Assembly (NCBI RefSeq): GCF_004298475.1
Contig: NZ_SCRP01000035.1
Span: 53,318-117,317 of the forward strand
Direction of reading: 5' to 3'
DNA length: 64,000 nt
Origin: Paraburkholderia sp.
Lineage (GTDB): Bacteria > Pseudomonadota > Gammaproteobacteria > Burkholderiales > Burkholderiaceae
Shown here piece after piece: positions 1 to 64,000 of this stretch; the first letter of the stretch is position 1, and each line of letters begins with the position of its first letter. Below the pieces are notes generated by a model. That model ran no database searches. It saw only the letters and a list, made by a program, of their open reading frames with translations, and was not told the origin of the DNA. The position numbers were made by a program, and so were the translations under genes.

Positions 1-113
1 TCATGCCGGAAGCGCGGCGCGCGCTCGACGACGCGGCGCGCTTCGTGCAGCGCGTCACCGGCGCGGCGGATCTGCCCGGACCTCAGTCGAGCGAGACGTC
101 GATTGCGTCGTAG
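1..113 (+). CDS. C-terminal end of an unidentified protein (partial)
   Basis: An open frame enters from the left edge and runs in the third frame to a TAG at 111-113. Its third codon positions are almost all G or C, as expected for real coding sequence in this genome, and the other frames look worse over the same bases. The visible tail is helical and charged and ends in a Ser-rich stretch, but it is too short to assign a family. It converges with and overlaps the end of the EcsC-family gene by 31 bases. Confidence 0.4.
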   Translation, partial: MPEARRALDDAARFVQRVTGAADLPGPQSSETSIAS

Positions 114-955
114 GCGGCTTTGACGGCGTCGCCGCCATAACGGCGCTCGAGCCGCCGCACAGTGAAATGGCCGTGCGCGACGTGCTGGAAGTGATCGATG
201 AACACCGTGTTCACCATCGCGCCGAGCACCGCGCCGATGGCCGGAATCGACTTTGCGGCGACCTGCTCGCTGACCTGCACGGAAAAGCGCGCGGCAATGT
301 TCTGCATGAGCCTGAGCAGCGCCGTCGATCCATGCGCCGCAAAGCCCTTCGTCGCCATTTCCGCCGATGCGCTCGACACCGCCTGCGCGAGCGCCCCGCG
401 CACGATGAAGTAGCCGAAGTCGGCTTCGTCGTCGACAGCCGAGCGCCCGCCCATGCCGAACACGGTCAGGCATTGCAGCTGGGCATCGGGATGGGTGAGA
501 TTTTCGCCTTCGCTGCGCGCGATGTCGCAGATCGAGCGGAACATCAGCGTGGTCGTGACCGGCAGTTCGACCGGCAGCGCGAAGAGGCCAAATGCGCCGC
601 CCGCCGCGCCGGTGGTCGCCACCGCGAACTTGTGCAGCAGATTGCTCGGCTTCGTGGCCGGTACGACTGTGCCCGTGGCGTCGCCGGGCATGCCGTTGCC
701 GCCGCCCGCCTTGCCGAGCGTCTTGAGCGCGATTTGCAGGCAGCGGCGCAGCGCGGCCTGAGTCGCTTCGCTCACCTTGTTGCTTGCCAGCGCGGGCAGC
801 TTCGCGATCATCTTCTCGATCGGCGCGCCGACGAGCGCGGCCAGTTTCATGCCGAGCGGCGGACTTTCGAGTTCGTGCTTCGCACGGCGCAGCGCCAGCA
901 GATCGGCCTCGGACAAGGTTCCGGCGATCTGCGGGATATCGGGCGTGTCGGACAT
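83..955 (-). CDS. EcsC family protein
   Basis: Protein of 290 residues resembling the EcsC family, whose biochemical role is unsettled. A Gly/Ala-rich hydrophobic segment at about residues 111-139 is followed by a conserved region with FGMGG and a C-terminal part with AIGAVLGAMVN, the usual family layout of membrane-associated glycine-rich segments. I chose the ATG at 955 because a GGGGA lies about 11 bases upstream; an in-frame ATG at 973 would add six residues. It is transcribed away from the MFS pump gene, and the two share a 150-bp upstream region. No signal peptide is visible. Confidence 0.75.
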   Translation of the reverse strand: MSDTPDIPQIAGTLSEADLLALRRAKHELESPPLGMKLAALVGAPIEKMIAKLPALASNKVSEATQAALRRCLQIALKTLGKAGGGNGMPGDATGTVVPATKPSNLLHKFAVATTGAAGGAFGLFALPVELPVTTTLMFRSICDIARSEGENLTHPDAQLQCLTVFGMGGRSAVDDEADFGYFIVRGALAQAVSSASAEMATKGFAAHGSTALLRLMQNIAARFSVQVSEQVAAKSIPAIGAVLGAMVNTVFIDHFQHVAHGHFTVRRLERRYGGDAVKAAYDAIDVSLD

Positions 956-1053
956 GTTGGACGGTGTCCCCATATATTTCCCGCGGATGAGGGCTCGCGG
1001 CGGTGGAAGCAGGCGACGCGCCCGCCGCGCATGAGCGCCGAGTGTAAAGGATC

Positions 1054-1070
1054 GCATCGTGATACGATGC
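1054..1070. promoter_or_regulatory. Palindromic operator candidate upstream of the MFS pump
   Basis: Perfect inverted repeat with 7-bp arms (GCATCGT, GAT spacer, ACGATGC), 36 bp before the pump ATG and in the divergent region with the EcsC gene. Size and position suit a MarR-family dimer, and a MarR gene follows the pump. The link is inferred. Confidence 0.5.
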
Positions 1071-1106
1071 ACATTCTTTGCCGCATCAATCATTGCTGAA
1101 TCAAAA

Positions 1107-2702
1107 ATGGCAGTTCACCGTGGCGCCCACCACTCAAGCGGGCAGGTTTTGCCATTCCGGGAGTCGCTGCTGGCGATGCTCGGCGTGTCTTTCGTGACGA
1201 TGCTGGTCGCACTCGACCAGACCGTCGTCGGAACCGCGCTGCCCACCATCGTCTCGGAACTGCGCGGCTTCGAGCTGTACGCGTGGGTCGCGACCTCATA
1301 TCTGCTCACCTCGGTCATCACCGTCCCCATTTTCGGGCGGCTCGGCGATTACTACGGACGCAAGCCGTTCGTGATTGCGTCGATTGTCGTCTTCACGGGC
1401 GCCTCGGCGCTGTGCGGCGCGGCCAACAGCATGTTGTTCCTCGTGATCGCGCGCGGCTTGCAGGGCATCGGCGGCGGCATGCTGGTCGGCACCGCATTCG
1501 CCTGCATTCCCGATCTCTTCCCCGATTCGATGGTCCGCCTGCGCTGGCAGGTGCTCATAAGTTCGGCGTTCGGCATCGCCAACGCGGTCGGGCCGTCGCT
1601 GGGCGGTTTTCTCACCCAGTACTACGGCTGGCGCTCGGTGTTCTACGTGAACCTGCCCGTTGGGTTGATTTCGCTGATTTTCGTCTGGCGCTATCTGCCG
1701 CATCTGCGGCAAGTCGCGCATAAGGCGCGCATGCGGCTCGACTGGCCGGGCGCGCTGCTCATCGCGCTCGCGCTCGGCAGCACGCAGCTTTTCGTCGAGC
1801 TGTTGCCGCGGCATGGCGTGAGCCTGTCCACGGCGGCGCTGCTCGTGGTGGCCGCCGCCGCCGCGTGGGCGCTGTGGCAATGGGAGCGCCGCGCGCCGCA
1901 GGCGATTCTTCCCGTCGACATGTTCCGCAACCCGAGCCTCAACGCGCTCTTCACGCTTGCGGTGCTCGGCGGCTTCTCGATGTTCTCGCTGCTCTTCTAT
2001 GCGCCGCTGCTGTTCCAGGGCGGCTTCGGCATGTCGCCGAAGGAGGCGGGCGTCGTCATCACACCGCTCGTCGTGTTCATCACCATCGGCAGCATTGCCA
2101 ATGGCCGCATCGTCTCGCGCGTCCGCAATCCGAACATCATGCTGTACATCGGCTTCACGATGCTGGCGGCCGCGTGCCTGGCCGTGGTCGTCGCGACGCG
2201 CACCACGCCGCGCCCGCACCTGATGGCGCTGATGATCCTCGGCGGCCTCGGCCTCGGTTTCGTCATGCCGAATCTCACCGTGTTCGCGCAGCAGACGGCG
2301 GGCCGCGAGCACCTCGGCATCGCGACGGCGCTGTTGCAGTCGCTGCGGATGATCGGCGGCATGATCGGCACGGCGCTGACCGGCACGATGGTCACGCACC
2401 TCTACAAGAGCGGCGTGCGCAGCGCGCTCGACGCCGATCACGCCACGCACTGGCTGCCCCAGCTCGCCGATCCGCAGATTCTCATCAACCGCGACGCACA
2501 GTCCACCCTGCTAGGCGAGTTGGCGCACGCCGGGCACAATGGCGCGCTGCTGCTCGAATCGGCGCGCGAAGCGCTCGTCGGGGCGATTCACATGGGTATT
2601 GCCGTGGCGGCCGTGATTGCGCTCGTCTCGATCTGGCAAACCCGGCGGGTGCCGCATATCAGCCTGAATCGCAAAATCGAGCCCGTCATTCACGCGGATT
2701 GA
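1107..2702 (+). CDS. MFS drug:H+ antiporter, DHA2 (EmrB/QacA-like) family
   Basis: Inner-membrane exporter of 531 residues, the usual size of 14-TM DHA2 pumps that expel drugs and other toxic compounds using the proton gradient. Family motifs are visible: LDQTVVGTALPTI in TM1 (residues 36-48), the loop motif GRLGDYYGRKPF (about 77-88), and the antiporter motif C region in TM5 around GPSLGGF (162-168). I chose the ATG at 1107 because the preceding in-frame region looks non-coding. A MarR-family gene follows after 49 bases in the same direction, the common arrangement for a self-regulated efflux operon. No membrane-fusion partner (EmrA) is adjacent, so it may act alone. The substrate is unknown. 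Confidence 0.9.
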   Translation: MAVHRGAHHSSGQVLPFRESLLAMLGVSFVTMLVALDQTVVGTALPTIVSELRGFELYAWVATSYLLTSVITVPIFGRLGDYYGRKPFVIASIVVFTGASALCGAANSMLFLVIARGLQGIGGGMLVGTAFACIPDLFPDSMVRLRWQVLISSAFGIANAVGPSLGGFLTQYYGWRSVFYVNLPVGLISLIFVWRYLPHLRQVAHKARMRLDWPGALLIALALGSTQLFVELLPRHGVSLSTAALLVVAAAAAWALWQWERRAPQAILPVDMFRNPSLNALFTLAVLGGFSMFSLLFYAPLLFQGGFGMSPKEAGVVITPLVVFITIGSIANGRIVSRVRNPNIMLYIGFTMLAAACLAVVVATRTTPRPHLMALMILGGLGLGFVMPNLTVFAQQTAGREHLGIATALLQSLRMIGGMIGTALTGTMVTHLYKSGVRSALDADHATHWLPQLADPQILINRDAQSTLLGELAHAGHNGALLLESAREALVGAIHMGIAVAAVIALVSIWQTRRVPHISLNRKIEPVIHAD

Positions 2703-2751
2703 GGCGGCCGTTTCCGGCGCGCCGCCAAACCGCAGAGGCCAAAGATACGAG

Positions 2752-3213
2752 ATGGATACACAGGACCGCATCGCCATCGTCCACCAGTTCGGACGGACCT
2801 ATCGCGCGTTCATGGCGGCGTTCGAGTCGCAGGTGGGCCAGCCGCTGCCGCGCTGGCGGATCATGCTTGCGCTTTACCAGCGCGATGGCGAGTCGTCGCA
2901 GAAGCGTCTGGTCGAGCATCTGCGCGTCGATCCGGGCGCGCTCACGCGGCAGTTGAAGCTGCTGGAGTCGCTTGGCTGGATCGCGCGCAGCGCCGACGAG
3001 CGCGACAACCGCATCACGAACGTGAAGCTCACCGAAGCGGGGCGCGCCGCGACGGAAGCGGCCCTGCCGCGCCGCAACGCATTCCTGAACCTGACGATGT
3101 CGATTCCGGACGATGCGCTCGCCGCGCTTTCCAGTGCGCTCGGCATGATGGAGGCGCGCATCTGCGAGGCGGCGGGCGGCGCGTGCGCCACGCGCGCCAC
3201 GCGCGCCACCTGA
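2752..3213 (+). CDS. MarR family transcriptional regulator
   Basis: Winged-helix regulator of 153 residues. The recognition helix lies at about residues 60-73 (VDPGALTRQLKLLE) and the wing contains DERDNR (82-87), the MarR signature. Such proteins bind short palindromes as dimers and release DNA on binding phenolic or drug-like ligands. It sits 49 bases after the MFS pump and probably controls it. The C-terminus ends in a short repetitive tail (ATRATRAT) made by a GC-rich 9-bp direct repeat. Its stop lies 6 bases from the stop of the convergent next gene, with no room for a terminator. Confidence 0.88.
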   Translation: MDTQDRIAIVHQFGRTYRAFMAAFESQVGQPLPRWRIMLALYQRDGESSQKRLVEHLRVDPGALTRQLKLLESLGWIARSADERDNRITNVKLTEAGRAATEAALPRRNAFLNLTMSIPDDALAALSSALGMMEARICEAAGGACATRATRAT

Positions 3214-3219
3214 AAAAAA

Positions 3220-4512
3220 TCAGAAGAACGTCTCGATCACTTCCGTCACGCGATACGACGGATCGACCATCAGCACCTGACGCCACTTGTCGAACGTGAG
3301 GCAAGGGTGCGAGATGTCGAACGCGATCATGTCGCCGACCGCGATATCGGCATCGGCGGGGATCTGCATGTAGGCGTGCTGATCCATCATCTGAAACACT
3401 TTCCAGCCTTCGCTCGCGTCGATCTCGCGCGGCGCTGCGCCCGTTGCCCGGTCGCGCGACGGGCGATAGTGACGCGACGGTTCCGGAAAGCCCGCGTCGA
3501 ACGCCGCATCGCGCTTGCCGAAACCGATGATCGCGCGGCCCGGCTCGGGAATCGACTGCACGTAGGCCCAGAGTTGCAGCGCGGGCAGCAGCGCGACGCC
3601 CATCTCGCGCGCGATCGGATTGCGCGTGAGGATCTGCGATTGCGCCGCTTTGTACACGCCGACGTCATGCGTCACGTAACAGCCCGGACGCAGCACGACG
3701 TCGACCACGCCGGCCTTCGAGAGCGGCGCGAATTCCTCGGCGACCACGTCGTACCAGGCCGATCCCGCGCCGGAGAGCAGCGCGGGCATGCGCGCAAAGC
3801 GGCCCGCGGCGGCCAGTTCCTGCGTGATGTTCGCCGCGTCGCGCAGGAACGCGCGCACGTCGCTTTCTTCCTTCAGGATGCCCTCGTAGATTTCGACGCC
3901 CACGAGCCTGAGCGTGCCGCGATAGCGCTTGATCGCTTCGACCACGGCGTCGCGCGTTTGCGCGTCGCGCACGCCGGTGCGCCCGCCCGGCACGCCGAGT
4001 TCGAGCAGCACCTGCAGCCTGCGGCCCGCCGCGCTGAAGAATTCGCCGAGTTGCTCGACGCCCTGCACCGAATCGACGAGGCAGAAGAACTCGAAATCCT
4101 GATCGGTGAGCAGTTCGGCGATCATCGCCATGTTGTGACGCCCGACCAGCTGATTGGCCATCAGCACGCGCGAGATGCCGCCGCGATACGCCATGCGCGT
4201 CTGATGCGCCGTCGCGAGCGTGATGCCCCACGCGCCGGTTTCGATCTGGCGGCGAAAGAGCTGCGGCGCCATCGTCGTCTTGCCGTGCGGCGCGAGATTC
4301 ACGCCGTAGCGCGTGACGAAATCCTGCATCCACTTGAGGTTGTGTTCGACGCGGTCCGAATAGAGGACGGCGGCGGGCAGGCTCACGTCTTCGTTCAGCA
4401 GGTTCCAGTCGAGCCGGGCGGCGTCCGCGAGCGGCACGCTTGCGCCCGGCACGTTGCCGAGGCCCTTGCTGCCCGGGTCAATCGTCGAACTGAGATAGTT
4501 TGTAACTTTCAT
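3220..4512 (-). CDS. D-serine dehydratase-like / D-threonine aldolase-like PLP enzyme (amino acid deaminase)
   Basis: Protein of 430 residues of the fold-type III alanine racemase-like PLP family. The PLP lysine is expected at K78 in PHGKTTM. Near the C-terminus the metal-binding HxC motif of eukaryotic-type D-serine dehydratases is present (H402, C404 in SHPCLTF). Members use PLP plus zinc to deaminate D-serine or cleave beta-hydroxy D-amino acids. It lies divergently from a D-aminoacylase, suggesting a D-amino-acid catabolic unit in which the deacylase frees the D-amino acid and this enzyme degrades it. Exact substrate (D-Ser, D-Thr or other) cannot be decided from the sequence. Confidence 0.82.
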   Translation of the reverse strand: MKVTNYLSSTIDPGSKGLGNVPGASVPLADAARLDWNLLNEDVSLPAAVLYSDRVEHNLKWMQDFVTRYGVNLAPHGKTTMAPQLFRRQIETGAWGITLATAHQTRMAYRGGISRVLMANQLVGRHNMAMIAELLTDQDFEFFCLVDSVQGVEQLGEFFSAAGRRLQVLLELGVPGGRTGVRDAQTRDAVVEAIKRYRGTLRLVGVEIYEGILKEESDVRAFLRDAANITQELAAAGRFARMPALLSGAGSAWYDVVAEEFAPLSKAGVVDVVLRPGCYVTHDVGVYKAAQSQILTRNPIAREMGVALLPALQLWAYVQSIPEPGRAIIGFGKRDAAFDAGFPEPSRHYRPSRDRATGAAPREIDASEGWKVFQMMDQHAYMQIPADADIAVGDMIAFDISHPCLTFDKWRQVLMVDPSYRVTEVIETFF

Positions 4513-4649
4513 TTACCCTTGCTCCATTGCGCTGCTGACTGAGGTTTTGTGTCGACTGTGAGATAGTACGCGACGTGCCATGCCTGCCAGAATTGTTATT
4601 AACTAACCGCGTGCGCCCACCTGGCTCGCCGATGTCCCTTCCCATGAAA

Positions 4650-4679
4650 CCAGAGTAAGCGCTAAAGCACCCACTCTGG
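4650..4679. repeat. Hairpin repeat element, copy 1
   Basis: A 30-base inverted repeat with outer arms CCAGAGT and ACTCTGG and an AGCGCT-type inner stem that is imperfect here. It lies 47 bases upstream of the D-aminoacylase ATG. A near-identical element lies at 50852-50881 before gntK, and the flanks are partly shared (CATG..ACC before, TCGACA after). Probably a transcribed leader hairpin or a regulator site; function unknown. Confidence 0.75.
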
Positions 4680-4726
4680 ATCGACATGCCCGCCGCGGTC
4701 AACAGGATAAGAGTCAGGAGAACCAC

Positions 4727-6217
4727 ATGCATTCGCATCCTGAAGCCGCCGACACGCTGATCGTCGGCGCGCAACTCTACGACGGCACCGGCGCGCCGCC
4801 GCTCGAACGCGACGTGGCGCTGCGCAACGGCCGCATCGCCGCCATCGGCAACCTCACGAACTGGCTCGCCGAAGACGTGATCGAGGCCAACGGACGCGCC
4901 CTCGCGCCCGGCTTCATCGACGTGCACACCCACGACGACACGCACGTGATCCGCTCGCCGCAGATGCTCCCCAAAATCAGCCAGGGCGTGACGACCGTGA
5001 TCGTCGGCAACTGCGGAATCAGCGCTTCGCCCGTCACGCTCAAGGGCGATCCGCCCGATCCGATGAATCTGCTCGGCGAGCGCGATGCGTTTTGCTATCC
5101 GACTTTTTCAGCGTATGTCGACGCCGTGAGCGCCGCCAGGCCCGCCGTCAACGTCGGCGCCCTGATCGGCCACACCGCGCTGCGCAACAACCACATGGAC
5201 GACCTCATGCGCGCGGCCTTGCCCGCCGAAATCGCCGCGATGCGCGCGCAGCTCGAAGACGCGCTTGCGCACGGCGCGCTCGGGCTGTCGACCGGACTCG
5301 CCTACGGCTCGGCCTACGAGGCGTCGACCGAGGAAGTCGCCACGCTCGCCGAGCCGCTCGCCGCTGCGGGCGCGCTCTACACGACGCACATGCGCACCGA
5401 GTTCGATGCGATTCTCGACGCAATGGACGAGGCGTATCGCATCGGCCGCCACGCGCGCGTGCCGGTCGTCATCTCGCACCTGAAGTGCGCCGGGCCGTCG
5501 AACTGGGGGCGCAGCGCGCAAGTGCTCGCGTCGCTCGAAGGCGCGCGCCAGTACCAGCCGGTCGGCTGCGACTGCTACCCGTACAGCCGCAGTTCGTCGA
5601 CGCTCGATCTCAAGCAGGTGAGCGGCGATATCGACATCACGATTACCTGGTCCACGCCGCATCCCGAACAGGCGGGCAAGCTCATCAAGGACATCGCGGC
5701 CGGGTGGGGCGTGACGCAACTGGAAGCGGCCAGGCGCCTGCAACCGGCGGGCGCGGTGTACCACAACATGTCCGAGGACGATGTGCGCCGCATCCTCGCG
5801 CATCCGGCGACGATGGTGGGCTCGGACGGCCTGCCGAACGATCCCTTGCCGCATCCGCGGCTATGGGGCGCGTTTCCGCGCGTGCTCGGCCACTACGTGC
5901 GCGACGCCGCGCTGATCCCGCTCGAAGAGGCGGTGCGCAAGATGACGAGCCTGTCCGCGCGGCGCTTCGGACTGACGCAGCGCGGCGAGGTGCGCGTCGG
6001 CTGGCATGCCGACCTCGTGCTGTTCGATCCGGTGACGGTGCGCGATACGGCGACGTTCGACGCGCCGCAGCAGGTGGCGGACGGCATCGACGCGGTGTGG
6101 GTGAACGGCGTGCTTTCATACCGCGATGGCCAGCCGACCGGCGAGCGCGCGGGCCGGTTCGTCGCGCGCGGCGCGCGTGAGGTAGAGGCGCAAGCTGCGT
6201 CGGCGACGATGTTTTGA
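4727..6217 (+). CDS. dan: N-acyl-D-amino-acid deacylase (D-aminoacylase)
   Basis: Amidohydrolase-superfamily enzyme of 496 residues that hydrolyses N-acyl-D-amino acids to the free D-amino acid. Visible metal-site features match D-aminoacylases: HTHDD (His67, His69), the NCG cysteine C96 that ligates zinc in this family, H221 in THMRTE, H251 in SHLKC, and catalytic D367 in VGSDG. The length is typical and it appears cytoplasmic (no signal peptide). Translation starts at 4727 after a CAGGAGA ribosome-binding site. The leader carries a 30-base hairpin element shared with gntK. A RidA-family gene follows after 90 bases. Confidence 0.92.
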   Translation: MHSHPEAADTLIVGAQLYDGTGAPPLERDVALRNGRIAAIGNLTNWLAEDVIEANGRALAPGFIDVHTHDDTHVIRSPQMLPKISQGVTTVIVGNCGISASPVTLKGDPPDPMNLLGERDAFCYPTFSAYVDAVSAARPAVNVGALIGHTALRNNHMDDLMRAALPAEIAAMRAQLEDALAHGALGLSTGLAYGSAYEASTEEVATLAEPLAAAGALYTTHMRTEFDAILDAMDEAYRIGRHARVPVVISHLKCAGPSNWGRSAQVLASLEGARQYQPVGCDCYPYSRSSSTLDLKQVSGDIDITITWSTPHPEQAGKLIKDIAAGWGVTQLEAARRLQPAGAVYHNMSEDDVRRILAHPATMVGSDGLPNDPLPHPRLWGAFPRVLGHYVRDAALIPLEEAVRKMTSLSARRFGLTQRGEVRVGWHADLVLFDPVTVRDTATFDAPQQVADGIDAVWVNGVLSYRDGQPTGERAGRFVARGAREVEAQAASATMF

Positions 6218-6307
6218 ACCACGAATCTCGACCCACGAATTTTGACCCTCGGCGCGGGTGAGCCATGACGGCGTCGCGCGCGCCGGACGATCTGCAAGGA
6301 GCAAACG

Positions 6308-6697
6308 ATGAAGCGAATTGGAGCGGAAGGCGGCAAAGGACAGGGCGGACAGCATTTGCCGTTCGCGCGCGCCGTGGAAGCCGATGGCTGGCTGTACGTG
6401 TCGGGACAGACGCCGATGGAAGGCGGCGAAATCATCAACGGCGGGATTGTCGAGCAGTCGCACAAGGCGATCCAGAATCTGTTCGCGATCCTGAAGGAAG
6501 CAGGCTACGGCGCCGAACACGTCGTGCGCTGCGGCGTGTGGCTCGACGATGCGCGCGACTTCCAGTCGTTCAACAAGGTCTTTCGCGAGTACTTCGGCGA
6601 GCATCCGCCCGCACGCGCATGTGTGCAGTCGAGCATGGTGGTCGACTGCAAGGTCGAGATCGACTGCGTCGCCTATAAAGCGCCAGCCGGGAAGTAG
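6308..6697 (+). CDS. RidA family protein (Rid/YjgF)
   Basis: Protein of 129 residues of the RidA family, which hydrolyses reactive enamine/imine intermediates made by PLP-dependent dehydratases. The family sequence is recognisable in VSGQTP and IVEQSHKAIQNL, and the ARACVQSSMV segment carries the conserved arginine that contacts the carboxylate. An AAGGAG site lies 6 bases before the ATG. Its place after the D-aminoacylase and near a D-serine dehydratase-like gene is chemically sensible, because dehydratases of that kind release 2-aminoacrylate. A bidirectional terminator follows. Confidence 0.88.
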   Translation: MKRIGAEGGKGQGGQHLPFARAVEADGWLYVSGQTPMEGGEIINGGIVEQSHKAIQNLFAILKEAGYGAEHVVRCGVWLDDARDFQSFNKVFREYFGEHPPARACVQSSMVVDCKVEIDCVAYKAPAGK

Positions 6698-6737
6698 GCG
6701 CGCGGGCGCGGCTTGTTGCGCCCTCACCGAAAAACGC

Positions 6738-6770
6738 AAAAGCGGCCCTTGATTCGAGGGCCGCTTTTGT
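6738..6770. terminator. Bidirectional intrinsic terminator after ridA and the FAD oxidoreductase
   Basis: A 12-bp perfect stem (AAAAGCGGCCCT / AGGGCCGCTTTT) with a 7-base loop, flanked by T-rich sequence on both strands. It sits between the convergent RidA and FAD oxidoreductase genes. The segment AAAGCGGCCCTTGATTC recurs in the hairpin at 9855. Confidence 0.9.
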
Positions 6771-6805
6771 TTGGCGCAGTGCATATGACCGGGGAATGTG
6801 GCGCG

Positions 6806-8428
6806 TCAGCCTGCGTGCGCCGACGTCAGATCGAGTGCCAACGCTTGCGCGACTTCAATGCCGTCGATGGCGGCCGAATAGATACCGCCCGCATATCCCG
6901 CGCCTTCGCCGGCCGGATACAGACCTTCGACGTTCACGCTTTGGTACTCGTCATTACGTCGAACCCGGATCGGTGACGACGTGCGCGTTTCCACGCCGGT
7001 GAGCACGGCATCGTGCATTGCGAAGCCTGCGATCTTCCTGTCGATCTGGGGCAGTGCTTCGCGGATGGCTTCGATCACATAGTCTGGAAGCGCGGTGCTG
7101 AGATCGGTCGGGCGCACGCCCGGCTTGTACGACGGCACCACCTTGCCGAGCGACGTCGACGGCCTGCCAGCGATGAAATCCCCGACCAGTTGTCCGGGCG
7201 CGCTGTAGTCGCCGCCGCCGAGTTCGAAGGCGCGCTCTTCCCATTTGCGCTGGAACGCGATCCCGGCGAGCGGACCGCCGGGGTAGTCTTCGGGCGTGAT
7301 GCCGACGACGATGCCCGCATTCGCGTTGCGCTCGGCGCGCGAATACTGGCTCATGCCATTGGTGACCACGCGGCCCGGCTCGGAGGTCGCCGCGACCACC
7401 GTGCCGCCGGGGCACATGCAAAAGCTGTAGACGGCCCGTCCATTACTGCAGTGGTGGACCACCTTGTAGTCGGCTGCGCCGAGCTGCTTGTGGCCCGCAA
7501 ACTTGCCGAAGCGGGCGCGATCGATGAGCCCCTGCGGATGTTCGATGCGAAAGCCCAGCGAAAACGGCTTGGCTTCGATAAAAACACCGCGATCGTGCAG
7601 CATCTGGAAGGTGTCGCGCGCGCTGTGGCCCACGGCCAGCACCACGTGGTCGCACCGCAGTGTTTCCCCGTTCGAGAGCTTGAGCGCGCGCACCTTGCCC
7701 TGATCGATTTCGATGTCGTCGACCCGGGTTTCGAAGCGCACTTCGCCGCCGAGCTGCTCGATGGTCGTGCGCATTTTTTCCACCATGCTGACGAGGCGGA
7801 AGGTGCCGATGTGCGGACGGCTCAGATAAAGAATGTCTTCCGGCGCGCCTGCCTTGACGAATTCCTCCAGCACCTTGCGGCCATAGTGGTGGGGATCCTT
7901 GATCTGGCTGTACAGCTTGCCGTCGGAAAACGTTCCAGCGCCGCCTTCGCCGAACTGAACATTGGATTCAGGGTTGAGCACGGATTTGCGCCACAGGCCA
8001 AAGGTGTCCTTGGTGCGCTCGCGCACGGCTTTGCCGCGTTCGAGGATGATGGGACGAAAGCCCATCTGCGCGAGGATCAGTCCTGCAAACACGCCGCACG
8101 GCCCCATGCCGATCACGACCGGGCGCAGGGCGGTGGTGTGCTCGTCGGCCTTCGTGACGAAGCGGTAGGTCATGTCGGGCGTCACGCCGCAATGCGGCTT
8201 GCCTGCAATTTGCTTGAGCGCGGCCGCTTCGTCCTTGACTTCGATATCGACGATATAGGTCAGCTTGATGTCCGAGCGCTTGCGTGCGTCGTGCGCACGG
8301 CGGAACACGGTGTAATGCAGGAGATCGTCTTTCGCCATGCCGAGGTCCGCGAGGCGCGCGCGAATCGCGGCGTCGAGATCGCTTTCAGCATGATCGAGAG
8401 GGAGTTTGATTTCGCTTAAACGTAACAT
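6806..8428 (-). CDS. NAD(P)/FAD-dependent oxidoreductase (uncharacterised FAD-dependent dehydrogenase)
   Basis: Protein of 540 residues of a widespread uncharacterised flavoprotein family. After a roughly 100-residue N-terminal domain comes a Rossmann dinucleotide-binding motif, VIGMGPCGVFAGLILA (about 105-120), followed by ILERG. A later FAD-contact segment is CDHVVLAVGHSARDTF, and the C-terminal EGAGYAGGI resembles the second flavin motif of this family. Start chosen at 8428 (MLRLSEIKLP), where homologous N-termini usually begin; longer in-frame extensions have poor coding character. Physiological substrate unknown. It is monocistronic and ends at the terminator shared with ridA. Confidence 0.85.
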   Translation of the reverse strand: MLRLSEIKLPLDHAESDLDAAIRARLADLGMAKDDLLHYTVFRRAHDARKRSDIKLTYIVDIEVKDEAAALKQIAGKPHCGVTPDMTYRFVTKADEHTTALRPVVIGMGPCGVFAGLILAQMGFRPIILERGKAVRERTKDTFGLWRKSVLNPESNVQFGEGGAGTFSDGKLYSQIKDPHHYGRKVLEEFVKAGAPEDILYLSRPHIGTFRLVSMVEKMRTTIEQLGGEVRFETRVDDIEIDQGKVRALKLSNGETLRCDHVVLAVGHSARDTFQMLHDRGVFIEAKPFSLGFRIEHPQGLIDRARFGKFAGHKQLGAADYKVVHHCSNGRAVYSFCMCPGGTVVAATSEPGRVVTNGMSQYSRAERNANAGIVVGITPEDYPGGPLAGIAFQRKWEERAFELGGGDYSAPGQLVGDFIAGRPSTSLGKVVPSYKPGVRPTDLSTALPDYVIEAIREALPQIDRKIAGFAMHDAVLTGVETRTSSPIRVRRNDEYQSVNVEGLYPAGEGAGYAGGIYSAAIDGIEVAQALALDLTSAHAG

Positions 8429-8918
8429 CGGTACTGGGATACGGTCGCCACGGTGCTGTGGCGGTGTTAATACAGGCAGGGACCGGCATGCTGGCCGCGG
8501 CGTCGTTCGCCACGGGGGCATTTTCAACATTGGGATGCGAGCTTGAATCCAGCCTTGTTTCGGGGAGATTTTTTCGTCCACGAACGATGGGAAGGCGAAA
8601 AGCGCTCCACTTTGCCGGTGCTAACGAGTGGTTTGTGCTAACGCCTCGCCATGCAGGCTTAGCCACCGTCGTTGTTCAAGGTGGGCAGCATAGCACCTCG
8701 GTTCACATGCCGCGCAGAAATACGGCCGTGAGACGGAAAAGGATCGTAGCGGCGTGCTGCGCATGTCGTTTCGCTTGCCGTGGCGCGGGTCGTGCGGGTC
8801 GTATTACCGTGCTCGCAAGCTAACCGGGCGCGTGGAAAGGGGTAGCATGAGGAAGCCATCTAACGCCAGGTTCTTCCGTGCCTGAGCGTGAAACGTCTCC
8901 TTGACCAAGGGGCCTGCC
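8429..8918. other. Intergenic region, no gene seen
   Basis: 490 bases between divergent genes. I see no convincing ORF. A direct repeat GTGCTAACG occurs at 8618-8626 and 8635-8643. Promoters for both flanking genes must lie here, but no strong -35/-10 pair stands out. Confidence 0.6.
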
Positions 8919-9275
8919 ATGATCCTGTACCACACCTCTCCCGATTCGTCGGTCGTCGAAATATCCGTCGAAGGCAAGATCACTGACCACGAACTGCGCG
9001 AAGCCATCGAGCGCATGCGCGGCGATATTGAAGTGAACGGAAAGACCCGTGTCCTCGAACGCATTGAGCATTTCAGCGGTATCGAGCCGAAGGCGCTGTG
9101 GACCGATTTGACGCTCGGCGTTTCCGTCGCCCGCAAGGTCTCGCGTGCTGCCGTGGTGGCCGACGCGAGATGGATTCACGCCTCGATGCATCTGGCGCGG
9201 TTCTTTACAAAGGCTGAAATCAAGGCGTTCCACGTCAACGAACTGGATCAGGCGCGAGCCTGGATCAACGCCTGA
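8919..9275 (+). CDS. SpoIIAA-like (STAS/SEC14-fold) protein
   Basis: Protein of 118 residues matching the SpoIIAA-like family, small STAS/CRAL-TRIO-fold proteins of unknown role. Typical features are an N-terminal beta strand with VVEISVEGKITDHEL, a middle helix ending in LERIEHFSG, the AVVADARWIH strand, and a C-terminal FHVNELDQARAWI helix. The ATG at 8919 is preceded by AAGGGG; an in-frame ATG at 8901 lacks a clear ribosome-binding site. It appears monocistronic and soluble. Members of this family are often stress-associated, but nothing here identifies a partner. Confidence 0.8.
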   Translation: MILYHTSPDSSVVEISVEGKITDHELREAIERMRGDIEVNGKTRVLERIEHFSGIEPKALWTDLTLGVSVARKVSRAAVVADARWIHASMHLARFFTKAEIKAFHVNELDQARAWINA

Positions 9276-9325
9276 AGGTCGTTTCTGGATACCGGCGCTT
9301 CGTTCATCGACGCCAGCTACGCCAC

Positions 9326-9616
9326 TCACGCAAATGCAACCTCTGCAAGGAACGTTGCGAAGTAGTCGTCGTCCAGCCATCCGGAAACATGCTTCGATGC
9401 CTCGATGCGCTGGATTTCCTTCTGTCCTTTATCGGTCAGGATGGCAATCTGGTGGGGCGGAAGATACTTCGTACTGGGGGGAGGTTTCTGGTCGATGGTC
9501 TGGATCAGACCTTGCGAGCGAAGCGATGTGAATATTGCCGGCCGCTTGTGCCACGGTATTTGTCGATACAAAGCAAGTCGGAGAGCTTCAAGTACAGCGC
9601 CATTGCTGAATTCCAT
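9326..9616 (-). CDS. Small hypothetical protein, possible winged-helix fold
   Basis: Protein of 96 residues that I do not recognise. The ATG at 9616 has a good AAAGGA site five to six bases upstream, which favours it over a longer frame from 9706. Residues 5-40 (from NGAVLEALRLAL through FTSLRSQGLIQTI) read like two helices then a wing, followed by KYLPPHQIAILTDKGQKEI, resembling the end of winged-helix DNA-binding domains (ILTDKG is typical after a wing). Lower GC and more A/T-ending codons than its neighbours suggest a more recent acquisition. It is convergent with the SpoIIAA-like gene. Confidence 0.6.
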   Translation of the reverse strand: MEFSNGAVLEALRLALYRQIPWHKRPAIFTSLRSQGLIQTIDQKPPPSTKYLPPHQIAILTDKGQKEIQRIEASKHVSGWLDDDYFATFLAEVAFA

Positions 9617-9854
9617 GAGCGTCCTTTGGTGATCGGCTAAAACGTACGTCCTTCTGGCTCCGAACACCGACGCTAGCACATGAAACGGTTCTTTCCGATG
9701 ACACAAACAGGAAACCGTTCATGTCCGGCGAAAAGGACAAGCGAGGCGCGCCCTAACAGATGTCGGTTAGACGCTGCTACCCGACGTGGCCAGCGCAAAG
9801 TGCGGAAGGACCGTGCCGGGTTGCCGACCGCCCTGCATCCTTCGAAAACCCGCT

Positions 9855-9886
9855 AAAGCGGCCCTTGATTCAATGGCCGCTTTTTT
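9855..9886 (+). terminator. Orphan intrinsic terminator-like hairpin
   Basis: Stem AAAGCGGCC / GGCCGCTTT (9 bp), 11-base loop and a run of six T. It shares the 17-base string AAAGCGGCCCTTGATTC with the terminator at 6738. No plus-strand gene ends upstream within 500 bases, so it may end an unannotated transcript or be a duplicated relic. Confidence 0.6.
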
Positions 9887-9919
9887 GCGGGCGGCTTCCC
9901 CACGGCGCGCCTGTTTTTC

Positions 9920-9950
9920 CCAATATATGAGCACCACATTCACATATTGG
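9920..9950. promoter_or_regulatory. Inverted repeat, operator candidate for the sugar cluster
   Basis: CCAATATATG and CACATATTGG form an inverted repeat (7 bp perfect, 9 of 10 with one gap-free mismatch) separated by 11 bases, in the AT-richest part of the region, 280 bp before the IclR gene. It could be a regulator site or promoter region; no further support. Confidence 0.4.
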
Positions 9951-10230
9951 AGATCGCGAAAAAACCGTCCTACAATCCAGACCAACCCGCCGGGGGCTGT
10001 GTGGAGATCGCGCGCAGTCCGACGCAGCCGGGATGAAAACCGGCAAGCCGCTCGCCATACACACACAGGGCGCGACTTGCCGCACAAGATTCGGAGACAT
10101 GCCATGTTCCAGCCAGCCACGCACGCTGTGTCAATCGGGCCGTCCATGGGCGCTTTTACGCGCCGCCGCGCGGACTGACCGCGCTTCTCCCGATCCGCTC
10201 CCTTCACTTCGCTGATTCATCGCCAACGCC

Positions 10231-11181
10231 ATGACCAAAGCGATGTCCTCGACACTCGACGCGAGCCTGCCCGCGAACGCCGCACCGCCCGCAGCCCCCG
10301 AAACTTCGTCCGCCCAACCCGCCGCCGCAAAACCACGCGCGGGCGCCGACGAAATCGCGCTGCCCGGCACGCTGCTCGACGACCCGACGCAGCAGGCCGG
10401 CACGCAAACGCTCCTGCGCGGCCTCGCGATTCTCGAAGCCGCAGCGGCCGGCGTGCGCGATCTGCGCTCGTTTGGCGCGGTGCTCGGCACGACGCGCAGC
10501 ACGACGCACCGTCTCGTCTCCAGCCTCGTGCAGGCGCGCTACCTGCGCCAGGTGCACGGCGGCTACCTGCTGGGCCCGAAGCTGATCGAACTCGGCACCA
10601 TCGCGCTCGAACAGATGCCGCTCACGACGGTTGCGCGCGTGCACCTCGCGGCCCTCGCCGATGAAACGCTCGACACGATCCACCTCGGCGTGCGCGACGG
10701 CGACGACGTGCTCTACATCGACAAAATTCCCGGCCAGCGCGGACTGGAAATGCGCTCGCGCGTCGGCCATCGCATGCCGCTCGCGTCGACGGGCATCGGC
10801 AAGGCGATGATGCTCGATCTCTCGCCGCCGTCCTGGCGTGAACTCTTCGACGCGTCGCGCCGCGCGCTCGCGGGCGTGAGCTTTCGTCCCGATCACAACC
10901 TCGACGCCGACACGTTCATGAAACGCATGGCGAACTATGCGGCGGGCGGCTACACGTTCGATCTGGAGGAAAACGAAATTTCGATCCGCTGCGTGGCGGC
11001 GCCGGTGCGCGACGCATCGGGTGCGATTGTCGCCGCGCTCTCCGTGGCGAGCACGATTCCATACATGCCGCACGAGCGCATGGAGGAACTGATTTCGGTC
11101 GTGCAACGCACGGCGCGCGCGATTTCGCAGGAACTCGGCTGGCGCGCGCCGCAACCGGCTGCGCGCAGGATCCGCCGATGA
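10231..11181 (+). CDS. IclR family transcriptional regulator of the sugar cluster
   Basis: Regulator of 316 residues. The N-terminal winged helix lies at about residues 58-115 (LLRGLAILEA, then TRSTTHRLVSSLVQARYLR as recognition helix), followed by the IclR effector-binding domain with VLYIDKIPG, RVGHRMPLASTGIGKAM and the C-terminal segment around AAPVRDASG. A 55-residue Ala/Pro-rich extension before the DNA-binding domain is unusual for the family (about 250-260 residues). Its stop overlaps the dgoK start (ATGA), so it is co-transcribed with the genes it probably controls. The inducer is likely a sugar acid such as galactonate or a keto-deoxy intermediate; this is inference. Confidence 0.9.
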   Translation: MTKAMSSTLDASLPANAAPPAAPETSSAQPAAAKPRAGADEIALPGTLLDDPTQQAGTQTLLRGLAILEAAAAGVRDLRSFGAVLGTTRSTTHRLVSSLVQARYLRQVHGGYLLGPKLIELGTIALEQMPLTTVARVHLAALADETLDTIHLGVRDGDDVLYIDKIPGQRGLEMRSRVGHRMPLASTGIGKAMMLDLSPPSWRELFDASRRALAGVSFRPDHNLDADTFMKRMANYAAGGYTFDLEENEISIRCVAAPVRDASGAIVAALSVASTIPYMPHERMEELISVVQRTARAISQELGWRAPQPAARRIRR

Positions 11182-12242
11182 AGGCTCACCAGAAGGACCA
11201 ACCCGGCAAGCAAGGCGCGCAGGAAGCGGAGATCGCGGAAGCTGCTCGGCGCGCCGCACTGCTCGCGCTCGACTGGGGCACGACCTCGCTGCGCGCGTAT
11301 CTGCTCGACGCATCGGGTGACGTGCTCGCGACGCGCGTCTCGACTGCCGGAGTGATGAATTTGCCGGTGCCTGCGGAAGAAGGCGGCTTCGACGCCGCGT
11401 TCGACGAAGCGTGCGGCGTCTGGCTCGAACACGCGCCCACGCTGCCCGTGATCGCGGCGGGCATGGTGGGCAGCGCGCAGGGCTGGGTGCAGGCGCCTTA
11501 CGTCGAGACGCCGGCGAGCGTGGATGCGCTGGTGGCGGGCATCGTCCGCGTGAAAACGGCGCAGGGTGCGTCGCTTTGCGTCGTGCCCGGCGTGCTTGAG
11601 CCTGGTGCGCTGCCGAATGTCATGCGCGGCGAGGAAACGCAGGTGTTCGGTGCACTGCACGGCGCATTGCATGGGACACAGCACGGGACACTGCGCGGTA
11701 CCCGGCACGACACGCAGTCCGCGCTGATCGGCTTGCCCGGCACGCACGCGAAATGGGTGGTGGTGGAGGGCGGCCGTATCGCGCGCTTCTATACGTTCAT
11801 GACGGGCGAGATCTACGCGGCGCTCACGGCGCATACGATCCTCGGCCGCACGATGAAGCGGCCCGCCGAGCCGGATACGCACGCGTTCCTGCGCGGCGTG
11901 ACCGTGGCGCGCGAGCACGGTTGCGAGGGGTTGCTTGCGACGGCGTTCAGCGCGCGCACGCTCGGACTCACGGGGCAACTGGCCGCCGACGAGCAGCCCG
12001 ACTATCTCTCGGGCGTCGTGATCGGCCATGAACTCGCCGGACTCGAAGTGGCGCTCGCGCGCCGCGACGTGACGCTCGCGCAGTGCGCGCCGCAATTGAT
12101 CGGCTCCGATTCGCTTTGCGAGCGCTATCGGCTCGCGCTCGAACAGTTCGGCTGCATGCGAGCGCATCTCGTGCGTCACGCGACCGAGCGCGGGCTGTGG
12201 CACATCGCGATGCAGGCGGGCCTGGTCGGATCGCCGCGTTAG
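11178..12242 (+). CDS. dgoK: 2-dehydro-3-deoxygalactonokinase
   Basis: Kinase of 354 residues that phosphorylates 2-dehydro-3-deoxy-D-galactonate at C6, making the substrate of DgoA. The family N-terminal phosphate loop appears as LALDWGTTSLRAYLLD (about 29-44), and GLPGTHAKWVVVEGGRI and FMTGEIYAALTAHTIL are the other hallmark segments. The ATG overlaps the iclR stop. An odd feature is a tandem insertion at residues 158-177, five copies of a four-residue Gly-x-x-His/Arg unit encoded by degenerate 12-bp repeats, just before the conserved SALIGLPGTH segment. The protein is otherwise of normal composition. Confidence 0.92.
   Translation: MKAHQKDQPGKQGAQEAEIAEAARRAALLALDWGTTSLRAYLLDASGDVLATRVSTAGVMNLPVPAEEGGFDAAFDEACGVWLEHAPTLPVIAAGMVGSAQGWVQAPYVETPASVDALVAGIVRVKTAQGASLCVVPGVLEPGALPNVMRGEETQVFGALHGALHGTQHGTLRGTRHDTQSALIGLPGTHAKWVVVEGGRIARFYTFMTGEIYAALTAHTILGRTMKRPAEPDTHAFLRGVTVAREHGCEGLLATAFSARTLGLTGQLAADEQPDYLSGVVIGHELAGLEVALARRDVTLAQCAPQLIGSDSLCERYRLALEQFGCMRAHLVRHATERGLWHIAMQAGLVGSPR
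11649..11708 (+). repeat. Five degenerate 12-bp tandem repeats inside dgoK
   Basis: Five in-frame units begin at 11649, 11661, 11673, 11685 and 11697 and encode GALH, GALH, GTQH, GTLR and GTRH. The consensus begins GG, followed by a variable codon pair and a CAC/CAT/CGC codon. They lie between conserved kinase segments and so are probably a surface loop. Confidence 0.85.
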
Positions 12243-12328
12243 CCGAGTCAAGTACGCCCGGTACGCCGCATCAGTTGCATCCGCATCGAACGGAACCGGA
12301 AACGGAAAGCGAAATACAGGACCACGAC

Positions 12329-13027
12329 ATGGAAACCGAGTTGAACCTGCCCGCTCCCTACACGCCGCATGCGGGCTTCGTCGCGGCATTCGGCGCGTGC
12401 CGGATGATCGCGATCATGCGCGGCATCCAGCCCGCCGAAGCCGCCGATCATGGCCGTGCGCTCTACGAGGCGGGCTTCCGGATTATCGAAGTGCCGCTCA
12501 ATTCGCCCGATCCGCTCGACAGCATCGCGGCCCTGCGCGCGGCATTGCCCGGCGACGCGCTGATTGGCGCAGGCACGGTGCTCACGCCCGGGCGCGTGCG
12601 CGACGTGAAGGCTGCGGGCGGTCAACTGATCGTGATGCCGCACGCCGATGTCGAAGTCGTGCTGGCGGCGAAGCTGCAGGGTCTGGCGTGCGTGCCGGGC
12701 GTCGCCACGCCGACCGAGGCGTTTGCCGCCCTGAAGCACGGCGCGGACGCGCTCAAGATGTTCCCCGCCGAGCAGCTCGGCCCCGCGGTGACGAAGGCCT
12801 GGCGCGCGGTGATTCCGCATGCCGTGCCGCTGTTGCCGGTCGGCGGCGTGAAGCCCGACAACATGGGGCCGCAACTCGCGGCGGGTGCGAGCGGCTTCGG
12901 CCTCGGCTCCGCACTGTACCGGCCCGGCCAGGACGTGGCCGCGACACGCGCGAATGCGCAGGCGTTCATTGCGGGCTGGCAGGCCGAGCAGGCCGCGCAG
13001 GGTGCCGCTAAAGGAGCGCAGGCGTGA
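12329..13027 (+). CDS. dgoA: 2-dehydro-3-deoxy-6-phosphogalactonate aldolase
   Basis: Class I aldolase of 232 residues that splits KDPGal into pyruvate and glyceraldehyde 3-phosphate. The Schiff-base lysine is K143 in ALKMFPAE; the catalytic glutamate is E54 in IIEVPLNSP, and the AIMRG motif (R31) is the DgoA-type version of the substrate arginine segment. GVATPTEAFAALKHGAD also matches DgoA rather than Eda. The start at 12329 follows ACAGGA. It lies 86 bases after dgoK and its stop overlaps the GTG of the next gene. A paralogue of the same fold, eda, lies at 48.5 kb. Confidence 0.92.
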   Translation: METELNLPAPYTPHAGFVAAFGACRMIAIMRGIQPAEAADHGRALYEAGFRIIEVPLNSPDPLDSIAALRAALPGDALIGAGTVLTPGRVRDVKAAGGQLIVMPHADVEVVLAAKLQGLACVPGVATPTEAFAALKHGADALKMFPAEQLGPAVTKAWRAVIPHAVPLLPVGGVKPDNMGPQLAAGASGFGLGSALYRPGQDVAATRANAQAFIAGWQAEQAAQGAAKGAQA

Positions 13028-13806
13028 ACCGTCTCTCGGGCAAAGTCGCTTTCGTGACCGGCGCCGGGCGCGGCATCGGCGCGGCGATTGCGCACGCGTT
13101 CGCTGCCGAGGGCGCGGCGGTCGTGCTCGCCGAACTCGATGGCGAAACCGCGCGGGCGACCGCACGCGAAATCGCGCGGCAGCACGGCGACGCGGTGCAA
13201 GTGCTTGCGCACGAAACCGACGTGACGCAGCCCGACTCGGTGCGTGCGGCGGTGGACGCAGCCGAGCGCGCGTTCGGCCCGATCGACGTGCTCGTGAACA
13301 ACGCGGGCATCAACGTGTTCGCCGATCCGCTCACGATGACCGACGCCGACTGGCGCCGCTGCTTCGCCGTCGATCTCGACGGCGTCTGGAACGGTTGCCG
13401 CGCGGTGCTGCCGGGCATGGTCGCGCGCGGCGCGGGCAGCATCGTGAACATCGCCTCGACGCACGCATTCCAGATCATCCCGGGCTGCTTTCCGTATCCG
13501 GTTGCGAAGCACGGCGTGCTGGGCCTCACACGCGCGCTCGGCATCGAATACGCGCTGAAGAACGTGCGCGTGAATGCCATCGCGCCCGGCTACATCGAGA
13601 CGCAATTGACGCGCGACTGGTGGGACGCACAGCCCGACCCGCAGGCCGCGCGCAAGGAAACGCTCGCCCTTTCGCCGATGAAGCGCATCGGCCGCCCGGA
13701 GGAAGTGGCGATGACGGCGGTGTTCCTCGCGTCGGACGAGGCGCCTTTCATCAACGCGAGCTGTATCACCATCGACGGAGGGCGCACGGCGCTCTACCAC
13801 GATTGA
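13024..13806 (+). CDS. SDR family oxidoreductase, sugar cluster
   Basis: Classical short-chain dehydrogenase of 260 residues. Cofactor motif TGAGRGIG (12-19), NNAG (92-95), catalytic S145, Y158 and K162 (YPVAK) are all present, and an acidic residue at the end of the second strand (AELD) favours NAD over NADP. It begins at a GTG overlapping the dgoA stop (GTGA), so translation is coupled. Within this operon it probably oxidises a sugar or sugar-acid intermediate. A second SDR lies later in the same cluster, and the sequence alone does not assign which one acts on the free aldose. Confidence 0.85.
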   Translation: MNRLSGKVAFVTGAGRGIGAAIAHAFAAEGAAVVLAELDGETARATAREIARQHGDAVQVLAHETDVTQPDSVRAAVDAAERAFGPIDVLVNNAGINVFADPLTMTDADWRRCFAVDLDGVWNGCRAVLPGMVARGAGSIVNIASTHAFQIIPGCFPYPVAKHGVLGLTRALGIEYALKNVRVNAIAPGYIETQLTRDWWDAQPDPQAARKETLALSPMKRIGRPEEVAMTAVFLASDEAPFINASCITIDGGRTALYHD

Positions 13807-13927
13807 TCGAATGACGATCGACCGAATCCGCAGGAATCCGCCGAAGCGCTGGCCGCGCGCGACGGCGGGGAGAAGAAAAGAAGCGGCCGACCCTTCCCGT
13901 GAACGATAAAGACTGGAGACTGACATC

Positions 13928-14935
13928 ATGCAACGACGCATCTTTCTGACGCTGATGGCCACCGCGGTTGCCGTGGGCGCGGCGCTGGGCGCGGCCCCGC
14001 TCGCACAGGCGGCCGACCAGGTGAAGATCGGCTTTCTCGTGAAGCAGCCTGAAGAACCGTGGTTCCAGGACGAATGGAAATTCGCCGAAATGGCCGCGAA
14101 GGCAAAAGGCTTCACGCTGGTGAAGATCGGCGCGCCGTCGGGCGAGAAGGTCATGAGCGCAATCGACAACCTCGCCGCGCAAAAAGCCCAGGGCTTCATC
14201 ATCTGCACGCCTGACGTGAAGCTCGGGCCGGGCATCGTCGCCAAGGCGAAGGCCGACAAACTCAAGATGATGACCGTCGACGACCGCCTCGTCGACGGTT
14301 CGGGCAAGCCGATCGAGGCCGTGCCGCATATGGGCATCTCGGCCTACAACATCGGCAAGCAGGTGGGCGACGGCATCGTCGCCGAAATCAGGAAGCGCGG
14401 CTGGGACATGAAGGACGTCGGCGCAATCGACGTGACGTACGAGCAGTTGCCGACCGCGCACGACCGCACGAGCGGCGCGACCGACGTGCTCCTCGCCGCG
14501 GGCTTTCCGAAGGCGAACGTGATTGCCGCGCCCCAGGCGAAGACCGACACGGAAAACGCCTTCAACGCCGCGAACATCGCGCTCACGAAGAACCCGCAGT
14601 TCAAGCACTGGGTCGCATACGGCCTGAACGACGAAGCCGTGCTGGGCGCGGTGCGCGCAGCGGAAGGCCGCGGCTTCAAAACCGACAACATGATCGGCAT
14701 CGGCATCGGCGGCGCGGATTCGGCGCTCAACGAGTTCAAGAAGCCCCAGCCGACCGGCTTCTTCGGCACCGTGATCATCAGCCCGAAGCGTCACGGCGAA
14801 GAGACCTCGGATCTGATGTACGCGTGGATCACGCAAGGCAAGGCGCCGCCGAAGCTCACGCTCACGAGCGGCATGCTGGCCACGCGCGACAACGTGAACC
14901 AGGTGCGCGAGCAGATGGGTCTCGCGTCGAAGTAA
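13928..14935 (+). CDS. araF: Periplasmic L-arabinose-type sugar-binding protein
   Basis: Substrate-binding protein of 335 residues for an ABC importer. A Sec signal peptide with hydrophobic core (residues 6-24) ends at LAQA, with cleavage after about residue 28. The mature N-terminus, KIGFLVKQPEEPWFQDEW, is nearly identical to that of AraF, as are IICTPDVKLG and the later GLNDEAVLGAVRA. AraF-type proteins bind L-arabinose and often D-galactose, which fits the neighbouring galactonate genes. A strong stem-loop follows the stop, before the ATPase gene. Confidence 0.92.
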   Translation: MQRRIFLTLMATAVAVGAALGAAPLAQAADQVKIGFLVKQPEEPWFQDEWKFAEMAAKAKGFTLVKIGAPSGEKVMSAIDNLAAQKAQGFIICTPDVKLGPGIVAKAKADKLKMMTVDDRLVDGSGKPIEAVPHMGISAYNIGKQVGDGIVAEIRKRGWDMKDVGAIDVTYEQLPTAHDRTSGATDVLLAAGFPKANVIAAPQAKTDTENAFNAANIALTKNPQFKHWVAYGLNDEAVLGAVRAAEGRGFKTDNMIGIGIGGADSALNEFKKPQPTGFFGTVIISPKRHGEETSDLMYAWITQGKAPPKLTLTSGMLATRDNVNQVREQMGLASK

Positions 14936-15004
14936 TCGCCATGAACCGATGGCCGGAAAACAAGGCCTGAACGGCAAGTGCATTGAGCGTTTCCCGCTGC
15001 CCAT

Positions 15005-15036
15005 GACCGGTGCGCGTTTTATCTGTCGCACCGGTC
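15005..15036 (+). other. Intercistronic stem-loop after the binding-protein gene
   Basis: A 10-bp perfect stem (GACCGGTGCG / CGCACCGGTC) with a 12-base loop, 70 bases after the araF stop and 45 before araG. There is no T-run, so it is not a simple terminator. In binding-protein operons such hairpins commonly stabilise the first cistron mRNA. Confidence 0.7.
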
Positions 15037-15081
15037 GTGCATCACCAATAAAGCGGGCGTTTCGAACGAGAGGAAACCGAA

Positions 15082-16593
15082 GTGTCAGCGACACTGCGTT
15101 TTGAGAATATCGGCAAGGTGTTTCCGGGCGTGCGCGCACTCGACGGCGTGTCGCTCGACGTCAATCAAGGCCAGGTGCACGGCCTCGTGGGCGAGAACGG
15201 CGCGGGCAAGTCGACGCTGCTCAAGATTCTCGGCGGCGAATATCAGCCGGATTCCGGCCGCATCCTGATGGACGGCCAGGAAGTGCATTTCGCCCATTCC
15301 GCGGCGTCGATCGGCGCGGGCGTTGCCGTGATTCACCAGGAGCTGCAGTACGTGCCGGATCTCACCGTCGCGGAAAACCTGCTGCTCGGCGCGCTGCCCA
15401 ATGCGCTCGGCTGGGTGAAGCGGCGCGAGGCGCGCAAGTTCGTGGGCGAGCGCCTCGCCGCAATGGGCGTCGATCTCGATCCGGCCGCGAAGCTGCGCAA
15501 GCTCTCCATCGCGCAGCGCCAGATGGTGGAAATCTGCAAGGCGCTCTTGCGCAACGCACGCGTGATCGCACTCGACGAGCCCACGAGTTCGCTGTCGCAC
15601 CGCGAAACCGAGGTGCTGTTCAAGCTCGTGCGCGAGTTGCGCGCCGATCACCGCGCGCTCATCTACATCTCGCACCGCATGGACGAGATCTACGAGCTGT
15701 GCGACGCCTGCACGATCTTCCGCGATGGCCGCAAGGTGGCGTCGCACGAGACGCTCGAAGGCCTGAAGCGCGAGACGATCGTCGCGGAAATGGTCGGGCG
15801 CGAGATCAGCGACATCTACAACTACACGCCGCGCGAGCATGGCGGCGTGCGGCTCGCGGTGCGCGGCGTCGCCGGGCATCCGCTTGCCGGGCCCGCGAGC
15901 TTCGAAGTGAAGGCCGGGGAGATCGTCGGCTTTTTCGGGCTCGTCGGCGCCGGGCGCAGCGAACTGATGCAGCTTGTCTACGGCACGCACAGGCGCCGCG
16001 CGGGCGAAATCGTGCTCGACGGCAAGACCGTGCGCGTGAAGAGCGCCGCCGACGCGATCCGCCAGGGCATCGTGCTGTGCCCCGAAGACCGCAAGGAGCA
16101 GGGCATCGTTGCGCTCGCATCGGTCGCGGAGAACATCAACATCAGTTGCCGCCGCCACTTCCTGCGCGCGGGCATGTTCCTCGATCTCACGAAGGAAGCC
16201 GCGACGGCGGACCGCTTCATCAAGCTCCTGAAGATCAAGACGCCGAACCGCCGCCAGAAAATCCGCTTTCTTTCCGGCGGCAACCAGCAAAAGGTGATCC
16301 TGTCTCGCTGGCTCGCGGAGCCCGATCTGAAGGTCGTGATCCTCGACGAGCCGACGCGCGGCATCGACGTCGGCGCGAAGCACGAGATCTACAACGTGAT
16401 CTATCAGCTTGCCGCGCGCGGTTGCGCGATCGTGATGGTGTCGTCGGAGTTGCCCGAGGTGCTCGGCGTGTCGGATCGCATCGTCGTGATGCGCGAAGGC
16501 CGTATTTCGGGCGAGTTGCCGCGCAGCGCGGCGAGCGAACACGCAGTGCTCGATCTGGCGTTGCCGCAGCGCACGCAGGCACGTGCCGCATGA
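15082..16593 (+). CDS. araG: Sugar ABC transporter ATP-binding protein
   Basis: Duplicated ATPase of 503 residues, typical of AraG/MglA/RbsA proteins. The first half carries Walker [10 protein letters not shown] (37-45), a signature around [12 protein letters not shown] and Walker [11 protein letters not shown]. The second half has an altered Walker A region ([12 protein letters not shown], expected to be degenerate), [11 protein letters not shown] near 396 and [15 protein letters not shown]. Translation starts at a GTG at 15082, preceded by GAGAGGAAA. It energises import of the sugar bound by the upstream binding protein. Confidence 0.93.
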
Positions 16594-16616
16594 ATGGACG
16601 GGGAGGAGTGACTGAA

Positions 16617-17654
16617 ATGCAAGCAAGAGAAAACCTGGCGGCCGATGCGGCCGATGCGGCCAAGAGCGTCGCGCAATCCGCCGCCGATGCGCTGATCCCG
16701 AGTGCCAGCGACAAGCAGAAGTGGTGGCAGCAGATCACCGAGTACAGCCTGATCGTGATCTTCGCGATCATGTTCATCACGATGTCGCTCACGGTCGATC
16801 ACTTCTTCTCGATTGAGAACATGCTCGGCCTCGCGCTGTCGATTTCGCAGATCGGCATGGTCGCCTGCACGATGATGTTCTGTCTCGCGTCGCGCGACTT
16901 CGACCTTTCCGTCGGCTCGATCATCGCGTTCGCGGGTGTGCTGTGCGCGATGGTGCTCAACGCCACGAACAATACGTTCATCGCGATCATTGCGGCCGTG
17001 GCGGCGGGCGCGGCCATCGGTTTCGTGAACGGCGCGGTGATCGCTTATTTGCGCATCAACGCGCTGATCACGACGCTCGCCACGATGGAAATCGTGCGCG
17101 GCCTCGGCTTCATCGTCTCGCACGGGCAGGCGGTCGGCGTGTCGTCGGATACGTTCATCGCGCTCGGCACGATGGCGTTTTTCGGCGTGTCGCTGCCGAT
17201 CTGGGTCACGCTCCTCTGCTTCATCGTGTTCGGCGTGATGCTCAACCGCACCGTGTACGGGCGCAATACGCTCGCCATCGGCGGCAATCCGGAGGCGTCG
17301 CGTCTCGCCGGTATTCATGTCGAGCGCACGCGCGTGTGGATCTTCCTGATCCAGGGCGCGGTGACCGCGCTCGCAGGCGTGATTCTCGCGTCGCGCATCA
17401 CCTCGGGCCAGCCGAACGCCGCCGAAGGCTTCGAACTGAACGTGATTTCCGCGTGCGTTCTGGGCGGCGTCTCGCTGCTCGGCGGCCGCGCGACGATCTC
17501 GGGCGTGGTGATCGGCGTGCTCATCATGGGTACGGTCGAGAACGTGATGAATCTGCTCAACATCGACGCGTTCTACCAGTACCTCGTACGCGGCGCGATT
17601 CTGCTCGCGGCGGTGCTGCTCGATCAGTTGAAGAATCGCGGCGCTCGTGACTGA
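16617..17654 (+). CDS. araH: Sugar ABC transporter permease
   Basis: Inner-membrane permease of 345 residues of the ribose/arabinose family, with about 8-10 hydrophobic segments. The family motif appears as GVSLLGGRATISGVVIG near the C-terminus, and LAIGGNPEASRLAGI is the conserved cytoplasmic loop that contacts the ATPase. Two starts are possible: an ATG at 16590 overlapping the araG stop, or the ATG at 16617 with GGGGAGGAG eight bases upstream. I prefer the second. The N-terminal 40 residues are hydrophilic and Ala-rich. Confidence 0.92.
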   Translation: MQARENLAADAADAAKSVAQSAADALIPSASDKQKWWQQITEYSLIVIFAIMFITMSLTVDHFFSIENMLGLALSISQIGMVACTMMFCLASRDFDLSVGSIIAFAGVLCAMVLNATNNTFIAIIAAVAAGAAIGFVNGAVIAYLRINALITTLATMEIVRGLGFIVSHGQAVGVSSDTFIALGTMAFFGVSLPIWVTLLCFIVFGVMLNRTVYGRNTLAIGGNPEASRLAGIHVERTRVWIFLIQGAVTALAGVILASRITSGQPNAAEGFELNVISACVLGGVSLLGGRATISGVVIGVLIMGTVENVMNLLNIDAFYQYLVRGAILLAAVLLDQLKNRGARD

Positions 17655-17687
17655 CCCCAGGCGATTAACCTATCAGGAGGCCGGACG

Positions 17688-18536
17688 ATGATGCAAGAAG
17701 CGAACTCCGTCGCACGGGACACGCACGAACCCGGCGCGCGCTATCCGAGCCTGGTCGACCGTGTCGTGCTGATTACGGGCGGCGCGACCGGCATCGGCGC
17801 GGCGTTCGTCGAACACTTCGTCGCGCAGGGCGCGCGCGTGGGCTTTCTCGACATCGATGCGAGCGCGGGCGTCGCGCTCGCCGATGCGCTTGCGGGCCAG
17901 GGGCAAAGCGAGGATCAAAGCCGGGACCAAAGCCAGAATCGAGCCGCGCGCCACAAGCCGCACTTCGTGACCTGCGATCTCACCGATATCGGCGCGTTGC
18001 GTCACGCCGTCGCGAGCATGAAGGCGGCGCTCGGCCCGATCCAGGTGCTCGTGAACAATGCGGCGAACGACCGTCGCGAGGCGCTTGCGGACATCACGCC
18101 CAGATCGTTCGACGACGGCATTGCGGTGAACGTGCGCCATCAGTTGTTCGCGGCGCAGGCCGTGGTCGAGGACATGAAAGCGGCCCGCGCGGGGGCGATC
18201 ATCAATCTCGGCTCGATTAGCTGGATGCTCAAGAACAGCGAGTTTCCGGTCTACGCGATGAGCAAGTCGGCGGTGCAGGGGCTCACGCGCGGGCTCGCGA
18301 AGGAACTCGGGCCGTACGGCATCCGCGTGAACACGCTCGTGCCGGGCTGGGTGATGACCGACAAGCAGCGCCGTTTGTGGCTCACCGACGAAGGCCGCGA
18401 GCTGATCAGGCGCGGCCAGTGCATCGACGCCGAACTGCTGCCCGCCGATCTCGCGCGCGCGGCGCTTTTCCTCGCGGCCGACGACAGCCGCATGATCACG
18501 GCGCAGGACATCGTCGTGGACGGAGGCTGGGTATGA
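17688..18536 (+). CDS. SDR family sugar dehydrogenase (probable D-galactose/L-arabinose 1-dehydrogenase)
   Basis: Short-chain dehydrogenase of 282 residues, with cofactor motif TGGATGIG (30-37), FLDID ending the second strand (NAD preference), NNAA (123-126), and catalytic S175, Y189 and K193 (YAMSK). It follows the permease by 33 bases with an AGGAGG site and overlaps the lactonase gene by four bases, so the pair likely performs aldose to lactone to acid. An inserted Gln/Asp/Ser-rich loop at about residues 70-90 (GQSEDQSRDQSQ) arises from a short imperfect DNA repeat and is absent from typical homologues. Substrate assignment rests on context. Confidence 0.8.
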   Translation: MMQEANSVARDTHEPGARYPSLVDRVVLITGGATGIGAAFVEHFVAQGARVGFLDIDASAGVALADALAGQGQSEDQSRDQSQNRAARHKPHFVTCDLTDIGALRHAVASMKAALGPIQVLVNNAANDRREALADITPRSFDDGIAVNVRHQLFAAQAVVEDMKAARAGAIINLGSISWMLKNSEFPVYAMSKSAVQGLTRGLAKELGPYGIRVNTLVPGWVMTDKQRRLWLTDEGRELIRRGQCIDAELLPADLARAALFLAADDSRMITAQDIVVDGGWV

Positions 18537-19453
18537 CGCACCCATCGGCCAACGCATCGGCCAACGCATCGGCCACGCTGCTGATCGACGCGCTCGACAC
18601 GCTCGGCGAATGCGCGACGTGGTGCGCGCGCACGGGCCGCTTCTACTGGACCGACATCGTGGGCAGGCGGCTGTCGCGCTACGACCCGCGCGACGGCTCG
18701 CATCAAACGTGGGACATGCCGGAGCGTCTTGGCTGCTTCGCGCTGTGCGAGGACGAGAACACGCTGCTGCTCGGTCTTGCCAGGCGGCTCGCGTTCTTCG
18801 ATCTCGTGACGGGCCAGCTCGATCTTGTCGTCGATGTCGAGCCGGGCAAGACGACGCGCGTGAACGATGGCCGCTGCGACCGGCAGGGCCGCTTCGTGTT
18901 CGGCACGATGGACGATGTACGGCCGAGGAAACCGGTCGGCGGCTTCTACCGGCTCAATCGGGATCTGACGCTTGAACGCCTGCCGCTGCCCGCGCCCGCG
19001 ATTCCGAACAGCATTGCGTTCAGTCCGGACGGCGCGACGATGTACTACTGCGACACGCCGATGCGCTCGATCCGCGCGTGCGACTACGGCGCCGATGGCA
19101 GCATCGCTAACGACCGGCCGTTTGTCGATCTATCGAAGGAGGCAGGCGTCCCGGACGGCTCGACGGTCGATGCCGATGGCGGCCTCTGGAACGCGCAGTG
19201 GGGCGGCGCGTGCGTGGTGCGCTACCGCGCAGACGGCACCGAAAGCACGCGTGTAAAGATTCCCACGGCTCAGCCAAGCTGCGTTACGCTCGGCGGTGCG
19301 CGTCTCGACACGCTCTATGTGACGAGCGCGCGCGATGAGTTCGATGCCGAAGCACTCTCACGCGACATCCACGCCGGCGGCGTGTTCGTCGCGCACTCAG
19401 GCCACGCTGGCCTTGCCGAGCCGGTTTTTCTGGGCGCACGGCGGGGCGGTTGA
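18533..19453 (+). CDS. SMP-30/gluconolactonase family sugar lactonase
   Basis: Six-bladed propeller lactonase of 306 residues that opens the aldonolactone made by the preceding dehydrogenase. Metal-site residues of the SMP-30 family are visible: E26 in GECATW, the asparagine of RVNDGRCD, PNSIAFSPDG, and the aspartate of VPDGSTVDADG. The ATG overlaps the preceding stop (ATGA). The first 14 residues come from an in-frame 12-bp repeat (SANASANASA) and probably form a disordered tail. Confidence 0.88.
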   Translation: MTHPSANASANASATLLIDALDTLGECATWCARTGRFYWTDIVGRRLSRYDPRDGSHQTWDMPERLGCFALCEDENTLLLGLARRLAFFDLVTGQLDLVVDVEPGKTTRVNDGRCDRQGRFVFGTMDDVRPRKPVGGFYRLNRDLTLERLPLPAPAIPNSIAFSPDGATMYYCDTPMRSIRACDYGADGSIANDRPFVDLSKEAGVPDGSTVDADGGLWNAQWGGACVVRYRADGTESTRVKIPTAQPSCVTLGGARLDTLYVTSARDEFDAEALSRDIHAGGVFVAHSGHAGLAEPVFLGARRGG

Positions 19454-19554
19454 ATGGGCGGCGGGCGCCGTTCGGGCGCGCTGTTTAAGTGGGTTCTTCA
19501 TACGAAGCCGGGGCGCCACAGAACCCGGCCACCTTGAAAGGTAGCGGGGCAGTC

Positions 19555-19604
19555 GTTGCCGTACGGCAACAGTTGCAGTCGATCGCAGTTGATCGTAGTC
19601 GATC
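19555..19604. promoter_or_regulatory. Palindrome plus three 10-bp repeats upstream of the epimerase gene
   Basis: A perfect 16-bp palindrome (GTTGCCGTACGGCAAC, 19555-19570) is followed by three 10-bp tandem units (GCAGTCGATC, GCAGTTGATC, GTAGTCGATC) at 19575-19604. The arrangement suggests a regulator site in the 289-bp gap between the lactonase and epimerase genes. Confidence 0.45.
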
Positions 19605-19742
19605 GGTAATCCGCAGTCGGCAGTGCCAGCAAAGAAACGCGAACACAAGAAGCGGCCACCGAGCGAGGACCTGGCGCTCCGGCAGGCTGCGTGTGCACCG
19701 CCTTCGTAGGCGGCACCTTTCATGCCTCTCGAGGAGCATCTT

Positions 19743-20873
19743 ATGAGCGTCGCGAATTCCGCCTTGCGTCAAACTGTTCGTCCGGCCGGCGCGCCGGCCG
19801 CCGCGCGCCGGGCGCGGCTCGAAGCCGCTACCCATCCGGTTCTGCCCGGGCCCAGCACGTCGGCCGTCGCCATCGGCGCGGCCGGCACGGACGATGTGTC
19901 CTGCGTGACGCTGGCAAACGCGTATTTAAGGCTCGACGTCGCGCCGCAACTGGGCGGCGGCATCACCCGTTTCGACTGTCGCAGCGAAGGCGTGCTGGAG
20001 CCGGTTTTCCGGCGCTGCGATCACGTCAGCGCGCGCATGGATCCGAATGAACTCGCCTGCTACCCGCTCGTGCCGTTTTCGAATCGCATCGGGGCGGGGC
20101 GCTTTCACTTTGGCGGGCGCAATATCGAAGTGCCGTGCAACCGTGCAGGCGAGCCGCTGCCGATCCACGGCGACGGCTGGCTCGTGCCGTGGCAGGTCGA
20201 GCAGTCGGAGCGCGAGTGCGTGAGGCTCGTGCTCGACCGCAGCAACGGCAAGCCGTACGCGTATCGTGCGGCGATTACCTACGCGCTGGACGGCACCACG
20301 CTGGCGATGACGCTCGAAGTCGAGAACACCGGGCGCGATGCGATGCCGTTCGGACTCGGCGTGCACCCGTTTCTCGCACGCGATGCGAGCACCGAGCTTT
20401 CCGCGCCTGCGAGCGGCCTGTGGCTATCGGGCGAGGACTGGCTGCCGGTGCGGCATGTCCCGGCGCCGCCCGCGTGGCAATTCGGCGTGGCCTATCCGCT
20501 GCCGGATACGCTCGTCAATCACGCGTTCAGCGGCTGGAGCGGACGTGCCGCCGTGGTGTGGGAGCGGCGGCGGCTGTCGCTGTCGATTTCCGCGAACACC
20601 GATTACTACGTGCTCTATACGCCGCAGGGCGAGGACTTCTTCTGCTTCGAGCCCGTCGACCATCCGATCAACGCGGTCAATCTTTCGGGCGGCGGCGACG
20701 CGCACGGCATGACCGTGCTCGCGCGCGGCGAGCGGCTCGTGCGGCAGTTCAGCTTCACGGTCGAGCGCCTGGACGCGCGCGCGGCGGCCAGGCCGCATGG
20801 CGCGGCAGCGCACCGCCGCACGGGTGCGTCGCGCGGCGGCAAGGCGGGCCGCGCACGGCAGGAGGCGCACTGA
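19743..20873 (+). CDS. Aldose 1-epimerase
   Basis: Mutarotase-family enzyme of 376 residues interconverting alpha and beta anomers of aldoses, which would feed the 1-dehydrogenase. The likely catalytic base is the glutamate in FFCFEPVDHPINA, with the active-site histidine in FGLGVHPF. The start at 19743 has GAGGAG six bases upstream; an ATG at 19722 is in frame but has a weaker site. About 45 extra N-terminal residues and a basic, Gly/Ala-rich C-terminal tail (from about residue 340) flank the catalytic domain. Codons 14-19 contain an 18-bp perfect GC palindrome. Confidence 0.85.
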   Translation: MSVANSALRQTVRPAGAPAAARRARLEAATHPVLPGPSTSAVAIGAAGTDDVSCVTLANAYLRLDVAPQLGGGITRFDCRSEGVLEPVFRRCDHVSARMDPNELACYPLVPFSNRIGAGRFHFGGRNIEVPCNRAGEPLPIHGDGWLVPWQVEQSERECVRLVLDRSNGKPYAYRAAITYALDGTTLAMTLEVENTGRDAMPFGLGVHPFLARDASTELSAPASGLWLSGEDWLPVRHVPAPPAWQFGVAYPLPDTLVNHAFSGWSGRAAVVWERRRLSLSISANTDYYVLYTPQGEDFFCFEPVDHPINAVNLSGGGDAHGMTVLARGERLVRQFSFTVERLDARAAARPHGAAAHRRTGASRGGKAGRARQEAH

Positions 20874-20898
20874 TCCGCGCTTGATTCACGCTTGATCC

Positions 20899-20964
20899 GC
20901 CGCCTGCTGCGCGGCACGCGGGCCCGAATCGACCGGGCGTTTCGCGTGCCGGGCAGCAGGCGGC
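20899..20964. other. Large near-perfect hairpin between the epimerase gene and pyrF
   Basis: Three nested perfect stems, 12 bp (GCCGCCTGCTGC / GCAGCAGGCGGC), 8 bp (GGCACGCG / CGCGTGCC) and 5 bp (GCCCG / CGGGC), are separated by 1-4 unpaired bases around a 7-base loop. No T-run follows, so it is not a standard intrinsic terminator. Confidence 0.75.
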
Positions 20965-21042
20965 CCGTCTCATGTCACCGAACCCAAGGCCGGGTAAAAT
21001 ACGCGCCGTTTCGAATCAACGGCTCGCCTCGAGTTACTCAAC

Positions 21043-21858
21043 ATGACCGCTTTCACCCAGACCCTCGACGCCGCCTGGAAGCGCACCGGCTCGCTGCTGT
21101 GCGTCGGCCTCGACCCCGAGCCGACGAAGTTTCCCGCCGCGCTCGCCGGACGCAGCGATGCGATCTTCACGTTCTGCCGCGACATCGTCGATGCGACGGC
21201 GGCTTACGCGTGCTCGTTCAAGCCGCAAATCGCGTACTTCGCCGCGCACCGCGCGGAAGACCAGCTCGAAGCGCTGATCGCGCACATCCACGAGAAGCAT
21301 CCCGGCTTGCCGGTGATTCTCGACGCGAAGCGCGGCGACATCGGCAGCACGGCCGGGCAGTACGCGCGCGAGGCGTTCGAGCGCTATGCGGCGGACGCCG
21401 TGACGGTGAACCCGTACATGGGTTTCGATTCGATCGAGCCGTATCTCGCGCACGCGGGCAAGGGCGTGATCGTGCTGTGCCGCACCTCGAACCCGGGCGG
21501 CTCGGACCTGCAGTTCCTGACGACCGACGGCAAGCCGCTCTACCAGGTCGTGGCGGCGCTGGCGGCGCAGAAGTGGAACGCGAGCGGCCAGCTCGGTCTC
21601 GTGGTCGGCGCAACGTTTCCGAAGGAAATCGAAGTGGTGCGCGGGATCGTTGGCGACATGCCCCTGCTGATTCCGGGCATCGGCGCGCAGGGCGGCGACG
21701 TCGAAGCAACCGTGCGCGCGGGCCGCACCGCAGCGGGCACGGGCATGCTGATCAACTCGTCGCGCGCGATTCTCTATGCGAGCAAGGGTGACGACTACGC
21801 GCAGGCGGCTGCAACGGCCGCGAAGGACACGCGCGACCGCATCAACGCATTCCGCTGA
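21043..21858 (+). CDS. pyrF: Orotidine 5'-phosphate decarboxylase
   Basis: Enzyme of 271 residues of the longer PyrF subfamily, which converts OMP to UMP in the last step of pyrimidine synthesis. The catalytic segment [17 protein letters not shown] contains the essential lysine K96 and following aspartate; VNPYMGFDS and the phosphate-binding [10 protein letters not shown] complete the barrel. It is cytoplasmic and monocistronic. The ATG at 21043 fits homologous N-termini (MTAFTQ). Confidence 0.95.
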
Positions 21859-21905
21859 ACATACCGGCTCGCGGCGCCTGCACGGCGCCGTGGGCCGCGC
21901 CCGTC

Positions 21906-21947
21906 AAACCCGGTCCGCTAAACCCGGTCCGCTAAAACCCGCCCGTC
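21906..21947 (+). repeat. 14-bp tandem repeat between pyrF and the cupin gene
   Basis: Two exact copies of AAACCCGGTCCGCT (21906-21919, 21920-21933) and a degenerate third (21934-21947) fill most of the convergent intergenic gap. Confidence 0.8.
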
Positions 21948-21962
21948 AAAACCGCGGCGCGC

Positions 21963-22499
21963 TCATCCCTTGCGCGCCGCAGCAGCAGGCTTGCCCAGCA
22001 ATTCGATGATGGCGCGATGCAGCGGAAACTTCTGCGCGAGCGCCGCGGCATCGGCGATTTCGAATTCGCTGAACTCGAAGCCCGGCGCGACTGTGCAGCC
22101 CACCAGCGCAAAAGTCGACGGATCGCAGCAGCGCGCCGCGAACCAGTGGCCCGCGGGCACGACGGCCTGAAACACCGTGCCCGGATGATCGAGCGCGTGG
22201 CCGAGCTTGCGCGTGGAGAGCACGCCGCGCTCGTCGATCGAGTGGATTTCGAGCGGCGCGCCCGCGTAGAAGTGCCAGAGCTCGTCGGAGCGGATGCGGT
22301 GCCACGCCGAATAGGCGCCGTCCGTCAGCAGAAAGTAGATCGCGGTCGAGGCCGTGCGCGTGCCCTCGCTCGCGGGCGCGCCGTCGCGGCGCACGAGCTT
22401 GTCCGCACGGTAGGTTTCGCTGTAGTAGCCGCCTTCGGGATGCGGTTCGAGCCCGAAGCGGCGGATCAGGTCGTCGACTGCGGTGTTCACGGTAGCCAT
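21963..22499 (-). CDS. Cupin domain-containing protein (DUF985 family)
   Basis: Protein of 178 residues of the small DUF985 cupin family. The family start LIRRFGLEPHPEGGYYSETYR is recognisable in two parts, with LEPHPEGGYY and WHRIRSDELWHFYAG (cupin histidines and glutamate) followed by LVGCTVAPGFEFSEFE. Members are sugar- or metabolite-binding cupins of unknown reaction. Start at 22499 with AAGGAG nine bases upstream. It is 42 bases downstream of pncC in the same direction. Confidence 0.85.
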   Translation of the reverse strand: MATVNTAVDDLIRRFGLEPHPEGGYYSETYRADKLVRRDGAPASEGTRTASTAIYFLLTDGAYSAWHRIRSDELWHFYAGAPLEIHSIDERGVLSTRKLGHALDHPGTVFQAVVPAGHWFAARCCDPSTFALVGCTVAPGFEFSEFEIADAAALAQKFPLHRAIIELLGKPAAAARKG

Positions 22500-22541
22500 G
22501 GTGGCGGTCTCCTTCCGTGTCCCGGCATGCCGCACGCCGGG

Positions 22542-23042
22542 TTAGCGTTCCTTTTCGTCGAGCAGCGCGAGCAGCCCGCGCAGCGCATGCGCGGCAGCCT
22601 GCGCGCGGATCTGTTCGCGGTCACCCTTGAAGACGAGCGTCTCCACGCTCGTATGCAGCCGGTTGCTCCAGCCGAACGACACCATGCCGACCGGCTTCTC
22701 GGGCGTGCCGCCGCCCGGCCCCGCCACGCCCGTGATCGACAGCGAAACCTGTGCCCGGCTGTTGCGCAGCGCGCCTTCGGCCATCGCGCGGGCGACCGGC
22801 TCGCTGACTGCGCCGTGCTTCTCGATCAGCTCGGCGGGCACGCCGATCATTTCGCTCTTCGCGAGGTTCGAATACGTGACGAAGCCGCGTTCGAACCAGC
22901 CGCTGCTGCCGGAGATGTCGGTGATCGCGGTGGCGACCATGCCGCCCGTGCACGATTCGGCGGTGGCGAGCATCAGACGCCCGTCGCGCAGCTTGTTGCC
23001 GACGCGGATGGCGAGTTGGTGAACGACGGAATCGGTAGCCAT
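22542..23042 (-). CDS. pncC: Nicotinamide-nucleotide amidase (CinA C-terminal domain)
   Basis: Single-domain enzyme of 166 residues that deamidates nicotinamide mononucleotide to nicotinic acid mononucleotide in NAD recycling. The active-site segment TAESCTGGMVATAITDISGSS carries the catalytic serine; VSLSITGVAGPGGGTPEKPVG is the conserved loop. The N-terminal CinA domain is absent, as is usual for proteobacterial PncC. It follows pgpA by 34 bases within a thiL-pgpA-pncC run that is common in Burkholderiales. Confidence 0.93.
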   Translation of the reverse strand: MATDSVVHQLAIRVGNKLRDGRLMLATAESCTGGMVATAITDISGSSGWFERGFVTYSNLAKSEMIGVPAELIEKHGAVSEPVARAMAEGALRNSRAQVSLSITGVAGPGGGTPEKPVGMVSFGWSNRLHTSVETLVFKGDREQIRAQAAAHALRGLLALLDEKER

Positions 23043-23076
23043 GGTGCGTTATCCGATGAGCGCCGGAGCGCGGGTT

Positions 23077-23748
23077 TCAGACCGACATGCGCCAGAGCGC
23101 GATGACGAGCAGCGTGAAGAACGCGGCGACGAGGTCGTCGAACATGATGCCGAAACCGCCCTTGAAGCGGCGGTCGAAGTAGCGGATGGGCGGCGGCTTC
23201 ACCATGTCGAAGAAGCGGAAGGTGAGAAAAGCCGCGAGTTTTCCGTTGAAATCGACGGGCGTGACCATCAGCATCACGAGCCAGAAGGCGACGATCTCGT
23301 CCCAGACGATCGCAGACGGGTCGTCGACCTGCATCTTGCGGGCCGTGAACCCGGTGATCCCGATTCCGGCGACGTAGCCGAGGACGATCAGGAGCCCCCA
23401 GTCGATCACCGTCAGGTAGCGGCTCAGCACGTCGAACGACAGCCACGCGAACAGCGTGCCGGCCGTGCCCGGCGCGATGCGCGACAGGCCCGAGCCAAAG
23501 CCGAGCGAGATGATATGAAACGGATGCGTGAGCATGAACTGCGCGTCGGCGCGGCGCGGGCGCGCGGCGGCGGTTGCGCACGCTGCGGTGCCCGCCGAGG
23601 TGCCCGCAGCGGCGCCTGCGGTCGTGCCTGCCGCAGCGCCGGCCGTGGCGGCTGCCATCGCGCCCGCAGCCCGGTCGTCCGGCGCGGCTGGCGGCAGCGC
23701 GGACCCGGACAGGTTGTCGGCGGGCGTCGGCGTGGGGTCAGTCTGCAT
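23077..23748 (-). CDS. pgpA: Phosphatidylglycerophosphatase A
   Basis: Inner-membrane phosphatase of 223 residues that dephosphorylates phosphatidylglycerol phosphate in phospholipid synthesis. The conserved PgpA domain begins near residue 72 (LTHPFHIISLGFGSGLSRIAPGTAGT) and contains WDEIVAFWLVM and the acidic FDDLVAA. About 70 residues precede it, including an Ala/Thr/Gly tract (27-62) not usual in the family; an internal ATG at residue 72 could be an alternative start. The start at 23748 overlaps the thiL stop by 11 bases, indicating translational coupling. Confidence 0.9.
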   Translation of the reverse strand: MQTDPTPTPADNLSGSALPPAAPDDRAAGAMAAATAGAAAGTTAGAAAGTSAGTAACATAAARPRRADAQFMLTHPFHIISLGFGSGLSRIAPGTAGTLFAWLSFDVLSRYLTVIDWGLLIVLGYVAGIGITGFTARKMQVDDPSAIVWDEIVAFWLVMLMVTPVDFNGKLAAFLTFRFFDMVKPPPIRYFDRRFKGGFGIMFDDLVAAFFTLLVIALWRMSV

Positions 23749-24736
23749 GGAAGTGATCGAAGCCTTGCAACGTGAGGTTGAGCGGCGCACCGGATCCGTC
23801 GTGCCACGCGATGCCCGGCCTCGCGCGCGCCGGATCGGCCGGGTCGAGGACAGTTATTGTACCGATGCGCGTCGCGCGCACGCCCGCATGTTGCGCGGCT
23901 GCCTCGACCGCGCTGCGCGCGCCCGGCGCCGCCGTGAAGCACAGTTCGTAGTCGTCGCCGCCCGCGAGCGCGCACTGGCGTTGCACCGCTTGCGGCAGGC
24001 GCGCGAGCGCCGCCGAGCGCGGCAGCGCATCGACATCGATGCGCGCGCAGGCGTTCGAGCGCTCGAGGATGTGCAGCAGGTCGCCCGCGAGCCCGTCCGA
24101 AACGTCGAGCGCCGCGTGCGCCACGCCGCGCAGCGCGAGGCCGAGCGCAATGCGCGGCTCGGGCCGCTCAAGCGCGTGACGGAACACGGCGGCGTCGGCG
24201 GCATCGGCCTGCCACTCGCCGCGCAGCACGCCGAGTCCCGCGCGCGCGTCTCCTGGCGTGCCGGAAACCCAGATGTCGTCGCCGGGCTGCGCGGCATCGC
24301 GCCGGAGCGCGGCGCCTGGCGGCACAGAGCCGAACACCGTGATGCAAAGATTCAGCGGCCCTGCGGTCGTGTCGCCGCCGATCAGTTCGCAGCCGAAGCG
24401 GTCGGCGAGTTCGAAGAGGCCCGCGCTGAACGCCGTGAGCCAGTCTTCGCGCGGTTTCGGCAGTGAAAATGCAAGGGTGAAGCCGAGCGGTGCGGCGCCC
24501 ATCGCGGCGAGATCGGAGAGATTCACCGCGAGCGCCTTGTGGCCGAGCGCGTGCGGATCGACATCGGGCAGGAAGTGGCGGCCCTCCACGAGCATGTCGG
24601 TCGAAATGGCGAGCATTTCGCCGGCGGGCGGCGCGATCAGCGCGCAGTCGTCGCCAATGCCGAGCGCGGCGCGGCGCGTGTTCGCGCGCGCGCGCCGGGC
24701 GAAGAATCGGTCGATCAGGGAGAACTCTGAAAGCAT
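23738..24736 (-). CDS. thiL: Thiamine-monophosphate kinase
   Basis: Enzyme of 332 residues making thiamine pyrophosphate from thiamine phosphate with ATP. PurM-like fold motifs: GIGDDCALI near the N-terminus, STDMLVEGRHF, NLSDLAAMGA, GGDTTAGP, and LDVSDGLAGDLLHI. The first gene of the thiL-pgpA-pncC run, it is divergent from maeB. Length and start (MLSEFSLIDRFF) are typical. Confidence 0.95.
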   Translation of the reverse strand: MLSEFSLIDRFFARRARANTRRAALGIGDDCALIAPPAGEMLAISTDMLVEGRHFLPDVDPHALGHKALAVNLSDLAAMGAAPLGFTLAFSLPKPREDWLTAFSAGLFELADRFGCELIGGDTTAGPLNLCITVFGSVPPGAALRRDAAQPGDDIWVSGTPGDARAGLGVLRGEWQADAADAAVFRHALERPEPRIALGLALRGVAHAALDVSDGLAGDLLHILERSNACARIDVDALPRSAALARLPQAVQRQCALAGGDDYELCFTAAPGARSAVEAAAQHAGVRATRIGTITVLDPADPARARPGIAWHDGSGAPLNLTLQGFDHFHAD

Positions 24737-24921
24737 ATTGAAAGGACTATGGCGAATGGCATGCGGGCTGTCGCAGAGCGCTCGTGCCGCTGCGGCTTTT
24801 CAGCGATTCCGGTCGCGGCACCTGTGCCGGAATCGTACGTAATGGCAACCAGGCGCGCTGGAGAATGGCGCTACAATGGGTCCGAATCGCCATTCTAATC
24901 TGCACTTCATTCAGGCCCGTC

Positions 24922-27216
24922 ATGTCGAATTCCGCCACGACCAAGCTTCGCGAAGCCGCACTCGATTATCACGAGTTTCCCACTCCGGGAAAGATCGAGA
25001 TCGCGCCAACCAAACAAATGCTCAACCAGCGCGATCTCTCGCTTGCGTACTCGCCAGGCGTGGCGTTCGCGTGCGACGCGATCGTCGACGATCCGCTGAA
25101 CGCATCGCGCTTCACCGCACGAAGCAACCTTGTCGGCGTCGTGACGAACGGCACGGCGGTGCTCGGCCTCGGCAACATCGGGCCGCTCGCCTCGAAGCCG
25201 GTCATGGAAGGCAAGGCGGTGCTCTTCAAGAAGTTCGCGGGCATCGACGTGTTCGACATCGAACTCAACGAGTCGGACCCGCACAAGCTCGTCGAAGTGA
25301 TCGCTGCGCTCGAACCCACCTTCGGCGGCATCAACCTCGAAGACATCAAGGCGCCCGACTGCTTCATCGTCGAGCGCGAGTGCCGCAAGCGCATGAAGAT
25401 TCCGGTCTTTCACGACGACCAGCACGGCACCGCCATCGTCGTCGCCGCGGCCATCACGAACGGCCTGAAAGTCGTCGGCAAGAACATCAAGGAAGTGAAG
25501 CTCGTCGCGTCGGGCGCGGGTGCTGCGGCGCTCGCCTGTCTCGACTTGCTCGTCGATCTGGGCATGCCGCTGGAGAACATCGTCGTCACGGATCTGGCGG
25601 GCGTGGTCTACAAGGGCCGCACCGAACTGATGGACCCGGTCAAGGAGCGCTTCGCGCGCGAGACGAACGCGCGCACGCTCGCCGAAGTCATGGCGGACGC
25701 GGACATTTTCCTCGGCCTTTCGGCGGGCGGCGTGCTCAAGCCGGAGATGGTCACCGGGATGGCCGCGAAGCCGCTGATCCTCGCGCTCGCAAACCCGACG
25801 CCGGAAATCCTCCCTGAACTCGCGCTCGAAGTGCGCCCGGACGCCGTGCTCGCCACCGGCCGCACCGACTATCCGAACCAGGTCAACAACGTGCTGTGCT
25901 TCCCGTTCATCTTCCGCGGCGCGCTCGATGCGGGCGCAACGACGGTGACGCGGGAAATGGAAATCGCGGCGGTGAACGCGATTGCCGACCTGGCGCGCCA
26001 GGAGCAGAGCGACGTCGTCGCCACGGCGTACGGCATTCAGGACCTGCAGTTCGGCTCCGAGTACCTGATTCCGAAGCCTTTCGATCCGCGCCTGATCGTC
26101 AAGATCGCGCCGGCCGTCGCGAAGGCGGCGATGGACTCGGGTGTTGCGACGCGTCCGATCGAGGACATGGACGCCTACGAACAGCACCTGCAGCATTTCG
26201 TGTATCAAAGCGGCACGACCATGAAGCCGATCTTCCAGCTCGCGCGGTCGGTCGAGCCGGAGAAAAAGCGCATCGTCTTCGCGGAGGGCGAAGAAGAGCG
26301 CATCTTGCGCGCGGTGCAGATCGTCGTCGACGAAAAGCTTGCGAAGCCCATTCTGATTGGCCGCCCGGCGGTGATCGAGCAGCGCGCCGCGCGCTACGGC
26401 CTGCGTCTGGTCGCGGGCCAGGATTACACGGTCGTCAACACGGACCACGACGAGCGCTACCGCGACTTCTGGCAGAGCTACGCGAAGCTGATGGCCCGCA
26501 AGGGCATCACGCCGCAAATGGCGAAACTCGAAATGCGCCGCCGCACCACGCTGATCGGCTCGATGCTCGTGAAGCGGGGCGAGGCCGACGGCATGATCTG
26601 CGGCACGATCAGCACGACGCATCGGCATCTGCACTTCATCGACCAGGTGATCGGCAAGAAGGAGGGCTGCAGCGTCTACGCGGCGATGATCGGGCTCGTG
26701 CTGCCGAACCGCCAGATCTTCATCGTGGACACGCACGTCAATATCGACCCGACACCGGCCCAGCTCGCCGAGATCACGATCATGGCCGCCGAGGAAGTGC
26801 GCCGCTTCGGCATCGAGCCGAATATTGCACTGTGCTCGCACTCGAACTTCGGTTCGAGCCTCGCGCCTTCGGCGCAGAAGATGCGCGATCTGCTCGACAT
26901 CCTGAAGGAGCGTGCGCCCGATCTGCGGGTGGACGGCGAAATGCACGGCGATGTCGCGCTCGACCCGCACATGCGCCACGAGATCCTGCCCGATTCGACC
27001 CTCGAAGGCGAAGCGAATCTGCTGATCATGCCGAACATCGACGCGGCAAACATCTCGTACAACCTGCTCAAGACGGCGGCGGGCAACAACATCGCGATTG
27101 GCCCGATTCTGCTTGGCGCGGCGAAGCCGGTGCATGTGCTGACAGCTTCGGCGACGGTGCGCCGCATCGTCAACATGGCGGCGCTCGTTGTCGCGGATGT
27201 GAACGCCTCGCGTTAA
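24922..27216 (+). CDS. maeB: NADP-dependent malic enzyme, MaeB type
   Basis: Two-domain protein of 764 residues. The N-terminal half is malic enzyme (oxidative decarboxylation of malate to pyruvate): [14 protein letters not shown], the metal site in [11 protein letters not shown], and the cofactor glycine motif in [13 protein letters not shown]. The C-terminal half, from about residue 440, is a phosphotransacetylase-like domain with probable regulatory function in this class. Start at 24922 ([17 protein letters not shown]) matches the family. A TACAAT box at 24872-24877 may be the -10. A GC hairpin follows the stop. Confidence 0.95.
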
Positions 27217-27221
27217 GCATC

Positions 27222-27246
27222 GGCGCCGGCTGGAGAAGCCGGCGCC
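27222..27246 (+). terminator. GC-rich hairpin after maeB
   Basis: Perfect 10-bp stem GGCGCCGGCT / AGCCGGCGCC with a 5-base loop, 5 bases after the maeB stop. No T-run follows, so termination efficiency is uncertain. A second weaker stem (AAGCGGCG / CGCCGCTT) lies at 27270-27300. Confidence 0.5.
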
Positions 27247-27477
27247 GCCGGAGCAATCGCGCCCCGTAAAAGCGGCGTGCCCGAAACAGGCGCGCCGCTT
27301 ACGCCGCTCCGCCCGGCCTCTGGTCAGGCCTTTGTAAAATCTACTGATTTCTGCCTTGTGCACAGTCAACGAGCGACCGTCCCGCCCCGGCGAACGTTGC
27401 TTCCGGGGTGCTTTAGCGATACCCTTACAATTTTGATGGTCGTCGAACGCAGAAACCGACAAGCGGGAATCTCGTAA

Positions 27478-27990
27478 ATGGCGCGCACGGGGCTGCAAAG
27501 CCGGGAATCTGAACTGGAACCCCAGCTGAAACGCAACGCTGCAGGTAAATCCGCTGGGCTAACCCATTGTTTCGACGGCATTCGCCGGGTGGCGACAGCC
27601 GCAGCGCTGGTCGTTGCGGCAACCTTCGCGACGGGCGGATTCGTACCCGCGCAGGCGCGAAGCACGCCTTCCGCAGACGTTGCGGGAGAAGTTGCTGCGG
27701 ACGTCGGCACGATTGCCGTCAGCCAGTTGCCGTCCGAAGCGGTCAATACGCTCGGACTCATCGCGGCGGGCGGTCCTTATCCGTTCGCCAAAGACGGTGT
27801 CGTGTTCGGCAACTTCGAGCGGATGCTGCCGTACCACCGGCGCGGCTATTACCATGAGTACACCGTACCGACGCCTCGCGCGCGCAATCGCGGCGCGCGT
27901 CGCATCGTCTGCGGCGGCCCGTTGCGGCAGACCGGCAACTGTTACTACTCCGACGACCATTACGCCAGTTTTAAGCGAATTGTTGAATGA
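27478..27990 (+). CDS. Secreted guanyl-specific ribonuclease (RNase Sa/T1-like)
   Basis: Protein of 170 residues with an N-terminal hydrophobic segment (about 38-59) ending in PAQA, giving an exported form of roughly 110 residues. The catalytic domain aligns well with Streptomyces RNase Sa: LPSEAVNTLGLIAAGGPYPF, DGVVF, then YYHEYTVPTPRARNRGARRI and DDHYASF. By that alignment the base is E127, the acid H161, and R138 and R142 bind phosphate; E114 corresponds to the guanine-binding glutamate. All are present, so activity is expected. The inhibitor gene follows after 16 bases. The long basic N-region before the hydrophobic core is unusual for a signal peptide. Confidence 0.88.
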   Translation: MARTGLQSRESELEPQLKRNAAGKSAGLTHCFDGIRRVATAAALVVAATFATGGFVPAQARSTPSADVAGEVAADVGTIAVSQLPSEAVNTLGLIAAGGPYPFAKDGVVFGNFERMLPYHRRGYYHEYTVPTPRARNRGARRIVCGGPLRQTGNCYYSDDHYASFKRIVE

Positions 27991-28006
27991 CACCGGGAAG
28001 AGCGGA

Positions 28007-28609
28007 ATGAGCGAGAACATCTACGCGCACGACCCGCGGGTCGCGAGCGATCCGTTCGCGGCCGGGGAAGGCAACCTGTTCCAGCGAGTCATGCAGATGA
28101 AGCACGACGAACAGGGTCAAATGCAGGGACAGACGCAGGATCAGCAGGATCAGGCGCAAGGACAAGCGGCGCCCGCCGAGGGCGGCGCGTCTTCAGCAGA
28201 CGAGGAAGGCATGAACCTGTTCTCGACGGTCCGGCCGAACATCGTCCAGTCGATCCGCGCGTTTCGCGTGCAGGATCTTCACGACGAGGCGCAGCGCCTC
28301 GAGCAGCATTTCCTCTACGCCTACTGCGCGAACGCGAAGAGCAAGCAGGAAGTGCTCGAAACCATCGCCACGTCGTTTCTGTTTCCGAAGCATTTCGGCA
28401 AGAACTACGACGGGCTGTACGACTGCCTGACCGATCTCGTGCAGAAGGCAGGCGAGCAACCGGGCTTCGTGGTCGTCCTTGACGGACTGCCGATCGCGCA
28501 GAAGTTCGACAAGGACGGGCGCGAGACGCTGCTCGACGTGTTTCGCGAAGCCTCCGAATACTGGGGCGAGCGCAAGGTGCCGTTCCGCGTCTTCTATTCA
28601 TTCGCCTGA
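28007..28609 (+). CDS. Barstar-family ribonuclease inhibitor with extended N-terminus
   Basis: Protein of 200 residues. The C-terminal half (about 80-200) is a barstar domain with the hallmark FPKHFGKNYDGLYDCLTDL and a downstream helix ending in VPFRVFYSF; the acidic residues of the first motif contact RNase active sites in barstar. The N-terminal 75 residues are unlike barstar and include a Gln/Asp/Gly-rich tract (about 36-52). It starts 16 bases after the RNase stop, so nuclease and immunity are made together. It is cytoplasmic, protecting the cell from enzyme not yet exported. Confidence 0.88.
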   Translation: MSENIYAHDPRVASDPFAAGEGNLFQRVMQMKHDEQGQMQGQTQDQQDQAQGQAAPAEGGASSADEEGMNLFSTVRPNIVQSIRAFRVQDLHDEAQRLEQHFLYAYCANAKSKQEVLETIATSFLFPKHFGKNYDGLYDCLTDLVQKAGEQPGFVVVLDGLPIAQKFDKDGRETLLDVFREASEYWGERKVPFRVFYSFA

Positions 28610-28673
28610 CGCCCGTCGTCGGCACCCGGCACTCCGCAGAAAGCTGCGCACCGCTCGCGCGCAAGCTCCGCTC

Positions 28674-28717
28674 AGGCCCGCCTTCCGCTAAAGAGACAAC
28701 GCGGAAACGGCGGGCCT
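28674..28717. terminator. Bidirectional hairpin between barstar and rsmE
   Basis: Outer stem AGGCCCGCC / GGCGGGCCT (9 bp) continued by TTCCGC / GCGGAA (6 bp) around a 12-base loop, with a two-base bulge. It lies between two convergent stops. Confidence 0.65.
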
Positions 28718-28725
28718 TGTCGTTT

Positions 28726-29466
28726 CTACCAGCCGCCCCAGCGCGCGGCCAGTGCCGCAAGAACCGCGATACCGGCCGTTTCGGTGCGCAGGACGCGCGG
28801 CCCGAGCCCTACCGGAACGAAGCCGTGGCTCTCCGCGGCCGCCTCCTCCGCCGACGAAAATCCGCCTTCCGGCCCCACCAGCACGATCACTTCGCCCCTG
28901 GGCGGATCGTGCGGCAGCGACGCGAACGACGCGTTCGCACGCGGCGAGAGGATCACGCGCAGCTCGCCTTCAGCCGCTGTTTTCGGCATGCCGCCGAGCC
29001 AGGTGCCGATTTCGCGCGACGGCGCGACATCGGGCAGACGGTTCCGCCCGCATTGTTCGCATGCCGACTGAACAATGCGCTTCCAGTGCAGCTGGCGCCG
29101 CTGCGCGCGCTCGCCCGAGAGGCGCACGACGCTGCGCGACGTGGTGAGCGGCACGAAGTTCGTCGCGCCCAGTTCCACGGCTTTTTCGATCAGCCAGTCC
29201 ATCTTGTCGCTGCCAGCGATGCCCTGGGCGAGCGTGAGCCGGTACGGCGGCTCGGCTTCGACGTCGCGAAACGAATCGACGCGCACCTTCGTGTCGCGGC
29301 GCTCCATCTCGACGATTTCGGCGCTGTATTCGCCGCCCTCGCCGTTGAAGAGCACGATCGTGTCGCCGGGCTGCAGACGCAGCACCTGGACGTGTCGCGT
29401 GACTTCGTCGGGCAGGACGACGAGATCGCCGGACGGCAGCGGGCTGCCGACGAAAAAACGGGGCAT
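28726..29466 (-). CDS. rsmE: 16S rRNA (uracil1498-N3)-methyltransferase
   Basis: SPOUT-class methyltransferase of 246 residues that modifies U1498 of 16S rRNA using S-adenosylmethionine. The C-terminal knot is clear in VLVGPEGGFSSAEE and LGPRVLRTETAGIAVLAAL; the N-terminal PUA-like part contains HVQVLRLQPGD. The start at 29466 (MPRFFVG) is the normal family start. It lies 19 bases downstream of the VOC protein gene. Confidence 0.95.
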   Translation of the reverse strand: MPRFFVGSPLPSGDLVVLPDEVTRHVQVLRLQPGDTIVLFNGEGGEYSAEIVEMERRDTKVRVDSFRDVEAEPPYRLTLAQGIAGSDKMDWLIEKAVELGATNFVPLTTSRSVVRLSGERAQRRQLHWKRIVQSACEQCGRNRLPDVAPSREIGTWLGGMPKTAAEGELRVILSPRANASFASLPHDPPRGEVIVLVGPEGGFSSAEEAAAESHGFVPVGLGPRVLRTETAGIAVLAALAARWGGW

Positions 29467-29485
29467 AAGACAGGTTCTCATTGCT

Positions 29486-29899
29486 TCAGTGCAGGTGGCG
29501 AGCAAGCGCCCAGCGGTAGCCGTCGAGGTCTTCGACCTGTGCGAAACGGTCTCCCCAGAACTGGTTCTGCGGCTCACTCAGCGATTTCGCGCCGGCTTCG
29601 AGGGCCCGCGCATAAACCGCGTCGACATCGTCGACATATAGATAAAAAGACTGTGGGGCGATTGCCCCCGCGCTCTTCGGCGTGTGCGCCGTCGAGCCGA
29701 ATGCGCCCTCCGGCGCAAACATCACAATCAACTGGTCGTGGTAGGTCATCTCCACGTGCATGACTGCGCCATCGTCCTCCACGCAATCGCGCACGACGAA
29801 TCCGAACGCCGACTCGAAAAATACCATCGCCGCGCGTGCATCGCGCACCGTCAGATAGGGCGTCAGCCACGGCACGCCTGCGGGGCGGGATGAGGGCAT
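29486..29899 (-). CDS. VOC family protein (glyoxalase/bleomycin resistance-like)
   Basis: Protein of 137 residues with the vicinal-oxygen-chelate fold: PYLTVRDARAAMVFFESAFGF at the start, HVEMTYHDQLIVMF in the middle, and the second half with FYLYVDDVDAVYARALEAGA and WGDRFAQVEDLDGYRWALA. It resembles the PhnB-like uncharacterised subgroup. Start at 29899 has GGAGAT six bases before. Substrate unknown; it probably shares a transcript with rsmE. Confidence 0.85.
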   Translation of the reverse strand: MPSSRPAGVPWLTPYLTVRDARAAMVFFESAFGFVVRDCVEDDGAVMHVEMTYHDQLIVMFAPEGAFGSTAHTPKSAGAIAPQSFYLYVDDVDAVYARALEAGAKSLSEPQNQFWGDRFAQVEDLDGYRWALARHLH

Positions 29900-29997
29900 C
29901 GAGTATCTCCAGATTTCGCGGTTCGGACGGGTGACTGCAGTGCCCGAGGGACGCGCGCTCAAGGCACGCAGAACATAATTTTGCAGAACTGCGGTCG

Positions 29998-30861
29998 CTA
30001 TGGATCCAGGAATCGACCTAGTTTGTCGCGAACCGTCCACGGCGTAGCGAAGAGCGCGGCGTGCAGATTCGCATCGTAAAAGCGCAGGCTAACGATTGCG
30101 CGTTCTTCAAGACGCGTGCACAGCGTGGCCGTATCGATGGCAACCGGGTCGAGCCGGTCGCTCGCGACGGCCATGAGCCAGAGCGAGCCGTAGAGCGGCA
30201 CGTAAGCGGCGAGCGGGCGCACCACGGCGAACGAGGCGCGCAGGCCGTCGAGCAGTGCGCCGATACGCGCCGCATGGTGATAGGGCGAGCCGAGATGAAG
30301 CGAGATCAGCGCGTCGGCGGTCATCACGCGCTTGAGCGCCGTGTAGAACGTCGTCGTATAGAGGCCGGCGGCGGGCGAATCAGGCGGGGTTAGATCGAAT
30401 ACGACGAGATCGAACTGTTCCTGCGTCTGGTTCACGAACGCCGCGGCGTCGCCGATCACCAGTTCGACGCGCGGATCGTCGAATGCGCCGCCTCGCACCT
30501 GCGGCAAGTAGTCGCCGGTCAGCCGCACGACGTCGGCGTCGAGTTCGGCCACGACGATGCGCGCGATGTCAGGATGACGAAGCAGCTGGCGCGCGGCGCC
30601 GCCATCGCCGCCGCCCAGCACGAGCGCCGTGCGCGGCGCCGGATGCGTGAGCGCGGCCGGGTGCGTCATGCATTCGTGGTAGACGAATTCGTCGCCGGCG
30701 GACGTCATCGGGCGGCCGTCCAGCGCGAACAGGCAGCCGAGTTGCGGCGTATCCCAGACCTCGATGCGCTGCCAGGCCGAATCCACACAGGCGAGGCGGT
30801 GCGCGCCGGGGAAGCCGTACAGGGCGTCGGCGGCGGGATGGAAGAGGAGCGGGACGTTCAC
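29998..30861 (-). CDS. speE: Spermidine synthase (polyamine aminopropyltransferase)
   Basis: Enzyme of 287 residues transferring an aminopropyl group from decarboxylated S-adenosylmethionine to putrescine. Key segments: CVDSAWQRIEVWDT, the YHECMTHPA loop, nucleotide-binding LVLGGGDGGAARQLLRH, and the catalytic aspartate region in VFDLTPPDSPA. Translation begins at GTG (30859-30861). A TATAAT on the same strand (30919-30924) lies about 58 bases upstream and is a good -10. Confidence 0.92.
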   Translation of the reverse strand: MNVPLLFHPAADALYGFPGAHRLACVDSAWQRIEVWDTPQLGCLFALDGRPMTSAGDEFVYHECMTHPAALTHPAPRTALVLGGGDGGAARQLLRHPDIARIVVAELDADVVRLTGDYLPQVRGGAFDDPRVELVIGDAAAFVNQTQEQFDLVVFDLTPPDSPAAGLYTTTFYTALKRVMTADALISLHLGSPYHHAARIGALLDGLRASFAVVRPLAAYVPLYGSLWLMAVASDRLDPVAIDTATLCTRLEERAIVSLRFYDANLHAALFATPWTVRDKLGRFLDP

Positions 30862-31423
30862 GGATGCGGGCGCGACCGGCCTGACCGGCCGCGCTGTCTA
30901 AAAAATGGGCAACGCCGCATTATACGAGGCTAAACGCGCCTGTCGTTCGTTGCGGTGTCACACAGTTCGCGCGCGCCGAAGCCGGCACACGCCCGGCATG
31001 CGCCCGGCACGCGTGCGGTGTGCCTGCGCGCGTGCCCGAAGCGCAGGCGCAACGGCGCTTTGCGGGCGAAATCCGCGCGCTGTCGGTTCCTTTGCGCACG
31101 GGCCGAAACCCGGCGGTGGGCGGCTCGACAGGCGCGTATCGAACCGCCGCCGTGCGGTCCCGGCGCGCTCTTCAGTTATCCCCGCATGTATCCCGTCAGG
31201 TATCCCGAAAATGCCCTTCTGTGACGCGCATGTGTCAGGGATAGCCCGCATGTTCTGATAGAATATTTCGCTTTGCAGCCCCTTCCGTTTGCTCTGGCCT
31301 TCTTGCGTCTCCCGGCGCCGCACCGTGCGCCGGAGCAGCTATCCCGCCGAGCTTCCGGATCCCCGCGCTGCGGTGCGCGAGCGTCGCGCATGCCGCTTTT
31401 TGCACTCGTTCCCCGGACTCGAC
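30862..31423. other. Intergenic region between speE and tkt
   Basis: 562 bases with no convincing gene. It holds the probable speE -10 (TATAAT on the minus strand, 30919-30924), two 11-bp units CGCCCGGCATG / CGCCCGGCACG (30990-31011), several TATCCC words near 31170-31210, and a TAGAAT box at 31259-31264 that could be the tkt -10. Confidence 0.55.
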
Positions 31424-33457
31424 ATGACGACCCCGTCCTCAGCCTCCCCAGCTACCACCCAATTGATGGCCAACGCGATCCGCGCGCTGTCCATGGACGC
31501 TGTCCAGCAAGCGAATTCCGGCCACCCCGGTATGCCGATGGGTATGGCGGAGATCGCCGTCGCGCTGTGGTCGCGCCATCTGCGCCACAACCCGTCGAAC
31601 CCGCACTGGAGCGACCGCGACCGTTTCGTGCTGTCGAACGGCCATGGCTCGATGCTCCTGTACTCGCTGCTGCATCTGACCGGCTACGACCTGCCGATCG
31701 GGGAGCTGAAGAACTTCCGTCAACTGCACTCGAAAACGCCGGGCCACCCCGAATACGGCATCACGCCGGGCGTCGAAACGACCACCGGCCCGCTCGGCCA
31801 GGGTCTGGCGAACGCGGTCGGCATGGCGCTCGCCGAAGCGCTCCTCGCGGCCGAGTTCAACAAGGCCGACGCGAAGATCGTCGATCACCACACGTACGTG
31901 TTCCTCGGCGACGGCTGCCTGATGGAAGGCATCTCGCATGAAGCCTGCTCGCTCGCCGGCACGCTCAGGCTGAACAAGCTGATCGCGCTCTACGACGACA
32001 ACGGCATCTCGATCGACGGCGACGTCGTGAACTGGTTCCACGACGACACGCCCAGGCGCTTCGAAGCGTACGGCTGGAACGTGATCGCGCACGTGGACGG
32101 CCACGACGTCGACGCGGTCGACGCCGCCATCGCGAAGGCGAAGGCTTCGGACAAGCCGACGCTCATCTGCTGCAAGACCATCATCGGCAAGGGCGCGCCC
32201 ACCAAGCAGGGCGGCCACGACGTGCACGGCGCGGCGCTCGGCGCGGAAGAAATCGCGAAGTGGCGCGCGGCGTCGGGCTGGAAGTGGGAGCCGTTCGTGC
32301 TGCCGCAGGAAGTCTATGCCGACTGGGACGCCAAGGCGGCCGGCGCGAAGTTCGAAGGCGCGTGGAACGACGCATTCGCGCAGTACGAGGCGAAGTACCC
32401 GGTCGAAGCCGCGGAATTCGCGCGCCGCATGGCCGGCAAGCTGCCCGCCGACTGGGCGCAGAAGGCCGCCGCGATCGTCGCGGGCGCCGATGCGCGCCAG
32501 GAAACCGTTGCGACCCGCAAGGCGTCGCAGCAGGCGATCGAGGCGATCGCCGCCGTCATGCCCGAGCTGCTTGGCGGCTCGGCCGACCTGACCGGCTCGA
32601 ACCTCACCAACTGGAAGGCCTCGAAGCCCGTGCGCGCGGGTGAGGGCGGGATCAAGTGGGGCAATCACGTCAACTACGGCGTGCGTGAGTTCGGCATGAG
32701 CGCCGCGCTCAACGGCATCACGCTGCACGGCGGCTACAAGGCGTTCGGCGGCACGTTCCTCACGTTCTCGGACTACAGCCGCAATGCGCTGCGCGTGGCC
32801 GCGCTGATGAAGTGCCCGTCGATCTTCGTGTTCACGCACGACTCGATCGGCCTTGGCGAAGACGGCCCGACGCACCAGTCGATCGAACACGTCGCGAGCC
32901 TGCGCCTGATCCCGAACATGACGCTCTGGCGTCCCGCCGATACGGTCGAAACCGCGGTGGCCTGGACCCAGTCGATCGGGCATCATGGCCCGTCGTGCCT
33001 CGTGTTGAGCCGCCAGAACCTGCCGTACAGCGAGCGCTCCGACGCGCAGATCGAGAACATCGCCCGCGGCGGCTACGTGCTGCGCGACTGGAACGACGAC
33101 ATCCCGGGCCGCAAGATCATCCTGATCGCGACGGGTTCGGAAGTCGAACTGGCGCTGAAGGCGGTCGAGCCGCTGCAGCGCGAGGGCATCGGCGCCCGCG
33201 TGGTCTCGATGCCGTCGACCAACGTGTTCGACAAGCAGGACGCCGAGTATCGCGAGCACGTGCTGCCGAAGGGCGTGCGTTGCGTCGCGATCGAAGCGGG
33301 CGTGACGGACTTCTGGCGCAAGTACGTCGGCCTGGAAGGCGGCGTTGTCGGTATCGACACGTTCGGCGAGTCGGCTCCGGCCGGTGTACTGTTCAAGCAC
33401 TTTGGTTTCACGGTCGAGCACGTGGTTGCCACGGCGAAGGCCGCGCTCGATTACTGA
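31424..33457 (+). CDS. tkt: Transketolase
   Basis: ThDP-dependent enzyme of 677 residues of the non-oxidative pentose phosphate pathway, transferring two-carbon ketol units. Recognisable segments: [31 protein letters not shown], the ThDP motif beginning [13 protein letters not shown], and in the second half [16 protein letters not shown] with catalytic residues and [15 protein letters not shown]-terminal domain typical of transketolase ends the protein. It is followed by gap, so two Calvin/pentose/glycolytic genes are adjacent, a usual Burkholderia arrangement. Confidence 0.97.
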
Positions 33458-33468
33458 GCATGCTTTAA

Positions 33469-33490
33469 GGGCCCGCGTTCGCGCGGGCCC
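33469..33490 (+). terminator. Hairpin after tkt
   Basis: Perfect 9-bp stem GGGCCCGCG / CGCGGGCCC with a TTCG tetraloop, 11 bases after the tkt stop. There is no T-run. Confidence 0.6.
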
Positions 33491-33576
33491 GCTGCTGTGT
33501 GCGCCGCACGGAACGCCCGGGTACGGGCGCAGGCGGCGCCGGGATCGGAAATTTTTCAGCCATCAGGAGATAAACC

Positions 33577-34587
33577 ATGACTATTCGCGTCGCTATCAAC
33601 GGCTATGGCCGTATCGGCCGTAATACGCTTCGCGCGTTCTACGAGAGTGGCAAGAAGCACGACATCCAGTTCGTCGCAATCAACGACCTCGGCGACGCGA
33701 AAACCAACGCGCATCTGACGCAATACGACACGGCGCACGGCAAGTTCCCGGGCGAAGTCTCGGTGGACGGCGACTACCTCGTCGTCAACGGCGACCGTAT
33801 CCGTGTGCTGGCCAACCGCAACCCGGCCGAACTGCCGTGGGGCGAACTGGGCGTCGATGTCGTGATGGAGTGCACGGGCTTCTTCACGAGCAAGGAAAAG
33901 GCGAGCGCGCACCTCAAGGGCGGCGCGAAGAAGGTCATCATCTCGGCGCCGGGCGGCAAGGACGTCGACGCGACGGTCGTCTACGGCGTGAACCACAATG
34001 TGCTGAAGGCCGAGCACACGGTCATCTCGAACGCTTCGTGCACGACCAACTGCCTCGCACCGCTCGTCAAGCCGCTGAACGACAAGATCGGCCTCGAAAC
34101 CGGTCTGATGACGACGATCCACGCGTACACGAACGACCAGGTCCTGACGGACGTCTACCACGAAGACCTGCGCCGCGCGCGCTCGGCCACGCAAAGCCAG
34201 ATTCCGACGAAGACGGGCGCTGCCGCTGCGGTCGGCCTCGTGCTGCCGGAACTGAACGGCAAGCTGGACGGCTACGCGATGCGCGTTCCGACCATCAACG
34301 TGTCGGTTGTCGACCTGTCGTTCATCGCGAAGCGCGACACGACGGTGGAAGAAGTCAACGCGATCATGAAGGAAGCCTCGGAAGGCGCGCTCAAGGGCAT
34401 CCTCGGCTACAACACGGCGCCGCTGGTTTCGATCGACTTCAACCACAACCCGGCTTCGTCGACGTTCGACGCCACGCTGACCAAGGTTTCGGGCCGTCTC
34501 GTGAAGGTGTCGAGCTGGTACGACAACGAGTGGGGCTTCTCGAACCGCATGCTGGACACGACGGTTGCGCTCGCAAACGCGAAGTAA
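33577..34587 (+). CDS. gap: Glyceraldehyde-3-phosphate dehydrogenase, type I
   Basis: Enzyme of 336 residues that oxidises glyceraldehyde 3-phosphate with NAD and phosphate. N-terminal cofactor motif [10 protein letters not shown], catalytic cysteine in [13 protein letters not shown], and the conserved [14 protein letters not shown] near the C-terminus. An AGGAGA site precedes the ATG by 7 bases. Strong terminator after the stop. Confidence 0.97.
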
Positions 34588-34635
34588 GCGCGCGCTGTTC
34601 CGGACGACGGGCACTGCCTCGCACCTCGTAGTACG

Positions 34636-34665
34636 AAAAACCGTCCCTTCGGGGGCGGTTTTTTT
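34636..34665 (+). terminator. Intrinsic terminator after gap
   Basis: A-rich 5' flank, stem CCGTCCC / GGGGCGG (one T-G pair) with TTCG loop, then seven T. Confidence 0.92.
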
Positions 34666-34694
34666 CGGGGCGCACGTTCTGCACGTCCAAAGCA

Positions 34695-34724
34695 AAACGC
34701 CACGGCCCGAAGGCCGTGGCGTTT
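34695..34724 (-). terminator. Intrinsic terminator of fur
   Basis: Perfect 13-bp stem AAACGCCACGGCC / GGCCGTGGCGTTT with a 4-base loop; on the minus strand it is followed by a T-rich run. It lies 30 bases after the fur stop. Confidence 0.9.
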
Positions 34725-34753
34725 GCGTTTTACTCTACCGCGCAGCGTTTGAA

Positions 34754-35182
34754 TCAGTGCTTGCGGTACTGGCAGTTCTCCTTCGTGCACACGCCGTAGA
34801 GCGCGAGTGCGTGCTCCTGCAGCTTGAAGCCCCGGTCGCCGGCGATCGTCTGCTGGCGCTTTTCGATTTCGGGATCGAAGAATTCCTCGACGCGTCCGCA
34901 GTCGAGACAGACCAGGTGATCGTGGTGGTTACCCTCGTTCAGCTCGAATACCGCCTTGCCCGATTCGAAGTTGCTGCGCGTGAGCAACCCGGCCTGCTCG
35001 AACTGCGTGAGCACGCGGTAGACGGTGGCAAGGCCGATGTCGAGCTCCTCGGTCAGCAGGTGTCGATAGACATCCTCTGCGGTCAAGTGGCGCACCGTGC
35101 TGTGCTGAAAAATCTCCAGGATCTTGAGTCGAGGCAGCGTCGCCTTGAGCCCGATATTCTTGAGATCGGCTGGATTGGTCAT
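34754..35182 (-). CDS. fur: Ferric uptake regulator Fur
   Basis: Regulator of 142 residues. N-terminal winged helix with [16 protein letters not shown] and [16 protein letters not shown], histidine-rich metal segment [18 protein letters not shown], and a C-terminal [11 protein letters not shown] cysteine pair. It represses iron uptake genes when bound to ferrous iron. It is divergent from bamE, the standard arrangement in beta-proteobacteria. A CCTGG/CCAGG inverted repeat lies in the shared promoter region. Confidence 0.97.
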
Positions 35183-35193
35183 GACTATTAATC

Positions 35194-35212
35194 CCTGGAG
35201 TACAATACCAGG
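35194..35212. promoter_or_regulatory. fur/bamE divergent promoter region with inverted repeat
   Basis: CCTGG and CCAGG form a 5-bp inverted repeat around AGTACAATA, which contains TACAAT (plus strand) and, read on the other strand, TATTGT: possible overlapping -10 boxes for bamE and fur. Confidence 0.45.
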
Positions 35213-35307
35213 CTCTTATGTTAATGCGGTTTGCTGTTCCGGTCATCTTCGACACAGATCTTCGTAGAACAAGCGCGGCTTCGCGACAAGCCCGCACGGT
35301 GAGGGAA

Positions 35308-36243
35308 ATGATTCCAGAATCCAAAACGACCGGCCGGAGCGGCCGTCTTTCGAGTGCTCTCGCGTGCACCCTGCTGGCCGCAGCGGCGCTTTCGGCGCTG
35401 GCCGGCTGCTCCACGTACGACAGCCTGACCCAGCGCGTCGCACAGCGCATCACGCCGTACCGCATCACCATCGTCCAGGGCAACTTCGTGTCCAGGGAAG
35501 CCGCGGCTGAGATGCGCGTCGGCATGTCGCGCGCCGACGTGATCAAGCTGCTCGGCACGCCGCTCCTGACCGACATGTTCCACAACGACCGCTGGGACTA
35601 CATCTTCTATTTCAAGCGCGGCTCGACCTCGGTCGTGCAGCAGCGTGACTTCGTCGTGAAGTTTGAAGGTGATCGCGTCGCAAGCTGGTCGGGCGGCGAC
35701 GATTTGCCGTCCAACCTCGAACTGCTCGCCGAAATCGACGGCGACCGCGGCGGCAAGAAGAAGAGAGCTGCCGCACCGGCTCCGGTTTCGGCCGCCGCCG
35801 CAGCAGCGGCGGCTTCGGAAGCGGCCGCCGCAGCGGTCAATCCGACCGTCCCCGACACCGCGCGCACGCCGTCGTCCGACCTCGGCGCCGCCACGGCCGC
35901 GCTGCCGGCCGACGCCAATGCCAATGCCAATGCTCAGGCCGCCGCCGCCGCGAACCGCGCGACCGAAGCGGTGCAGACGCCGTCCGGGTTGACGCCGTCG
36001 GTGCGCGCGAATACGCCGACGTCGTCGGCGCTGCCGCCGAACGTCGGCACGATGCCGTCGCAGGTTCAGTTCCGCCGTCAGCCCGCGCCGCAAGTCCAGG
36101 GTGTCGAGCCGGTGAATCCGGTTGGCCCGACCGCCGGCGCGCAGGGCACCGGCGAGCCGAACGCGCTGCCGCCGGCGCAGAGCGCGCCGCTTACGGCGCC
36201 GCCTGCTGTGCCTGCGTCGGGTGCGGCGGGAACGGGCGGCTGA
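35308..36243 (+). CDS. bamE: Outer membrane assembly lipoprotein BamE (OmlA/SmpA) with long C-terminal extension
   Basis: Lipoprotein of 311 residues of the BAM complex. The lipobox LAGC places the lipidated cysteine at residue 34. The BamE domain follows: YRITIVQGNFVSREAAAEMRVGMSR in two conserved parts, LLGTPLLTDMFHNDRWDYIFYF, and QRDFVVKFEGDRVASW. After about residue 145 comes a 160-residue Ala/Pro/Thr/Asn-rich, low-complexity tail, which typical BamE proteins of 110-180 residues lack or have much shorter. Start at 35308 preceded by GAGGGA. The terminator is at 36311. Confidence 0.93.
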   Translation: MIPESKTTGRSGRLSSALACTLLAAAALSALAGCSTYDSLTQRVAQRITPYRITIVQGNFVSREAAAEMRVGMSRADVIKLLGTPLLTDMFHNDRWDYIFYFKRGSTSVVQQRDFVVKFEGDRVASWSGGDDLPSNLELLAEIDGDRGGKKKRAAAPAPVSAAAAAAAASEAAAAAVNPTVPDTARTPSSDLGAATAALPADANANANAQAAAAANRATEAVQTPSGLTPSVRANTPTSSALPPNVGTMPSQVQFRRQPAPQVQGVEPVNPVGPTAGAQGTGEPNALPPAQSAPLTAPPAVPASGAAGTGG

Positions 36244-36310
36244 TCGGGCTGTCCGTAAGCACTACAGGGCGAAGCGCACCGGCTGGAACGAGTTGCGCTT
36301 CGCGTCTAGC

Positions 36311-36338
36311 CGGCGGCTTCGGGCCGCCGTGTTTTTTT
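36311..36338 (+). terminator. Intrinsic terminator after bamE
   Basis: Perfect 7-bp stem CGGCGGC / GCCGCCG, 5-base loop, then TG and seven T. Confidence 0.88.
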
Positions 36339-36388
36339 CGCAGCGCTGGTTTAATTGAAGGTGCTGCGCCAACGTTGCCGGAGTCCGC

Positions 36389-37186
36389 ATGAAAATCGCA
36401 ATCGCCGGGGCGTCGGGCCGCATGGGCCGGATGCTCATCGAAACCGTCCTCAATTCACCCGAGGTCACGCTGTCGGGCGCGCTGGAGCGTCAGGGCTCGG
36501 CGGCCGTCGGCCAGGACGCGGGTGCCTTCCTCGGCAAGGACTCCGGCGTGCGCGTCACGGACGACATCGACGCCGTGTTCGCCGCGAGCGACTGCCTGAT
36601 CGACTTCACGCGCCCCGAGGGCACGCTTGTGCACCTCGCGGCGGCCCAGCGCCACAACGTCAAGATGGTGATCGGTACGACCGGTTTCGATGCCGGGCAG
36701 AAAGCGCAGCTCGCCGCCGCCGCAGAAAAAATCGGCATCGTATTTGCAGCGAACATGAGCGTGGGCGTCAACGTCACGCTCAAGCTGCTGGAGTACGCGG
36801 CGCGCTTCTTCGCGACCGGCTACGACATCGAGGTCATCGAGGCGCACCATCGCCATAAGGTCGACGCGCCTTCGGGCACGGCGCTCGCGATGGGTGAGGC
36901 GGTCGCGCACGCGCTCGGCCGCAGTCTGGACGACTGCGCCGTCTACGGGCGCCACGGCGTGACCGGCGAGCGCGATCCGTCGACGATCGGGTTTTCGGCA
37001 ATTCGCGGCGGCGATATCGTCGGTGACCACACGGTGCTGTTTGCGGGCATCGGCGAGCGCATCGAGATCACGCACAAGTCGTCGAGCCGCCTGTCGTATG
37101 CGCAGGGCAGCGTGCGCGCTGCGCGCTTTCTCGAAGACAAGGCGCACGGGCTGTACGATATGCAGGACGTGCTCGGCCTGCGCTGA
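36389..37186 (+). CDS. dapB: 4-hydroxy-tetrahydrodipicolinate reductase
   Basis: Enzyme of 265 residues of the lysine/diaminopimelate pathway, reducing HTPA with NAD(P)H. The cofactor motif is GASGRMGRM at the N-terminus, and the family signature [18 protein letters not shown] contains the catalytic histidine and lysine. GTTGFDAGQ and the substrate-contact region are intact. Normal length and start. Confidence 0.96.
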
Positions 37187-37297
37187 GCCGCGCGTTCCTG
37201 ACTGGCCAAAGCGCGGCCCCGGCGCCGGTCGGTTCCCTGGCCAGTTTCCTGGCGGGTTCCCAGCCTGACAGGCCGCCTTTCCGGGTAGCGAGGTCCG

Positions 37298-38008
37298 ATG
37301 GCAGCGGGTACCGGAGTCATTCACTATCTGCAGACGAGCGACGCCGTCACGCATGCCGTGGCGTGGGTGTTACTTGCGATGTCGATCGCGAGCTGGTGCT
37401 TCCTGATCGTCAAGAGCTGGATGCTCGTGCGGGCGAAGCGGCAGGGGCCGCGGGCGGTCGCGCGGTTCTGGCAGGCGCGCACGCTCGCGGAGGGCGTCGC
37501 GCTCATGCGAAGCGATGACCGCGAACGCGTGTTCCTGCCGTTGGCCGAAGCCGCGCTGGCGGCGGCCGAGGCCGATACGTCCGGCGCGCTGCTTGCCCGC
37601 GTCGATCGCAGCGAGCGGGTGCTGCGCGCGCTGCGCGGCGCGCTTCAGGCGTCGCAGCGGCGGCTCGAATTCGGCCAGGTGCTGCTCGCTTCGGTGGGCA
37701 GCACGGCGCCCTTCGTTGGCCTGCTCGGCACCGTGTGGGGCATCTATCACGCGCTCGGCAGCATTGCGGCGAGCGGGCAGGCGATGATCGAGAACGTCGC
37801 GGGCCCCGTCGGCGAGGCGCTCATCATGACGGCCTTCGGCCTCGTCGTCGCGATTCCCGCCGTGCTCGCCTATAACGTGCTCGGGCGGCTCGCGCGCCAG
37901 CTCGGCGACGATCTCGACGGCTTCGCGCACGATCTGCACGCCTACGTGTGCCAGCCTGCCGGGGCGGCACCGCGACGGCAAACAGCGCTCGAATCGGACT
38001 CCGACTGA
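37298..38008 (+). CDS. exbB: MotA/TolQ/ExbB proton channel family protein
   Basis: Inner-membrane protein of 236 residues with three TM segments: about 22-43, then a pair in the second half around ASVGSTAPFVGLLGTVWGIYHAL and GEALIMTAFGLVVAIPAVLAYNVL. It partners the ExbD-like protein encoded 27 bases downstream to couple the proton gradient to work at the outer membrane. No tonB or tolA is adjacent, so whether it serves TonB or another partner is not shown. Confidence 0.88.
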   Translation: MAAGTGVIHYLQTSDAVTHAVAWVLLAMSIASWCFLIVKSWMLVRAKRQGPRAVARFWQARTLAEGVALMRSDDRERVFLPLAEAALAAAEADTSGALLARVDRSERVLRALRGALQASQRRLEFGQVLLASVGSTAPFVGLLGTVWGIYHALGSIAASGQAMIENVAGPVGEALIMTAFGLVVAIPAVLAYNVLGRLARQLGDDLDGFAHDLHAYVCQPAGAAPRRQTALESDSD

Positions 38009-38035
38009 CGTAGCGCTCGCGCAAAGGAGCATTCG

Positions 38036-38470
38036 ATGGCATTCGGCGGACTCGACAAGAAGCACGGCTCGGCGCCGATGGCCGAAATCAACATGACGCC
38101 GCTCATCGACGTCATGCTCGTGCTGCTCGTTATCTTCATCATCACCGCGCCGCTCTTCACGCACGCGATCCGGCTCGATCTGCCGCAGGTTGCCGCCGAC
38201 TCCACGCGGCAGACGCCGCAAACCGTCACGCTGTCCATCGACGCCGCCGGCAAGATCTACTGGAACGGCCAGCCGGTCTCGCTCGACGAGATGCGGGCGC
38301 GTTTCACGGCCGCAGGCAAGGCGGCTGAGGATGCCCAGCCCGATCTGCAGTTGCGCGCCGCGCGCGAGACGCGCTACGAGGTGATCGCACAGGTCATGGG
38401 TGCGGCGCAGCAGGCTGGGATTGCGCGCATCGGCTTCGTGACCGAGCCGCCGCCGCCCGGCAAGCACTGA
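38036..38470 (+). CDS. exbD: ExbD/TolR family biopolymer transport protein
   Basis: Protein of 144 residues: a short cytoplasmic start, one TM segment carrying the proton-conducting aspartate (MTPLIDVMLVLLVIFII), then a periplasmic domain of about 95 residues. Pairs with the upstream ExbB-like channel. An AAGGAG site precedes the ATG. Confidence 0.9.
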   Translation: MAFGGLDKKHGSAPMAEINMTPLIDVMLVLLVIFIITAPLFTHAIRLDLPQVAADSTRQTPQTVTLSIDAAGKIYWNGQPVSLDEMRARFTAAGKAAEDAQPDLQLRAARETRYEVIAQVMGAAQQAGIARIGFVTEPPPPGKH

Positions 38471-38674
38471 GCGCGCCGCCGTTGCTCCGTTGCCGATGCA
38501 CCGGCGGCACCGGCGGTGTCTGTCGGACTGCCCGTGCGTGCGCCGTCGCGCTCTCCCGAACGCTTGCCTTGCAGACCAAACCCCGCAGGGCGGAAAGCGC
38601 GGTCAACTCAACGGTATAATCACCGTTTCCCTGTAAAAAGGGCCCAGAAAAGCCACCGCTACCCGCCGGCCTAA

Positions 38675-41344
<2,670 letters not shown>

Positions 41345-41462
41345 CGTGGCGATTGACGCGACGACTGATGCGGCGATTGATGTGGAGAGACTCGCTGCGG
41401 CGAGGGCGGAACGCGCGGCGCGCCGCCCTCGCTCCGAGCCTGTCTCGAACCCGGGAGCTTAT

Positions 41463-42014
41463 GTGAATCGCAGATCGTTTCTGTTACTGGCAGGCAGCGC
41501 GCTGATGCTCTCGGCGTGCGGATTCCAGTTGCGCGGGCAGCAGAACTTCGCGTTCAAGCGCCTCGCTATCGTCGGCGCGCCGCCGCCCGTCGAGGCGCGC
41601 ATCGCACGCCTCGTCGAAGGGGGCAGCGATTCGGTGGTGGTCCAGTCGATGGCCAACGCCGACGCCGTCCTGCACGTCGCGGAAGGGCGCAGTTTCAGCA
41701 CGCTTACGCTCAATGAGCTCGGCGTGGTCCAGGAATACCAGATCAACTATTCGCTCAGCTACACGCTGATGACGCCCGACGGCACCGTGCTGATCCAGCC
41801 GAGCGTGATCGCGCTGAACCGCGCGATGACCTACAGCACCCAGTTCTCCACGGCCAAAGTGACGGAAGCCGATCTGCTGTTCGCCGACATGCAAAACGAT
41901 GCCGTCGATCAGCTCACGCGTCGGCTGGCGGTCCTGAAGACGCTGACGCCGAGGCCCGACCAGGTCGTGCCCGGCGTGGCGCCGGCCGCGCCGCTGCCGC
42001 CGCCGCCGCTCTGA
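41463..42014 (+). CDS. lptE: LPS-assembly lipoprotein LptE
   Basis: Lipoprotein of 183 residues that plugs LptD and helps insert lipopolysaccharide into the outer membrane. I start it at the GTG at 41463 because GGGAG lies just upstream and it gives a classical signal: NRRSFLLLAGSALMLSAC with lipidated C19, followed by GFQLRGQQ, the LptE hallmark. A longer frame from 41346 would put 39 hydrophilic residues before the signal. C-terminus is Pro-rich. It lies between leuS and holA. Confidence 0.93.
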   Translation: MNRRSFLLLAGSALMLSACGFQLRGQQNFAFKRLAIVGAPPPVEARIARLVEGGSDSVVVQSMANADAVLHVAEGRSFSTLTLNELGVVQEYQINYSLSYTLMTPDGTVLIQPSVIALNRAMTYSTQFSTAKVTEADLLFADMQNDAVDQLTRRLAVLKTLTPRPDQVVPGVAPAAPLPPPPL

Positions 42015-42052
42015 TGCGCGGCATTCTCTCCGACCACACGTAAGCGCCATCC

Positions 42053-43327
42053 ATGCAACTGCGACTCGACGCACTCGAACCGCACCTCGCGAAAGGGCTT
42101 GCAAACGGGCTCGCCGGGCTTTACGTCGTTTATGGCGACGAGCACCTGCTCGCCCAGGAGGCGTGCGACCGCATTCGCGCGGCCGCGCGCGCGGCGGGCT
42201 TCACGGACCGGTCGGTGTTCACGGTCGAGCGCGGGTTCGACTGGAGTTCGCTGCTTGGCGCGAGCCAGTCGATGTCGCTGTTCGGCGATCGGCAGCTCGT
42301 CGAATTGCGCATTCCCTCGGGCAAGCCGGGCAAGGAAGGCGCGGACGCGCTGAAGACGCTCGCCGCATCGGCCAGGTCGGCGGCCGGGTCGGCTGCAAAT
42401 CCCGACGTGCTCACGCTCGTCACGCTGCCGCGTCTCGATGCGGCGACGCAGAAGTCGGCCTGGTTCTCGGCGCTCGCCGAAGCCGGCGTCGCGCTGAAGA
42501 TCGATCCCGTCGAGCGCGCGCAACTGCCGAACTGGATCGGCCAGCGGCTCGCGCAGCAGGGCCAGCGCGTCGCGCCCGGCGAGGACGGGCGGCGTGCGCT
42601 GCAGTTCGTCGCCGAGCGCGTGGAGGGCAACCTGCTCGCGGCGCATCAGGAGATCCAGAAGCTCAGCCTGCTTTATGAACAAGGCGTGCTGAGCTTCGAG
42701 CAGATTCACGACGCCGTGCTCAACGTGGCGCGCTACGACGTCTTCAAGCTCAACGAAGCGATGCTGACCGGCGATGTCGGCCGGCTCGCGCGCATGCTCG
42801 ACGGCCTGCGTGGCGAAGGCGAGGCTGCGGTGCTCGTGCTGTGGGCCGTCGTCGAGGAAATCCGCACGCTGCTGCGCATCAAGCGCGGCGTCGCGGCGGG
42901 CAAGCCGCTCGCGATGCTGTTGCGCGAGAACCGTGTGTGGGGGCCGCGCGAGCGGCTGATCGGCCCGGCGCTTTCGCGCCTGAACGATGCGGCGCTCGAA
43001 CGCGCGCTTGCGATGGCGGCGCGGCTCGACCGCCAGGTCAAGGGACTGTCGGCGCAGGCGCGCGGCGAGTGGCGCAACGCGCTGCCGCCCGACGCATGGG
43101 ACGGGCTCTTCGAACTCGCGATGACCGTCGCATCGCCGCGTGACACAGGCGCCGCGGGTGCCGCGGGCGCCGCGGGTGCCTCGGGTGCCTCGGGTGCCTC
43201 GGGTGCCTCGGGTGCCGGGGCGCGGCCATCGGCCGCTCCTGCTGCGCGCGGCGCGGCAGGGCCAGCGGGCCGCACGCAGCCGGGCGGCCGACCGCCGTCC
43301 GCAGGGCTGGCGCGTAGGCCGGGCTGA
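42053..43327 (+). CDS. holA: DNA polymerase III subunit delta
   Basis: Clamp-loader delta subunit, 424 residues. Family features: [23 protein letters not shown] at the start, [40 protein letters not shown] (as [19 protein letters not shown] here), and the C-terminal collar helices. Residues from about 365 form a low-complexity tail of Gly-Ala-Ala/Ser triplets encoded by 9-bp tandem repeats, then a Pro/Arg/Gly-rich end; typical HolA is about 340-350 residues. Confidence 0.93.
43148..43219 (+). repeat. 9-bp tandem repeat in the 3' end of holA
   Basis: Eight in-frame 9-bp units of the form GG(T/C)GCC(G/T)CG; four consecutive ones (43175-43210) are identical GGTGCCTCG. They encode Gly-Ala-Ala and Gly-Ala-Ser. 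Confidence 0.9.
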
Positions 43328-43520
43328 GCCGCAAGGGCTCACGAGGCTTGCAGGCCGGCGCCTGCTTCCGCACACCGGGCAAACCGGGCACCATGCGCGC
43401 TCGCCGCCGCTCACCGGACGGGCCGGGCGCACCTCGGGCACCGGCCTTACAATCATTCTTTCCAGCGTGCTTTCCAGGCTACGTTTGCACATGCTGCACG
43501 CGCCTCATCACGACACACAT

Positions 43521-44792
43521 ATGGATATCGACCAGTACATGACGGACCTTGGCCGCCGCGCCCGCGAAGCCTCGCGCGCGATGGCGAGCGCTACGACTGC
43601 CGCGAAGAACGCCGCGCTCGAAGCGGTGGCGCAGGCCATCGAGCGTGAAGCGCAGCAGCTCAAGGACGCGAATGCGCGCGACCTCGCGCGCGCGAAGGAC
43701 AAGGGCCACGACGCGGCGTTCATCGACCGGCTCACGCTGTCGGACAAGGCGCTCAAGACGATGGTCGAGGGCCTGCGCCAGGTGGCGGCGCTGCCCGATC
43801 CGATCGGCGAGATCAGCAACCTCAAGTACCGCCCGAGCGGCATTCAGGTGGGCCAGATGCGGGTGCCGCTGGGCGTGATCGGCATCATCTACGAATCGCG
43901 ACCGAACGTGACGATCGACGCCGCGGCGCTGTGCCTGAAGTCGGGCAACGCGACGATCCTGCGCGGCGGCTCCGAGGCGCTCGAATGCAATACGGCGCTC
44001 GCCGGGCTGATCCGCGAAGGGCTGACGGCGGCGGGGCTGCCGCAGGAAGCGGTGCAGGTAGTCGAGACGGCCGACCGCGCGGCCGTGGGCAAGCTCATCA
44101 CGATGACCGGGTATGTCGACGTGATCGTGCCGCGCGGCGGCAAGAGCCTGATCGAGCGCCTGATGGCCGAGGCGCGCGTGCCGATGATCAAGCATCTCGA
44201 CGGCATCTGCCATGTCTACGTGGACGACCGCGCCGATATCGCGAAGGCGCTCAACGTCTGCGACAACGCGAAAACGCACCGCTACGGCACCTGCAACACG
44301 ATGGAAACGCTGCTGGTCGCGCGCGGCATCGCGCACGAAGTGCTGCCGCCGCTTGGCCGCCTGTATCGCGACAAGGAGGTCGAGTTGCGCGTCGATGGCG
44401 CGGCGCGGGCGATTCTCACCGATGCGGGCGTCGGCCCGCTCGTGGACGCCACCGTTGAAGACTGGAGCACGGAATACCTCGCGCCGGTGCTGGCGATCAA
44501 GGTGGTGGAGCACCTCGACGAGGCGATTGCGCACATCAACACGTACGGCTCGGCGCATACCGATGCCATCGTCACCGAAGATCACGACCGTGCGATGCGC
44601 TTCCTGCGCGAAGTGGATTCGGCAAGCGTGATGCTGAACGCCTCGACGCGTTTTGCCGACGGTTTCGAATTCGGCCTCGGCGCGGAGATCGGCATTTCGA
44701 ACGACAAGCTGCACGCGCGCGGCCCGGTCGGCCTCGAAGGCTTGACTTCGCTCAAGTACGTGGTCTTCGGCCACGGCGAAGGACGGCAATAA
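43521..44792 (+). CDS. proA: Glutamate-5-semialdehyde dehydrogenase (gamma-glutamyl phosphate reductase)
   Basis: Proline-biosynthesis enzyme of 423 residues that reduces gamma-glutamyl phosphate with NADPH. Conserved segments include [33 protein letters not shown], and the catalytic cysteine in [24 protein letters not shown]-type end ([19 protein letters not shown]) is intact. Start at 43521 (MDIDQYM); an in-frame ATG at 43492 is also possible, neither having a strong ribosome-binding site. Confidence 0.96.
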
Positions 44793-44931
44793 TTCTGTGC
44801 GGCGTGCGCGACGGCGCGCGCCACGCGCTTTCGTGCATGTCCATGCCGCTCGTGCTGCCGCTTGTGCCACATTTGTCCGGCCGACGTGCTCTGGTCAATC
44901 AAGAAGACAAGAAGACAGGAAGGATCGCCGG

Positions 44932-45348
44932 ATGCTTTGGGTAAAGACGTTTCACATCGTTCTAATCGCGTCCTGGTTCGCAGGACTGTTCTACCTGCCG
45001 CGTATCTTCGTGAATCTGGCGATGGAAACCGAACCTGCCGCCGTGCGGCGCCTCCTGATCATGGCGCGCAAGCTGTACCGTTTCATGACGATCATCGCCG
45101 TGCCCGCGCTGCTGTGCGGGCTGTGGCTGTGGCTCGTGGTGGGCATCGGGGCCGGCCAGGGCTGGATTCACGCGAAGGTCGGCGTGGTCGTGCTGCTCAT
45201 CGTCTATCACCACTATTGCGGGCGCCTTCTGAAGACCTTCGAGCGCGGTCAGAACCGCCGCTCCGACAAGTGGTATCGCCTGTTCAACGAACTGCCGGTG
45301 CTCGGCATGCTGGCGGCCGTGGCGCTCGTCGTGCTCAAGCCGTTCTGA
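44932..45348 (+). CDS. hemJ: HemJ-type protoporphyrinogen IX oxidase (CopD/UPF0093 family)
   Basis: Inner-membrane protein of 138 residues with about four TM segments. The sequence matches HemJ: WVKTFHIVLIASWFAGLFYLPRIFV at the N-terminus (split here by wording; it carries the conserved His and LPR), a central helix with LCGLWLWLV, and WIHAKVGVVVLLIVYHH with conserved histidine and lysine. HemJ oxidises protoporphyrinogen IX in heme synthesis in bacteria lacking HemG/HemY. Start at 44932 follows AGGATCG. It converges with hexR. Confidence 0.85.
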   Translation: MLWVKTFHIVLIASWFAGLFYLPRIFVNLAMETEPAAVRRLLIMARKLYRFMTIIAVPALLCGLWLWLVVGIGAGQGWIHAKVGVVVLLIVYHHYCGRLLKTFERGQNRRSDKWYRLFNELPVLGMLAAVALVVLKPF

Positions 45349-45362
45349 TGCTTCTTCCCTCG

Positions 45363-45384
45363 CGGGCGGCGCAGATGCCGCCCG
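45363..45384. terminator. Hairpin between hemJ and hexR
   Basis: Perfect 8-bp stem CGGGCGGC / GCCGCCCG with a 6-base loop, 15 bases after the hemJ stop, in the convergent gap. No long T-run. Confidence 0.5.
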
Positions 45385-45477
45385 TCGTCTTGCGGCGCGT
45401 CTGCACCGCTTCTGCATTGCCTGTATGCGCCGCGCGCCCGCGCAATTCCCTCCTTCACGCGCTCTAAAGCGCCTCGC

Positions 45478-46326
45478 CTAACCGGTCGGATCGAGGCGGC
45501 GGCGCGAGATGATCTCCTTCGCGCCCGCGAGTTTTTCCGTGAGTTCCGGGCCGCGCTGCAGCGCAACGCCTACCGCGAGAATGTCGCCGATCGCGAGATG
45601 CGACGTGCGCGAGGTCATCGGCGAGAAGATGTCCGTGTCTTCGTCGACGTTCGCGTGCAGGCCGACCGTCGCGAGACGCGCGAGCGGCGATGTGCCGTGC
45701 GTGATTGCGATCACCTTCGCGCCGCGGTCGAGCGCCGTGCGCGCGGCATCGACCACATCGCGCGTGCGCCCCGTGTTCGAGATCGCGACGACCACGTCCC
45801 CCGCGCCAAGCAACGCCGCCGACATCAGGAACGTGTGCGGATCGGCGTAGGCGACGCTCGGCATGCCGAGCCGGAAGAACTTGTGCTGCATGTCCTGCGC
45901 GGCGATGCCCGAGCCGCCCGCGCCGTAGAACTCGATGCGCTTCGCGTTCGCGAGCAGCGCGATGGCCTCGGCGAGCGCGTCGGCGGACAGATTGTTGCGC
46001 ACCTGCAGCAGCGCGCCGATGGTGCGGTCGAGCACCTTGGCCGCGACGCCCGGCACGGGCTCGTCGGGGCGCACGTCGCGATAGACCGCGGGCGGCAGGT
46101 CCGCGGCCACGGCCTGCGCAAGCCGGATCTTGAACTCGCGAAATCCCGAGAAACCCAGCGCGTGACAGAAGCGCGCAATGGTCGGCTGGCTCACGCCCGC
46201 GCGCTGCGCGACTTCGGTCATCGACAGGTCGAGCACTTCGCGCGCCGCATCGACGATGTAATCGGCGAGCTTGCGCTCGGACGGGCGCAATTGCTCGCGT
46301 ATGGCCTTCACCTGGGACAGCAGCAT
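45478..46326 (-). CDS. hexR: HexR, RpiR-family repressor of Entner-Doudoroff genes
   Basis: Regulator of 282 residues: N-terminal RpiR helix-turn-helix ([15 protein letters not shown], then [23 protein letters not shown]) and a C-terminal SIS sugar-phosphate-binding domain from about residue 125 ([38 protein letters not shown]). HexR proteins release DNA on binding 2-keto-3-deoxy-6-phosphogluconate. It is divergent from edd-eda, with two HexR-like boxes between them, so it likely represses edd and itself. Confidence 0.92.
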
Positions 46327-46380
46327 CGGAAAACTCGCACTATGCTGAAAGATCCGTGGACTATAGCGGATCGGAGGTCG

Positions 46381-46395
46381 TGTACAAAAACTACA
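46381..46395. promoter_or_regulatory. HexR box 1
   Basis: TGTACAAAAACTACA fits the published HexR consensus (TGTARTWWWWYTACA) except for the R position. It is 54 bases upstream of the hexR start. Confidence 0.75.
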
Positions 46396-46511
46396 TCCAT
46401 GCGGCCAAAATTGCAATGCCGGACAGGCGGCATTCGGAATGGCCCGCTATTTGCGGGAATTAAGCGCCTGCCCCGTAGGGCAAACGCCAGGGTTGCGCAG
46501 GATTGCATGCT

Positions 46512-46526
46512 TGTAGTTTTTCTACT
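46512..46526. promoter_or_regulatory. HexR box 2
   Basis: TGTAGTTTTTCTACT matches the HexR consensus except for its last base. It is 73 bases upstream of edd. Confidence 0.75.
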
Positions 46527-46599
46527 AACATCGCGCCATTGCGGACTGGACGTCCGATCCAGTCCATGTGTCCCGCCAGGCCGAGAGGAAGGAGATTCG

Positions 46600-48531
46600 A
46601 TGGTTTCCCCGCATTCCCAGTTGATGAAGGTCACGCGGCGCGTGATCGAGCGCAGCAAGCCGACGCGCGAGGCCTATCTCGCGCGCATCGCCGCCGCGCA
46701 GGACCAGTTCCCGGCGCGCGGCGTGCTCTCGTGCGCGAATCTCGCCCACGGCTTCGCGGGTCTCGAAGGCCGCGACAAGATTGCGATCAAGTCGATCCGC
46801 GAGCCGAACATCGGCATCGTCTCGGCGTACAACGAGATGCTCTCGGCCCACGCGCCCTACAAGAACTACCCCGACATCATCAAGGAAGCGGCCCGCGAAA
46901 ACGGCGGCGTCGCGCAGTTCGCGGGCGGCGTGCCCGCGATGTGCGACGGCATCACGCAGGGCAATGCGGGCATGGAGCTGTCGCTCTTCTCGCGCGAAGT
47001 GATCGCGATGAGCACGGCGGTTGCGCTCACACACAACATGTTCGACGCGGCGCTGTGCCTCGGCATCTGCGACAAGATCGTGCCGGGTCTGTTGATCGGC
47101 GCGCTGCAGTTCGGCCACCTGCCCGCGATCTTCGTGCCTGCCGGCCCGATGGCGAGCGGCCTGTCCAACGACGAGAAGGCCAAGGTGCGCCAGCAGTTCG
47201 CCATGGGCCAGTGCGGACGCGACGTGCTGCTCGAATCCGAGGCGGCGGCCTATCACAGCCACGGCACCTGCACCTTCTACGGCACGGCCAACAGCAACCA
47301 GATGCTGATGGAAGTGATGGGCCTGCATCTGCCGGGCTCGGCGTTCATCCATCCGTACACGCCGCTGCGCGACGAACTCACCGCAGCGGCTGCGCGCCGC
47401 GTGCTCGATCTCACCGTCGAGCGCGGCAACTACACGCCGATCGGCCACGTGATCGACGAGCACGCGATCATCAACGGCATCGTCGCGCTGCTCGCGACGG
47501 GCGGCTCGACGAACCACACGATGCACCTCGTGGCGATTGCGCGCGCAGCCGGCATCATCATCGACTGGGATGATTTCGACGCGCTCTCGGACGCCGTTCC
47601 GCTGCTCGCGCGCGTCTATCCGAACGGCAAGGCCGACGTGAATCACTTCCACGCGGCGGGCGGCATCGCGTTCCTCGTGCGCGAGCTGCTCGACGGCGGG
47701 ATGCTGCACGAAGACGTCATGACCGTCGCGGGCAAGGGCCTGCGCCACTACACGAAGGAACCGAAGCTGCTCGACGGCAAGCTCACCTGGGTCGACGCCG
47801 TCGAGCAAAGCGCCGACACCGCCGTGCTGCGTCCGCTCGCCGAGCCGTTCCAGCCGGACGGCGGCCTGCGCCTCATGCAGGGGCGTCTCGGGCGCGGCGT
47901 CATCAAGGTTTCGGCGGTCGCGCCCGAGCGCCGCAAGGTGCGTGCGCCCGCAATCGTGTTCGATTCGCAGGAAGCCGTGCAGGAAGCGTTCGATCGCGGC
48001 GAACTCGAACGCGACTTCGTGGCCGTCGTGCGCTTCCAGGGCGCGCGCGCCAACGGCATGCCGGAGCTGCACCGCCTCACGCCGCTGCTCGGCGTCGTGC
48101 AGGACAAGGGCTTTCACGTCGCGCTCGTGACGGACGGGCGCATGTCGGGCGCATCGGGCAAGGTCCCCGCCGTGATCCACGTTTCGCCCGAGACGCTGCT
48201 GCACGGCCCGATCGGCAAGGTGCGCGACGGTGACATCGTCGTGATCGACGCCGTCGAAGGCGTGCTCGACGTCGAAGTCGACGCCGCCGAATGGGATGCG
48301 CGCCCGGTCGCGCAGCCCGCGCATCAGGAAAGCAACGAAGTCGGCTTCGGCCGCGAACTGTTCGGCGTGTTTCGCGCTGCGGCGGCGCCGGCGGAGCAGG
48401 GCGCGTCGGTGTTCGGCGCGCTCGTCGGCGAAGTTGGTACCGCAGCGGACAGCAAATCGGCCGGCAAGGCTGCGGGCGCGACGGTCACCCACGCCCGCAA
48501 GGCGACTGCAACCCAACATCAAGGAGCGTAA
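46600..48531 (+). CDS. edd: Phosphogluconate dehydratase
   Basis: Iron-sulfur dehydratase of 643 residues, first step of the Entner-Doudoroff pathway (6-phosphogluconate to KDPG). IlvD/Edd family features: [36 protein letters not shown] in parts, cluster cysteines in [15 protein letters not shown] and MGQCGRD, and [15 protein letters not shown]. The start at 46600 has GAGGAAGGAG immediately upstream. The last ~30 residues are a low-complexity Ala/Ser/Thr extension. eda starts 2 bases after the stop. Confidence 0.96.
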
Positions 48532-48533
48532 CC

Positions 48534-49175
48534 ATGGCAACAACGTCCGTAGCTGACATCGTCCGCCTCGGCCCGGTGATTCCGGTGCTCGCCTTCGAAA
48601 CCGCCGGGCAGGGCGAGCACGTTTCGCGTGCGCTCTACGCTGGCGGCGTGAAGGTCCTCGAAATCACGCTGCGCACGGCTGCCGGCCTCGATGCGATCAC
48701 GCGTGCGTCGCAGATCGCGCCGGATATCGCCGTCGGCGTCGGGACGATCACGAAGCCGGAGCAATGCGCGCTCGCCAAGCAGGCCGGTGCGCAGTTCGGC
48801 GTCTCGCCGGGTCTCACGCGCGAGATGCACGACGCGTCGATCGAAGCGGGTTTGCCGCTTCTGCCGGGTGTCATGACGCCGTCTGACATCATCCTCGCGA
48901 TGGAGCTGGGCTACGAGATCGTGAAGTTTTTCCCGGCCGTGCCTGCGGGCGGCATCGCGATGCTCAACGCATTCCACGGCCCGTTCCCGACGCTCAAGTT
49001 CTGCCCGACCGGCGGCATCACGCCCGAAACCGCGCCGAATTTCCTCGCACTCCCGAACGTAGTGTGCGTGGGCGGCTCGTGGCTCACGCCGAAGGCCGCG
49101 CTTGCGGCGCAGGATTGGGCCGAAGTCACGCGCCTCGCGCGCGCGGCAAGCGAGTTGTCGCGTCCCGTGCGCTGA
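48534..49175 (+). CDS. eda: KDPG/KHG aldolase
   Basis: Class I aldolase of 213 residues that cleaves 2-keto-3-deoxy-6-phosphogluconate to pyruvate and glyceraldehyde 3-phosphate. Catalytic E43 (VLEITLRT) and Schiff-base K131 (EIVKFFPAV) are present, with GVGTI and FCPTGGIT forming phosphate and barrel ends. The AAGGAG site lies inside the end of edd, so the two are translationally linked. A strong terminator follows. Confidence 0.96.
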   Translation: MATTSVADIVRLGPVIPVLAFETAGQGEHVSRALYAGGVKVLEITLRTAAGLDAITRASQIAPDIAVGVGTITKPEQCALAKQAGAQFGVSPGLTREMHDASIEAGLPLLPGVMTPSDIILAMELGYEIVKFFPAVPAGGIAMLNAFHGPFPTLKFCPTGGITPETAPNFLALPNVVCVGGSWLTPKAALAAQDWAEVTRLARAASELSRPVR

Positions 49176-49255
49176 CGCGGGCTTCGCACGCGGGTTCGCA
49201 GCAGTAGCCTCCGGACGCGCGGCGCATCGACAACCGGCTGGTTTGCGATGGTGAG

Positions 49256-49291
49256 ACAAACCGCGCAAGGGTCACGCCTTGCGCGGTTTGT
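49256..49291 (+). terminator. Terminator of edd-eda
   Basis: Perfect 15-bp stem ACAAACCGCGCAAGG / CCTTGCGCGGTTTGT with a 6-base loop; downstream sequence is T/A-rich (GCTGTTATAA). Confidence 0.85.
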
Positions 49292-49421
49292 GCTGTTATA
49301 AACGCCGTAACCCAACTCGTTGTAACCTCTACCCCCTCGGCCTCCGGTCTTGGCGGCGGCCATTGCGTCTTGCGCGCTGCATGCGCGAACGCGTCTTGAT
49401 ATTCACCTGTGGAGGAGTCTC

Positions 49422-50780
49422 ATGGGAGTGGCCCACGGCAGCATGCTGCTGGTCTACGCGCTCATCGCGATTGCTGCGCTGATCCTGCTGATCACGCGCT
49501 ACAAGATCTATCCGTTTCTAGTCCTGATCATCGTTTCGCTGCTGCTCGGTCTTGCCGTCGGCATGCCGATGGATCAGATCGTCAAGTCGTTCGAGACCGG
49601 AAACGGCAATACGCTCGGCCACATCGCGATCGTGGTCGGCCTCGGCACCATGCTCGGCAAGATGATGGCCGAGTCCGGCGGCGCGGAGCGCGTGGCCACG
49701 ACGCTGATCCGCTGGTTTGGCGAAAAGAACATTCACTGGGCGATGATGTTCGTCGCCGTGATTGTCGGCTTGCCGGTGTTTTTCGAAGTCGGCTTCGTGC
49801 TGCTCATTCCGATCGCGTTCAACGTCGCCAAACGTACCGGCAAGTCGCTGCTGCTCGTCGGCCTGCCGATGGTGGCGGGCCTGTCGGTCGTCCACGGCCT
49901 GATTCCGCCGCACCCGGCTGCGCTGCTCGCGGTGCAGGCGTATAACGCTGACGTCGGCAAGACCATCGCTTACGGTCTGATCGTCGGGGTGCCGACCGCG
50001 ATCGTCGCCGGTCCGCTGTTCGCACTGCTCATTCACCGCGCGATCAAGCTGCCCGAGGACAATCCGCTCGCCGCGCAGTTCGTCGCCGTCAAGCCCAAGG
50101 CCGACAGTGAACTGCCGGGGTTCGGCATTACCGTCTTCACGATTCTGCTGCCGGTGATCCTCATGCTGATCGGGAGCTGGGCGGATCTCGTCTTCGCGCC
50201 GAAGACGCTGGCCAACGGCCTGCTGAAATTCATCGGCACGACTGACGTCGCATTGTTGATCGCCGTACTCGTGAGCTTCTGGACCTTCGGCGCGCGACAG
50301 GGCTTCACGCGCGAGCAGATCCAGAAGTTCTGCGGCGATTGCCTCGCGCCGATCGCGGGCATCACGCTGATCGTCGGCGCGGGCGGCGGCTTTGGCCGCG
50401 TGCTGATGGACAGCGGCATTTCGAAGGAGATTGTCGCGGTGGCGGAGTCGGCTCACCTTTCGCCGCTGTTGTTCGGCTGGTTCGTCGCGGCGCTGATCCG
50501 GCTCGCGACCGGCTCGGCCACCGTCGCAATGACGACGGCCTGCGGCATCGTCGCGCCGATTGCCGCCGCGAGCGCTTCGACGGTCAGGCCCGAACTGCTC
50601 GTGCTCGCGACCGGTTCGGGCTCGCTGATCTTCTCGCATGTGAACGACGGCGGCTTCTGGCTCATCAAGGAGTACTTCGGCATGACAGTCGTGCAGACCT
50701 TCAAGACGTGGTCGCTGTGTGAGACGATTATTTCCCTGATGGGGCTTGGGCTGACTTTTGCGCTGGCCGCTGTGCTGTAA
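49422..50780 (+). CDS. Gluconate:H+ symporter, GntP family
   Basis: Inner-membrane permease of 452 residues with about 12-14 hydrophobic segments. GntP/GntT hallmarks: TRYKIYPFLVLIIVSLLLG, VGLGTMLGKMMAESGGAERV, GLPVFFEVGFVLLIP, VHGLIPPHPAALLA, and GGGFGRVLMDSGI. It imports gluconate for phosphorylation by GntK and dissimilation by Edd/Eda. Start at 49422 follows GGAGGAG. gntK lies 117 bases downstream in the same direction. Confidence 0.92.
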   Translation: MGVAHGSMLLVYALIAIAALILLITRYKIYPFLVLIIVSLLLGLAVGMPMDQIVKSFETGNGNTLGHIAIVVGLGTMLGKMMAESGGAERVATTLIRWFGEKNIHWAMMFVAVIVGLPVFFEVGFVLLIPIAFNVAKRTGKSLLLVGLPMVAGLSVVHGLIPPHPAALLAVQAYNADVGKTIAYGLIVGVPTAIVAGPLFALLIHRAIKLPEDNPLAAQFVAVKPKADSELPGFGITVFTILLPVILMLIGSWADLVFAPKTLANGLLKFIGTTDVALLIAVLVSFWTFGARQGFTREQIQKFCGDCLAPIAGITLIVGAGGGFGRVLMDSGISKEIVAVAESAHLSPLLFGWFVAALIRLATGSATVAMTTACGIVAPIAAASASTVRPELLVLATGSGSLIFSHVNDGGFWLIKEYFGMTVVQTFKTWSLCETIISLMGLGLTFALAAVL

Positions 50781-50851
50781 CGAGCGAATACTCTGTATGG
50801 AACCCGAGCAGGCGCCGAAGCACTGACTCGGGTTGCCAGCTTTGCATGGGA

Positions 50852-50881
50852 CCAGAGTAAGCGCTGAAGCGCTCACTCTGG
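50852..50881. repeat. Hairpin repeat element, copy 2
   Basis: CCAGAGT-A-AGCGCT, GA, AGCGCT-C-ACTCTGG: 13 of 14 stem positions pair, with a single A/C mismatch. It ends 16 bases before the gntK ATG; the AGGAG ribosome-binding site starts 6 bases after it. Near-identical to 4650-4679. Confidence 0.8.
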
Positions 50882-50897
50882 TCGACAGGAGCCGAAA

Positions 50898-51404
50898 ATG
50901 ATTTTGATTGCGATGGGCGTGTCGGGAGCAGGCAAGACACGTATTGGCGAGTTGCTGGCCGAGCGCCTGCACTGCAGCTTTACCGATGGCGACGCGTTCC
51001 ACAGCGCAGCCAACAAGAAGAAGATGCACGACGGCATTCCGCTCACCGACGACGACCGCTGGCCATGGCTGCGCACCATCCGCGCGGCCATCGACGAGAA
51101 ACAGCGCGCGCGCGAAACGGCCGTGTTCACGTGTTCGTCGCTCAAGCGTTCGTACCGTGACATCCTGCGCGGCACCGATCGCGACGTGTGCTTCGTCTAT
51201 CTGAAGGGCACCTTCGAGGTGCTGCACGCGCGGCTCGGGGCGCGTACCGGACACTTCTTCGATCCGTCGCTGTTGCAGAGCCAGCTCGACACGCTGGAGG
51301 AGCCGGGCGCCGAGGAGGCGATCGTGGTCAACGTGGAACACACGCCCGGGCAGATCGTCGACGAAGTCATGAAGCAACTGGCAATGCGCAACACGCAGGG
51401 CTGA
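50898..51404 (+). CDS. gntK: Gluconokinase
   Basis: P-loop kinase of 168 residues phosphorylating gluconate to 6-phosphogluconate. Walker A is GVSGAGKT (7-14); DGDAFHSAANKKKMHDGIPL and LTDDDRWPWL are family-specific, and CSSLKRSYRDILRG contains substrate-binding residues. The leader carries the 30-base hairpin element ending just before the AGGAG site, which makes translational control plausible. A bidirectional terminator follows. Confidence 0.95.
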   Translation: MILIAMGVSGAGKTRIGELLAERLHCSFTDGDAFHSAANKKKMHDGIPLTDDDRWPWLRTIRAAIDEKQRARETAVFTCSSLKRSYRDILRGTDRDVCFVYLKGTFEVLHARLGARTGHFFDPSLLQSQLDTLEEPGAEEAIVVNVEHTPGQIVDEVMKQLAMRNTQG

Positions 51405-51427
51405 GGCGGTTCGCGCAGCGGTAAACG

Positions 51428-51460
51428 AAAAAAGCGCTCGGCGAGTCGAGCGCTTTTTTA
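51428..51460. terminator. Bidirectional terminator between gntK and purB
   Basis: Perfect 13-bp stem AAAAAAGCGCTCG / CGAGCGCTTTTTT with a 6-base loop; T-runs on both strands. Confidence 0.93.
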
Positions 51461-51473
51461 TTGCCGCGAGGTT

Positions 51474-51509
51474 GACTGAGTCGACCGCTGCGACTGAGTC
51501 GACCGCCGC
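51474..51509 (+). repeat. 18-bp direct repeat
   Basis: GACTGAGTCGACCGCTGC (51474-51491) followed directly by GACTGAGTCGACCGCCGC (51492-51509), one mismatch, between the terminator and the purB stop. ATTGCCGCG (51460) and CGCGGCAAT (51507) flank them as an inverted repeat. Confidence 0.85.
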
Positions 51510-51532
51510 GGCAATGAACTCAAGAAACGCGC

Positions 51533-52990
<1,458 letters not shown>

Positions 52991-53167
52991 TTATCACCAC
53001 GCCCCAGGCGGCCAGCGCCCGCCGGGCGGCACATGACTGTACGGTGGCTGTGCGTGACCCGGCGGCTGCGCTGGCCGCCGGCCTGATGCAAGACGGCACA
53101 GTCACGCCCATGACGTGCGCCGGTGGGCCTAGAATGCGGACTTTACGTTATCGGCCGCGCAATTCGC

Positions 53168-54118
53168 ATGGAACTCAAATGGCTCGAAGACTTCGTTTCG
53201 CTGGCGGAAACGCATAGTTTCAGTCGCTCCGCCGAACTACGGCACGTCACGCAACCGGCGTTCTCGCGACGCATCCAGGCGCTCGAAGCATGGCTCGGCA
53301 CGGAATTGATCGATCGTTCCGTCTACCCGACGCGCCTCACGGCCGCGGGCCAGGTATTCAACGAGCAGGCGCTCGCGATGCTCTCGCAGTTCCACGAGGC
53401 GCGCACGCTGCTGCGCGGTCACACGACAGCGCCCGTGGCGACGATCGAATTCGCCGTGCCGCACACGCTCTCGCTCACGTATTTTCCGAGCTGGCTGCTG
53501 CGCCTCGAAGGGAAGCTCGGCCGCATCCACACGCGTTTGCGTGCGCTCAACGTGCACGACGCGGTGCTCTCGCTCGTCGAGGGCGGCTGCGATCTCGTGA
53601 TGGGCTATCACCATCCGAGCCATCCCGTGACGCTCGATCCCGCACGCTACGACACGCTCACGCTCGGCATCGAATCGATCAGTCCGTACTCCGCCGTACA
53701 GCGCGCCGGTCGCGCGCGCTACACGCTGCCCGGCACGCCGGATGCGCCCACACCCTATCTTTCGTACACGCCGAACGCCTACCTCGGCCGCATGACCGAG
53801 GTGATCATCGGCAACGCGCCGACGCGCCTTTATCTGGACCGTGTCTACGAAACCGACATGGCCGAGGGGCTCAAGGCGATGACGCTCGCGGGCCACGGCA
53901 TTGCGTTCCTGCCGAGCAGCGCGGTGGAGGACGCTGTCGCGGAGGGCCATCTGATCCGTCTGGACCGCGCGACGCGCGGCACGCCCGGCGGGCAGTTCAC
54001 GCTCGACATGGAAATCCGCCTCTACCGCGACAAGCTCGCCGCGCCGGACGAAGCTCGCCGCGCGCTTGTCGGCGGCGTGTGGGATGCGGTGCGCGAGGAA
54101 CTCGCTAAGGGCGGGTGA
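53168..54118 (+). CDS. LysR family transcriptional regulator
   Basis: Regulator of 316 residues. N-terminal winged helix-turn-helix at about 1-60 (MELKWLEDFVSLAETHSFSR start, TQPAFSRRIQALEAWLG as recognition helix), then a periplasmic-binding-protein-like effector domain (about 90-300). It precedes gdhA by 200 bases in the same direction. A LysR-type T-N11-A palindrome lies in that gap, so gdhA or this gene itself is a plausible target. The effector is unknown. Confidence 0.9.
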   Translation: MELKWLEDFVSLAETHSFSRSAELRHVTQPAFSRRIQALEAWLGTELIDRSVYPTRLTAAGQVFNEQALAMLSQFHEARTLLRGHTTAPVATIEFAVPHTLSLTYFPSWLLRLEGKLGRIHTRLRALNVHDAVLSLVEGGCDLVMGYHHPSHPVTLDPARYDTLTLGIESISPYSAVQRAGRARYTLPGTPDAPTPYLSYTPNAYLGRMTEVIIGNAPTRLYLDRVYETDMAEGLKAMTLAGHGIAFLPSSAVEDAVAEGHLIRLDRATRGTPGGQFTLDMEIRLYRDKLAAPDEARRALVGGVWDAVREELAKGG

Positions 54119-54220
54119 CAAGCGGACAACAAACAGGCGGACAACAAACCGGACAGCAAACCGATGAAGCCAGCGAAACCATAAGTGCGTATGTGCAACA
54201 CACTTTTTCGCTTTTACGTA

Positions 54221-54243
54221 CGTTATGCGCGAAATGCATAACG
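54221..54243. promoter_or_regulatory. LysR-type palindrome upstream of gdhA
   Basis: CGTTATGC and GCATAACG form a perfect 8-bp inverted repeat with a 7-base spacer; it contains the T-N11-A core of LysR sites and ends 75 bases before gdhA. Confidence 0.55.
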
Positions 54244-54318
54244 GGATGATCAAACGGCATTGGATTTCGTGTGGGCCTTTTCTGACAATGGCACCACCTG
54301 TTCGACGTCGGAGCGTTC

Positions 54319-55620
54319 ATGTCATCGCAAATGCAGTCCGCAGCACCTTCATCGGTTCCTTCCTATCTCCAGGCCGACAACCTCGGTCCCTGGGGCAACT
54401 ACCTGCGCCAGGTCGATCGCGTCGCGCCGTATCTCGGCTCGCTGTCGCGCTGGCTCGAAACGCTCAAGCGCCCGAAGCGCATTCTGATCGTCGACGTACC
54501 CATCGAACTCGATAACGGTACCGTCGCGCACTTCGAAGGCTATCGCGTGCAGCACAACGTCTCGCGCGGTCCCGGCAAGGGCGGCGTGCGTTATCACCAG
54601 GACGTCACGCTTTCCGAAGTGATGGCGCTGTCCGCATGGATGTCGGTGAAGAACGCTGCTGTGAACGTGCCGTACGGCGGTGCGAAGGGCGGTATCCGCG
54701 TCGATCCGCGCACGCTCTCGCGTGGCGAACTCGAGCGCGTGACGCGCCGCTATACGAGCGAAATCGGCATCATCATCGGACCGAATACCGACATTCCCGC
54801 GCCGGACGTCAACACGAATGAGCAGATCATGGCGTGGATGATGGACACGTACTCGATGAACCAGGGCCAAACGGCCACGGGCGTCGTGACCGGCAAGCCC
54901 ATCTCGCTCGGCGGCTCGCTTGGCCGCCGCGAAGCGACGGGCCGCGGCGTGTTCGTCGTCGGCAGCGAAGCGGCGCGCCGCAAGGGCATGTCGATCGAAG
55001 GCGCACGCATCGCCGTGCAAGGTTTCGGCAACGTGGGCGGTATCGCTGCGCGTCTGTTCCAGGAAGCCGGCGCGCGCGTCGTTGCGGTGCAGGATCACAC
55101 CGGCTCGCTCTACAAGAGCAGCGGCATCGACTCGGTCGCGCTGCTCGAGCACGTCGCGAAGACGGGCGGCGTGGCGGGCTTCGCCGGCGCCGATGTCCTC
55201 TCGAACGACGAGTTCTGGACCATCGAGACCGACATCCTGATCCCGGCTGCGCTGGAAAACCAGATCACCGAGAAGAACGCGGCGAAGATCCGCACGAAGA
55301 TCATCGTGGAAGGCGCGAACGGCCCGACCACGACGGCAGCCGACGACATCCTGCACGACAAGGGCATCCTCGTGATCCCGGACGTGGTGGCGAATGCAGG
55401 CGGCGTGACCGTTTCGTACTTCGAGTGGGTGCAGGACTTCTCGAGCTTCTTCTGGACCGAAGCGGAGATCAACGAGCGTCTCGAGCGCGTGATGCGCGAA
55501 GCGTTCGCCGCAGTCTGGCAAGTGTCGAGCGAGCAGGGCGTATCGATGCGTACGGCGGCGTTCATCGTTGCTTGCAAACGCATTCTGATGGCGCGTGAAA
55601 TGCGCGGCCTGTATCCCTGA
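54319..55620 (+). CDS. gdhA: Glutamate dehydrogenase (Glu/Leu/Phe/Val dehydrogenase family)
   Basis: Enzyme of 433 residues interconverting glutamate and 2-oxoglutarate plus ammonia. Catalytic segment [14 protein letters not shown] with active lysine, substrate region [10 protein letters not shown], cofactor motif [15 protein letters not shown], and [10 protein letters not shown]-type loop ([17 protein letters not shown]). Downstream lies the glutamate/aspartate importer, so uptake and deamination of glutamate may be used together. A terminator follows. Confidence 0.95.
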
Positions 55621-55666
55621 CCGGAACGATGCGGGTGCGCTTGCACCCGCTGCTTGCGCAGTAGTC

Positions 55667-55703
55667 AAAAGCGGACGGGACCTTGGCGGGGCCGTCCGCT
55701 TTT
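55667..55703 (+). terminator. Terminator after gdhA
   Basis: Perfect 12-bp stem AAAAGCGGACGG / CCGTCCGCTTTT with a 13-base loop. A second hairpin, GCGGGTGC / GCACCCGC with a 4-base loop, precedes it at 55631-55650. Confidence 0.85.
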
Positions 55704-55852
55704 GCATTTCCGGGCGGCGCGCCATGCCCCGCGCCGCTGGACGCTGACAGACGCTGCCGGGCGACGGCGCCTGCCGCCACCAGGGCACAGGCTAATTCTT
55801 TCAAAATCATTACCTTGCTAAACTGGCTGCGTTTCTCGCACAGGAGAGCAAA

Positions 55853-56746
55853 ATGAACATCAAGAAGGTTGTGCTCGTTTGCGCCACGCTCGGGTTCGTC
55901 GCCGCGGGCGCCCACGCCCAGGATTCCGGCACGCTCAAGAAGATCAAGGACACCGGCGTCATCACGCTCGGCCACCGCGAATCGTCGATTCCGTTTTCGT
56001 ATTACGACGACAAGCAGAACGTGATCGGCTACTCGCAGGACTACGCGCTGAAGATCGTCGATGCGGTGAAGCAGAAGCTGAACATGCCGAACCTGAAGGT
56101 CAAGCTCGTGCCGGTCACGTCGCAGAACCGGATTCCGCTGGTGCAGAACGGCACGGTGGACATCGAGTGCGGTTCGACCACGAACAACGCCGAGCGTCAG
56201 CAGCAGGCGGCGTTCTCGAACACCATCTTCGTGATCGGCACGCGCCTCATGGCGAAGAAGGAGTCAGGCATCAAGGATTTCCCCGACCTGAAGGGCAAGA
56301 CCGTCGTCACGACGGCAGGCACGACGTCCGAGCGTCTTCTGCGCAAGATGAACCAGGACAAGAGCATGGGCATGAACATCATCAGCGCGAAGGACCACGG
56401 CGAATCGTTCCTCACGCTCTCGACGGGCCGCGCGGTCGCGTTCATGATGGACGATGCACTGCTCGCGGGCGAGCGTGCGAAGTCGAACAATCCGGGCGAT
56501 TTCGTGATTGTCGGCACGCCGCAGTCGCGTGAAGCTTACGGCTGCATGATGCGCAAGAACGATCCCGAGTTCAAGAAAGTCGCCGACGACGCCATCGCGA
56601 AGGTCCAGACCTCGGGTCAAGGCGAAGTCATCTACAAGAAGTGGTTCGAGTCGCCGATTCCGCCGAAGGGCCTCAACCTCAACTTCCCCCTTAGCGACGA
56701 CATGCGGGCGCTGTTCAAGAACCCGAACGACAAGGCGATCGACTAG
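55853..56746 (+). CDS. gltI: Glutamate/aspartate periplasmic binding protein
   Basis: Binding protein of 297 residues with a Sec signal peptide (residues 1 to about 23, ending AHA). The mature part matches GltI: TGVITLGHRESSIPFSYYDD, GYSQDYALKIVDAVK, RIPLVQNGTVDIECGSTTNN. It delivers L-glutamate and L-aspartate to GltJK. ATG follows CAGGAGAG. A 13-bp perfect hairpin lies in the gap before gltJ, likely stabilising this abundant cistron. Confidence 0.95.
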   Translation: MNIKKVVLVCATLGFVAAGAHAQDSGTLKKIKDTGVITLGHRESSIPFSYYDDKQNVIGYSQDYALKIVDAVKQKLNMPNLKVKLVPVTSQNRIPLVQNGTVDIECGSTTNNAERQQQAAFSNTIFVIGTRLMAKKESGIKDFPDLKGKTVVTTAGTTSERLLRKMNQDKSMGMNIISAKDHGESFLTLSTGRAVAFMMDDALLAGERAKSNNPGDFVIVGTPQSREAYGCMMRKNDPEFKKVADDAIAKVQTSGQGEVIYKKWFESPIPPKGLNLNFPLSDDMRALFKNPNDKAID

Positions 56747-56793
56747 ACGTCGCCCGTCCATTACGCCTTTATTCCGTTCCGGATTTTGGTGCG

Positions 56794-56822
56794 GAGCGGA
56801 AGAAGCCCTGCTTCTTCCGCTC
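56794..56822 (+). other. Intercistronic stem-loop gltI-gltJ
   Basis: Perfect 13-bp stem GAGCGGAAGAAGC / GCTTCTTCCGCTC with a 3-base loop, 47 bases after gltI and 19 before gltJ. T content downstream is low, so full termination is unlikely. Confidence 0.75.
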
Positions 56823-56841
56823 TTCTCACGGGAGACGCTTC

Positions 56842-57582
56842 ATGTCCTACCACTGGAACTGGGGCATTCTGCTCAGCCCGGTCTCGACCGGCGAGCCCAC
56901 CACCTATCTCGGGTGGCTGATCTCGGGCTTGTGGGTCACGGTCACCGTGTCGCTTTCTGCATGGGTGATCGCGCTCGTCGTGGGATCGCTCTTCGGCGTG
57001 CTGCGCACGGTGCCGAACAAATGGGCCTCGGGCGTCGGCACCGTCTATGTCGCGGTGTTTCGCAATATCCCGCTGATCGTCCAGTTCTTCATCTGGTATC
57101 TCGTGATACCGGAACTGGTGCCGCCGTCGCTCGGCAACTGGTTCAAGCAATTGCCCCCCAACGCGCAGTTCTTTTCGTCGTCGATCATCTGCCTCGGCCT
57201 CTTCACCGGCGCGCGCGTGTGCGAGCAGGTGCGCTCGGGCATCAACGCGCTGCCGCGCGGCCAGCGCGCCGCCGGTCTCGCGATGGGCTTCACGCAATGG
57301 CAGACCTATCGCTACGTGCTGTTGCCGGTCGCCTACCGCATCATCGTGCCGCCGCTCACCTCCGAGTTCCTCAACATCTTCAAGAATTCCGCCGTGGCGT
57401 CGACGATCGGCCTGCTCGATCTGTCCGCGCAGGCGCGTCAGCTCGTCGACTATACGTCGCAGGCCTATGAGTCGTTCATCGCGGTCACGCTGGCGTATGT
57501 CCTGATTAACCTTGTCGTCATGGCGTTCATGCGCTGGGTCGAAGGGCGGAGCCGGCTGCCGGGCTACATCGGAGGCAAGTGA
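56842..57582 (+). CDS. gltJ: Glutamate/aspartate ABC transporter permease GltJ
   Basis: Inner-membrane permease of 246 residues, polar amino acid (His/Glu/Gln) family. The transmembrane core has the EAA-type loop in [20 protein letters not shown], and [21 protein letters not shown] is a typical segment. Its stop shares one base with the gltK ATG (TGATG). Confidence 0.94.
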
Positions 57583-58259
57583 TGCATCATTTCGACTGGA
57601 GCGGCATTCCGGGCGCGCTGCCGACCTTGTGGACCGGCACGATCGTCACGGTCAAGATCACGCTGTGCGCGATCATCGTCGGCATTCTGTGGGGCACGCT
57701 GCTCGCGCTCATGCGCCTTTCGGGCGTCAAGCCGCTCGAATGGTTCGCGAACGCCTATGTGACGGTGTTCCGCTCGATTCCGCTCGTGATGGTCCTGCTG
57801 TGGTTCTTCCTGATCGTGCCGCAAGTGCTGCAAAGCGTGCTCCATCTTTCGCCGGACATCGACATCCGGCTCGCTTCGGCGATGGTGGCGTTCTCGCTCT
57901 TCGAGGCGGCTTATTATTCGGAGATCATTCGCGCCGGCATTCAGGCGGTGTCGCGCGGGCAGGTGAACGCGTCGTTCGCGCTCGGCATGCGCTACGGCCA
58001 GGCGATGCGCTACATCGTGCTGCCGCAGGCGTTTCGTGCGATGGTTCCGCTGCTGCTCACCCAGGCCATCGTGCTCTTTCAGGACACTTCGCTCGTCTAC
58101 GTGATCAGCCTCGCGGACTTCTTCCGCACCGCGGCGAATATCGGCGACCGTGACGGCACGACCGTCGAGATGGTACTGTTCGCGGGCGCCTGCTATTTCG
58201 TCATTTGCGTGGTCGCGTCGGGCCTTGTGAAAGGCTTTCAGAAAAAGGTCGCAAGATGA
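57582..58259 (+). CDS. gltK: Glutamate/aspartate ABC transporter permease GltK
   Basis: Second permease, 225 residues. EAA loop in [41 protein letters not shown]. An in-frame GTG lies one codon before the ATG chosen; CGGAGG is just upstream. The stop overlaps the gltL ATG by four bases (ATGA). Confidence 0.94.
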
Positions 58260-58981
58260 TTTCAATCAAGAACGTTTCGAAGTGGTACGGTCATTTTCAG
58301 GTGCTGTCCGACTGTACGACCGAAGTGAAGAAAGGCGAGGTCGTGGTGGTGTGCGGGCCGTCGGGCTCGGGCAAGTCGACGCTCATCAAGACCGTCAACG
58401 GCCTCGAGCCGTTCCAGCAGGGCGAGATTCTCGTGAACGGCCAGAGCGTCGGCGACAAGAAGACCAACCTGTCGGCGCTGCGCTCGAAGGTGGGCATGGT
58501 GTTCCAGCACTTCGAGCTGTTTCCGCACCTCTCGATCACCGAAAACCTCACGCTCGCGCAAATCAAGGTGCTCGGCCGCAGCAAGGACGAGGCGACCGAG
58601 AAGGGCATGAAACTGCTCGACCGCGTGGGCCTGCGCGCGCACGCGGAGAAGTTTCCGGGCCAGCTTTCGGGCGGCCAGCAGCAGCGCGTGGCGATTGCGC
58701 GCGCACTCTCGATGGACCCGATCGCGATGCTGTTCGACGAGCCGACCTCGGCGCTCGACCCCGAGATGATCAACGAGGTGCTCGACGTGATGGTCGAACT
58801 CGCACAGGAAGGCATGACGATGATGTGCGTGACCCACGAAATGGGCTTTGCGAAGAAGGTCGCGCATCGCGTGATCTTCATGGATCAGGGGGCTATCGTC
58901 GAGGACGACCGCAAGCAGGATTTCTTCGCGAATCCGAAGTCGGATCGGGCGAAGGATTTTCTCGCGAAGATCCTGCACTGA
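58256..58981 (+). CDS. gltL: Glutamate/aspartate ABC transporter ATP-binding protein
   Basis: ATPase of 241 residues. Walker [10 protein letters not shown] (about 35-43), Q-loop [16 protein letters not shown], signature [15 protein letters not shown], Walker [14 protein letters not shown] and switch histidine in CVTHEMGFA. Last gene of gltIJKL; a terminator-like hairpin follows. Confidence 0.96.
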
Positions 58982-59012
58982 TTCCGGTACCCGGCGTTGC
59001 GCTGAAACGAAG

Positions 59013-59050
59013 AACGCCGCGTGAGCTCGATGGCCCGCGCGGCGTTTTAC
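59013..59050. terminator. Terminator between gltL and the amidotransferase gene
   Basis: Perfect 9-bp stem AACGCCGCG / CGCGGCGTT with a 16-base loop and TTTTACTTT after it; lies between convergent stops. Confidence 0.7.
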
Positions 59051-59083
59051 TTTGCGCTGCGTTGCGTTGTGCTGCAGCGGACG

Positions 59084-59995
59084 CTAGTCGCCCCAGGTCT
59101 GCATCGCGGCAGCGGTTGCGACGTCCACGGTCTTGCTGGCTGGCGGCGGGCAAGGCGCGCTCGCCGAGGCATCCGTCGACGGATTCTTCAGCTTGTCGAG
59201 CACACGTTGCGGCACCGGCACGCGCGCCTGTGCGACCACGTCGCCATGCTGGAACATCAGCAGATCGCCGGGTGCGAAGCGCGTCCAGACTTCGTTGTCG
59301 GTGAGCGGCGAGGTGGCGATCACCGCGACGCAGTCTTCCGGCGTCGTGTAATTCGCGAAGTCGACGGAGACGTCGGCATCGACGAGATGCGCCGTCGAGA
59401 ACGGCCAGCGGCGCACGAGGTAGTAGAGATGCGTCGAGCAGTGCGCGAAAAGCGCCTGGCCGTTCGACATCAGAAAATTGAATACGCCGAACTGCGTGAT
59501 GTCGCGCGTGAGCGATTCGAGCGCGGCAAAGAGTTCGTCGAGCGGCGGCTGCGAACCCGGAAACGCTTTACGCAACCCCTCCAGCAGCGCGCAGAACGCG
59601 AGTTCGCTATCGGTCGTGCCGACCGGATGATAGACGCCCGACATCGCCGGATTGAAGTCCTGCAGGTCGCCGTTGTGCGCGAAGATCCAGTGGCGGCCCC
59701 ACAGTTCGCGCATGAACGGGTGGCAGTTCTCGAGCAGGATATGCCCTTGCGTGGCCTTGCGGATATGGGCGATGGTGTTGCGCGACTTGATGGGGTAGCG
59801 CTTGACCATTTCGGCGATGGGCGAGCGCGCGGACGCTTCGTGGTCGATGAAGAGGCGGCAGGCCTTGTCTTCGAAGAACGCGATGCCCCAGCCGTCGGCG
59901 TGGTGATCGGTGACGCCGCCGCGCGCTGCGAATCCGGTGAAGGAAAACGTGACGTCCGTCGGCGCGGCGCAGTTCATTCCGAGAAGTTGGCACAT
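59084..59995 (-). CDS. Class II glutamine amidotransferase (YafJ-like)
   Basis: Protein of 303 residues with the Ntn-type glutaminase fold. Starting at 59995 places cysteine second (MCQLLGMNCA), as needed for the N-terminal nucleophile. HHADGWGIAFFED, HIRKATQG and WIFAHNGDL are glutaminase motifs. It resembles the stand-alone YafJ group, whose acceptor is not known. The C-terminal 35 residues are Pro/Ala/Ser-rich. It is divergent from pyrC. Confidence 0.9.
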   Translation of the reverse strand: MCQLLGMNCAAPTDVTFSFTGFAARGGVTDHHADGWGIAFFEDKACRLFIDHEASARSPIAEMVKRYPIKSRNTIAHIRKATQGHILLENCHPFMRELWGRHWIFAHNGDLQDFNPAMSGVYHPVGTTDSELAFCALLEGLRKAFPGSQPPLDELFAALESLTRDITQFGVFNFLMSNGQALFAHCSTHLYYLVRRWPFSTAHLVDADVSVDFANYTTPEDCVAVIATSPLTDNEVWTRFAPGDLLMFQHGDVVAQARVPVPQRVLDKLKNPSTDASASAPCPPPASKTVDVATAAAMQTWGD

Positions 59996-60248
59996 ATCTG
60001 ATGCGTGGTACGGCGGGGCGTGGCGACCCGCGTGGTTGCCTGGCGGCCCGGTACAATGATGATTTTCCAAGGATATCACCCGGCTGCGGCTGGCGGGCCC
60101 TCCTTTTCGGGGGCGCGGCTGCGCGGCGCATTGTCTGTTGCGCCGCATGCGCGCGCCGGTCAGCCCGATCTGCCTTGCTGCGCAGCATTTGCGTGTTGTT
60201 GCCTTGTTTTAGCCCGTAATCGTTGTAATCGCGCTGTATTCGAACGCC

Positions 60249-61304
60249 ATGAACGCTTCTTCTCCGACGACCCTCACGCTCACCCGCCCCGACGACTGGC
60301 ATCTGCACGTTCGCGACGGCGCCATGCTCGCGGCGGTGCTGCCGCATACGGCGCGCCAGTTCGGCCGCGCGATCATCATGCCGAACCTGAAGCCGCCGGT
60401 CACGACGACCGGGCAGGCCGCCGCGTACCGCGCGCGCATTCTGGCCGCGCTGCCCGAGGGCATGCGTTTCGAGCCGCTGATGACGCTCTATCTCACCGAC
60501 AACACGCCGCCCGAGGAAATCCGCCGCGCGCGCGAAAGCGGCTTCGTGCACGGCGTGAAGCTGTATCCGGCGGGTGCGACGACGAATTCCGACGCGGGCG
60601 TGACCGATATCCGCAAGTGCGCGCAGACGCTGGAAGCGATGCAGGAAGCGGGCATGCCGCTGCTCGTGCACGGCGAGGTGACGAATGCCGATATCGACCT
60701 GTTCGACCGCGAGAAGGTCTTCATCGACCGCGTGATGACGCCGCTGCGCCGCGACTTCCCGGCGCTCAAGGTCGTGTTCGAGCACATCACGACGAAGGAC
60801 GCCGTCGACTACATCCGTGCCGACCGCGCCGCGCCGGGACTGCTGGGCGCGACGATTACCGCGCATCACCTGCTGTACAACCGCAACGCGATTTTCCAGG
60901 GCGGCATTCGTCCGCACTACTACTGTCTGCCGGTCCTCAAGCGCGAGACGCATCGCGTGGCGCTGGTCGAGGCGGCGACCTCGGGCGATGCGCGCTTCTT
61001 CCTCGGCACGGACAGCGCGCCGCATCCGAAGGGGCTGAAGGAGCACGCGTGCGGCTGCGCGGGCTGCTACACGGCGCTGCACGCGCTCGAACTCTACGCG
61101 GAGGCGTTCGACAACGCGGGCGCGCTCGACAAGCTCGAAGGCTTCGCGAGCTTCTATGGCGCGGACTTCTACGGTCTGCCGCGCAGCGCCGAAACGGTGA
61201 CGCTGCGCCGCGAGACATGGACGCTGCCGGCCGAAGTGACGGCGGGCGACACGCCGGTCGTGCCGCTGCGCGGCGGCGAGTCGATCGGCTGGAAGCTCGT
61301 CTGA
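60249..61304 (+). CDS. pyrC: Dihydroorotase
   Basis: Zinc enzyme of 351 residues (PyrC, class II homodimeric), cyclising carbamoyl aspartate to dihydroorotate. Metal ligands in [10 protein letters not shown] (HxH), carboxylated lysine in [12 protein letters not shown], histidines in LLVHGEV and FEHITT, and aspartate in LGTDSAPHP. Start at 60249 is standard. The DUF3025 gene begins 2 bases after its stop. Confidence 0.96.
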
Positions 61305-61306
61305 GG

Positions 61307-62161
61307 GTGAGCACCGACGCTCCGGCGGGCGGCGCGGCCCGCCGCAGTCTTCCCGCCGCCGGATTTGCCGATATCGACTGGGCGCGCCCGTGGTTCGCCC
61401 AGCACGAGGCGCGCGGGCGGCGCTGGCAGCGGGCGGCGCTCGCCGGTTGCGGCCGCTATCTCGACGAGTTGAATGCCGATGCGCGCGCGTGCGCGCAGTC
61501 GACCGGGCGCGGGCAGCCGCTCGCGTTCATCGCCCAGGACGACTTGCCCGAGGGCAGCGCCTACGAGGCGCATATCGCCGCGACGGGCTGCGTGCCCATG
61601 CGCCACAACCTCCACGACTTCTTCAATGCGCTCGCCTGGTTTGCGTTTCCGCGCATCAAGGCGACGCTGAACGCGCGCCAGTCGGCGGCAATCGACGTGC
61701 TCGGCGTGGGTCCGACGCGCGGCGGCGTGCGCGACGCGCTCACGCTCTTCGACGAGAACGCGGTGCTGTTCGTGTGTGCAGACGCGTCGATGGCGGCGGC
61801 GCTGCGCAATTTCGACTGGCGCACGCTGTTCGTCGCGAACCGCGCGCGTTGGGGCGCGCACTGCGAAGTGCGCGTGTTCGGCCACGCGCTGCTCGACAAA
61901 TTGATCGCACCTTACGCGGCATGTACGGCGCACGCCTGGGTGGTCGAGGCGCCGCCGGCGTATTTCGGCTGGGCGCGTGAAGCGCGCGATGCCTGGCTCG
62001 ACGAAACGGTGAGCGCGGCGCTTGCCGCCGCTGCGAACCTGACCAGCCGCAGTTTTTCGCCGCTGCCGGTGCTCGGCATTCCCGGCTGGTGGCCGCAGAA
62101 CGAAGACGCGGCGTTCTACGACGACACTTCCGTGTTTCGGCCGGGGCGCCGCGGGCGCTAG
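61307..62161 (+). CDS. DUF3025 family protein
   Basis: Protein of 284 residues of unknown function, probably translated from the GTG at 61307, two bases after the pyrC stop. DUF3025 hallmarks include the conserved MRHNLHDFFNALAWFAFPR in parts, GPTRGGVRDALTLFDENA and the C-terminal PVLGIPGWWPQNEDAAFYDD. It is routinely found next to pyrC in beta-proteobacteria. No membrane segment or signal is visible. Confidence 0.88.
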   Translation: MSTDAPAGGAARRSLPAAGFADIDWARPWFAQHEARGRRWQRAALAGCGRYLDELNADARACAQSTGRGQPLAFIAQDDLPEGSAYEAHIAATGCVPMRHNLHDFFNALAWFAFPRIKATLNARQSAAIDVLGVGPTRGGVRDALTLFDENAVLFVCADASMAAALRNFDWRTLFVANRARWGAHCEVRVFGHALLDKLIAPYAACTAHAWVVEAPPAYFGWAREARDAWLDETVSAALAAAANLTSRSFSPLPVLGIPGWWPQNEDAAFYDDTSVFRPGRRGR

Positions 62162-62280
62162 CGTGGGCGTGCTGCGCGCAACCGCGGTTCACGGCGCGCG
62201 CGGCGTTCTCACTGCGCGTCGTCGCGCCGCTTCGGCACCCTGCGCGCGACACGTCGCACCGTGCTAATATCGCCCCTCGC

Positions 62281-62700
<420 letters not shown>

Positions 62701-62716
62701 GCCGTCCTCATTACGC

Positions 62717-62757
62717 AAAAAAGCCGGCGCGGTTCAATCACCGCGCCGGCTTTTTTT
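62717..62757. terminator. Bidirectional terminator between rnpB and the OsmC gene
   Basis: Perfect 17-bp stem AAAAAAGCCGGCGCGGT / ACCGCGCCGGCTTTTTT with a 6-base loop, T-runs on both strands. Confidence 0.95.
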
Positions 62758-62778
62758 CTGCCGATGCGCTCAGGCCAT

Positions 62779-63201
62779 TCAGGCCGCGACGATCTCGAAC
62801 GTGTGCGTAATTTCCGCCGTCTTGCCGAGCATGATCGACGCCGAGCAGTACTTGTCGTGCGACAGCTTGACCGCACGCTCGACCGTCGCCGGATTCAGGT
62901 TCTTCCCCGTCACGGTGAAGTGGAAGTGGATCTTCGTGAAGACCTTCGGGTCTTCGTTCGCCCGCTCGCCCTTGAGCGTCACGTTGCAGCCGCTGACTTC
63001 CTGGCGGCTCCGCTTCAGGATCAGGACCACGTCGTAGGCCGTGCAGCCGCCTGCGCCGACCAGCAGCATTTCCATCGGACGCGGCGCCAGGTTGTGGCCG
63101 CCGCCATCCGGCGCACCGTCCATGTTGACGAGGTGCCCGCTGCCCGTCGCGGCTGCGAACGCCATGCCATCCCCTCCCATCCAGCTCACTTTGCATTCCA
63201 T
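62779..63201 (-). CDS. OsmC family peroxiredoxin-like protein
   Basis: Protein of 140 residues of the OsmC/Ohr family, thiol-dependent reductases of organic hydroperoxides. Both redox cysteines are present: C53 in VGAGGCTAYDVVLIL and C119 in SHDKYCSASIML. It resembles the YhfA-like subgroup more than Ohr, so peroxidase activity is not certain. Start at 63201 (MECKVSWMGG) has GGAGG seven bases upstream. Confidence 0.9.
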   Translation of the reverse strand: MECKVSWMGGDGMAFAAATGSGHLVNMDGAPDGGGHNLAPRPMEMLLVGAGGCTAYDVVLILKRSRQEVSGCNVTLKGERANEDPKVFTKIHFHFTVTGKNLNPATVERAVKLSHDKYCSASIMLGKTAEITHTFEIVAA

Positions 63202-63495
63202 GCGCCTGCCTCCGACCGGTATCTTCGATTCAGACGGCAATTGTAGCCCGCACGCCGTGCGCTCGCCCGGGGCGGCATGCAGGCGGCGGCGCGTGCGGCC
63301 TGACAGATTAGGGCGGCGCGAAATCCTGAAAGTCTGCTGGATTCCCCTGGTCGCGTTAGGGGCTTGTTGCCGGCATCGGCATGTCATGTACGGCCTGCAC
63401 TGTTGTAAGCGCATGATTCTTAATTAAATCCCGAATGCGCAGCAGTTCGTGCTTAATTTCGCATTATGGTGTTGTATTTTGTAATGCGGTTTTCC

Positions 63496-63524
63496 TTGCG
63501 CCACTTGGGGTCGACCCGTATAAT
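63496..63524 (+). promoter_or_regulatory. Sigma70-type promoter of the predicted sRNA
   Basis: TTGCGC (63496-63501), a 17-base spacer, and a perfect TATAAT (63519-63524). Expected start of transcription near 63531. Confidence 0.75.
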
Positions 63525-63530
63525 TCAGTT

Positions 63531-63624
63531 CATTGGTTGTCGTCCTCTACGACACCTCAGCATGTCTCCTCCACCCTCCTCAAAAGGTGGATTAAGCCCG
63601 AACACCGCGTTCGGGCTTTTTTTT
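63531..63624 (+). ncRNA. Predicted small RNA with anti-Shine-Dalgarno hairpin loops
   Basis: About 94 nt from the predicted start to the end of the terminator T-run. Hairpin 1: TGTCGT / ACGACA (63538-63554) with loop CCTCT. Hairpin 2: TCCACC / GGTGGA (63570-63591) with loop CTCCTCAAAA. Between them is CTCCTCC. Then an intrinsic terminator. C-rich CUCCU loops can pair with ribosome-binding sites, as in other Hfq-type sRNAs with two exposed anti-SD loops. No open reading frame with a ribosome-binding site is visible. It might instead be an attenuated leader of rplM, but the complete terminator and a second promoter downstream argue for an independent RNA. Confidence 0.65.
63594..63624 (+). terminator. 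Intrinsic terminator of the predicted sRNA
   Basis: Perfect 10-bp stem AAGCCCGAAC / GTTCGGGCTT with a 5-base loop, followed by a run of eight T. Confidence 0.93.
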
Positions 63625-63698
63625 GGTTCTTCACGGATTCGCGTTCTGCCTGAGCCGGCATCGTATCCCGTGCTACATCCCGTTCAGGCGCACATATT

Positions 63699-63728
63699 TT
63701 GACGTCCGGATAATTTTCCCTTTATAAT
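63699..63728 (+). promoter_or_regulatory. Promoter of rplM
   Basis: TTGACG (63699-63704), 18-base spacer, TATAAT (63723-63728). It gives a leader of about 110 bases before the rplM ATG. Confidence 0.8.
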
Positions 63729-63846
63729 CCTAGGTTTCCCGCATTCATGCCCACGGGGAGAAACAGGGAGAGCCTGCGCCGGCGCCAACGAGCGTCACCA
63801 CACAAGCAGGACCAAAACAGGGCACAGCATATTTTTTGGATCGATC

Positions 63847-64000
63847 ATGAAGACGTTTTCCGCAAAAGCCCATGAGGTGGCGCGCGAATGGTACGTGATT
63901 GACGCGACGGATAAGGTTCTCGGCCGTGTCGCCAGCGAAGTGGCACGCCGTCTTCGCGGCAAGCATAAGCCTGAGTTCACCCCGCACGTCGACACCGGTG
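63847..64000 (+). CDS. rplM: Ribosomal protein L13 (5' part, runs off the window)
   Basis: The first 51 residues are visible: [20 protein letters not shown], then the typical L13 segment [20 protein letters not shown]. This is the start of large-subunit protein L13, usually followed by rpsI. The leader is about 110 bases and includes a GC-rich palindromic stretch near 63777-63786. Confidence 0.97.

Follow-up and report, generated by a model that had tools for sequence, protein, structure and literature searches.

The closest described relatives of the small RNA analysed here belong to the Rfam family RF02278 (Betaproteobacteria toxic sRNA), named for the toxicity of its cloned members, which inhibit the growth of E. 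coli (PMC5688073, PMC4603805). In the accessible parts of the published reports, B. cenocepacia J2315 shows four homologs called double-hairpin RNAs, ncS03, ncS05, ncS27 and ncS62, which contain CU-rich stretches complementary to ribosome-binding sites, and three homologs share an upstream motif (PMC5688073); the same four RNAs were found by transcription-start mapping (PMC4603805). ncS27 has 92 nt and is processed to a short form, its 3' end was confirmed by RACE, and growth is slower when it is overexpressed and faster when it is silenced (PMC5688073). A review states that ncS27 influences genes for the breakdown of phenylalanine and tyrosine and for carbohydrate transport, and that its overexpression attenuates growth on some substrates and not on others (PMC10987360). 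Four members of the family are reported in Herbaspirillum (PMC7011215). S17 of B. pertussis, described in a preprint as similar to RF02278 members, has a long form from which RNase E generates a 67-nt species that uses its 5' end to pair with ribosome-binding sites; S17 was co-precipitated with Hfq, acts on a set of genes, represses through its 5' end a sigma-54 activator, as proved by compensatory mutations, and is not similarly toxic in E. coli (PMC11722255).

Architecture and family of the osmC-rplM RNA

The window, the whole stretch of 64,000 nt of Paraburkholderia sp. DNA that was analysed, contains a small RNA locus between osmC and rplM, in a gap of about 645 bp, the length given in an earlier note on this DNA. 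Direct reading confirms the promoter, the two hairpins, the linker and the terminator that this note had placed there. Orthologs are counted in the osmC-linked set, 80 loci kept of at least 571 confirmed relatives. The locus shows the following features:

63460..63495, + strand: block conserved in the orthologs (ATTTCACATTATG..TATTTCGCAATGCAAAT), directly 5' of the -35 box, partly degraded in the window
63496..63524, + strand: sigma-70-type promoter TTGCGC-17-TATAAT, by direct reading (-35 TTGCGC 63496-63501, -10 TATAAT 63519-63524, 17 bases between them)
63531..63624, + strand: predicted primary transcript of 94 nt, ncS27-like, from promoter spacing and terminator (ncS27 of B. cenocepacia, 92 nt)
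63535..63556, + strand: leader hairpin 1, dispensable, with a variable loop (CCTCT at 63544-63548); the leader is present in 66/80 orthologs kept and absent in 14
63563..63624, + strand: RF02278 core, the presumed mature double-hairpin RNA (cmscan, 71.1 bits)
63563..63572, + strand: seed TGTCTCCTCC, predicted to pair with GGAGGAGACA; GTCTCCTCCA is invariant in 51 aligned sequences
63570..63591, + strand: hairpin 2, by fold, with the anti-Shine-Dalgarno (anti-SD) loop CTCCTCAAAA at 63576-63585
63594..63624, + strand: intrinsic terminator (stem 63594-63618) with T-run to 63624

Folding of the 94 nt that start at 63531 gives -33.3 kcal/mol, where 200 shuffles give -18.0 (sd 3.2; z -4.83), and none of the 200 shuffles folds as well, which bears out the folded unit of about 94 nt claimed earlier. 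The promoter, called good in the earlier note, is so in part: the TTG of the -35 box is identical in 80/80 orthologs kept, but only 3/6 bases of TTGCGC match the consensus, and for this reason the promoter scan does not list it. The likeness of the ortholog -10 boxes is partly by construction, since these boxes were chosen by pattern. The linker CTCCTCC (63566-63572), described as a single strand, is unpaired at 63566-63569, whereas its last three bases, 63570-63572, belong to the stem of hairpin 2; in the predicted ensemble, 63564-63569 are unpaired at 0.93 or more. A small ORF across the core (ATGTCTCCT..) was rejected: its frame is broken by one-base length changes and several orthologs have no ATG.

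The RF02278 match at 63563-63624 (71.1 bits, E 2.3e-12, model positions 1-64 of 64) is at full length, exceeds the gathering cut-off of 50 bits, falls in the Betaproteobacteria/Burkholderiales range of the family and starts exactly at TGTCTCC, 3' of hairpin 1. The analysis supports the earlier proposal of a trans-acting-type sRNA with an anti-SD sequence, its own promoter and its own terminator. The double hairpin, taken in the earlier note as hairpins 1 and 2, is a different pair in the published descriptions, where it corresponds to hairpin 2 and the terminator. The window sRNA belongs to a known family, already in Rfam, of which a close relative has been studied, and the remark that no gene call surrounds this copy hides both facts. 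Hairpins presenting CU-rich anti-SD motifs, as in the window sRNA, are also found in the Cuckoo / alpha-r15 sRNAs of Alphaproteobacteria. These belong to another class, and the Rfam scan of the whole window shows only two matches at gathering score, RF02278 and RNase P RNA. The latter (class A, 62281-62704, 294.5 bits) adjoins the 3' end of osmC.

The source genome contains three RF02278 copies: C10, C13, which is the window copy, and C25. RF02278 is present in all 97 genomes sampled from the genus, each of which has 3 to 10 matches, and in 137/150 genomes at the family level (133 over cut-off), the level at which the earlier note had proposed a search of Burkholderiaceae. At the order level it is present in 128/200 genomes (75 over cut-off), at the class level in 51/185 (two over cut-off, one of them the source genome) and in the control genomes in 0/14. 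G082 and G240 show 10 and 9 matches, respectively, and three of those in G240 lie within about 4 kb.

On the basis of its size, leader and family, the window sRNA is most likely the Paraburkholderia ortholog of ncS27. Both belong to the same Rfam family and contain CU-rich anti-RBS stretches, and the predicted 94 nt of the window copy, which extend 5' of the RF02278 core, compare with the 92 nt of ncS27; the osmC-linked copies of Burkholderia have 91-92 letters. As published, ncS27 is the long, processed one of the four in J2315, and the window copy is the only leader-bearer of the three here. The expression and processing of ncS27 were measured, whereas the window copy is known from its sequence and is likened to ncS27 by length, leader and family. 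In 80/80 loci kept, the sRNA lies upstream of osmC and on the opposite strand; J2315, with ncS27 at BCAL3348a/BCAL3349, is not among these loci. The closest osmC relative among the matches listed belongs to a Paraburkholderia MAG (99%).

The locus thus very probably encodes an RF02278 double-hairpin sRNA, most likely the ncS27 ortholog, with its own promoter upstream of rplM and its own terminator, whose 3' 62 nt would be the active part, whose seed and loop would pair with ribosome-binding sites and lower translation, and whose leader would be processed off where it is kept. Family membership, conservation, presence or absence of the leader, promoter spacing and complementary sites at start codons come from the present analysis; expression, processing, growth effect and target repression come from published relatives; transcription, processing, Hfq and targets are what we infer for the window copy.

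The leader hairpin and its absence

Two alignments were used: A1 contains 51 sequences and omits identical rows, L115 and L122; A2 contains 28 rows, from L083 onward, and omits L115 and L122, which have longer leaders, and the window clade, L059-L082, which shows a bulged stem in another register. In A1, the seed GTCTCCTCCA is invariant, and CTCCTC is retained in the loop of hairpin 2. Hairpin 1 has a stem paired in 94.6% of the cells (28 sequences), with one pair changed on both sides in 6/28 and another that appears as UG, UA and CG. In the terminator stem, two pairs show two-sided changes, one in 9/28 sequences and the other in 5/28. The covariation of hairpin 2 gives no test because its stem hardly varies. 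Over the complete structure, the paired cells, the cells changed on both sides and the covariation score are better than in each of the 500 shuffles; the number of pairs with two-sided changes shows no excess (3 observed, shuffle mean 2.6, 324/500), nor do further pair types (266/500 shuffles). The true structure pairs 97.9% of the cells and slid structures pair 30-49%. A masking of the seed by the leader was considered and rejected: in the predicted ensemble, the unpaired probabilities are nearly equal with and without the leader, and the first bases of the seed are unpaired in both cases.

In the leader-bearing orthologs, 66/80 loci kept, GTCTCC follows the -10 box at a distance of 36-47 nt. 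In the 14 leaderless orthologs, the -10 box lies exactly 7 nt before GTCTCC in every case, and therefore their transcripts would start at the seed; this predicted start coincides with that of the core, the position at which processing to RF02278 length would also place the 5' end. Thirteen of the leaderless orthologs belong to the Caballeronia clade and the fourteenth is a Paraburkholderia locus (L120); among the loci kept, the leader is present in Burkholderia, in most Paraburkholderia and in six members of the Caballeronia clade. In a tree of osmC and rplM, which contains 74/80 rows and has no outgroup root, the leaderless state needs two changes, both forced by well-supported branches. Two losses of the leader are the simplest reading, since Burkholderia, most Paraburkholderia and those six Caballeronia-clade loci keep it. 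Among the papers listed, none joins Caballeronia with RF02278 or ncS27, and a description of the missing leader was not found in a literature coverage short of the 2019 ncS27 paper (doi 10.1099/mic.0.000848).

The paralog loci are the 55 best-scoring ones of the genus and family scans (L004-L058), taken by score and not by random draw. A -10 box is recognised in 50 of them and in five none is recognised. All 50 scorable paralogs are leaderless, with the -10 box 8 nt before TCTCC, equal to 7 nt before GTCTCC. Within the source genome, C10 and C25 show, like the window copy, the seed GTCTCCTCC, a hairpin and a terminator; they differ from it in having no leader, a -10 box 7 nt (C10) or 6 nt (C25) before GTCTCC, and a seed unit present twice in tandem. 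In the paralog L017, the seed unit TGTCTCCTCC is present three times in tandem, and the other paralogs displayed have two. Among the copies examined, the leader is confined to the osmC-rplM type, and the leaderless orthologs share the layout of the paralogs.

The new piece, within this literature coverage, is the absence of the leader in some orthologs together with the promoter spacing of the paralogs. An explanation to which we give an even chance treats the leader hairpin as a maturation cassette that can be detached. Leader-bearing copies would need cutting to free the 5' end of the seed, and two lineages would have lost the leader so precisely that transcription begins at the seed, the arrangement of the paralogs examined. 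Selection would then act on the 5' end of the seed, whether a cut or the position of the promoter produces it, and the leader would provide a further level of control, through the processing rate or a 5'-monophosphate end, which the leaderless lineages no longer have. Leader-bearing and leaderless species offer a ready natural comparison for the purpose of the processing step.

Predicted targets and mode of action

The seed is predicted to be accessible and is complementary to ribosome-binding sites. The pattern GGAGACA-N2..9-ATG gives 80 rows genome-wide, corresponding to 79 distinct sites, and the reversed pattern gives five; in the window, GGAGACA-N-ATG shows one match with 0.55 expected. 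In 464 kb of the source genome, with starts predicted by a home-made gene finder, GGAGACA is the commonest of the 16 GGAGNNN words at starts (9/294, next 5), and in another way of counting the same words it has 7/76 against 5. This lead is modest, and part of the same signal may come from GGAGACA being a favoured ribosome site of the lineage. Four of the 29 GGAGACA loci displayed (three sites) stand before frames of fewer than 30 codons.

Two sites of the source genome bear GGAGGAGACA: one before a GAF/sigma-54 activator (L142, PF00158) and the other before a periplasmic binding protein of branched-chain-amino-acid type (L143, PF13458; NCBIfam PRK15404 below cut-off). At the second of these, 12 bases match and the duplex is predicted at -25.8 kcal/mol. 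Across the genus, GTGGAGGAGACA-N2..10-ATG is present in 31/97 genomes, once in each, and a control pattern keeping GTGGAGGA shows six matches in 5/97 genomes. Thirty of the GTGGAGGAGACA sites were fetched: 25 precede a plausible gene and five do not, one of these five being the antisense of an sRNA copy. The 12-base GTGGAGGAGACA, to which the sRNA seed is complementary, is found at the ribosome site of mtnK (methylthioribose kinase) in eight genomes of the genus (L202, L204, L208, L214-L217 and L221), with 2/8 checked by TIGR01767, and at that of maiA in four genomes, with one checked by TIGR01262; the remaining mtnK and maiA names rest on near-identical N-termini. Altogether, 20 protein names were checked by NCBIfam, five of these also by Pfam. 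The predicted targets include the sigma-54 activator, the amino-acid-binding protein, maiA and mtnK, and published relatives point likewise to a sigma-54 activator and to aromatic-amino-acid breakdown (PMC10987360, PMC11722255). Complementarity alone names no targets, since an anti-SD sequence complements many ribosome sites.

In the proposed mechanism, transcription of the sRNA would start at a promoter of its own, upstream of rplM, and stop at its own terminator, and the 5' hairpin would be a leader removed by processing in the species that keep it, the promoter of the leaderless lineages acting directly on the seed. Within the active 3' 62 nt, the single-stranded 5' end UGUCUCC(UCC), aided by the CUCCUC loop, would pair with GGAG(GAG)ACA ribosome-binding sites of mRNAs whose products take up and break down amino acids, aromatics and sugars, lowering their translation when nutrients run low. 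Hfq probably takes part; the window copy shows a 3' U-run, and S17 was co-precipitated with Hfq. S17 matches this proposed scheme in a long form cut to a short one, a 5' end acting on ribosome-binding sites and a sigma-54 activator target, and differs from the window copy in a primary transcript of 190 nt, a locus beside coq7 and the control by BvgA (PMC11722255). RF02278 is a widespread anti-RBS sRNA of Burkholderiales which, in the accessible published work, ties the nutrient state to uptake and catabolism.

Alternative readings and the upstream block

The sRNA lies near rplM on the same strand, and an rplM start is recognised beyond it in 74/80 loci kept (572-1103 bp from the osmC start), an arrangement that would also suit a 5' leader or attenuator of rplM, starting at 63531, whose terminator decides rplM expression. 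Such a role is very unlikely, given that rplM shows its own promoter-like TTGACG-18-TATAAT at 63699-63728, 3' of the sRNA terminator, and that the minimum-energy and centroid folds of the 94 nt give one stable fold and no competing antiterminator. Moreover, none of the 55 paralogs has a recognised rplM start in the 1.5 kb that follow it, and ncS27 has the 3' end confirmed by RACE (PMC5688073).

It is unlikely, too, that the RNA is a general anti-SD decoy or toxic RNA that masks many ribosome-binding sites and has no specific target set. The family owes its name to toxicity in E. coli (PMC5688073, PMC4603805) and its CU-rich sequence fits the core present in any strong ribosome site, but the conserved seed exceeds the SD core, with UGU preceding CUCC, and GGAGACA is the commonest of the GGAGNNN words at predicted starts. 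The published effects are also selective: ncS27 overexpression attenuates growth on some substrates only (PMC10987360), and S17 affects a gene set in which one target was proved by compensating mutations (PMC11722255). Hardly credible is a function in which both hairpin loops are active anti-SD sites, the architecture proposed in the earlier note. The loop 1 bases are CCTCT in the window and CCTCG in L059, the nearest relative among the matches listed, but in the 67 leader-bearing sequences this loop is GCT in 21, CTT in 18 and CAGTT in nine, besides others, CTC is found in two, and CCTCT is found in 1/67, the window only, so that CCTCT was rejected as a conserved anti-SD site. The leader itself is absent in 14/80 orthologs kept and in the 50 scorable of the 55 paralogs. 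This extra anti-SD loop is close to private to the window and, since the loop varies, it is unlikely to matter. The preferred reading remains the RF02278 sRNA acting through its seed and the loop of hairpin 2.

The block directly 5' of the -35 box resembles a regulator site and is a candidate operator, judged from its conservation: in the 80 loci kept, the mean majority-base frequency is 0.71 at -60..-42 and 0.87 at -41..-24, relative to the -10 box, and further upstream, at -160..-61, it is 0.43-0.47. Within the window, TTGCGNCGCA shows no excess. The 35-bp block of the orthologs holds two similar stretches, TTTCxCATTATG and TTTCGCAATGCAAAT, and TGCGNCGCA is counted in 33/80 loci kept.
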